This document shows, piece after piece, positions 1 through 39,657 of a DNA stretch of 39,657 bases. The DNA comes from Burkholderiales bacterium (GTDB lineage: Bacteria > Pseudomonadota > Gammaproteobacteria > Burkholderiales > Burkholderiaceae_C): the NCBI GenBank assembly GCA_947508055.1, contig CANNRR010000016.1, forward strand, positions 1 to 39,657, in the 5' to 3' direction. The notes beneath the pieces are model-generated. The model was given only the letters and a program-made list of their open reading frames with translations, made no database searches and was not told where the DNA came from. The position numbers and the translations under genes are program-made. Positions within the stretch are counted from its first letter, which is position 1. Each line of letters begins with the position of its first letter.

Positions 1-147
1 CCATGCGGCCAAATTGCACAGGCCAATGTGGCGCACTTTGCCAGAGCGAACCATATCATTCAGGGTGGAGAGCACTTCATCCAGAGGCGTAACAGGGTCA
101 TAACCGTGCAACTGGTACAGGTCGATATGGTCCAGTTGAAGACGCTT
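1..147 (-). pseudogene. Aldo/keto reductase fragment (internal part only, runs off window; 5' part missing)
   Basis: Reverse-strand translation [49 protein letters not shown] is typical of the AKR central region; it is cut abruptly where the phasin ORF starts. Confidence 0.75.
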
Positions 148-691
148 GAACAACATCATTGAACAATTCGCAGTCGCCAATCAAGCTAATGTGCAAGCCT
201 TTGAAGGCTTCTCCACCAAGGCTTTTTCCAGTGTAGAAAAGCTGGTTGAACTGAACATGGCAACCACCAAAGCCATCATGGGCGAATCATTCAGCCACGT
301 CAATGCACTGGCTTCTGTTAACGACGCACAGGAACTGATGGCTCTCCAAGCAGGCTTCGTCCAGCCTGTTGCTGAAAAGACCGCGGCCTACTTCAAGCAC
401 GTTCAGACCATCGCGGCCAACTCAGGTGCAGAATTCACCAAGGCAGTTGAAGCCAAGACCGCTGAAGCGCAAAAAACTTTCGATGAGGCCTTAGAAAAGA
501 TGGCAAAGAACGCTCCAGCTGGAACCGAAGGTGCTGTTGCCGCGTTCAAATCGGCTTTGTCCGCTGGTCAAAACGCAGTAGAAACTGCACAGGCTTCCGC
601 AAAGAAGGCTGCACAGACTGCCCAGGCAGCGTTCAACACCGCGTCTACTCAGGCAGTTGATGCCGTCAAAAAGGCAACTAGGGTAGCTTAA
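146..691 (+). CDS. Phasin family protein (PHA granule-associated)
   Basis: 181 aa; N-terminal [35 protein letters not shown] and [23 protein letters not shown]; Ala/Lys-rich C-terminus. Start is TTG at the junction with the AKR fragment. Confidence 0.85.
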
Positions 692-723
692 TACCTTGCT
701 GCCGAAAGGCAGCAGCCCTATAC

Positions 724-745
724 AACGGCACCCACGGGTGCCGTT
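724..745. terminator. Hairpin AACGGCACCC-AC-GGGTGCCGTT between convergent phasin and lipocalin genes
   Basis: Perfect 10-bp stem with T-tract (TTTGT) on + strand. Confidence 0.7.
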
Positions 746-761
746 TGTCATCAGTGTGCCG

Positions 762-1328
762 CTATTTCCCGTGCTTCGCCAATTCCAACCGCCCCAAGTC
801 AAACCCCTGCGCCTCCAACCGGACCAAAAGCGCATCGTAAGACTGGGGGCTTACGGTCGGTGTGCGTGAAAGTACCCATAAGTACTCCCGCTTGGGCTCG
901 CTCACGGCGACCAACTGATACCCATCATCAAGGTCGACGACCCAGTAGTTCCCCCAAACGAATGGCAACAAAGACAACCACGATGGCGCAAAACGCACCT
1001 GCAGTTTAGGAGAAGTGGCGACACCTGTCTGCCTGGCCTCACCAATAGCCTCCTCTATTTCGCCAGTGTCCCTTCGGCATCTGTTGATAACCTGCACGGA
1101 GCCGCCTACCTGAAGCTTGTATTCCGCCCGTGTCTCAGCGACGCATTTCTTTTGAAACCAGTTTGGATACTTGGCGATCTCGTACCAAGTACCCATGTAA
1201 CGCTGAACATCCAACGTCGGGATAGTGACAAGCGGACCAGATGACTGGGCCGCACTGCCCTCAGTTGTCTGCGCAGTCGCCACTGACCACCCAATGCAGG
1301 CAATGAGTGAAATTGCAGTGTATTTCAT
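762..1328 (-). CDS. blc: Lipocalin family protein (Blc-like)
   Basis: Signal-like N-terminus; VQRYMGTWYEIAKYPNWFQKKC (lipocalin GxWYEIA motif), NYWVVDLDDGYQLVAVSEPKREYLWVLSRTP. Confidence 0.85.
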   Translation of the reverse strand: MKYTAISLIACIGWSVATAQTTEGSAAQSSGPLVTIPTLDVQRYMGTWYEIAKYPNWFQKKCVAETRAEYKLQVGGSVQVINRCRRDTGEIEEAIGEARQTGVATSPKLQVRFAPSWLSLLPFVWGNYWVVDLDDGYQLVAVSEPKREYLWVLSRTPTVSPQSYDALLVRLEAQGFDLGRLELAKHGK

Positions 1329-1813
1329 GGTGTACCCCTGAGAACTTGCTTTAGTTCTTCCTTGTCAACAGTGCGCGCTGCGCCAAAACCGGAAACATGT
1401 CTGGCACTATCGACATTGATGATGACGAAACTAAAGTCACCGAGCTCTGTCATGTACTCAACGTCCGGATATCGTTTCAGGTAAGTGGCCTTGCAAGCAT
1501 GCCACTCAACACTCCCCCGCTCCGCCACGCTGGCATGCCCGTGAAGAGTGGCTCTTGGCAAATCGTGAACCGCATTTCCCGGCGTCTCTGCCACCATGAC
1601 AAGAAGTGACACTTGGCTTCTAGCCTGCAAGTAGCGCGTATGTGCTGCCAAGCCGCTGACGTGGATAACCAGGCAGAGCAACTGCCTCTCAACTGCGAAG
1701 GGGACCATTGATACAAATGGAGTGCCGTCGTCCTGGGTCGTCGCCAGTGCCGCAACCCGATTAGTTTCAAAAAGGTTGCGCAGTTCACGCGTGAGTCGAG
1801 GTTCGTGGGTCAT
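1325..1813 (-). CDS. Pyridoxamine 5'-phosphate oxidase/HugZ-like flavin-binding family protein
   Basis: RNLFETNRVAALATTQDDGTPFVSMVPFA..; start chosen at MTHEPRL rather than the longer ORF. Confidence 0.7.
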   Translation of the reverse strand: MTHEPRLTRELRNLFETNRVAALATTQDDGTPFVSMVPFAVERQLLCLVIHVSGLAAHTRYLQARSQVSLLVMVAETPGNAVHDLPRATLHGHASVAERGSVEWHACKATYLKRYPDVEYMTELGDFSFVIINVDSARHVSGFGAARTVDKEELKQVLRGTP

Positions 1814-1977
1814 AAATTCCTGCTGGCACTTGCACCTGTCGGTAAAACGATTGTGACCCGTGAAACGGCACATGCATCAAGACTTTATGCCGCGCAGGCC
1901 GAGGTCGCCAACCGAAGAAGTTGACCATCCTGTCAACAAAAGGAAAGCCCTGCGGTATTGGCACCGCGCCAACTTGA

Positions 1978-3054
1978 CTAGCTGGCCAGCGCCGGATAGT
2001 CGGTGTAACCCTTTTCACCCGGGGTGTAGAAGGTACTCATGTCCGGCGCACTGATTACAGCACCTGCCTTCATCCGCGCGACCAAATCGGGATTGGAAAT
2101 AAACGGCCGCCCAAATGCAATCAGGTCAGCCTCCTTCGCTTGCAAAGCCTTTTCTGCACTTTGAGTGTCGAAACCACCCACAGCGATGAACGTGCGGGCA
2201 AAAGCGGCACGAAGCTTCTTCTTGAACTCGGCCGGAACGGGCGGCGCGCCCATGGCGGAGTGATCGACTAGGTGCAGGTAGACCAACCCCATAGCTGACA
2301 ACTTCGTAGTCAGCGCCAAGAACTGCTCTTCGACACCGTCGAACGCTCCGGTGCCATTGAATACACCGTACGGAGAAATTCGAATGCCCACTTTGTCGGC
2401 GCCAATAGCATTTACGCAAGCCTCAGCCACTTCCAACGTGAAGCGATTGCGGGCCTGCGCGCTTGCGCCATAACCATCTGTGCGCTTGTTTACATTGGGG
2501 TTCAGGAACTGTTCCAACAGGTAGCCATTGGCGGCGTGAAGCTCAATGCCATCAAATCCTGCCTTGATGGCGAGCTTGGCTGCAGTCGCATATTCCTCGA
2601 CTGCCAAGGCGATGTCCGCCTCGGTCATGGCCGTAGGAACCGTGTACGGTTGTTGTCCCGATTTGTCTGTCCACATTTCACCTGGGCATACGTCCATACT
2701 AGGACCAACCACGCGAGCGCCTGCGGGAAGGTTGTCCTGATGACCCACACGACCCGTATGCATGAACTGCACAAATATTTTGCCGCCAGCTTTGTGCACC
2801 GCATCCGTGGTCAGGCGCCAGCCTTGAACTTGCTCTTCGTTGTAGAGGCCAGGAATTCGTGCGTAGCCAATTCCATTGGGCGAAGGTGAGGTTCCCTCAG
2901 TAACAATCAGACCAGCCGTGGCACGTTGCTCATAGTATTTGGCAACGAGAGTGCCGGGAGCGCTATTGTGTGTCGACCGACTACGGGTCATGGGAGCCAT
3001 GACAGTGCGATTGGCCAGGGAAATGCCGCCCAGGTTAAAGGTTTCAAATAACAT
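1978..3054 (-). CDS. nemA: Old yellow enzyme-family NADH:flavin oxidoreductase (alkene reductase)
   Basis: MLFETFNLGGISLANRTVMAPMTRSR..; GFDGIELHAANGYLLEQFLNPNVNKRTDGYG; GRPFISNPDL. Confidence 0.85.
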   Translation of the reverse strand: MLFETFNLGGISLANRTVMAPMTRSRSTHNSAPGTLVAKYYEQRATAGLIVTEGTSPSPNGIGYARIPGLYNEEQVQGWRLTTDAVHKAGGKIFVQFMHTGRVGHQDNLPAGARVVGPSMDVCPGEMWTDKSGQQPYTVPTAMTEADIALAVEEYATAAKLAIKAGFDGIELHAANGYLLEQFLNPNVNKRTDGYGASAQARNRFTLEVAEACVNAIGADKVGIRISPYGVFNGTGAFDGVEEQFLALTTKLSAMGLVYLHLVDHSAMGAPPVPAEFKKKLRAAFARTFIAVGGFDTQSAEKALQAKEADLIAFGRPFISNPDLVARMKAGAVISAPDMSTFYTPGEKGYTDYPALAS

Positions 3055-3183
3055 CGGTTGTCCTAAGAGTGGATTGGGTTGCCTGGTGAAAACGCCCAAT
3101 CATAGGGTGTTCAAACACTGGCCAACTTTAGGCTAGATAAGTGCGATGGGTACTTATTCAAGCCTAGCGACTAGGGATATGGA

Positions 3184-3429
3184 TTATTTCCACTTTAAAA
3201 ATACCCAAACAGTCAGCGCCGCTCCAATAGTCAAAAACATCCAAGTCTCTGACACGACGTAGGGATACAACATGAGCACTACGCCAGCAATGGTCATCTC
3301 AGTTCGGGACGATTTCCTGCCGTGCCTGTAGGTAACATAGCCGATGATGCCAAAGATGATGGAGCCGAATATGTTGAGCGGACTGGGTAAGGTCAACCCC
3401 ATGGACTCGAGTGCTTTGATTTCATTCAT
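3184..3429 (-). CDS. Small hydrophobic membrane protein, unknown function
   Basis: 81 aa with two hydrophobic segments (IFGSIIFGIIGYVTYR; ETWMFLTIGAALTVWVFL). Confidence 0.55.
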   Translation of the reverse strand: MNEIKALESMGLTLPSPLNIFGSIIFGIIGYVTYRHGRKSSRTEMTIAGVVLMLYPYVVSETWMFLTIGAALTVWVFLKWK

Positions 3430-3502
3430 GCAACATGTTACCTTCGCTTGAATTCACGGTCTTTGCCCACAGGGATTAGCTACCCCCTGCTGACGATTCC
3501 CG

Positions 3503-3534
3503 TTTACAGGTAACTTTGGTTGGCCTAACAGGGG
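3503..3534 (+). repeat. Copy A of a 22-bp-phased CAGGGAA-type repeat
   Basis: tttaCAGGTAActttggttggcctaaCAGGGGc; units at 3507 and 3529 (22 bp apart); the 3512-3534 segment matches 16496-16518 at about 19/23 positions. Confidence 0.5.
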
Positions 3535-3537
3535 CGG

Positions 3538-6114
3538 TCACCCGTTTGACGTCGCAGGTTTTATTGGGGAGGCAGACGACTTCAATGAGGTGTTCTTGCG
3601 ACCCATGGTCTTGTCGCACAACCGGGCAAACGTTTTTGCTTTGGAGTCAAGCACCGATCTGGCCTGGTGCAGCGCACGGCATCTCCACCCCGCGCCAGCC
3701 GCGGCGCCTGCCAGTAAAACCAGTGAGTACGCCCCAGAAAGCAGAGACCAAAGCCCCAGCAGTAGTGTGCCTCCCACGGCCAACCTGCGCGGTGAACACC
3801 AGATTGCATTGACGCGGTCGATCGCATCCACCGCATCGACCTGCGCCTGCAAGGCCATGCTGGCGCTCATCAAACTGTCAAGCGAAGACCTGACTTTCGC
3901 GGCGTCCTCCTGGGCGGGGGCCAGGCGGATGACCCGGAACCCAGCGGTCTGCAAGTCCTCCAGCGCTTCGCGCAGCTGCAAACGTGCTCCCGGGGTGCGC
4001 AGTCCGGCACGCAACAGATCGACAACGCTCTGCATTTCCCGCAAGAGTGATCCAGAACCATCCTCGCCGGCTGCTACGCCCTGGTGCTGCGCGGAGGACA
4101 TTCTTTCCTTCTCACGTGCCATGTCTTCCAACGCCAGCGGCAGCAACAACTGCGCCACGATCACGCCGACGGCATCGAGTTCATGCAATGACCCCAGGGC
4201 GAAAAACCACGGGCAGACATCACCGCTGGCCGCTACTGACGCAACGAGATTCGATCGAACCATGGACACAAATGCCGGCAAACATACCGCCAGCAAGACA
4301 TGCCCATGCAAACGTTCCATGGGCGGATGGTTCATGCGCGCCGACTGCAGATACAAAGCGTAGTGCACGTCGACCACAACCTGACTGCTGCCGAACCAGG
4401 TCTTGGGTTCGCGGCGCCAGCGATCTTCAGCATCACGCCCCTTTTCCCACAAGCTGGCGAAACGCTCCAGACCCTGGAGCCACTGCTGGCGGAAAGTAGA
4501 GACTTCGTTGCGTCCCGCTAGCGCCAACGCCTCCAGCACGCCTTCGCCGTGCAAGGAGTGCAGCCAAGCCATTGAAGTACGGTCCCCGTTGGATGCCTTG
4601 CGCGCGGCAATCAGCAAAGACTCCCTACTCACAGGCAGTCCTTTCCATACCGCGGGGATATCGGGCACCGCCGCCAGCACAAACTTCAGCAGCCGCCAGT
4701 CATCGGAGACTCCCCGGACATCCGCAATGTCTTGCAACCTGCGCAACAGGTTGTGGTCGTGGAGTTGCTCTTCTAGCCAGTTCGAAACGGTACCGCGCGC
4801 CAGATCCTTGGCACCGATGTCCCAATGCTTGACGAGGGTCGCAGCCAGTTCCACTGCAGTGGTGCATTGAGAATCCGCGATACGGTAGGGACGCAGCGCC
4901 GCGTTAACCGCCCCTTCCTGCGGCTCGACCAGTGTCGGGTCTCCGGCGAGCCAGCGTTGCACTTCCGGCCAGCTCCAGCGCACGTGGGGGTCACGCATCA
5001 GCAGGCCACGGCACAGCTTGCGCAGCTCACCATGAAACACAGGTCTGACGTCCACGGGCTTGGTCGCAAGCTGGTGGTTGACGATCTGCTCGTTCAGGTC
5101 CTCAAAGGGATGGCGGCCCACCGCAGCCTCCAGAACGATCATACCAAGCGACCACCAGTCGGCACGCTCGTCGATGACTCCAGTCAATGCCTCCGGAGCG
5201 GCATAGCGGGTCGTACGCGCGCCGCCCGTGAAGTGTTGCGTGCCCATGCGTACCGAGGCAATGCCGAAGTCGGTGAGCACCAGCGACAAAGGTGTCATCG
5301 TTCTCACAAGCACGTTTTCCGGTTTGAGGTCCCGGTGAAGGATATTCATGGACTGCACCCGGGCCAGTGCCTGTCCGATTTCAGAGACGATCTCATAGAT
5401 GCGGTCCACCGAAACCAGCCCGGCCTCGAGCAACTGTCGCAGACTGCCCTGTGCCAGGTACTCCATTACCTCGAAGCGAATGCCGCCCACGACGCCGGCC
5501 TCTACGATACGAATCACATGCGGATCATTGGCTTGCTGAAGCTTGGCCAGCAGATTCTCATCGCCCTGCAAGCCTTGGCGGTAAAGCTTGACGATCCAAT
5601 CCACATTGTCGTTCTGTCCCCGTACGCGCAATAGGTCCGCCTCGGCTCCGGCGGTGGGCAAAAGTTCCAGAGCCAAATAGCGTTGGCGCAGCGCAGTAGG
5701 CAGACGCAGTTGCAGCTCCACCGCGCTGCTATGCCCGTCCGCGCCAGTCAGCTCGGTACTAAAGGGGCGATTGCAGTACAGACAACGCGCCGTGCCAGGC
5801 GGATTGGGTTGCGCACAGTCCGGGTGACCGCACACCTTCTGACCACCACCCTCAGTGACTTCAGCAGACAGAATCAGCGAGGAATCATCCTCCGCTGGTA
5901 ATGGCTGGGGTGCTGGCGCTGCTGTTGATGCGTGAGCAGAGGCAGAGGCTGAGGTAAAAGCCGGACCAGGAACCTGAACTGGTGCCGGCCGCTCGTGCGG
6001 AATCTTCATGCTGAAGTCCACCCCCATCAGGGAGGAGCCACACCCACATCGCGACGCAGTCGCCGCGTTCTCACTTTCGCACACCGGGCAGATGCGGATG
6101 TAGTTCTCGCTCAT
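3538..6114 (-). CDS. Serine/threonine protein kinase with N-terminal zinc ribbons and C-terminal hydrophobic hairpin
   Basis: CPVCESENAATASRCGCG and CARCLYC-type Zn ribbons; HRDLKPENVLV, DFGIA, APE motifs; C-terminal GGTLLLGLWSLLSGAYSLVLLAGAAAGAGW. Confidence 0.85.
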   Translation of the reverse strand: MSENYIRICPVCESENAATASRCGCGSSLMGVDFSMKIPHERPAPVQVPGPAFTSASASAHASTAAPAPQPLPAEDDSSLILSAEVTEGGGQKVCGHPDCAQPNPPGTARCLYCNRPFSTELTGADGHSSAVELQLRLPTALRQRYLALELLPTAGAEADLLRVRGQNDNVDWIVKLYRQGLQGDENLLAKLQQANDPHVIRIVEAGVVGGIRFEVMEYLAQGSLRQLLEAGLVSVDRIYEIVSEIGQALARVQSMNILHRDLKPENVLVRTMTPLSLVLTDFGIASVRMGTQHFTGGARTTRYAAPEALTGVIDERADWWSLGMIVLEAAVGRHPFEDLNEQIVNHQLATKPVDVRPVFHGELRKLCRGLLMRDPHVRWSWPEVQRWLAGDPTLVEPQEGAVNAALRPYRIADSQCTTAVELAATLVKHWDIGAKDLARGTVSNWLEEQLHDHNLLRRLQDIADVRGVSDDWRLLKFVLAAVPDIPAVWKGLPVSRESLLIAARKASNGDRTSMAWLHSLHGEGVLEALALAGRNEVSTFRQQWLQGLERFASLWEKGRDAEDRWRREPKTWFGSSQVVVDVHYALYLQSARMNHPPMERLHGHVLLAVCLPAFVSMVRSNLVASVAASGDVCPWFFALGSLHELDAVGVIVAQLLLPLALEDMAREKERMSSAQHQGVAAGEDGSGSLLREMQSVVDLLRAGLRTPGARLQLREALEDLQTAGFRVIRLAPAQEDAAKVRSSLDSLMSASMALQAQVDAVDAIDRVNAIWCSPRRLAVGGTLLLGLWSLLSGAYSLVLLAGAAAGAGWRCRALHQARSVLDSKAKTFARLCDKTMGRKNTSLKSSASPIKPATSNG

Positions 6115-6115
6115 G

Positions 6116-6787
6116 CTAACGCCGCCACGAAACGTCCTGCAGGCTCAATCCCCGGCTACTGCACAGGGCCTCAACCTTTTCCATATCCCCACGGGCAGGA
6201 ATGCCGATCATCCAGATCTTGCCGTGCTCAACTGCCACCTGCATCTTCTTGTCGGTGTCTGCCAGTGGTTTGCTGACGAATTCATCAAAACGCTGGTGAC
6301 CCAGATTGCTCAACGGTAACAGCAACTGGTTGGATGAGCCGCGCCAGACTGCGACCGGCTCCTGACTTTCAATAAAGGGCTCCGAAATCACAGCATCCAG
6401 CAAAGCAAGGATCGCAGCGTGCTTGTTGTGCAAAGTTTTCAGCGGATAGCCAGAATAGCAAAGGATGTCGAAATCGAGCTTATCTACACGTCGCCATTCA
6501 CGCAGGCCCCGTAATAGAACGGTCAGCGCCTGCGCCTGATCGAACGGCTCACCACCGCTGATCGTCACCCCGTCAAACCCGCTCGCCCCTACCTGCCTGC
6601 ACCACGACAGCAGATCGTCAATGTCAACCTTCTTACGCGGGTCCGCCCTCCAGGTGTCCATGGATATGCACCCCTTGCAGCCGATGCTGCAACCCTGTAC
6701 CCACAGGCCAATGCGACGCCCGGGCCCAAGCACGGTGACGGGAAAGTGGGCCTTGTTAACCTCCAGAAACGTGGGGCGAGATTTCAC
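6116..6787 (-). CDS. Radical SAM 4Fe-4S single-cluster protein (NrdG/activase-like minimal fold)
   Basis: GRRIGLWVQGCSIGCKGC (CxxxCxxC), GVTISGGEPFDQ; GTG start at 6787 overlaps the TGA of the upstream AAA+ gene. Confidence 0.8.
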   Translation of the reverse strand: MKSRPTFLEVNKAHFPVTVLGPGRRIGLWVQGCSIGCKGCISMDTWRADPRKKVDIDDLLSWCRQVGASGFDGVTISGGEPFDQAQALTVLLRGLREWRRVDKLDFDILCYSGYPLKTLHNKHAAILALLDAVISEPFIESQEPVAVWRGSSNQLLLPLSNLGHQRFDEFVSKPLADTDKKMQVAVEHGKIWMIGIPARGDMEKVEALCSSRGLSLQDVSWRR

Positions 6788-8637
6788 TGCAGACTTACTG
6801 ATACGATGCCGTCCGCATCCAGAACGATATCGGTCACCTCCAGTGTTTCCCGCCCGTTCAAGGGAAAGAGAAAAAGAGCACGGCTCAAAGGATTGATGAA
6901 CGCCGACTCCAGACAATTACCGATACCCCGCCCGCCATTGGACATATCCCGTGTGCACTCCAGCAGAAGCTTGCTGCGCATCGCATCCGGAATGACCATC
7001 TGCACCCGGTGCTCTTCGCTTACCCGGGCAACCACATTAGCCAACATGCCGTCCATGATCTGGGCTGCGATGGCTTCTGCTATGAATCCAAATACCACGA
7101 TGTTGTCGCCCAGACGATTAAGAATCTCCGGCCGGGAGATGCGAAACTTGAAGTAATCCTGGATGGCACCTTTAACCCGCGTCTCCACCACCTCCTGCGA
7201 ATCCGTGGGATGCACGTTCTGGACCCGGCGCCCGCTTTCGTCTTCCACATAGATGCCCAGGTTGGAGGTGAAGATGATGATGGATTCGGTGAAATACGTG
7301 GTGTCGCCTCTGCCATCTGTCAGCCGCCCGTCTTCAAGGATCTGCAGGAACTTATCAAGGATGCGCGGGTGCGCCTTCTCAATTTCATCAAACAGGATGA
7401 CGCTAAAGGGCTTGGCGCGCACGGCGTTAGTCAGCTCACCGCCCGCGTCGTAACCGACGTAGCCAGGTGGTGCACCCAGCAGCCGGGCGCCGGCATGCTC
7501 TTCAGCAAACTCGCTCATATCAAAGCGAATATAGGCGCGCTCGTCCCCGAACACCAGCTGAGTCAATGTCTTGGCCAGCTCGGTTTTACCAACACCGGTC
7601 GGGCCCGCAAAGAACAGCACCCCGCGCGGGCGGCTGCCGCGACCGCGTGCCTGCGCACCGGTCAAGCCCATCACTGAGCGCATCAGAATGTCTATGGTCT
7701 TAGAGATGGCACGGTGCTGCCCGCGAACGCGGCCTTCGATGAACTTCTGGGCAGTCGCAATCTTCTCGCGCAGGTAGTGCTGCTTCCAAGGGTTTTCTGT
7801 GACACCCACTTTGAAGCACTGAACCGCCTCGTCCACGTTGCGCAGGGCGATGGACTGGCGTTCTGCGATGCGGGCGATGTCGTTCATGGCGGACAGATTC
7901 AGCCCATCCGTCATGTCGGCAAATGAGGTCTTGAACCTCACCTGCGCATCCGGTGTGGACTGTGCAAATCCGTCAAAGAGATCGGCAAGCAAGCCGGCCG
8001 CCATCTGACGGGTCTGGTAGTCGGGCGGCCCGATGATCAGACTCGCCACCCGTGCACTGTCCAGCGTCAGCCATGACGGGAGGTCCTGTGCCCGGTTGAC
8101 CAGCCACACCACCGGATTGAAAAGCGGCTTGCCAACTACAGTATCCGGCACATCACTGCGAATCAAGGTCGGAGTCGCCAGCAGCGAGAGCCTTTGCGCA
8201 GCGAGGAAAAAGCGGTGTTCTGTCGCATCGAGATGGTCTGCCTGTCGCGCCAGTCGCGAGGCAAAGTCGATGACCAGCGCACACCGTGCTTCCCGCTGCG
8301 AGCCCACTGCCTTCATGATGTCAGTCAGTGTTTCCAGACTGGCAGCCATGGAGCCACCCTGCAGCTTCAAGTCAAAAAGCCGCGTAGCCAACTCCACAAC
8401 ACCCGGCTCGTTCGGATAGGGCCGGATACCGTCGATTGGGTCATACACCAACAGCAACTGGTATCCCTGAGCACTCAGAGATGTCCACAGACTGCGGATC
8501 AAGGGGGCCAGCGTGAGTGTTTGACCGTCTTTGAGCGGCGTGAGGAAACTGTCGCGGATGTTGCCGGACACCAAAAACTGAGAGCGAATCGGCAATTGGC
8601 GCTCCAGGTCCTGTATCCAGCGGGGTGTCCATTCCAT
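6784..8637 (-). CDS. AAA+ ATPase with ClpB/ClpA D2-like C-terminal module and divergent N-terminal domain
   Basis: GPTGVGKTELAKTL, GAPPGYVGYDAGGELT (pore-loop-like), VILFDEIEKAHPRILDKFLQILEDGRLTDGRG, FTSNLG; N-terminal about 300 aa lacks a Walker A. Confidence 0.85.
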   Translation of the reverse strand: MEWTPRWIQDLERQLPIRSQFLVSGNIRDSFLTPLKDGQTLTLAPLIRSLWTSLSAQGYQLLLVYDPIDGIRPYPNEPGVVELATRLFDLKLQGGSMAASLETLTDIMKAVGSQREARCALVIDFASRLARQADHLDATEHRFFLAAQRLSLLATPTLIRSDVPDTVVGKPLFNPVVWLVNRAQDLPSWLTLDSARVASLIIGPPDYQTRQMAAGLLADLFDGFAQSTPDAQVRFKTSFADMTDGLNLSAMNDIARIAERQSIALRNVDEAVQCFKVGVTENPWKQHYLREKIATAQKFIEGRVRGQHRAISKTIDILMRSVMGLTGAQARGRGSRPRGVLFFAGPTGVGKTELAKTLTQLVFGDERAYIRFDMSEFAEEHAGARLLGAPPGYVGYDAGGELTNAVRAKPFSVILFDEIEKAHPRILDKFLQILEDGRLTDGRGDTTYFTESIIIFTSNLGIYVEDESGRRVQNVHPTDSQEVVETRVKGAIQDYFKFRISRPEILNRLGDNIVVFGFIAEAIAAQIMDGMLANVVARVSEEHRVQMVIPDAMRSKLLLECTRDMSNGGRGIGNCLESAFINPLSRALFLFPLNGRETLEVTDIVLDADGIVSVSLQ

Positions 8638-8667
8638 GCAATTGCTCCCGAGTTTTTGGGGACGCTG

Positions 8668-9990
8668 TCAGCGCTTGATTTTCAGCAGTTTAGGGGCGAC
8701 TGAGCGTTGTTCTTGCAGTACCTCTGCCGGCAGCGTAGAAGCGTCCACCACTTGCACAGGCAATTCCCCTGCACCGAGCAGACGTTTCACATCCAGCGTA
8801 AGGCCCCGCGCTTTCAGCGTCTCCAGCATTTTGGGAAACTCGGAGCACCAGCGGTCTTCGGCAAAAGCGTCTACCCGCCTTCGCTCTGCGCTCTCAACTG
8901 CTCCGCGCGCACGGACCACATTGAAATTGAGTGTCTGGTCTTGCACACCCGCGCGCATGCGCACGAAGTACTCGCCCCAGCCGTGTCGCTGGAAGTGCGC
9001 GACTCCACCCTCAATGAAGAACGTACTCTCAACCCCGTCCACCTCGTAGCCCAGATCACGCAGCGATTGCTCCAGCACCTGCGCTGCCGCCTCTTCCTGC
9101 AGCTGCATTCTTCGTGCTTCGATTGTTGTCAGAGCGGTCCGTGCCAGCTCATGGGCAGGTGCATCCATCATGCGTTCACCGGCTATGACGTCCTCCAACA
9201 ACTGCGCTAGTTCCTTCGGTGCATCTTCGGCCATGGCGGCAAAAAGTCTGAGGGCCTCTTCCACATCGGCGCGCTCGTTTGCGCGCGCCTCGCACAGCCT
9301 TTGGACCTGGAGGCGCAACTCCATAGCGAGAACTTCCGCCCGCACCAGATCCGGCGCCAGAACAATGGATTTTGCCAGATGGTCCAGTTCCACAGGAACA
9401 GTTTCGTCCAGGCCCAACTCCAGTCGTGCCAGAATGCGTTTCACCACTTGTCTCGCGGCATCAGCCTGCTGATGATCTAGCTGTGCCTGCATCGCACGGT
9501 GCATCATGTAAACGTGCAAAGCTTCTTCTACCGGTACGACCTCATTGGAGTCCTGATCGACAGGCATCTCTTGCAAAGTAATGTTGTGTTGGCGAATAAA
9601 GTCCTGAATGCGGACTGCCTCCGCTTCAACTGCTTCGATATGCCGGCGCCACCCGTCCGTCAACCGGTCCACAGGAGTCGGCATCCCTGCTGGAAGCCCG
9701 CCAACAAAATGGACACCAGCCGCATCTTCCACGCCGCCCAGCAGTCCGCGAAGTCGCTCCAGCCGCGCTTCAGACCGCAGCGCCCGGTTTCGCAAGACCT
9801 TACGTTCGTCAATGCGTGCCTGTTGCGACGCATCTCTTGCCTGGGAGAGGGCATCGGCACGCCTTTTGATCTCGGCAAATACGTCCTGGTACTCGCGCCC
9901 CATCTGGTGGGCTTCGCGCAGGGCGAGCGCAGCCAACGCGATCGCACCCAACGGTGCAAAAGAAAATGCTGCTGTAGCCGGCCCGCTCAT
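8668..9990 (-). CDS. Coiled-coil protein with N-terminal hydrophobic segment, unknown function
   Basis: 440 aa; FAPLGAIALAALALREAHQMGREY then long charged heptad-rich region; co-oriented with the AAA+/rSAM/STK genes. Confidence 0.7.
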   Translation of the reverse strand: MSGPATAAFSFAPLGAIALAALALREAHQMGREYQDVFAEIKRRADALSQARDASQQARIDERKVLRNRALRSEARLERLRGLLGGVEDAAGVHFVGGLPAGMPTPVDRLTDGWRRHIEAVEAEAVRIQDFIRQHNITLQEMPVDQDSNEVVPVEEALHVYMMHRAMQAQLDHQQADAARQVVKRILARLELGLDETVPVELDHLAKSIVLAPDLVRAEVLAMELRLQVQRLCEARANERADVEEALRLFAAMAEDAPKELAQLLEDVIAGERMMDAPAHELARTALTTIEARRMQLQEEAAAQVLEQSLRDLGYEVDGVESTFFIEGGVAHFQRHGWGEYFVRMRAGVQDQTLNFNVVRARGAVESAERRRVDAFAEDRWCSEFPKMLETLKARGLTLDVKRLLGAGELPVQVVDASTLPAEVLQEQRSVAPKLLKIKR

Positions 9991-10016
9991 GCAAGCCTCT
10001 GCGAACTCGAAACCAT
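9987..10016 (-). promoter_or_regulatory. Putative 9-codon leader ORF (MVSSSQRLA) overlapping the start of the coiled-coil gene
   Basis: AAGGAG-like RBS before ATG at 10016; its TGA overlaps the next ATG as ATGA. Confidence 0.35.
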
Positions 10017-10071
10017 GTCATCTCCTTGAGGCGTTGAAGAAATCTGCTCACCAGCTTCCATGTTATCTGCT

Positions 10072-10085
10072 CTTTTCCGGAAAAG
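10072..10085. promoter_or_regulatory. 14-bp perfect palindrome CTTTTCCGGAAAAG upstream of the four-gene operon
   Basis: Perfect dyad about 80 bp upstream of the first gene's start. Confidence 0.4.
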
Positions 10086-10256
10086 CAGAGCCACGCTGCT
10101 TCTTGGTACGCACTACCTGACGTTGTGCGGCAAAAGAGAGCCTAGCAACTTCGACAATGGGTGCATGATGATCCTTTTGATTTACCAATTGCTCAAATCG
10201 GCCCCTCTCTGATCCGCGGCGATCGGACGCCTTTACCAACACCGGTCCAAAACTCT

Positions 10257-10793
10257 ATGCCGTTCACCCCGCTCCATATGGGCGCAGCCCTCATCGTCAA
10301 ACCGGCTGCAAAACGCCACCTGAGTCTGTTGACGTTCGCAGTCGCCCAAATCGCCATGGACATTGAACCGGGCATCGGCATGCTTGTGGGCGCTCAAGTG
10401 CTTCATGGCCCCAGTCACACTGTTTGGGGCGCTCTTCTCATAGCCTGTCTGGTAGTTTGGATAGCACCGTGGATATGTGATCCCATACTGAGACGCTACA
10501 ACCGCGAGGTCCGGCATTACAGACAAGATTGGCTTGTGGAGCCTGAGCCTATCAAAAAGGCTGCAGTGTTGGCAGGCTCGTTTTTCGGAACGCTCAGTCA
10601 CATCGGGCTGGACAGCTTGATGCATCACGACATACATCCCCTGGCACCGTTTTCTAGCGCGAATCCACTTCTGGACCTCGTCTCACATGATGGCGTTTAT
10701 CAATTGTGCGCGTTGTTTTCTGCTGTAGGCTCAGTTTTGTGGCTTGTGACAAAGTGGACTACAAAGCAAAAGCGTGATGTAGGTAGCGTTTGA
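10257..10793 (+). CDS. Membrane protein resembling DUF4184/metal-dependent hydrolase-like family
   Basis: MPFTPLHMGAALIVKPAAKRHLSLLTFAVAQIAMDIEPG..HGPSHTVWGALL..SHIGLDSLMHHDIHPLAPF; conserved His/Asp in membrane segments. Confidence 0.6.
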   Translation: MPFTPLHMGAALIVKPAAKRHLSLLTFAVAQIAMDIEPGIGMLVGAQVLHGPSHTVWGALLIACLVVWIAPWICDPILRRYNREVRHYRQDWLVEPEPIKKAAVLAGSFFGTLSHIGLDSLMHHDIHPLAPFSSANPLLDLVSHDGVYQLCALFSAVGSVLWLVTKWTTKQKRDVGSV

Positions 10794-11198
10794 TTTGCAG
10801 GAGAGAAGTTTGAACGTTCCATCACTAAAGTGGAGCGCCAACGGCAGGCCGCTTAGCTCGTTCGCTGAACGTCCTCCGTCGGGAAACTTGACAGTCTGGA
10901 ATGTGCCTAGTAGGTCCAACGATTTTCTGCAAAACAGACCGTCAAAATTGAAGGTTGGGTATTGGTGGAGCGCGTGAACCGGCATTGAAGCGGGTACTGT
11001 CGGGCGGCAGTTCTAAGGCGGTCCAACTTACTGGCAAGCCGAGTCCATTTGTGAACTTGGCTTCGCACCCCAAGGCGGACGGGCGAGACTCCGTCAAGCG
11101 GCTATTCAAAGACCGACTAAACCGATCATGAAACTAGAGCGATTGCACGGTCGGCAGCCGTTCCCATCAAACAGACGAACAGACGAACAGAGGAATTC

Positions 11199-11415
11199 AT
11201 GACACCGCAAATCCGATATGCAAGAAACGGTGACATCAATATCGCCTACCAGGTAGTGGGCAGTGGTCTGGGCGGCTTGGTATTGGTTGCGGGCTGGGTA
11301 ACGAACATTGAGGTGTTCTGGGAGGAGCAGACCGTGGTGCGGTTCCTAGAGCGCCTCGCGGCGTTCTCACGATTGACTATTTTCGACAAACGTGGCACGG
11401 GGTTATCCGCGAGAA
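11199..11415 (+). pseudogene. Truncated alpha/beta hydrolase N-terminus of the type fused to adenylate cyclases
   Basis: IRYARNGDINIAYQVVGSG..LVLVAGWVTNIEVFWEEQTVVRFLERLAAFSRLTIFDKRGTGLSAR then similarity ends. Confidence 0.65.
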
Positions 11416-11662
11416 CCAATGCGTCTTTCTGTGTGATGCTTAGCCGGAGATCTTCGTCCGTACTGGTGAAAACAAGTCCAACCAAGTGCCCAAACTCTTT
11501 GTCGTTGACATCAAAAACTTCGATGTTGGAGACGACTCCCATCGATGTGACGTCGTCCGCGTAAAACATGTTCTTATGAAATGTCTTACTACCACGATAC
11601 ATGGGGCCCAACATGATGAGCACGGCAAATGCGAAAAGCAGGAGTGTGAAGTGCCAGTCCAT
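11412..11662 (-). pseudogene. N-terminal fragment of a small membrane-anchored protein, cut at the same junction
   Basis: MDWHFTLLLFAFAVLIMLGPMYRGSKTFHKNMFYADDVTSMGVVSNIEVFDVNDKEFGHLVGLVFTSTDEDLRLSITQKDALVLADN; downstream of this the frame is antisense to the hydrolase fragment. Confidence 0.45.
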
Positions 11663-11964
11663 TTTCCGACAGCCTTATCAGTTCACAGGCGCCTGATCAG
11701 CCTTGGCCATACCAACTTGACTTTGTCCAGCAGATCTTCGCAAGATTGAAGCTATGCGCAACGACTCAGTCGGATTCAATCGAATTGACAGATAACTACA
11801 TTGCTGCTTGCTGGCGATGTTTGTTCTTCCACTTTGCCGACACTGGCAGGTAAAGTAAACGTCATGGCGCCAAAGCACTTAGCCCCGTCCATCTCGAACA
11901 ACCCTATCGTCTGACGAACCATGGACACTCCGTCTTGGTCTCAGCAGACGATCAGCCGCGGCAT

Positions 11965-12927
11965 CTACCTTTTGACACAATCTTTGAGAGCCTGCCCCAA
12001 CTTTGGAAATGAAAAGGTGTAGCCTGCACTCAATAATCGCGTTGGCAAAACCCTTTGCCCTTGCAAGAGCAAGCTTGCCTGCTCGCCCAATAGTCCGCGC
12101 AGGATCCAAGATGGTGTGACGATCGGCAGGATCCAGCGGCGTCCCAGCACCTGCGCTGCAATCTTCATGAATTCTTTCTGGCTCATGGGTTCAGGTGCTG
12201 TGAGGTTGAACGCGCCCTGAGCTTGTTCGCCCGGCAGGCGCATCACATGCGCAATGGCACCCAACACGTCGGCCAAGTGCACCCAGCTCACGATCTGCTG
12301 ACCCTGACCCAAAACACCATTCAGCCCGAAACGCGTCGGCAATAGCATTTTTGGCAATGCGCCCTGACCCGAACTGCACGGTCCCAACACGATGCCCAGA
12401 CGCAGGATGGCCAATGTGACGCCAAGTTGCCGTACGGCTTGCGCGCTTGACTCCCATGCCTGACAAATTTCAGACATGAAGATGTCCTGCGCTGGTGCTT
12501 CTTCAGAGAGGGAACGGGGCTCGCCTATGGGCTGCACACCGTAGTATCCTATAGCGGAGCCGGAAATCATCAACCTGGGCTTGCTGTGCGCGCTGGCAAT
12601 CCATTCAACCAACCACTGCGTGAGGTCGCGGCGGCTGGCATGAAGCACCACCTTACGGGACTTCGTCCAACGAGGCCCTACGATTGGTTCACCCGCAAGA
12701 TTCACAACAACATCAAATTGGGTTGCCGGATCCAGATCGGAGAATCTTTGGACGGTGCGTACTTTAGAGCCAAAAAGATGAGTGGCCTTCGCCGGATTGC
12801 GTGTGAACAGGGTTATTGCATGGCCTTCCCTTAGAAGGGCGCAACACAACGCAGTTCCAATAAAACCGGTACCGCCGGTGACTAGTAGGCGTTGGGAAAC
12901 TTCGGCGTAACAAAAGTCGAGTGACAT
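11965..12927 (-). CDS. TIGR01777-family NAD-dependent epimerase/oxidoreductase
   Basis: LLVTGGTGFIGTALCCALLREGHAITLFTRN; VVNLAGEPI..RW; ISGSAIGYYG; C-terminal DUF1731-like SFPKLGQALKD. Confidence 0.9.
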   Translation of the reverse strand: MSLDFCYAEVSQRLLVTGGTGFIGTALCCALLREGHAITLFTRNPAKATHLFGSKVRTVQRFSDLDPATQFDVVVNLAGEPIVGPRWTKSRKVVLHASRRDLTQWLVEWIASAHSKPRLMISGSAIGYYGVQPIGEPRSLSEEAPAQDIFMSEICQAWESSAQAVRQLGVTLAILRLGIVLGPCSSGQGALPKMLLPTRFGLNGVLGQGQQIVSWVHLADVLGAIAHVMRLPGEQAQGAFNLTAPEPMSQKEFMKIAAQVLGRRWILPIVTPSWILRGLLGEQASLLLQGQRVLPTRLLSAGYTFSFPKLGQALKDCVKR

Positions 12928-13258
12928 GGTCTTAGGATAGCTGGAATTGGGAAAGAATGAAATTGTGAGTTCAGGTTCTTTCCACCGAACAATGGCTCTT
13001 CAGCTGCCGCGTGTCTCTGGGTGACTCAACACATACCCGTTGACTGCAAAGACAACTTGGAGAGTTCTGTGGCGACACAAACCTCGTCATTCGCTTTCAG
13101 TCAGCGAAACCAGCGTTTGATTTTCATGTTCGAATTTCTTACCGTTGATCTTTCCGAAATTTGCCACCGGCTGACCAAATACCTGACTTTACGGCATAAC
13201 CTGATCACAATCGAAGCAACATTCAGCCACGCCCTCAGACTGACCATGGAGTAATCCC

Positions 13259-14791
13259 ATGCAACTTGCACATCTTCTGCTTCGTCATGCTCAGACAACG
13301 CCGGACCAGACGGCCATCCTGCATGGTGCGCAACAGTGGGCAACTTATGGCGAGTGGGCCGCACGTTGCGCGAGCATGGCGCAGAGACTTTACGACGCGG
13401 GGTTGGAACCGGGTGACCGGATCGTGCTATTTATGAGGAACCACCCACGGTATCTGGAGTTACTCTGGGGTTGCTGGTGGGCCGGCCTGATCGTGGTACC
13501 AATCAATGCCAAGCTCCATTCCCGCGAAACCGAATGGATCATCGACAACGCAAAGGCTCGCTGGGGATTTGTGACCAACGACGTGGCCGCTAAGCCGCTC
13601 GCTGGATTGGAACGACAAGTAGACATTGAATCCAGCGAATGCGACGCGCTCCTCGCACCTGCTAGCGACGCTCTTTCAGTATCAATTGTGGAACGTGCCC
13701 CCGACGATGTTGCCTGGCTTTTCTATACCAGCGGCACCACCGGACGACCCAAGGGTGTGATGCTGACGCACCGCAACCTGATGACCATGGGGATGACTTA
13801 CTTCATCGACGTTGACTCGATCCAGCCGACCGACACGATTGCCTATGGCGCACCCATGTCGCACGGCGCAGGAATCTACGCCATTCCACACCTGATGGCA
13901 GGTGCCAGGCATGCGGTCCCCGTATCAGGCGGTGTGGACCCTGGCGAGTTGTTCGAACTGGGATGGCGCATCGGTGCACTTTCCACATTCGCTGCGCCAA
14001 CCATCGTCAAGCGGTTGGTCGATTACGCGCAGCAGCAAGGACTTTCGCACGAGGCATCAGCACGCGCATTCAAGACCATCGTTTACGGTGGGGCCCCAAT
14101 GTACATGGCCGATATCGAACGCGCGTTGCGAGTAATGGGGCCGCGCTTTGTTCAGATCTACGGACAAGGTGAAACGCCCATGGTAGGCACCGCGTTGTCT
14201 CGCCAACACATCATGGACGCCAACCATCCACGCCACCACGAACGCTTGGGTTCTGTCGGAGTGGCACAAACGCCGGTTTGTATACGCATTGCCGATGCAC
14301 AAGGCGGCAGCCTTGCACAGGGCGAGATTGGTGAGGTTCTGGTTAAAGGCGACAGCGTCATGACAGGTTACTGGCAGAACCCCCAGGCCACCGCAGCCGC
14401 ATTGCGTGCTGGTTGGCTGTTCACGGGAGACGTGGGCTTCCTGGACTCTGAAGGCTTCCTAACCCTAAAGGACCGCAGCAAGGACTTGATCATCAGCGGA
14501 GGCTCCAATGTCTATCCGCGTGAAGTGGAAGAGATCTTGCTTACTGTACCCGGCGTGTCAGAGGTGGCAGTGGTTGGTGCACCGGACCCAGAATGGGGTG
14601 AAGCTGTCGTAGCGTTTGTAGTTGCTGAACACGGGGCAAATATCTCGGTTGAAGAACTGGATAGGCATTTCGTGGCCCAAATGGCACGCTTCAAACGGCC
14701 CAAGCGTTACCTGATGGTGACTTCACTGCCAAAAAACAACTACGGCAAGGTCCTAAAGACCGAACTGCGCGCCCGACTTGCTGATCAATAA
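13259..14791 (+). CDS. Acyl-CoA synthetase / AMP-dependent ligase
   Basis: LFYTSGTTGRPKGVMLTHRN, IYGQGETPMVGT, GWLFTGDVGFLDSEGFLTLKDRSKDLIISGGSNVYPREVEE, PKNNYGKVLKTELR. Confidence 0.95.
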   Translation: MQLAHLLLRHAQTTPDQTAILHGAQQWATYGEWAARCASMAQRLYDAGLEPGDRIVLFMRNHPRYLELLWGCWWAGLIVVPINAKLHSRETEWIIDNAKARWGFVTNDVAAKPLAGLERQVDIESSECDALLAPASDALSVSIVERAPDDVAWLFYTSGTTGRPKGVMLTHRNLMTMGMTYFIDVDSIQPTDTIAYGAPMSHGAGIYAIPHLMAGARHAVPVSGGVDPGELFELGWRIGALSTFAAPTIVKRLVDYAQQQGLSHEASARAFKTIVYGGAPMYMADIERALRVMGPRFVQIYGQGETPMVGTALSRQHIMDANHPRHHERLGSVGVAQTPVCIRIADAQGGSLAQGEIGEVLVKGDSVMTGYWQNPQATAAALRAGWLFTGDVGFLDSEGFLTLKDRSKDLIISGGSNVYPREVEEILLTVPGVSEVAVVGAPDPEWGEAVVAFVVAEHGANISVEELDRHFVAQMARFKRPKRYLMVTSLPKNNYGKVLKTELRARLADQ

Positions 14792-14862
14792 TTCCCGTTG
14801 AGGGCCTGCTGCATCACTGCGTGCGTGCAAAAAAGTTCGAGAACAGATATCCTGACTACCTC

Positions 14863-15138
14863 ATGCGATCACCGTGCCGCGCTGCACTGCTGCTAGAGAT
14901 TTATGTATCCCGCTGTACAGGATGCGGTCGCTGTGTTGCTGTCTGCCCTTGGCGCCTCCTGAGCCTTGAACCCAAAGGTTGGGTCAAGTCGGCGGTCATT
15001 AATGACCTCGCCTCCTGCACCGGGTGCAAGAAATGCGAAATGGCCTGTCCCTTCAATGCGATCACAACAGTGACTGTAGGCCAAACTACCTGGTCGAATT
15101 GCTTGGCCAGCGCATTGGGAATGAAGCGACTGCGGTAA
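14863..15138 (+). CDS. Short 4Fe-4S dicluster ferredoxin-like protein; C-terminus possibly chimeric
   Basis: CTGCGRCVAVCP and CTGCKKCEMACP motifs; after NAITTV the ORF runs antisense into the UvrD fragment. Confidence 0.6.
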   Translation: MRSPCRAALLLEIYVSRCTGCGRCVAVCPWRLLSLEPKGWVKSAVINDLASCTGCKKCEMACPFNAITTVTVGQTTWSNCLASALGMKRLR

Positions 15139-15349
15139 GCAACAACATACGCTGTGGATCCGCCCGGTGCAGGATGAGATTGGCAACCCGGTAGGCCAGG
15201 ATGTTGGTCTTGCCTGATCGTGCTCCGGCAATGATCAGCAAGGGGCGTGTATCTTCACTGCCGCCTCCAAGACCATGTTCGACGGCCTGGCGTTGCTCTG
15301 CATTGAGCGTTTCGAACGGGTCGGTTTCGACGACTGCAGAGGATGGCAT
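15086..15349 (-). pseudogene. UvrD-type helicase N-terminal fragment, frameshifted and truncated
   Basis: TLNAEQRQAVEHG..PLLIIAGARSGKTNILAYRVANLILHRADPQRMLLLT then frame change to RSRFIPNALAK. Confidence 0.7.
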
Positions 15350-15453
15350 GGTTGAGGAAAATTCGAGTAAGGCGGACGCAATCGATACTGTACATTACTA
15401 AGTGTTTATTGTCCCTCGGTGAATTCATCCATTGGAGCCGTGCATGCCCATCG

Positions 15454-16401
15454 CTATGGGCCAGAAAATGGAATATTCATGTCCTGCGGGTCATCAAAGT
15501 GAGCCTCTACATCGCTGGGAAGCAATTGAATAGTGGCTCGCAAACCCGGGACTGCACCCATTAAAGCCTGTTCGACACTGCTGCGAACTTCGGCGGCGCG
15601 ACCCAAGGTCCAGTTGGATGGCATGTGCATGTGCAAGTCCACAAAACGGCGTTGCCCCGAGCGTCGCGTCATGACATGGTCAAAACGGATGGTTTGCTGA
15701 TCAAAGGAATCAAGTGTTTTCTGGATCTCTCGGAGAACGTCAGGCTCAACTGCCTCGTCCATTAGTCCCTGCGAAGATCGCCACATCAGGCGGCCGCCTT
15801 CCCAGAGAATATTCAATGCAACACCAATGGCAGCCAACGCATCCAACCAGAGCCAGCCAGTCACGACCACCCCGACAAGACCAACCACCACACCCACCGA
15901 TGTCCAGACATCGGTGACCAGATGCCTGGCATCGGCTTCCATTGCAATAGAGCGATGCACCTTGGCTGAGCTGAACATTACCCATGCCAGCAATCCGTTG
16001 AGAGCGGAACTCAGCACCGACAAGGACAAACCCCAGCCCAACTCCTGTAGTGGTTGTGGTTCAAAGAGTCGGTATGCTGCCGCCAAGATGATGCCCACCG
16101 CTACGCCAACGATCAGGATGCCTTCAAAACCGGACGAAAAATACTCCGCCTTGGTGTGCCCGTAAGGATGATCCTCATCTGCAGGACGTTGCGCAATCGT
16201 CACCATCATCAATGCAAAAATGGCGCTTGCCAGGTTCACAAACGACTCCATCGCGTCTGACAACAACCCGACCGAATCGGTGACGTACCAAGCCAGCGTC
16301 TTCAGCGAAATTGTGATGACGGCCACTGTAATCGATGTCCACAGCAACCGCTTTGGGTTCAGGAAGTGAATCGGCAATAGCGAGATCATGGGCAAAGACA
16401 A
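15454..16401 (-). CDS. Cation diffusion facilitator (CDF) family transporter
   Basis: SLKTLAWYVTDSVGLLSDAMESFVNLASAIFAL, DEDHPYGHTKAEYFSSGFEG, MEADARHLVTDVWTSVGVV. Confidence 0.9.
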   Translation of the reverse strand: MSLPMISLLPIHFLNPKRLLWTSITVAVITISLKTLAWYVTDSVGLLSDAMESFVNLASAIFALMMVTIAQRPADEDHPYGHTKAEYFSSGFEGILIVGVAVGIILAAAYRLFEPQPLQELGWGLSLSVLSSALNGLLAWVMFSSAKVHRSIAMEADARHLVTDVWTSVGVVVGLVGVVVTGWLWLDALAAIGVALNILWEGGRLMWRSSQGLMDEAVEPDVLREIQKTLDSFDQQTIRFDHVMTRRSGQRRFVDLHMHMPSNWTLGRAAEVRSSVEQALMGAVPGLRATIQLLPSDVEAHFDDPQDMNIPFSGP

Positions 16402-16486
16402 CTCTTTCCGATGCTGAAAAAACTATTTTTGAACAGCGCAATATTGGCGGGGGTTTGAAGCAGTTGGTGAACTTTACCCCAGAAAA

Positions 16487-16541
16487 TTAACAGGGAACTT
16501 TTGCTGACCTAACAGGGAATTGCAAAGCACATTGCAGGGAA
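16487..16541 (+). repeat. Copy B: three CAGGGAA units with exact 22-bp period
   Basis: CAGGGAA at 16491, 16513 and 16535; (t)taaCAGGGAActtttgctgacctaaCAGGGAAttgcaaagcacattgCAGGGAAcc. Confidence 0.65.
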
Positions 16542-16543
16542 CC

Positions 16544-16882
16544 TCATGCGCCTTTCCTGGCGTTGCTGAAGTCGTACGGATCACCTGTTGGAACTCGGGC
16601 AGGCGCTAGCTCCAGCTTGATACGACGGCCAAGTGCCGCCGCCGCACCGGCCAAAGTAGTCAAAGTCAGACTGGTGTCGTTCTCATCAAGCAAGCGGTTG
16701 AGGGAGGCGCGGCTGGTTCGCATCTTCTTCGCCATCGCGGTCTTGGTCAACTTTTGAGCCGACATCTCCTGCTCGATTTGCCAGGAAATCACCCGCTTTA
16801 CCGCCACCGCGGTTACCTCTTCGAGCACGCCCTCCTCAGCGAGGAAGTCATCGAAATCGCCTCCAATATTTTGCTTTTTCAT
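16544..16882 (-). CDS. XRE/HigA-type antitoxin
   Basis: KLTKTAMAKKMRTSRASLNRLLDENDTSLTLTTLAGAAAALGRRIKLEL helix-turn-helix; ATGA overlap with toxin gene. Confidence 0.8.
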   Translation of the reverse strand: MKKQNIGGDFDDFLAEEGVLEEVTAVAVKRVISWQIEQEMSAQKLTKTAMAKKMRTSRASLNRLLDENDTSLTLTTLAGAAAALGRRIKLELAPARVPTGDPYDFSNARKGA

Positions 16883-17235
16883 TTTTGTCTCTTCAAAAGT
16901 TTGAGCCGCTCCTTGGCCAAGTCCAATTCCGGTTTGGGAGTCTTCTGCTCCTTCTTGATGAATCCGTGGAGGAGCACCATCGTGTCGCCATCGAGTACAA
17001 ACAACACCCGGGCGATGCGTGTACTCAACCGCGTGCGGACTTCCCAAATTCCACTATCCAAATGAGCGACCAACGGCATGCCGAGGGGCCACCCAAACTG
17101 TACAGTCTTGATGTCTTCACCGATGGACTTACGGTCAACGACTGGGAGGTCCTTCAGCCATTCACGAACCGGCTCACCGCCGGCATCCGTCTTGAAAAAC
17201 CGCGCACCTAAGGTCGGGGGTGATTTCTTCTCCAT
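16879..17235 (-). CDS. RelE/HigB-type toxin (phage-derived Gp49-like)
   Basis: GGEPVREWLKDLPVVDRKSIGEDIKTVQFGWPLGMPLVAHLDSGIWEVRTRLSTRIARVLFVLDGDTMVLLHGFIKKEQKTP. Confidence 0.85.
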   Translation of the reverse strand: MEKKSPPTLGARFFKTDAGGEPVREWLKDLPVVDRKSIGEDIKTVQFGWPLGMPLVAHLDSGIWEVRTRLSTRIARVLFVLDGDTMVLLHGFIKKEQKTPKPELDLAKERLKLLKRQK

Positions 17236-17431
17236 GGTCTAGTGTATCAATTTTGGTACGTTTGGCAAATCTGAATGATGAGACGCTCCAGGCCCACCCT
17301 ATTTGGAGCGCCACTTGGCCAGCAATCGCGTCTGCAGGGATTTGCGCTCCGGCGACAGTCTTGCGCGTCGCGTGGCGATGCGCTCGGAAATTTCACGTTG
17401 ACGACTCGGGCCAACCCAAGCATGCCGACAA

Positions 17432-19798
17432 TCAAATCAGCATTTCGCTTGTCCTGTAGCCCATCGCCCGGTACCCCACCTGTCGCTTCGCCCACATGCG
17501 TAGCAGTGCCGGATGACCGGAGTCCACGAAGTCGATGATCTTTACAGTGGTCTTTTCAGCATGGTCGCGGTGAAGGCGACCCGCATATTGCTGGAGGGTG
17601 CCCTTCCACGATACGGGCATCGCCAAGACCAGAGTATCCAGAGCTGGGTGATCAAAGCCCTCCCCCACCAGTTTTCCGGTCGACAGCAAAACTCGTGGCG
17701 CATTACCGGGCAAGGCGTTGAGTGACTCCACCAACGTGCTGCGCTGTTTCTTTGACATCCGACCGTGCAAAACGAAGGGCTCAACATCCTTGTCTGCCAG
17801 TGCTTTTTGGATTGCAGTCAGATGCTCCGTCCGTTCAGTCAGCACCAGAACTTTCCTTCCCGCCCGATACGCCGCTTCGATTTCTGCCGCAATGGCATCC
17901 GTGCGGGCGTCATCATTTGCCAGTAACTTGAAAATATCCTGGATTCCAGCATCCTGAACGGTTTCAATCCGGCGGTCTCGGTACCGAGGAACCACCTCCA
18001 GATCCTGCGGTGCGCTCAGCGGTCTGGCAGCCGAGTGTCGAATCGGGCCACATTGCATGAATATGATGGGTTGCTGTCCATCGCGGCGAATCGGTGTTGC
18101 AGTTAGCCCCAATACGTACTTGGCTTTGACCCGCTTCAGGATGGCGTCAAATGAGACGGCACCAACGTGATGGCATTCGTCAATGATCACCTGCCCGTAG
18201 GATTCCACTATCGGGTTGACCTCCCCTTGGCGGGAAAGTGACTGCATCACGGCGATGTCAATTTTTCCGGTGGGCTTGGACTTGCCGCCGCCGATGACTC
18301 CGACATAGCCCTTATCCAGAGTCAGGAAGGCTTGTAGTCGCTCCTGCCACTGCTTAAGGAGCTCGGTGCGATGAACCAATATGAGCGTATTGACGCCACG
18401 CTTGGCAATCAGCGCAGCAGCAGTCACCGTCTTGCCAAACGCAGTTGGGGCGCAAAGCACGCCGGCATCGTGTTTGGCCACCTCCTGCACCGCGACCTCC
18501 TGATCAGCTCGGAGTTTGCCCGTAAACGTCAGTTCCAATGGGCTGCCATTGGAGCGCTCATCGACCAATTCGCATTGAATTCCATTGTCCCGAAGCAATT
18601 CTTTTGCTGCATCAAGGCAGCCACGCGGCAACCCGATGTGATTGGGAAAGTTTACTGCACAGCCAATGACTCTGGGAACATTCCAAACTGAAAATCGCAT
18701 CGCCTGTGCTTTGAAAAATTCCGGGTTTTGGAAGGCCGCCAGCCGAATCAGGCGGTTGGCAAGAGACTGCGGCAATGCCTTCTTTTCAAAATAGATCAGA
18801 TTCGACAGGGTTGCTGTCAACACAGACGGCAGCGGCACGGTCAATTTCCTGGACGCTGTGGCCACTTTCTTCCAAGGCTCGTTGAGGTCCTCTTCGTCGA
18901 TGAACGTCACATCCAGCGGGTGGACCCCACCGGTTGCCCGCAGGATAGTTGGTTCGATATCCTGAACGGCCATCTGAACAACTCCCGCCAAATATGCCCA
19001 CTGGTCCGGAAATGGCCTGAAGTCAGCATCGACAAATACGCTGCATCCCGACTCACGAGGTGCCTTTTGCAGCGGCAAGGCAATCAGATTACCGAATCCT
19101 CCCTTAGGCATGACATCCTGATTGGGAAACAATCGGTCATACGATTCCAACTTGAGTTGCCGGGTTCTTGAACAAGCATGGCTGATGATGGCGGTCCCCA
19201 GACGACGGGCATCGCGGGCCAATGGCCGTCCGTCAAAGAAAATCCAGGCGTGTGCACCTGAGCCGGAGCGAGAAATTTCGATGGCAACCGGTACCCCAAG
19301 GTCATCACAGGACTTTTTGAAGGCACTGACATCCTGCCGCCATTCCGCATCATCGAAATCTGCCGCCAGGAAATGGCAGGTTTCATCGGCCAGCAACGGA
19401 TAGACGCCTATGGTTTGCTCGCCCGCAAGATGGTCATAAAACACATCGTCAGAAAGCTGAACGAACTGCCGATTGCTGCAATCTGCACATTTGATGCGCG
19501 GCTTCTCACAAACACCCGCAAGCCATTCATTCGCGCAGGCTGGGGAATAGCCAGCCTTACCACTTGCCCTGCTCTGCCAGCGCACAGGGAATAAATCCTG
19601 GCGACCTCGAAAAAGGCGCTTGAACAACCCAATTTTTTGTTCAATGCTCAGCCGATTCTGGCTTCGCACGCCCTCCAACTTTTCCTCAGATCGGACGGAC
19701 TTTCGCCATTCGATCCCGTTGGCCTCAAGCAACGCTGTAAGTCGAGCATTTTCCTCTTCTAAATCTTCAACGGTGACTTGGATTGGTTGGTGAGTCAT
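17432..19798 (-). CDS. TOTE-type archaeo-eukaryotic primase domain fused to DEAD/DEAH helicase
   Basis: LFKRLFRGRQDLFPVRWQSRASGKAGYSPACANEWL..CADCSNRQF; FLAADFDDAEW; SRSGSGAHAWIFF; FPNQDVMPKGGFGNLIALPLQ; helicase APTAFGKT, DECHHVGA, GLTATPIRRDG. Confidence 0.85.
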   Translation of the reverse strand: MTHQPIQVTVEDLEEENARLTALLEANGIEWRKSVRSEEKLEGVRSQNRLSIEQKIGLFKRLFRGRQDLFPVRWQSRASGKAGYSPACANEWLAGVCEKPRIKCADCSNRQFVQLSDDVFYDHLAGEQTIGVYPLLADETCHFLAADFDDAEWRQDVSAFKKSCDDLGVPVAIEISRSGSGAHAWIFFDGRPLARDARRLGTAIISHACSRTRQLKLESYDRLFPNQDVMPKGGFGNLIALPLQKAPRESGCSVFVDADFRPFPDQWAYLAGVVQMAVQDIEPTILRATGGVHPLDVTFIDEEDLNEPWKKVATASRKLTVPLPSVLTATLSNLIYFEKKALPQSLANRLIRLAAFQNPEFFKAQAMRFSVWNVPRVIGCAVNFPNHIGLPRGCLDAAKELLRDNGIQCELVDERSNGSPLELTFTGKLRADQEVAVQEVAKHDAGVLCAPTAFGKTVTAAALIAKRGVNTLILVHRTELLKQWQERLQAFLTLDKGYVGVIGGGKSKPTGKIDIAVMQSLSRQGEVNPIVESYGQVIIDECHHVGAVSFDAILKRVKAKYVLGLTATPIRRDGQQPIIFMQCGPIRHSAARPLSAPQDLEVVPRYRDRRIETVQDAGIQDIFKLLANDDARTDAIAAEIEAAYRAGRKVLVLTERTEHLTAIQKALADKDVEPFVLHGRMSKKQRSTLVESLNALPGNAPRVLLSTGKLVGEGFDHPALDTLVLAMPVSWKGTLQQYAGRLHRDHAEKTTVKIIDFVDSGHPALLRMWAKRQVGYRAMGYRTSEMLI

Positions 19799-20288
19799 GG
19801 CATGACACTAAGAGCTATCCACAGAATACAGGAGCCTACAGATATGCACGTTGGGCCGTCCTCGGGGTAATCGAAGTCGCGGCAAAGTTTTGCCCATGCC
19901 ACTTAAGCAATCCCTGAAGTCGTTTGGCTCAACTACTCGTATTGGGCCATGGCGGAACTTAAATTTTCCGTAGAAAGCTTTCAACAGCTGCCGAGGCAAT
20001 ACTGATGAGGGCTAAAGGCACGCTTATAAACTCAAAAAGTGCAAGAACAAGCCCCTGCATTAATGCGTGCAGTTTCAATTCATGCTCCGGCTCTTCAAGA
20101 AGGTTGTATGTGGTCTTCACATTGGGGAGCTTACAAGCCAACTGGTCTCATTGCAAACAACTCCTGAAGCTCACTAATCAACTGCTTCATGCCAGCCTCT
20201 TAAAAATCTGCCTTTCATGACGATTCATAGAGCCTTCGGCGCCCTCATTGTCGGGAACTGTGCAACCGTTTCCGATAGACTTCCCCGC

Positions 20289-20678
20289 ATGCCAGCGGAC
20301 AAACCCTGCCCCTTCTGCACCCTGCCTCCCGAACGCGTCGTGCTGCGAAACGCGTCGGGCGTGCTGGTGCGTGACGGGTATCCGGTATCTCCGGGGCACA
20401 GCCTGGTGATTCCGCACCGGCACACCGGCTCCTACTTTGACCTGACAGAGGCCGAACGTATCGACCTGCTGGCCCTTCTGGACCAGGCCAAGCAGCAACT
20501 TGATGCGCTGCACGCGCCGCAGGGCTACAACATCGGCATAAACGACGGGGCAGCTGCCGGGCAGACCGTGCCGCACCTGCACATTCACCTGATTCCCCGC
20601 TACACCGACGACCTGCCCGACCCGCGAGGCGGGGTGCGGTGGGTGATTCCGGACAAAGCGGTTTACTGGCAACCGTGA
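20289..20678 (+). CDS. HIT family (histidine triad) hydrolase
   Basis: CPFCTLPPERVVLRN..PVSPGHSLVIPHRHTGSYFDLT; VPHLHIHLIPRYTDD. Longer ORF from 20217 possible. Confidence 0.85.
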   Translation: MPADKPCPFCTLPPERVVLRNASGVLVRDGYPVSPGHSLVIPHRHTGSYFDLTEAERIDLLALLDQAKQQLDALHAPQGYNIGINDGAAAGQTVPHLHIHLIPRYTDDLPDPRGGVRWVIPDKAVYWQP

Positions 20679-21607
20679 TGCCAGCTATCCATACCGCCGC
20701 AGATATTCTGCAAACCTTTGCCACTATCCGCATGGCACCGGTCGGGGGTGGTCGGGCGGTGCACAAACCCTTGCTCATCCTCTTCTGGCTGGGGCGGCTG
20801 CAGCGCAACGAGCCGCGCACCGCAGCGTTTGCAGATGTGGAGGCTGCTTTCAAGCAATTGCTGACCGAATTCGGCACCGCCAGCGCGCCTGCTACCCGCC
20901 AGCTGCCGTTCTGGCATTTGTGCAACGATGCCGGCGGCAACATTTGGCAACTGGAATCCGCCGGTGGTATTGCCATTGCGACACAGGGCCCTGCGCCTGG
21001 CGTTACCTGGTTCAGGGCTGAATGCGTGCGGGCTGGCTTTGCACCGGCGGTGGATGCGCTTTTGCGCTCCGACCAAGCGCTGTGCGCCGGCCTGGCGCGG
21101 CAACTGTTGCAACATCACTTTCCGGAAACGCTGCACCTGGACATTGCGACGCAGACCGGGCTGGACCTGAACGAACCCGCCATTGTTGCCAGCGCCACAC
21201 TGCCAGGCCGCAGGCGCGACCCCGCTTTCCGCGAGCGGGTGCTGCGTGCATACGAGTACCGCTGCTGTGTGTGCGGGTTCGACCTGCGTATCGGCAACAT
21301 CAGCGCCGGGCTGGAGGCTGCGCATATCCAGTGGTTTACCGCCGATGGGCCGGACGTGGAGAGCAACGGTATGGCCATGTGCTCCCTGCACCACAAGATA
21401 TTTGACCTGGGTGCATTCACCGTTCAACCCGCCAACCTGTCGATCGTCTTCAGCCAGAACCTGCAACTGGGCGACGCCACCCGCTCAAACCTGCTGTCGT
21501 ACCACGGGGCCGGCATCATCCGGCCGCAGAGCGCGGCCTATGCACCGCAGAAGGCGTACCTGGATTGGCATGCGAAGGAAGTGTTTAAGGCGCCAGGGCG
21601 GGATTGA
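20678..21607 (+). CDS. HNH endonuclease with N-terminal sulfur-binding-domain-like region (candidate phosphorothioate-dependent restriction enzyme)
   Basis: ATG overlaps HIT stop (TGATG); N-terminal HKPLLILFWLGRLQRNEPRTAAFADVE..QLPFWHLCNDAGGNIWQLE; C-terminal CCVCGFDL..LEAAHIQWFTADGPDVESNGMAMCSLHHKIFD. Confidence 0.75.
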   Translation: MPAIHTAADILQTFATIRMAPVGGGRAVHKPLLILFWLGRLQRNEPRTAAFADVEAAFKQLLTEFGTASAPATRQLPFWHLCNDAGGNIWQLESAGGIAIATQGPAPGVTWFRAECVRAGFAPAVDALLRSDQALCAGLARQLLQHHFPETLHLDIATQTGLDLNEPAIVASATLPGRRRDPAFRERVLRAYEYRCCVCGFDLRIGNISAGLEAAHIQWFTADGPDVESNGMAMCSLHHKIFDLGAFTVQPANLSIVFSQNLQLGDATRSNLLSYHGAGIIRPQSAAYAPQKAYLDWHAKEVFKAPGRD

Positions 21608-21612
21608 AATGT

Positions 21613-21676
21613 ATTCGCTACGCTTTTTATAGCTGCTTGCGCACATCCCAAAAGGGCTAACGCTCAATTTGGCCCA
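21613..21676 (+). repeat. Interspersed intergenic repeat, copy 1
   Basis: ttcGCTAcgctttttATAGCTGcttgCGCAcatcccAAAAGGGCTaacgctcAATTTggccc; diverged match to revcomp of 30159-30216. Confidence 0.5.
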
Positions 21677-21696
21677 TAAACTCACTCCCACCCCTT

Positions 21697-24600
21697 TCAG
21701 CCACGCAACACGCTGAACTTTCGAAACAGTTCAGCCGTCAGAGGCTTATCAAGCCGCCAGGCAATAGAAATCGGCCGGTCGCTCTCATGGGAAACAAGTC
21801 GAACGGGGCCCACCGCCACATAGGCCGCATCACGGTCTTCGCGAACGAACAGTTGAAACTTCCAGCCATTTGCCGGGCTATCGGTGTAGCGTCGCCCAGA
21901 ATTGTTGTTAGGCCCAGCGCGGTTTTGCGTTTGCCAGTGGAACAGTTCCGGGCTGATAGCGTAGTCCTTGTACTGAACGCGCTCGTCAAACCCTTCGCTT
22001 TTGTCCAGAGTCACGAATAGAACTTCAGTCATGGCCTCCGTTAACGGCAAGCAACCACTGTCGGAAAGTGGGCGTGCAGTGGGCGTCAGGTAACCAACAG
22101 CCGACAAAATCTCAGCCCGCGTATACCGTCCGTGCAGCGCCAGCGTCCAACCGGCCGGCGCACCGGGCAAAGGCACCGGCTCCAACGCACTACGCTCTTG
22201 GAGAATGCCAACGATTTCTTGCAACTCAGCACGCGCCACGGGGTTGGCAAAGACGAGCGATAGAAATTGATCAGGGGCGATGACTTCCGTTCGCGTGGGC
22301 AGCAATTGGTAAGCCAGCATTTGGACTCGGCGTGCGTCGATGGCCCCGCCCGACAGTGCGACCTTCCAGGCAGCCAGCAGCGTAGGATCATTGGCATGCA
22401 GCACACTGAAAATCCGCCGCACCAAGTCGGCTTCGCGCGGACCCAATGGCACGGGCTCCAGATTCACTCTGCGCTTCAGGCTAGTCCAAGAGCGGGCATT
22501 GGTGCCACCGGTGTAAATGTCACTCAATTCCAATTGGCTATCGAGCAAAAAGTTGCGTAGCAACAAGGACGCTCCGCTTTGCAGTGCAGCCCATGCTGCC
22601 AACTCAGCGCACAAGCGAACCACATTCAAATTCAGCGCCTGTTGTAAGTTGCTTAGAACCCGTTCGCGCGCTACCCTGTCGAACTGAATATGGACACCCG
22701 CCGGGAGCGTGCTGAACCCATTGGCCACCGCGTCGGCAATCTGACGGCGGCTACTTCCCGTAATTGACCGAAGCAGCACATCAAAGCGAAATTCGTTGTT
22801 GTACAGGCCGACAAAGTCCAGCACCAAGCACGCCTCTTTACCCTTTGCGAGCCGCAGGCCCCGGCCGATCTGCTGCTGAAAAACAACGGGGCTTTGGGTG
22901 GGGCGTAGCAGGAGAATGGCATTTGCATCTGGGATGTCAATGCCTTCATTGAACACGTCACAGCTGCAAATCATCTTCAGCGCACCGTGGCTGAGTTGTT
23001 GCACGGCGGCCGTTCGCGCATCCTGCGAGTCAGCACCAGTCAGCGCCACAGCAGGCAAGCCTGAACGGTTGAAAAAGTCGGCCATGAAATGCGCATGGGC
23101 CACACTCACGCAAAAGGCCAAGCCCTTGAGGGCGTTCAGGTCAGCCACATAGGCATTCAGCGCATTGACCACCGTTCTGGCGCGCACTGCGTTGCCCGAA
23201 ACGATATTGGAAAGCTGAGCCACCTCCGATCCACGTCCCCACTCCACGGTGGTCATGTCGGTCTCGTCTGCGGTTGCGTAGTATTCAAACGGGGTAAGCA
23301 ACTGCTGGTCCAGTGCATCCCAAAGCCGCAGCGACACTGCGGGCGAACCGTCTGGGCGGCTGTCAAAGTAGTGCATTAGGCTTTGGCCGTCCGAGCGGTC
23401 GGGGGTGGCAGTCAGCCCGAGCAGATAGTGCGGCTGCACCGCTCCAATAAACTGATCAAAGGTTGTGGCTGGCAAGTGGTGCACCTCGTCCACGATGACG
23501 ATTCGCCAAAAATGGCCGCCCAGTTGCGCCACCAAGCGTCGACCATGCACCGTGTTGATCGTGGCAAAGATGTGCTCGTATTGCGAAGGCGTGTTGTCGC
23601 CGTCCAGCAGTTCACCAAACGCTGGGTCTCGCAATACTTGGCGAAAGGTCGATAGCGCCTGCGTCAGAATTTGGGCTCGGTGCGCGATAAACAATAGCTT
23701 CGGTGCGGCACCCTCTTCCTCACGCAGCCGCAAGTAGTCAAACGCCGCCACCACAGTCTTGCCAGTACCTGTGGCCGCCACCACCAAATTGCGGCGACGT
23801 CCCAGCCGCCGCTCGGCAGCCAACTGGTCAAGCATTTCTTGCTGGTAGGACTTGGGTCGTAAATCAAACCAAGTTTGTAGTGCCACCACGTTACTGGCCG
23901 CGATGGAAGCGTTTCCACCACGGCCACGTTCGTTGGCCAGCGCACGCACTAAAGCTTCACGGTGCTGGTCGTTACTGGGGTCGTAGGGCTGGAATTCCTT
24001 GTCATTCCAAAGCGTCTCGAAATTGGCAACCGCAGCGGCGAACAAGGGCGAACCACTGGCTTGGGCAAACTTCACCGTCCATTCGATGCCGCCAATCAAT
24101 GCGGATTCGGACAGGTTGGCGCTTCCAACGAAGGCAGTGCCAAATTGGGTGACGCGATGAAAAATCCATGCCTTGGCGTGGAGGCGTGTACGGCGTCCAT
24201 CAAGCGAGATCCGCAACTCAACGCCAGGCAACTTGGCAAACGCATCCACCGCACGCACCTCGGTCGCACCAATGTAAGTGGTCGTCAGTATTCGGAACTC
24301 TGTCTTCGGATTGCCATGCGCATCGAGCGCAGTGACTTGTTCCAAGACATCGAGCAATTTGCGTACGCCGCTCCAGGTAATGAAACTGACCAGAATGTCC
24401 ACCCGATCGACCTCGCGCAACTCGGCGCGCAATTCATTCAGCAGTGACGGGTCGGCTCTGGCAGACGTAAACAGCCAGGGGTGGCGCAACCCCGTGGCGG
24501 GCATCAACACTTCGGTATTGGGTGCATGAATCGACTTGAGTAACTGCGCTGGCATGGCCGGCAGACGCTCACCCTGGCCACTTGGGCGCAGTTGCATCAG

Positions 24601-24849
24601 GAGCTGGCGGATCAGTTCAATTTCGGCTTTGGCCTTTTCGCTTGCATCAGGCTGCCCGGCCGCCGCCGCGTCCAACAGTTCTGGCAAGCGGTGCACCAAC
24701 TCCGCAACGAATTGTTCGCGCCGCTGGTGCACCGTGGGCGCAGCGACCAGTGCTCGGTGTTGACTAGTCAGGCTGGTGACCTCATCAACTTCGTCCTCGT
24801 AAATCAGACGGTCGTACAAGCCTTTGGGAAGCTTCATTGGGGAGTCCAT
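21697..24849 (-). CDS. PLD-nuclease-like domain + SF2 helicase + DUF3427-type C-terminal domain
   Basis: RTRLHAKAWIFHRV..FVGSANLSESAL (HKD); VVAATGTGKTVVAAFDYLRL; VDEVHHLPA; GLTATPDRSDGQ; IGRGLRLAKGKEACLVLDFVGLYNNEFRFD; long C-terminal domain. Confidence 0.85.
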   Translation of the reverse strand: MDSPMKLPKGLYDRLIYEDEVDEVTSLTSQHRALVAAPTVHQRREQFVAELVHRLPELLDAAAAGQPDASEKAKAEIELIRQLLMQLRPSGQGERLPAMPAQLLKSIHAPNTEVLMPATGLRHPWLFTSARADPSLLNELRAELREVDRVDILVSFITWSGVRKLLDVLEQVTALDAHGNPKTEFRILTTTYIGATEVRAVDAFAKLPGVELRISLDGRRTRLHAKAWIFHRVTQFGTAFVGSANLSESALIGGIEWTVKFAQASGSPLFAAAVANFETLWNDKEFQPYDPSNDQHREALVRALANERGRGGNASIAASNVVALQTWFDLRPKSYQQEMLDQLAAERRLGRRRNLVVAATGTGKTVVAAFDYLRLREEEGAAPKLLFIAHRAQILTQALSTFRQVLRDPAFGELLDGDNTPSQYEHIFATINTVHGRRLVAQLGGHFWRIVIVDEVHHLPATTFDQFIGAVQPHYLLGLTATPDRSDGQSLMHYFDSRPDGSPAVSLRLWDALDQQLLTPFEYYATADETDMTTVEWGRGSEVAQLSNIVSGNAVRARTVVNALNAYVADLNALKGLAFCVSVAHAHFMADFFNRSGLPAVALTGADSQDARTAAVQQLSHGALKMICSCDVFNEGIDIPDANAILLLRPTQSPVVFQQQIGRGLRLAKGKEACLVLDFVGLYNNEFRFDVLLRSITGSSRRQIADAVANGFSTLPAGVHIQFDRVARERVLSNLQQALNLNVVRLCAELAAWAALQSGASLLLRNFLLDSQLELSDIYTGGTNARSWTSLKRRVNLEPVPLGPREADLVRRIFSVLHANDPTLLAAWKVALSGGAIDARRVQMLAYQLLPTRTEVIAPDQFLSLVFANPVARAELQEIVGILQERSALEPVPLPGAPAGWTLALHGRYTRAEILSAVGYLTPTARPLSDSGCLPLTEAMTEVLFVTLDKSEGFDERVQYKDYAISPELFHWQTQNRAGPNNNSGRRYTDSPANGWKFQLFVREDRDAAYVAVGPVRLVSHESDRPISIAWRLDKPLTAELFRKFSVLRG

Positions 24850-24993
24850 GGATTTTGATTGGCTATTCTGACCCAAGCGACGGCACATCCATCCTCGATT
24901 TACAAATAGATGGGGATCTTGGGCAAAGCATTTGCTCTTATTTAGATAGCGGCTCATGCAGATTTCACGGGCGCTACAGCCTCTAGTCCACCT

Positions 24994-25102
24994 TCAGGTT
25001 GCGAGCGATATCGCCCACTCCCTCCAAGCCTCATAAATCATATCCTTGGCCAAAGTGTCCAGCTCGCAATACCGCAGCATTGCAGCACATGCACTTCTGA
25101 GA
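24994..25102 (-). pseudogene. C-terminal remnant of a DUF2779-like protein
   Basis: Reverse-strand frame ..AAMLRYCELDTLAKDMIYEAWREWAISLAT* resembles the LLRYCELDTLAMVMIYEAWREW ending recalled for DUF2779 proteins; not in the ORF track. Confidence 0.5.
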
Positions 25103-25172
25103 ATGGGTTGGTAACCGACACTTTAAATGGCCTTGTGATCAGGTTCAGAGCGTTACATCACCCTGTCACAGA

Positions 25173-25240
25173 CCGCACGGTGCGACGCTTTGCAAAAAGA
25201 AAGGGCTCCTTGTTAGGGGAGCCCAGACTTAATGGCGGAG
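25173..25240. repeat. Diverged duplicate of the tRNA-Ser 3'-end plus terminator flank (possible att remnant)
   Basis: ccgcacggtgcg..aaaaagaaaGGGCTCCttgttaggGGAGCCCagacttaatggcggag parallels 28585-28652; final 22 bp match at 15/22 ungapped. Confidence 0.4.
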
Positions 25241-25341
25241 CCGAACGAATCACACAAACAAACAGCTACATACCCCTGAAAGTTGAATTCTGATCCCAAA
25301 CAAGGATTCGAATCCAACACCCCGTTCCCTTGCGTGCGGTA

Positions 25342-26187
25342 TCAAATGACCCCGACAGCTTGAAACCTACCGCGCAATTTGCTCACTACATCGGCCAGCG
25401 CGATAGGATCAAGCTGATTCTTTTTCATAAATGCCTTCCACTGAGTTTGCTTCGTTGCATCTCCGGCGAAGGAGTCTGTAAATCCGATGGGCACTGTGGT
25501 CGGCATGGGCATTTTGCGGCGCTCAAACGTTGCTTCAATGGCGCGGCGCACTTCGGACCGATCAAGCGTGGAGTCGTCCAGTAGCACCCACAAATCGAAG
25601 TAATCCTTCATTCGTGTGTTGGCCAGCCCCAGCAAACACACTGCATGGAATTTTTCGGCAACGACCGTGTATTTTGGATAGGCCCGTAGCTGCGGTGCCG
25701 GAAAATCTTCCAGCAGTACCGGGTAGCTGATCGCCTGTGGTCCCGGAGTCACCGCGTCACCGAAACCGATGTCAACTTGCAGTGCGATGCACGCACCATC
25801 CAGCTTTGCCTGCATGTCGATCCGCACACCTCCATAGCCTGCCTCTTTGCGGATGATCGATCCCTTGACTGAATCCGGATCAAACACCACCCCGTCTTCG
25901 CCAGGGGTCAGGCAAATTTGGCGGAAAGTCTTGACCGCAGTATCGACATCATCCGGGCCAAAGCCCAAAAGATCAGCATCACGGGTGGGCCGGTGCGCAA
26001 CGTCATACCAAAGCGTGAACAGCAACGCCCCTTTGAGCAGGAAGTTCGAGGCGTGCTCGGAAACGGACAGTCGGTACAACAAACGCTCCAGACCGTAATG
26101 CGTGAGCGTCAAATTGAAGTCTTGCTTGTTGGCGTCAGCGTGTTGCTTCAGACGTGCGCGGACTGATGCCGCCAGATTTCGACTCAT
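25342..26187 (-). CDS. AbiEii/AbiGii-family nucleotidyltransferase toxin
   Basis: HYGLERLLYRLSVSEHASNFLLKGALLFTLWYDVAHRPTRDADLLGFGPDD; KFHAVCLLGLANTRMKDYFDLWVLL. Confidence 0.9.
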   Translation of the reverse strand: MSRNLAASVRARLKQHADANKQDFNLTLTHYGLERLLYRLSVSEHASNFLLKGALLFTLWYDVAHRPTRDADLLGFGPDDVDTAVKTFRQICLTPGEDGVVFDPDSVKGSIIRKEAGYGGVRIDMQAKLDGACIALQVDIGFGDAVTPGPQAISYPVLLEDFPAPQLRAYPKYTVVAEKFHAVCLLGLANTRMKDYFDLWVLLDDSTLDRSEVRRAIEATFERRKMPMPTTVPIGFTDSFAGDATKQTQWKAFMKKNQLDPIALADVVSKLRGRFQAVGVI

Positions 26188-26801
26188 GTGGTCACGCTTT
26201 CCAGATAAGGGCGCATGACATTGGCCACGCGGTCAACCGTCGCGAAGTGCCAGATCTCGTCCATCGTGAATTTCCGTTGGGCCCAGCCGTCGCGCAGGGC
26301 CTCCAGCGCAACATCTAGTCCGATTTTGTTGCGATATTTGAAGCAGTCGGCCACAGTCTTGGCAGCGCTAAACACTGGCACGCTCACACCATCGACCGGC
26401 AGGCGTTCAATGCCATCGGTGAATGCCGCTCCCGACATTCGAACATGACGAATTTTGGGTTGGTCAAGCCTTGGAATGGGTGCGCGATTTTCGATGGCAA
26501 GCCAGACCTCAAACGGCGCCTGGGTCCCGAGGCCATGCACCCGCAATGCGGAAAGCAGACACACCACTCCCTGCGGCACACGCAGCGCCACTTCCGCCAG
26601 TGACCGGTGTTCGCTGATGGCAAGACCTGGCAGGCCATACACCCCTCGAGCAACTCTTTCTAGCTTTCCAGCGGCAACCAGTCGACTGAGGACAATGGTT
26701 GGCAGTTCCTGATGCGCAAGATCCCGGGCACGCAGCAGCGGTTTTGTCCTGGCAAGTTCTAGGACAGCCTGCTCATACGTGGATTGGGCACGGAGATTCA
26801 T
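26184..26801 (-). CDS. AbiEi-family type IV antitoxin
   Basis: LLRARDLAHQELPTIVLSRLVAAGKLERVARGVYGLPG; VFSAAKTVADCFKYRNKIGLDVALEALRDG; ATGA overlap with AbiEii gene. Confidence 0.9.
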   Translation of the reverse strand: MNLRAQSTYEQAVLELARTKPLLRARDLAHQELPTIVLSRLVAAGKLERVARGVYGLPGLAISEHRSLAEVALRVPQGVVCLLSALRVHGLGTQAPFEVWLAIENRAPIPRLDQPKIRHVRMSGAAFTDGIERLPVDGVSVPVFSAAKTVADCFKYRNKIGLDVALEALRDGWAQRKFTMDEIWHFATVDRVANVMRPYLESVTT

Positions 26802-26807
26802 AGTGCG

Positions 26808-26837
26808 AGTATGTTGCATTTTATATGTACTTGTCAA
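26808..26837 (-). promoter_or_regulatory. Candidate promoter of abiEi-abiEii (TTGACA-18-CATACT)
   Basis: Reverse strand TTGACA at 26837-26832 and CATACT at 26813-26808; expected start point about 26801, the A of the ATG. Confidence 0.5.
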
Positions 26838-26879
26838 TAATATACATTCAATAGCAACAAACAAGCTCGACCGGCCATC

Positions 26880-27431
26880 CACTCGTCCTGGCGCCTCAAG
26901 ATCGTCGACCAGATGCCCCAAAAGTCGGAATATGGCTATTACTGTGTGAGCATAGACTGCGCAACTTCGATGTCGGAATGTGCAGACTTTACGGCGATCA
27001 CGGTCGCGTATATTTCCGAAGGGATTTGTACCGTATTACTCGTGGATCGTGGACGCTGGCACTACGAAGTCATCCGAGACAAAGCAGCTAGTCTTATCCA
27101 ACAGTTTGGCTCAAATGTCCAATTCATTGTCGAACTCGCGAATGTCGGTGAATCTTTGTGTGCGTACCTCAAGGAGCGGGCAATTCGAGTGCATCCGTAT
27201 CGCCCAATGGATTCCAAGCTCGGGCGCGCAGCCAGGATGCTTCCTGAATTTGAGTGCGGTCGGGTGCATCTGCTCCGACGCGACGGGAAAGATAGCTGGA
27301 TCACACCACTGATCAATGAGTTTGTGTCGTTCCCAGGTTGCCGCTACGACGACCAGGTTGATAGCTTGATTCAGATGGTGTACTTCGCAAAAAGCCGTCC
27401 GTATCCCAGCGGTCGAGTGTTCTTCTGTTAG
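26880..27431 (+). pseudogene. Phage terminase large subunit, C-terminal nuclease domain only
   Basis: Open upstream frame SSWRLKIVDQMP; VSIDCATSMSECADFTAITVAYI..RGRWHYEVIRDKA; FIVELANVGESL; YDDQVDSLIQ. ATPase domain absent. Confidence 0.7.
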
Positions 27432-27550
27432 GCAACTCGTCATTCGCACAAATGCGACTATCTGTGTCGATTTGACTTGATACCGTGGCGCACAAGAGCG
27501 TTACTGGTGAACCGCCGCGGTTGTCGCGGTGGATTTATCAGGAGATACGC

Positions 27551-27991
27551 ATGAGCGCCAAAACCAAGACCCCGATCAAAGTCAATCCAAAAGCAGTTGC
27601 AGCTACCCCAGCAAAGGTCGCCGCCAAGCCCATCAAATCAACAACCGTAAAATTGCGAATCGATGCGGCTACTAAGTGCAATCCAGTACGACCCGTCGCC
27701 AAGGCAACAAAGCCCGGTTTACGAATTGCAGCAGCGCCAATTCCTGCTCCAGCGTCTCAAACCGTAGTGAATAGCAGCAAACAATCCCAACTCATCGCCA
27801 GTCTGCGATCGACCACCGGCGTGACGATTGAAGAGATGATGATTCTTACCGGATGGCAAGCGCATTCGCTGCGCGGCGTCATCAGTGGAGTCATGCGCAA
27901 GCGACTGGGATTGAACGTGGTGGCATCTCCCTCGGTCAACGGCCATTCACGCGCCTACCGGATAGTTGATCAGGTCTCACCATCCAACTGA
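27551..27991 (+). CDS. DUF3489 domain-containing protein
   Basis: Basic Ala/Lys/Pro-rich N-terminus; SKQSQLIASLRSTTGVTIEEMMILTGWQAHSLRGVISGVMRKRLGLNV. Confidence 0.75.
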   Translation: MSAKTKTPIKVNPKAVAATPAKVAAKPIKSTTVKLRIDAATKCNPVRPVAKATKPGLRIAAAPIPAPASQTVVNSSKQSQLIASLRSTTGVTIEEMMILTGWQAHSLRGVISGVMRKRLGLNVVASPSVNGHSRAYRIVDQVSPSN

Positions 27992-28392
27992 CCTGCATCG
28001 GATTGGACCCAACGCCAGGACCTGTGATCGAGGTTGCTGCCAAACTCAAGCGCTGCGGGATGGCCGTACGCCTGATTGTGAACGCACCGGGAATGCCCAT
28101 GCGCAGGTCGCCGGATGCCAAGCTGGTTGCCATGCTGAAAAAGTCACAGGATTGGCTGGGTCGATTAACTTCGGGGAGTAGCGCGGGGGTGGCTGAGATT
28201 GCCGCAACCGAATCGGTAACGGCTTCGTATGTGACCCGTACGATCTACCTGTCGTTCCTGGCGCCGGATATTGTGGATTTGATCGTCAGGGGGGAACAAC
28301 CGACTGAAATCACTCTGGAGCGATTGATGCGTTCGGTGCCATTGCCGGCGTGCTGGCAAGAGCAGCGCAAGTTGCTGGGGGTGGCAATTTAG
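27970..28392 (+). pseudogene. C-terminal fragment of a large serine recombinase-family protein (resolvase domain absent)
   Basis: LKRCGMAVRLIV..LTSGSSAGVAEIAATESVTASYVTRTIYLSFLAPDIVDLIVRGEQPTEITLERLMRSVPLPACWQEQRKLLG. Confidence 0.6.
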
Positions 28393-28413
28393 CCCAACTT
28401 ACGGGCAGCGATC

Positions 28414-28436
28414 GAAGGGCGCCACGGGCGCCCTTC
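28414..28436. terminator. Hairpin GAAGGGCGCC-ACG-GGCGCCCTTC after the recombinase fragment
   Basis: Perfect 10-bp stem followed by TCTC. Confidence 0.55.
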
Positions 28437-28608
28437 TCTCATCCAGTCGCAGATCACCGGGGATTGCATTGACCCTGACGGTACCGACGGAATTGGCATT
28501 TGAGAAAACTGGGGAATTCCGAGGAAAGATGCTCGGAAACAGTGGGGATAAAGCGAACAGAGAATGCCATCACCGGGCTGTGGCCCGCACGGTGCGGGCC
28601 TTTCCAGT

Positions 28609-28636
28609 AAAAAGGGCCTCTGCACCGCAGAGACCC
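28609..28636 (-). terminator. Rho-independent terminator of tRNA-Ser
   Basis: Reverse strand GGGTCTCTGC-GGT-GCAGAGGCCC-TTTTT. Confidence 0.75.
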
Positions 28637-28644
28637 TGACTACC

Positions 28645-28732
28645 TGGAGGAAGCGGTGGGATTCGAACCCACGGTACCTTTCGGTACGCCTGATTTCGAA
28701 TCAGGTACATTCGGCCACTCTGCCACGCTTCC
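28645..28732 (-). tRNA. tRNA-Ser (anticodon CGA), CCA encoded
   Basis: GGAAGCGTGGCAGAGTGGCCGAATGTACCTGATTCGAAATCAGGCGTACCGAAAGGTACCGTGGGTTCGAATCCCACCGCTTCCTCCA; anticodon loop TTCGAAA; long variable arm. Confidence 0.95.
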
Positions 28733-28769
28733 TAAATAGTTGCTTCAATCCGGCGAAGAGCAAATTCTA

Positions 28770-30145
<1,376 letters not shown>

Positions 30146-30158
30146 ACAAAGTCTCAGT

Positions 30159-30216
30159 ATGAAATAGGGCTCAAGCCCTCTATTTTATTGCGTGAACAGC
30201 TATGCTTTTAATAGCT
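30159..30216 (-). repeat. Interspersed intergenic repeat, copy 2
   Basis: Revcomp GCTATTAAAAGCATAGCTGTTCACGCAATAAAATAGAGGGCTTGAGCCCTATTTCA shares its segment order with 21613-21676. Confidence 0.5.
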
Positions 30217-30229
30217 AAATGGGATCGGT

Positions 30230-31252
30230 TCAGGCGTCCAGCTTCAAGCCCTTGGGCAGCGGAAACTTGATTGTTTCTTCGATACCGTCCATCTTGCGCA
30301 CGGACACTGCACCCATCGCGCGGATGCGGTCAATCACCTGTTGCACCAGGATCTCGGGGGCGGAGGCACCCGCCGTCAGCCCCACTTGACTCTTGCCTTC
30401 AAACCACGCAGTTTGCAGCTCGGCGGCGTTGTCCACCATGTAGCTTTCGACGCCAAGCTTGCGCGCCAGTTCGGCCAAGCGGTTACTGTTGGAACTGGTC
30501 GGGCTGCCCACCACGATCATGATGTCGACTTGCGGCGACATGATCTTGACGGCGTCCTGGCGGTTTTGTGTGGCGTAGCAAATGTCTTGCTGCTTGGGCG
30601 ACTGCACGGAGGGGAACCGCGCGACGACCGCAGCAGATATGTCGGCCGCATCGTCCACACTCAGCGTGGTCTGCGTCACCAACGCCAGTTTCACAGTCTG
30701 GCGGGGCGCAATGCGCGCCACGTCGGCCACGTCTTCCACCAGGTGGATGCTGCCATCATCGAGTTGGCCCATGGTGCCTTCGACCTCGGGGTGCCCCTTG
30801 TGGCCAATCATGATGAACTCATAGCCCTCTTTGTGCAGTTTGGCCACTTCGACGTGCACCTTGCTGACCAACGGGCAGGTAGCGTCAAAAATCTGGAAAC
30901 CCCGCACCTGGGCTTCCACCTGGATGGCGCGGCTCACGCCATGAGCAGAAAAAACCAGCGTAGCCCCCGCCGGTACATCGTCAAGCGCTTCTATAAAGAT
31001 AGCGCCCTTGGCCTTGAGGTCGTTCACCACATAGGTGTTGTGCACGATCTCGTGGCGCACATAGATGGGCCGACCAAACTTTTGCAGGGCCCGCTCCACG
31101 ATCTCGATGGCACGGTCCACCCCTGCACAAAACCCGCGTGGTTCCGCTAAAAGAATTACTGCAGGTTGCGCCGACAGGCCGCCCGGAGAAGCAACGGCCC
31201 CCTCGGGGGGCAGCGCAGTACGCGCAGCGACGAGCGTGGGGGTCTTGTTCAT
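30230..31252 (-). CDS. ispH: 4-hydroxy-3-methylbut-2-enyl diphosphate reductase
   Basis: [55 protein letters not shown]. Confidence 0.97.
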
Positions 31253-31704
31253 AGGATGCCAATCACTTGAACTTCAAACGTTACCGGCTGGCCGGCCAGC
31301 GGGTGATTGAAGTCGAACTGCACGCCCTTGCCCTCAGCCACTTGCAGCACCACGCCGGCAAACTGGCCCTTGTCATCTGGTGTCGGGAACTGCACCACAT
31401 CGCCAACGCTGTATTGTTCGTTGGGGTCGCCCATTTGTGTTAGCACCTTGCCTGATAGCCACTGCTGCATGGCCGGGTTGCGTTCGCCAAACGCGGCACC
31501 GGCGGGCAGCGCAAAAGTGCGGTGAGCGCCCTCTTCCATGCCAATCAGGCAGGCCTCCACGGCGGGTGACAGTTCGCCCGTACCCAAGGTCAGAGTGGCG
31601 GGCTTGCTATCAAAGGTGTTGATCACATCCCCCTGCGGTCCGCTCAGGCGGTAATGCAGGGTAAGAAAGGATCCTAGCTGTACGCAGGTCGTCGGTGCGG
31701 TCAT
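31249..31704 (-). CDS. fkpB: FKBP-type peptidyl-prolyl isomerase (SlpA/FkpB-like)
   Basis: [66 protein letters not shown]. Confidence 0.9.
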
Positions 31705-31764
31705 AGAAGTCTCAATAAGTGCTGCCGGAGCGGCGGAGCGTGGGGGCAACCAATAATCTGGCCT

Positions 31765-32343
31765 CTATTGTAGATTTTTGAGCTTTAGTCGCGCCGACGC
31801 CCACCCGATGCCCGCACCCAGCACATGCGCCTGCCATGCCACGTGCACCCCAGCCGGAAGCCCCGACATGCCGGAGGCAAAACCGGCTGCATCCAACACA
31901 GCCTTGATGGCCACCATGAGGCCGAGCATCACGAGTATGGCGCGTAGCCCGGACCTACGGCTCCAGAAGGCTGCTCCGGCAACAAAGGCCAGCATCATGA
32001 CGACGCCCGAGGCACCCCGGTAGTAAGCCAGTTCTGGCGCCACCAGCAACAAACCGATGGATAGGGCCGGCATCCCAAAGATAAGGACCTTGGCTATGAA
32101 CCGTAGGCCGAACTCCTTTTCCGCAACTGCTCCAGCCAGAAGCAGTGTGCTGACGTCCAAAAATAATTGTTGAAACGAGAAGTGAACCCAATGGCCGGTC
32201 CAGAGGCGCCAGACTTCACCCGCAAGAATCGCCTGCCGGTCAAACGCAAGATGGTCGACCCGGGGCAGCGTGGAGAATGCCAGGCAAACCAGGGCAAACG
32301 CAGTTGCAGCATAGGAAATTCTAAACGGTGCGACGTTTGGCAT
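31765..32343 (-). CDS. rrtA: Rhombosortase (rhomboid-family intramembrane protease)
   Basis: ILAGEVWRLWTGHWVHFSFQQLFLDV; YYRGASGVVMML (GxSG-like); HVAWQAHVLGAGIGW. Confidence 0.85.
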   Translation of the reverse strand: MPNVAPFRISYAATAFALVCLAFSTLPRVDHLAFDRQAILAGEVWRLWTGHWVHFSFQQLFLDVSTLLLAGAVAEKEFGLRFIAKVLIFGMPALSIGLLLVAPELAYYRGASGVVMMLAFVAGAAFWSRRSGLRAILVMLGLMVAIKAVLDAAGFASGMSGLPAGVHVAWQAHVLGAGIGWASARLKLKNLQ

Positions 32344-33151
32344 AGCCCATTGCCACCAGCACACCCACGATTGCCAGCATGAGCCAATCGATGCTTCCAC
32401 CGCCGCTGTAACCTGGCTTGTTTTCCACCTTGAAGGCCACATCCGTCTTGATGCGTTCCTTGAAGCTGTCGAGTTCGGTTTGCAGCTTGGGAACCAGATC
32501 GTCCACAGCCTTGTTGTAACCCTCAGCCCGCGCGGCACGAGCCCGTTCGCTGAATCCGGCCATGCTGGCGCTACCCTTGATCTGGCTGGTGCCGGGCGCC
32601 CTGAACAGCAATTTGTTCGTACGCACATCAAACACGGAGGCATCCACCAGGGTCTGGATGTCGTATTGGTCGCCGTGGATGATGTAGGCACCCACAATCG
32701 TCCAGTACAGCACCGAGAGAACATTGGTATCGTTGAACTGGACCTGGTCGTACGACAGCAGAGCAACCACTTCCACATTGAACATGCGGGCGACTTGCTC
32801 CAGATTGGTGAAGCCCCCTTTGGGTTGCAAGTAGGACGTAGGAATGACTTCAATGTTGCCAATGAATTCGTGCTTGGAGAATGAAGCCCTCACACGCTCC
32901 AGCAGTTTGATTTTCTCGGTCTCGGGCAGCGCTGAAACAGGACCACTACCAGGAACAAATGCAACACCCACCCGCACGGGTGGGCGCAGGTAGGTCACGC
33001 CAGCCTTCATCGCCGGTGGCTCCTTGGCATTGGGGTACAGATAGTCCACCACGCTGCCGACCTGCTTGACACCATTGCCGTGCGTCCAGGAGGCGCAACC
33101 GGCCAGCGTAAGCAGTACAACAAGCATGACCAAAGTGAGAGTGTTTTTCAT
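32321..33151 (-). CDS. Rhombotarget lipoprotein with GlyGly-CTERM tail
   Basis: Lipobox LTLAGC; C-terminus [29 protein letters not shown]; overlaps rrtA start. Confidence 0.85.
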
Positions 33152-33217
33152 AGTGGCAACCATATTCGCACAGAACGCAACCGTCTAAACTTCCACCGTA
33201 CAAAAATATGCCATCCC

Positions 33218-33928
33218 ATGCCCCTCAAAGACCTCCCCCCCGATGCCCGCCCGCGTGAAAAGCTGCTGGCGCGCGGCGCTGGCGCCCTGAGCGATGTCGA
33301 ACTGCTGGCGCTGCTGCTGCGCACCGGCATCAAGGGCAAGGGCGTACTGCAAATGGCAGACGAATTGTTGCACATCAAAAACAATAGCAACTCACGCAGC
33401 ATTGACGAGGGCTTCGACGGTATTTCTGGTTTACTGCACGCCACGGCAGACGATTTAAGGCGGGTCAAGGGGCTGGGACCCGCCAAACGCGCCGAGCTGA
33501 TTGCCGTGCTGGAGCTGGCCCGCCGCGCCATGGCACAGCAGCTCAAAGAGCGCACCGTGTTTGCGAATCCCGACACCATCAAGCACTACCTGAAGCTGCA
33601 CTTGGCCGCCAAAAGCCATGAAGTGTTTGCCGTGCTTTTTTTGGACGTGCAGAACCGGCTTCTGGCGATGGAAGAATTGTTTCGGGGAACTTTGACCCAA
33701 ACTTCGGTCTATCCGCGTGAGGTTGCCAAGCGTGCGCTGCACTACGGGGCCAGCGCCGTCGTACTGGCACACAACCACCCTAGCGGGACGGTGCAGCCTT
33801 CGCGAGCCGACGAGGCGCTGACGCAAACCCTGAAAGCGGCATTGGCTCTGCTGGACGTGCGAGTGCTGGACCATATCATCGTCGGCCCCGGGCAGGCCCT
33901 ATCCATGGCCGAAAAAGGGCTACTGTGA
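33218..33928 (+). CDS. radC: RadC/JAB-domain DNA repair protein
   Basis: [56 protein letters not shown]. Confidence 0.95.
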
Positions 33929-34656
33929 CTGCGCAATCCCCTAAAGCGGCGCCACTTAAATTCAAGCCGCTCAAGGTCAGCGCACTGTCCGAACTCAAAC
34001 AGGTGAAGAAAGAGATTGTTGTGCAAGCCGAGCTGGCGGCCAAGGCAGCGGCACAGCAGGCCCTGGAAGCCAAGCGCGTGCGCGAGCACCGCAGTCTTTT
34101 TCAGGCAGCGGTCGGCACAGTCAAACGCCTGCCCGAACACCGCACGGCCAGTCTCAAGCCTGCAGCGCCGCAGCCAGTACCCATGCAACACCTGCTGGAT
34201 GAAGCTGCTGCGCTACTGGAGTCCATCAGCGACGTAGTCGACGTCACCACCCTGCTCGACACCGATGAACGGTTGAGCTTTCGTCGCCCCGGGGTAGGCC
34301 CGGACGTGGCGCAGAAACTGCGCCAGGGCAAATGGTCCATCCAGCGCCAGATCGACCTGCACGGCCTGCGCAGCGACGACGCTCGCGAAGCGCTGGCCTC
34401 CTTCATCCGCGAGTCGCACAAGCAGGGCATACGCTGCGTGCGCGTGGTTACTGGCAAAGGTCTGGGCTCACCTGGCAAGACACCCGTGCTCAAAGACAAG
34501 GTACACCGCTGGCTGGTGCAGCGCTCTGAAGTGGTGGCCTTTGTGCAAGCCCCACCGGCCCAAGGCGGCGCCGGTGCGCTGGTAGTGCTGCTGCAGCCCT
34601 TGCGAGGCCACACCGTCACCCGTTTAGACCCAGTTCGGCCAGCTCATCTGAAGTAA
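33925..34656 (+). CDS. Smr/MutS2-domain endonuclease-like protein
   Basis: [60 protein letters not shown] overlap with radC stop. Confidence 0.9.
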
Positions 34657-34981
34657 ACACCCGTGACCGGGTGTGGAACGCCTTGCCTTCCGGCCCTTCC
34701 AGCGAAAACGTCCCGCCGTGCCCTTCGATCACGTCGATGATCAGTTGCGTGTGCTTCCAGGTTTCGTACTGGCCTTTGCCGATGTAAAACGGGCAGCCGC
34801 CGATTTCACCTAAATACACATCGCCTGCCCCCATGGTGATCTCACCTGGCAAAAAGCAGTTCGCAGCGCTGTTGTCGCAACATCCCCCTGACTGGTGAAA
34901 CATCAGATCGGGTCCATGCTTGGCCTTGAGAGACGCCACCAACTCCAGTGCTGCTGGCGTGGCAATCACTTTTTCAACCAT
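34616..34981 (-). CDS. DUF779 domain-containing protein
   Basis: KHGPDLMFHQSGGCCDNSAANCFLPGEITMGAGDVYLGEIGGCPFYIGKGQYETWKHTQLIIDVIEG; next to aldehyde dehydrogenase. Confidence 0.9.
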   Translation of the reverse strand: MVEKVIATPAALELVASLKAKHGPDLMFHQSGGCCDNSAANCFLPGEITMGAGDVYLGEIGGCPFYIGKGQYETWKHTQLIIDVIEGHGGTFSLEGPEGKAFHTRSRVFTSDELAELGLNG

Positions 34982-34999
34982 GTCTGTCTCCAAGTAAGA

Positions 35000-35021
35000 A
35001 AGGGGCAGTCGCCCGCCCCTT
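35000..35021 (-). terminator. Intercistronic hairpin AAGGGGC...GCCCCTT between aldehyde dehydrogenase and DUF779
   Basis: 7-bp GC-rich stem, 8-nt loop; weak T-tract, could be attenuator/processing hairpin. Confidence 0.4.
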
Positions 35022-35049
35022 CCGCTTCACCCTGCGATGCGATTTAGTT

Positions 35050-36570
35050 TCAGAAGAAACCGAGCTTGCTTTCGCTATAGCTTACCAACAGGTTCTTGGT
35101 TTGTTGGTAGTGGTCCAGCATGACCTTGTGGGTCTCGCGGCCAATGCCGGATTCCTTGTATCCACCAAACGCCGCGTGTGCGGGATAAGCGTGGTAGCAG
35201 TTGGTCCACACACGGCCGGCCTTGATAGCGCGGCCCATGCGGTAGGCCACATTGCCATTGCGGCTCCAGACACCGGCACCCAGTCCATACAGCGTGTCAT
35301 TGGCAATCGCCAGTGCTTCGGCTTCGTCCTTGAAGGTGGTCACGGCCAGCACCGGTCCAAAAATTTCTTCCTGGAAAATGCGCATCTTGTTGTGGCCCTT
35401 GAACAGCGTGGGCTGCACATAGTAGCCACCTTCCAAATCGCCACCCAGGTGTGCCTGGCTGCCGCCGGACAGCAATTCTGCGCCCTCCTGCTTACCCAGG
35501 TCGAGGTACGACAGGATCTTGGTCAGCTGCTCTTTGGAAGCCTGAGCGCCCATCATGCTGTCGGTATCCAGCGGGTTAATGTGCTTGATAGCGGCCACGC
35601 GCTTCAGGACACGCTCCATGAACTTGTCATAAATGGATTCCTGAATCAGTGCACGTGATGGACAGGTGCAGACCTCGCCCTGGTTGAAGGCAAACAGCAC
35701 CAGACCTTCAATGGCCTTGTCCAGGAATCCGTCATCCTTGTCCATGATGTCGGCAAAAAAGATGTTGGGCGACTTGCCGCCGAGTTCCAGCGTGGCAGGA
35801 ATCAGGTTGTTGGCGGCAGCTTGTGCAATCACGCGGCCAGTGCTGGTGGAGCCGGTGAAGGCGATTTTGGCGATGCGCTTGCTAGTGGCCAAGGGCAGAC
35901 CGGCTTCGCGGCCATAGCCGTTCACGATATTGAGTACGCCTGCGGGCAGGATGTCGGCAATCAGCTCGGCCAAAATCAGAATACTAATGGGTGTAGATTC
36001 AGCGGGCTTCAACACCACGCAGTTACCCGCGCCAATGGCGGGGGCCAATTTCCAGGCTGCCATCAGGATCGGAAAGTTCCAGGGAATGATCTGACCGACC
36101 ACCCCCAAAGGCTCTTGAATGTGGTAGGCCACGGTGTTTTCGTCAATGTTGCTCAAAGCACCCTCTTGCGCACGCACGCAACCCGCAAAGTAGCGGAAGT
36201 GGTCCACGGTCAATGGAATGTCAGCGTTCAGCGTTTCCCGAATGGCCTTGCCGTTGTCAACGCTCTCTGCATAAGCCAGCAGTTCCAGATTGGCTTCAAG
36301 GCGGTCTGCAATTTTCAACAGCATGTTGGCGCGGGTAGCGGCATCGGTCTTGCCCCACGCGTCGGATGCTGCGTGGGCTGCATCCAGCGCCAGTTCGACG
36401 TCTTCAGCGGTTGAGCGGGCGGCCTGGGTATAAACCTTGCCACTGATGGGGGTGATGACGTCAAAATACTGGCCCTTGACCGGGGCAACCCATTTGCCAC
36501 CAATGAAGTTGTTGTACTGGGGCTTGTAGGCAATCTTGGCACCGGCGGCGCCGGGGGCTGCATAAATCAT
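35050..36570 (-). CDS. Aldehyde dehydrogenase (AcoD/ExaC-like)
   Basis: [71 protein letters not shown]; ends KLGFF. Confidence 0.95.
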
Positions 36571-36648
36571 GTCGTGTCTCCTGCTGGTTGAATTGGAATG
36601 TCGATCCCACAGGTCCTCAGGACGTTGCGGTTTCGCGTGGCACTGTTC

Positions 36649-36663
36649 GCACGGGTTGTGCCA
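36649..36663 (-). promoter_or_regulatory. Candidate sigma-54 promoter of aldehyde dehydrogenase
   Basis: Reverse strand TGGCACAACCCGTGC: GG-N10-GC spacing, close to TGGCACG-N4-TTGC. Confidence 0.7.
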
Positions 36664-36738
36664 AGGAGTTACTTGACCCAAAAATGAGAATAATCCGGGC
36701 CAACCAGCGCTTGCGCTGGCCTGCTGCACCCATCGGAA

Positions 36739-36786
36739 TGTGCCGGATGCGCCGCCACGCGGCACACTCTGTGCCAAAACGGCACA
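36739..36786. promoter_or_regulatory. Candidate enhancer: TGTGCC/GGCACA half-site array
   Basis: TGTGCC 36739, GGCACA 36761, TGTGCC 36770, GGCACA 36781; the last two form TGTGCC-AAAAC-GGCACA. Confidence 0.6.
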
Positions 36787-36912
36787 CAACAAGGGACAAT
36801 TCGGCTGAAACGGTTGCGCACACTGGCGCACAATTCAATCAGTGCCGCTATCGCCGCAGCCGCACAGCAGAGATGGCACACCCGTCCCGCTACCCAACAG
36901 GAGACAACGGCC

Positions 36913-38877
36913 ATGACTACACCCCGACAACAGGACCGATCTGTGCCGGCGCGCCTGCGCGAGGCTCGCCGACAACTGGTTAGCAGCGGCCGTATGCCAG
37001 TCGACTTGATCCAGAGTGACCTGGCACGTTCATGGGAACGCAGTTGGCAGGCTGGCCTGCAGCCCATGGGCCGTATGCCCGGAGCACCCAACGCCTCGGG
37101 TGCGCAACTGGCACGCGAACTGGAGCGTCAGCGCGAATTGGTCGCGCATGCCCGCCCGGTGATGGAATTTTTGCACGAGCAAACACGTGAGTCGGACAGC
37201 ATGAGTATTCTGGCCGGTTCCGATGGGATGCTGCTGCACACCCTGGGTGACCCGCAATTCGTTGGCCGCGCCGAGCGCGTGGCGCTGCGCCTGGGTGCCA
37301 TCTGGCAAGAGCAATTTCGTGGCACCAACGCCATTGGTACGGCACTGGCGGATGCGCGTGCCGTGGTGGTACACGCTGAAGAGCACTATCTGGAACGCAA
37401 CGGCTTTTTGACCTGCGCAGCCGTCCCTATCCACGACCCCAAGGGACGCATTTTGGGCGCACTGGATGTGTCGGGTGACCATCGCGGCTACCACCGCCAC
37501 ACGCTGGGACTGGTGCGCTCGGCGGCCCGCATGATCGAACACCGTCTTTTTGACACCCGCCACGACCCGCGGCAATGGAGCGGCCTGCGCCTGCGCTTTC
37601 ACATTCAGCCAGAGGGCATAGGTACGGTGGCCGAGGGGCTATTGGCGGTCACCGAAGACGGCCAACTGGCGGGGGCCAACGCGGCCGCGCTGGAGTTGCT
37701 TGATCTGGACTGGAAGCGCCTGACCCACACGCGAGTGGATGCGGTGCTGGCAGAGTCATTGGCCCAGTTAATGGACTGGGGGCAGCGCTCGTCAGCCACG
37801 CCGCATGTAGTGCATACGCGGGGGGCTCGCGCGGTATGGGTGCGGGTGGAAGCAGGACGCCTGCCACATGTAGCGCGCCACGGGCTGGTCACCGACATTC
37901 GTGCATCAGTAGCCGTTGTGCAAGGTGCCGATGCGCTGGCTGTATTGGACACTGGAGACGCTGTTTTTCAAACCGCCATAGCGCGTGCCCGCAAACTCAT
38001 GGGCAAGCCCATTGCGATTCTTTTGCAAGGTGAATCGGGTGTGGGCAAGGAAGTCTTTGCCCGCGCCGCCCACCGCAGTGGCCCGCGTGGCGAGCAACCC
38101 TTTGTGGCGGTGAACTGTGCCGCCTTGCCGGAAAACCTGATTGAAGCCGAGCTGTTTGGCTATCAGGGCGGCGCCTTTACGGGTGCCAGGCGCGAGGGTG
38201 CACCCGGGCGCATTCGCGAGGCCCATGGCGGTACGCTGTTTTTGGACGAAATTGGCGACATGCCCCTGCCCTTGCAGGCGCGCCTGTTGCGCGTATTGCA
38301 AGATCGCGTGGTGGTGCCGCTGGGCGGCGGCAAGCCCGTTGGTGTGGACTTTGCCCTGGTATGCGCCACCCACCGCGACCTGACCACCGAGATGCAGGCA
38401 GGGCGCTTTCGTGAAGACCTGTACTACCGGCTCAACGGCCTGACCCTGCGCCTGCCGCCGCTGCGCGAGCGCACCGACCTCAACCAACTGCTGCAACGCG
38501 AACTGCAAAGCCTCATGCCAGAGCGCGCCGCGACCGTCTCGCCAGAGGTTATGAACGCCATGCAGGGTTACCGCTGGCCGGGCAACGTACGCCAACTGTT
38601 CAACGCCCTGCGAACTGCTTGCGCGCTATTGGAGCCCGATGACGAGGCCATCGACTGGGAGCATTTGCCCGACGATTTGCTGCTGGCACTCAAGCCCCAA
38701 ACCGCGGCTGCTCGGTCAGGCAGCCCTGGAGACGCAACGGGCATACCAGCGGATTTACGCACCCTGTCCCGGCAAACCATTGAACGCACCGTGGCCGAAT
38801 GCGAAGGGAATTTATCCGAAGCAGCACGGGTGTTGGGCATCAGCCGCAACACGCTCTATCGGCGCCGACGCGACTGA
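36913..38877 (+). CDS. acoR: Sigma-54-dependent Fis-family activator (AcoR-like)
   Basis: GAF-like N-terminus; GESGVGKEVFARAAH, GAFTGAR, GGTLFLDEIGDMPLPLQARLLRVLQD; C-terminal Fis HTH ARVLGISRNTLYRRR. Confidence 0.9.
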   Translation: MTTPRQQDRSVPARLREARRQLVSSGRMPVDLIQSDLARSWERSWQAGLQPMGRMPGAPNASGAQLARELERQRELVAHARPVMEFLHEQTRESDSMSILAGSDGMLLHTLGDPQFVGRAERVALRLGAIWQEQFRGTNAIGTALADARAVVVHAEEHYLERNGFLTCAAVPIHDPKGRILGALDVSGDHRGYHRHTLGLVRSAARMIEHRLFDTRHDPRQWSGLRLRFHIQPEGIGTVAEGLLAVTEDGQLAGANAAALELLDLDWKRLTHTRVDAVLAESLAQLMDWGQRSSATPHVVHTRGARAVWVRVEAGRLPHVARHGLVTDIRASVAVVQGADALAVLDTGDAVFQTAIARARKLMGKPIAILLQGESGVGKEVFARAAHRSGPRGEQPFVAVNCAALPENLIEAELFGYQGGAFTGARREGAPGRIREAHGGTLFLDEIGDMPLPLQARLLRVLQDRVVVPLGGGKPVGVDFALVCATHRDLTTEMQAGRFREDLYYRLNGLTLRLPPLRERTDLNQLLQRELQSLMPERAATVSPEVMNAMQGYRWPGNVRQLFNALRTACALLEPDDEAIDWEHLPDDLLLALKPQTAAARSGSPGDATGIPADLRTLSRQTIERTVAECEGNLSEAARVLGISRNTLYRRRRD

Positions 38878-38880
38878 AGG

Positions 38881-39657
38881 CTAAGCACCCCGCACGGCGT
38901 CAATGCCCAGGGCGCTGGCATCCAGAGCGCCGTGCCCTTGTGCGATGAGCTGGTCCATGCGAGATGCTATTGCCGGCAGCGCAGCCAGCGGGCGGTCCCC
39001 GGCAGTCTCGAGCATCAGGCGCACATCCTTGCGCGCCATGGTCAACTCAAAACTGGCGGCAAAATTGCCCTTGGCCATGTTCACGCCACGCCCGGCCACC
39101 ATGGCGTTGAGGTCCAGCATGCCCAGCAACTTGACGGCACTTTGTGGGTCCACACCGCTGGCCTGGGCGAGGGTGAGGATATCGGCCATCATGGCCGACA
39201 CGCCAATGATCATGGCGTTGCCAAACAGCTTGTTCACGGCCGCCAGGTCAGTACGCTCACCCATGTATTCCAGCCGAGTGGTCATGCCGGCCAGTTCGGA
39301 CTGCACACGATCAAAAAGCGCCCGCGGACCGGCCACCATCATGGAGCCCTGTGCGCTGCGCGCGGCTGGTGGCCCCATGAAAACAGGGCAATGCAGGTAG
39401 GCAACACCTTGCGCCGCGAGACGGGTTGCCCGCGCGGCAGTCAGCACCGGCAATGTAGTGGTGTGGTCGATCAGGACGGCATTGGGCGCCAGCGTGGGCA
39501 ACAAAGCGGCGACAACATCGTCCACCACCGCATCGTCCTTGAGCACCAGATGCACCCGCGTGGCGCCCTGCACGGCGTCTGCCGGTGTTGCTGCAGCGTT
39601 GACACCAAACGGCACCAGCGCCAGCGCTTTGTCAGGCGATCGGTTCCAGGCCGAGAC
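38881..39657 (-). CDS. 3-hydroxyisobutyrate dehydrogenase-like NAD(P)-dependent oxidoreductase (partial, runs off window)
   Basis: AWNRSPDKALALVPFGVNAAATPADAVQGATRVHLVLKDDAVV; VLIDHTTT; NKLFGNAMIIGVSAMMADILTLA; frame open to window end. Confidence 0.85.
   Translation of the reverse strand, partial: VSAWNRSPDKALALVPFGVNAAATPADAVQGATRVHLVLKDDAVVDDVVAALLPTLAPNAVLIDHTTTLPVLTAARATRLAAQGVAYLHCPVFMGPPAARSAQGSMMVAGPRALFDRVQSELAGMTTRLEYMGERTDLAAVNKLFGNAMIIGVSAMMADILTLAQASGVDPQSAVKLLGMLDLNAMVAGRGVNMAKGNFAASFELTMARKDVRLMLETAGDRPLAALPAIASRMDQLIAQGHGALDASALGIDAVRGA

Follow-up and report, generated by a model that had tools for sequence, protein, structure and literature searches.

The question raised by this locus is what a coiled-coil protein, an Hsp100-like AAA+ ATPase, a minimal radical-SAM enzyme and a zinc-ribbon protein kinase might do together in one operon. 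In the window (the whole 39,657-nucleotide stretch of Burkholderiales DNA analysed here), ORF calling yielded four intact genes running in one direction from 9990 to 3538 on the reverse strand. A sequence-only reading had described them as co-oriented and nearly gapless, and the ORFs bear this out: genes 1 and 2 lie 30 nt apart, the AAA+ and radical-SAM genes share a GTGA overlap (GTG at 6787), and 1 nt separates the latter from the kinase gene. The end of the operon, previously placed at 10016, was set slightly too far, as the conserved start, MSGP, is at 9990. Pfam recognizes AAA_2 (2e-47), Fer4_12 (3e-26) and Pkinase (2e-31), and no domain in the coiled-coil protein. The features, all on the reverse strand, are the following:

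8668..9990, reverse strand: gene 1, MSGP coiled-coil protein, 440 aa (ORF, 45-row alignment, AlphaFold model)
6784..8637, reverse strand: gene 2, Hsp100-like AAA+ ATPase, 617 aa, with degenerate D1, a D2 active by sequence, and no ClpP loop
7783..8637, reverse strand: N-terminal degenerate AAA (D1-like) domain of gene 2, aa 1-285, lacking Walker A; conserved SGNIRD, DFASR and WLVNR..DLPSW
7582..7605, reverse strand: Walker A GPTGVGKT, aa 345-352 (Lys in 77/77)
7375..7395, reverse strand: Walker B LFDEIEK, aa 415-421 (Asp-Glu in 77/77)
6116..6787, reverse strand: gene 3, 223 aa, minimal radical-SAM enzyme (Fer4_12, NrdG-like) whose GTG start overlaps the stop of the AAA+ gene
6668..6691, reverse strand: CxxxCxxC cluster motif CSIGCKGC (three Cys in 63/63)
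3538..6114, reverse strand: gene 4, zinc-ribbon Ser/Thr protein kinase, 858 aa, with a long C-terminal region and hydrophobic hairpin
6040..6090, reverse strand: kinase zinc ribbon 1, CPVC...CGC (homologue alignment)
5773..5832, reverse strand: kinase zinc ribbon 2 (homologue alignment)
4960..5667, reverse strand: protein kinase domain with HRDLKPEN, DFG and APE (Pfam, homologue alignment)
3682..3783, reverse strand: hydrophobic hairpin at the C terminus of the kinase, probably a membrane anchor (49/56 homologues have a hydrophobic segment)

The gene set recurs. Orthologues from other families, 57-71% identical, keep this four-gene order, and the conservation of the operon is far beyond chance. 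Co-location proved to be wide: among about 80 related loci, 58 carry all four genes on one strand, 53 of them in the order coiled-coil, AAA+, radical-SAM, kinase, and the total intergenic space is below 300 nt in 45 of the 58. Of 300 order-level genomes, 10 have the AAA+ gene, and the same 10 have the radical-SAM gene (hypergeometric 7e-19, or 7e-12 at genus level, both uncorrected for relatedness). In the homologue alignments, all three enzymes show hardly any variation at their catalytic residues. Judged from these sequences, the four-gene set is a real functional unit. Some loci on genome contigs have no radical-SAM gene, or have it far from the AAA+ gene; in seven of the eight genomes concerned, an orthologous one was found in the genome (E<1e-93). 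Genomes in which the core genes are split still keep them, which speaks against a conflict machine and fits a stable cellular function too. Various loci (L066, L081, L092, L093, L103, L118 and others) contain extra genes amid the cassette members, some of them DNA-processing or toxin-like; these are diverse and unconserved, so they look like insertions, and they were rejected as parts of the system.

Comparison of the lineages points to a constant core of coiled-coil protein, AAA+ ATPase and radical-SAM enzyme with a variable output module. Four output types were found: the membrane-hairpin kinase of the window; a kinase–helicase–REase, in which the alpha-type kinase is fused to DUF4011-AAA_11/12-MTES_1575 REase; a Mokosh-like helicase with a PIN protein, on plasmids; and kinase with FHA and PP2C. 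The AAA+ clades track these outputs: the helicase/PIN type accounts for six rows, the kinase-helicase(-REase) type for another six, L131 and L133 are the PP2C rows, and one clade has membrane kinases. PP2C, with or without FHA, is present in L131, L133, L153 and L169, and the occurrence of FHA and PP2C genes in such distant relatives strengthens the phosphorylation theme of the sequence-only reading. In the plasmid type, an MkoA-like helicase (E 1e-92 to 1e-102) and the PIN protein adjoin the coiled-coil, AAA+ and 4Fe4S genes; the hosts are Photobacterium, Acinetobacter, Moellerella, Polaromonas and Leisingera, and some of these loci are close to integrase, ArdA, HsdS or DarT genes.

These observations could be integrated by assuming a modular system of which the operon represents one subtype and whose most likely role, held with about even confidence, is that of a phosphorylation-controlled conflict (anti-invader) machine. 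At sequence level, the composition of the system, the conservation of its catalytic residues, co-inheritance and output exchange are established, and an anti-invader function is plausible. The suggestion of conflict derives from the helicase/nuclease output modules carried by plasmids. The anti-phage or stress function of the earlier proposal is a candidate role at most, and the surroundings of the locus did not favour defence. PADLOC matches showed no excess in 142 flanking over 142 random order-level control proteins (a small sample, scored with broad models and mainly of the beta subtype), so that the expected defence-island enrichment around the window's subtype did not appear, and the nearest defence-like cluster of the window is 7 kb off, with metabolic genes between. 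No phage record matched the window's system; a scan of viral contigs, made with the AAA+ N-domain since the radical-SAM profile gave only distant relatives (28–38% identity), returned one ambiguous match, and viral scans with the plasmid-type AAA+ found none. The unenriched flanks, the absence of a phage-record match and the single ambiguous viral contig all weigh against a conflict machine.

A sizeable but lesser share of probability goes to a cellular stress or quality-control module, in which the membrane kinase would control an Hsp100-type remodelling ring and the radical-SAM partner would repair or modify damaged proteins, with no anti-invader role. The beta subtype has ordinary-looking flanks, parts are retained though unlinked, and closely related species have the operon at an unchanged chromosomal position (10 of 12 pairs sharing at least 90% AAA+ identity). 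However, the distribution is patchy (10/300 order, 4/229 class and 6/299 phylum genomes, with no further member in a 249-genome sample of the phylum of L133), and other lineages exchange the output for helicase plus REase or PIN and carry it on plasmids. Apparent horizontal transfer also argues against such a module; it is suggested by the Burkholderiales locus L040, which nests within the alphaproteobacterial AAA+ clade. Both this and the patchy distribution count in favour of a conflict machine.

The question of whether the system had already been described under another name was then considered. No model in PADLOC 2.0, NCBIfam or Pfam describes the four-gene system, and a literature search found no AAA+/radical-SAM/kinase operon, in line with the initial impression that no such system had been characterized. 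One of the closest known systems is Mokosh (MkoA/MkoB/MkoC), whose MkoA models hit the kinase of the window (residues 162-452, E 2e-20, PADLOC) as well as SF1 helicases in relatives (E down to 1e-102). However, no Mokosh model matched the coiled-coil protein, the AAA+ ATPase or the radical-SAM enzyme, and neither Pfam nor PADLOC showed an SF1 (COG1112-type) helicase among the four proteins of the window, whereas relatives L040, L041, L135, L168, L209 and L211 have one. The same is true of the PLD-like nuclease (MkoB/MkoC), a feature of Mokosh (PMC10952713), with neither Pfam nor PADLOC matching it in the window; plasmid relatives carry a PIN protein instead. MADS6, PD-T4-6, TerY-P and PglW share with the window a bacterial Ser/Thr kinase and, for TerY-P, the PP2C seen in relatives. 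However, the MADS6 score is 86 bits against a cut-off of 460, the PADLOC matches of these kinase systems cover the kinase domain region, and, of the TerY-P triad (TerY vWA, PP2C and zinc-ribbon kinase), the window operon has only the zinc-ribbon kinase, with no Pfam match to vWA or PP2C in its four proteins.

The vWA-MoxR and FtsH ternary conflict systems (Kaur et al. 2020, PMC7159879) likewise place an AAA+ ATPase at the centre and have variable effectors, but the AAA+ of the window belongs to the Hsp100 D2 family and not to MoxR or FtsH (12.6 bits with bpMoxR, cut-off 27, against 161.6 with AAA_2), and the vWA protein of these systems has no Pfam counterpart among the four. One subset of the FtsH systems includes a stand-alone radical-SAM protein, proposed to modify a peptide effector (PMC7159879), and this precedent favours a RiPP-like cluster in which the radical-SAM enzyme would mature a small peptide and the other genes would regulate or export it. 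Such a cluster is improbable here, as no conserved small ORF was found (two junctions in the window measure 30 nt and 1 nt, and the one between them is an overlap) and matches to SPASM-type maturases are only weak. The 81-aa neighbour at 3184–3429, for which the related loci yielded no match, was rejected as a peptide precursor.

The radical-SAM enzyme (about 218 aa in homologues) retains the Cys triad and GGEP in 63 of 63 homologues, as expected for the radical SAM superfamily and as the sequence-only reading had noted. Its description as NrdG-like stands in so far as it shares Fer4_12, CxxxCxxC and GGEP with NrdG and PflA, NrdG being the best NCBIfam model and PFL activase the nearest solved structures by sequence. 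That it could be an ordinary glycyl-radical-enzyme activase caught in the operon by chance is, however, very improbable. The NrdG score (82 bits) is under the cut-off of 126, the protein has its own conserved motifs (SxDTW, GGEPFDQ and WRGSxNQ), it is co-inherited with the AAA+ gene, and both glycyl-radical partners (Gly_radical PF01228 and NRDD PF13597) are absent from 10 of 15 cassette genomes, that of the window included. A role as dedicated activase of glycyl-radical enzymes is thus ruled out.

In the AAA+ protein, an Hsp100 of two domains, the first ring is degenerate and the ClpP-docking loop is missing. Its second domain is of the ClpB D2 type, with Walker A and B, sensors, Arg fingers and a pore loop, and the residues first noticed in the window are kept in homologues (Walker A Lys and Walker B Asp-Glu in 77/77, pore-loop Tyr in 76/77). 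The N-terminal domain indeed lacks a Walker A, and its fold position is that of the Hsp100 D1; the model aligned over both rings with ClpC/ClpB in structure comparison (TM about 0.5). It differs from both in its D1 without Walker A and its D2 without the IG[LFM] loop, which occurs in 0 of 77 homologues, so that a ClpP-linked protease (ClpA/C/X type) was ruled out. With 246.7 bits against a cut-off of 1232 for the ClpB NCBIfam equivalog, it also falls short of a two-active-ring disaggregase. Least probable of all is a T6SS-like regulatory set (PpkA/PppA/Fha with ClpV) lacking its secretion apparatus, since, although kinase, PP2C, partly FHA and a ClpV-like AAA+ come together in L131, L133, L153 and L169, a ClpV was rejected on score (211 bits, cut-off 885), D1 has no Walker A, the radical-SAM enzyme belongs to the core and no T6SS gene was noticed among the inspected neighbours.

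In the kinase, the β3 Lys (54/56), HRD Asp (56/56) and DFG Asp (54/56) are conserved as in active Ser/Thr kinases, and the zinc ribbons (Cys mostly 51-54/56) and terminal hydrophobic segment (49/56) that had been pointed out in the window are likewise kept. The coiled-coil protein consists of long helices and a conserved C-terminal alpha/beta domain with invariant W381 C382, G396 and G408 (45-row alignment); its AlphaFold model (pLDDT 87.5) matched no PDB fold at E<0.001, and it is a putative adaptor or scaffold.

In the preferred conflict-machine model, the constant core, coupled to an exchangeable output or regulator, would work as follows. The coiled-coil protein would recruit or present a protein target to the AAA+ ring, which would thread it by D2 ATP hydrolysis, and the radical-SAM enzyme may modify either the threaded target or one of the complex's own subunits. 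Anchored in the membrane, the zinc-ribbon kinase would sense a cue and gate the machine, alongside PP2C and FHA in other lineages, while relatives would have as output a helicase together with a nuclease domain (REase or PIN). Module exchange offers a comparative set (membrane kinase, kinase–helicase–REase, helicase plus PIN, kinase plus FHA and PP2C) for probing the role of the core, and some plasmid Mokosh-like helicase loci prove to belong to a larger gene set. Tentatively, the family may represent a new class of conflict machine, present in several phyla, in which an Hsp100-type unfoldase whose first ring is dead and a dedicated radical-SAM enzyme would radical-modify a threaded protein under kinase control, with interchangeable helicase/nuclease or membrane-kinase outputs. 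The literature search found no earlier description of an unfolding motor co-inherited with its own radical-SAM enzyme and, if the proposal is true, protein remodelling, radical chemistry and phospho-signalling would be joined in one machine.

The four genes lie on the minus strand where the sequence-only reading had placed them and with the spacing it gave: 30 nt between the coiled-coil (CC) and AAA+ (AAA) genes, a GTGA overlap between the AAA and radical SAM (rSAM) genes, and 1 nt between the rSAM and kinase genes. Only the CC start was moved, from 10016 to 9990, where the family begins MSGP. The ORF calls and their Pfam matches are as follows:

9990–8668, minus strand, CC gene, nothing significant in Pfam
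8637–6784, minus strand, AAA+ gene, AAA_2
6787–6116, minus strand, radical SAM gene, Fer4_12
6114–3538, minus strand, kinase gene, Pkinase

The GC content is ~57–61% over 4–10 kb (window 4001-10000) versus 52–56% just outside on both sides, a weak hint of a separate origin.

When 300 genomes from the window's order were searched, ~10 had full-length relatives of AAA, the ubiquitous ClpB aside, and the same four genes were present at most of these loci. With the AAA N-domain as query, 245 relatives were recovered from genome contigs, and the best 80 were fetched. Among these 80 and one viral contig, 58 of the 81 loci carried all four genes, many of the others being cut off by a contig edge; the genes share one strand in 58/58, follow the order CC–AAA–rSAM–kinase in 53 and contain <300 nt of total intergenic DNA in 45. 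The co-location elsewhere that had been proposed for checking was observed. A separate search based on the rSAM profile returned the same ten order-level genomes as AAA (hypergeometric 7e-19, which ignores relatedness; 7e-12 at genus level), and an orthologous rSAM was encoded elsewhere in 7 of the 8 genome-contig genomes whose AAA locus has no adjacent rSAM. In the more distant genome G130, AAA is accompanied by a weaker rSAM, with the kinase missing. The cassette occupies the same place in close relatives, a position not kept in more distant ones. At L066, L103, L118, L092 and L093, unrelated genes (type III-like restriction, nuclease-like, antitoxin-like) split the cassette, the core genes being kept.

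Judging from the homologue alignments, AAA, rSAM and the kinase appear to be intact enzymes, and their catalytic motifs are near-invariant: Walker A Lys and Walker B Asp-Glu in 77/77 AAA sequences, the Cys triad and GGEP in 63/63 rSAM sequences, and, among 56 kinases, the HRD Asp in 56, the beta3 Lys in 54 and the DFG Asp in 54. Most zinc-ribbon cysteines are kept in 51–54/56 kinases; the C-terminal hydrophobic hairpin already recognized in the window-type kinase corresponds to a hydrophobic segment in 49/56. The AAA model (pLDDT 85.6) aligned across both ClpC/ClpB rings (E 1e-29, TM ~0.5); its N-terminal domain, rightly described as lacking a Walker A, is predicted to have a D1-like AAA fold (first Hsp100 ring), and the second domain is a ClpB-type D2. 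The ClpP-docking tripeptide, sought in the expected AAA loop, was absent from every member. CC is predicted to consist of long helices and a C-terminal alpha/beta domain (pLDDT 87.5), and its model gave no significant match in a PDB fold search; its invariant Trp–Cys and glycines are, by conservation only, candidate sites for modification by rSAM. A role for rSAM as a dedicated glycyl-radical activase was ruled out, because PF01228 and PF13597 were both absent from 10 of the 15 cassette genomes examined, including that of the window.

The CC–AAA–rSAM core is constant and the remainder varies between lineages. The kinase gene of Hyphomicrobium, Methylobacterium, Rhizobium and some others yields a product of ~2100 aa; in those scanned, the kinase is followed by DUF4011, then an SF1 helicase and an MTES_1575 REase. 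A PP2C phosphatase lies between rSAM and kinase at L131 and L133, the latter also with an FHA protein, and L153 carries a zinc-ribbon FHA, PP2C, kinase and FGE-sulfatase protein. An Aristaeella (Clostridia) plasmid combines helicase, kinase, MSGP protein, FHA, rSAM, AAA and PP2C. The order SF1 helicase–PIN protein–CC–AAA–4Fe-4S was found on plasmids of Photobacterium, Acinetobacter, Moellerella, Polaromonas and Leisingera (five-gene operons L168, L209, L210, L211 and L212) and in G130; since the helicases scanned match MkoA (1e-92 to 1e-102), loci of this type may be interpreted as partial Mokosh. At two loci with divergent AAA relatives (L149, L154), a CC-like gene is present and neither rSAM nor kinase is adjacent; their genomes contain a weaker rSAM match. 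On a Geminocystis plasmid (L208 1-15998), a related AAA lies near an annotated anti-phage dCTP deaminase and a dGTPase, and a 4Fe-4S single cluster protein is encoded 9 kb upstream of it. Grouping in the AAA protein tree largely follows output type; L040, from Burkholderiales, is nested among the alphaproteobacterial members, a position suggestive of horizontal transfer.

The proposed enrichment in defence islands was examined for the window's subtype by comparing 142 flanking with 142 control proteins (PADLOC, E<1e-15). Matches near the cassette were not clearly commoner: 23 families were each represented by a single protein, and several of these are similar models that probably picked up the same protein, versus 14 control member matches. 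This lowers the defence reading and does not remove it, because the sample is small and the PADLOC models are broad. The window itself contains a defence-island-like cluster at 17432-26921, adjoining a tRNA-Ser (28645-28732), with a TOTE-type primase/helicase, an HNH_2 protein, a ResIII/DUF3427 helicase and an AbiEii/AbiEi pair. The viral IMG/VR contig (L058 9974-11857) has an alphaproteobacterial-type AAA at its extreme end, next to a gene like those for single-subunit phage RNA polymerases; this AAA may represent either prophage cargo or flanking host DNA.

No description of the cassette was found in the PADLOC 2023 release or the open-access literature, and one may exist elsewhere. The cassette lacks at least one defining feature of each of Mokosh, the vWA-MoxR/FtsH ternary systems, TerY-P, ClpB, the Clp proteases and NrdG. 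The nearest precedent in concept comes from Kaur et al. 2020 (PMC7159879), where a subset of the FtsH ternary systems is mentioned as having a stand-alone radical SAM. As its function is putative, the cassette is not called categorically new and is classed with the AAA+-centred, regulated multi-gene systems; a conflict system is consistent with the exchange of helicase and nuclease outputs, carriage on plasmids and a patchy distribution.
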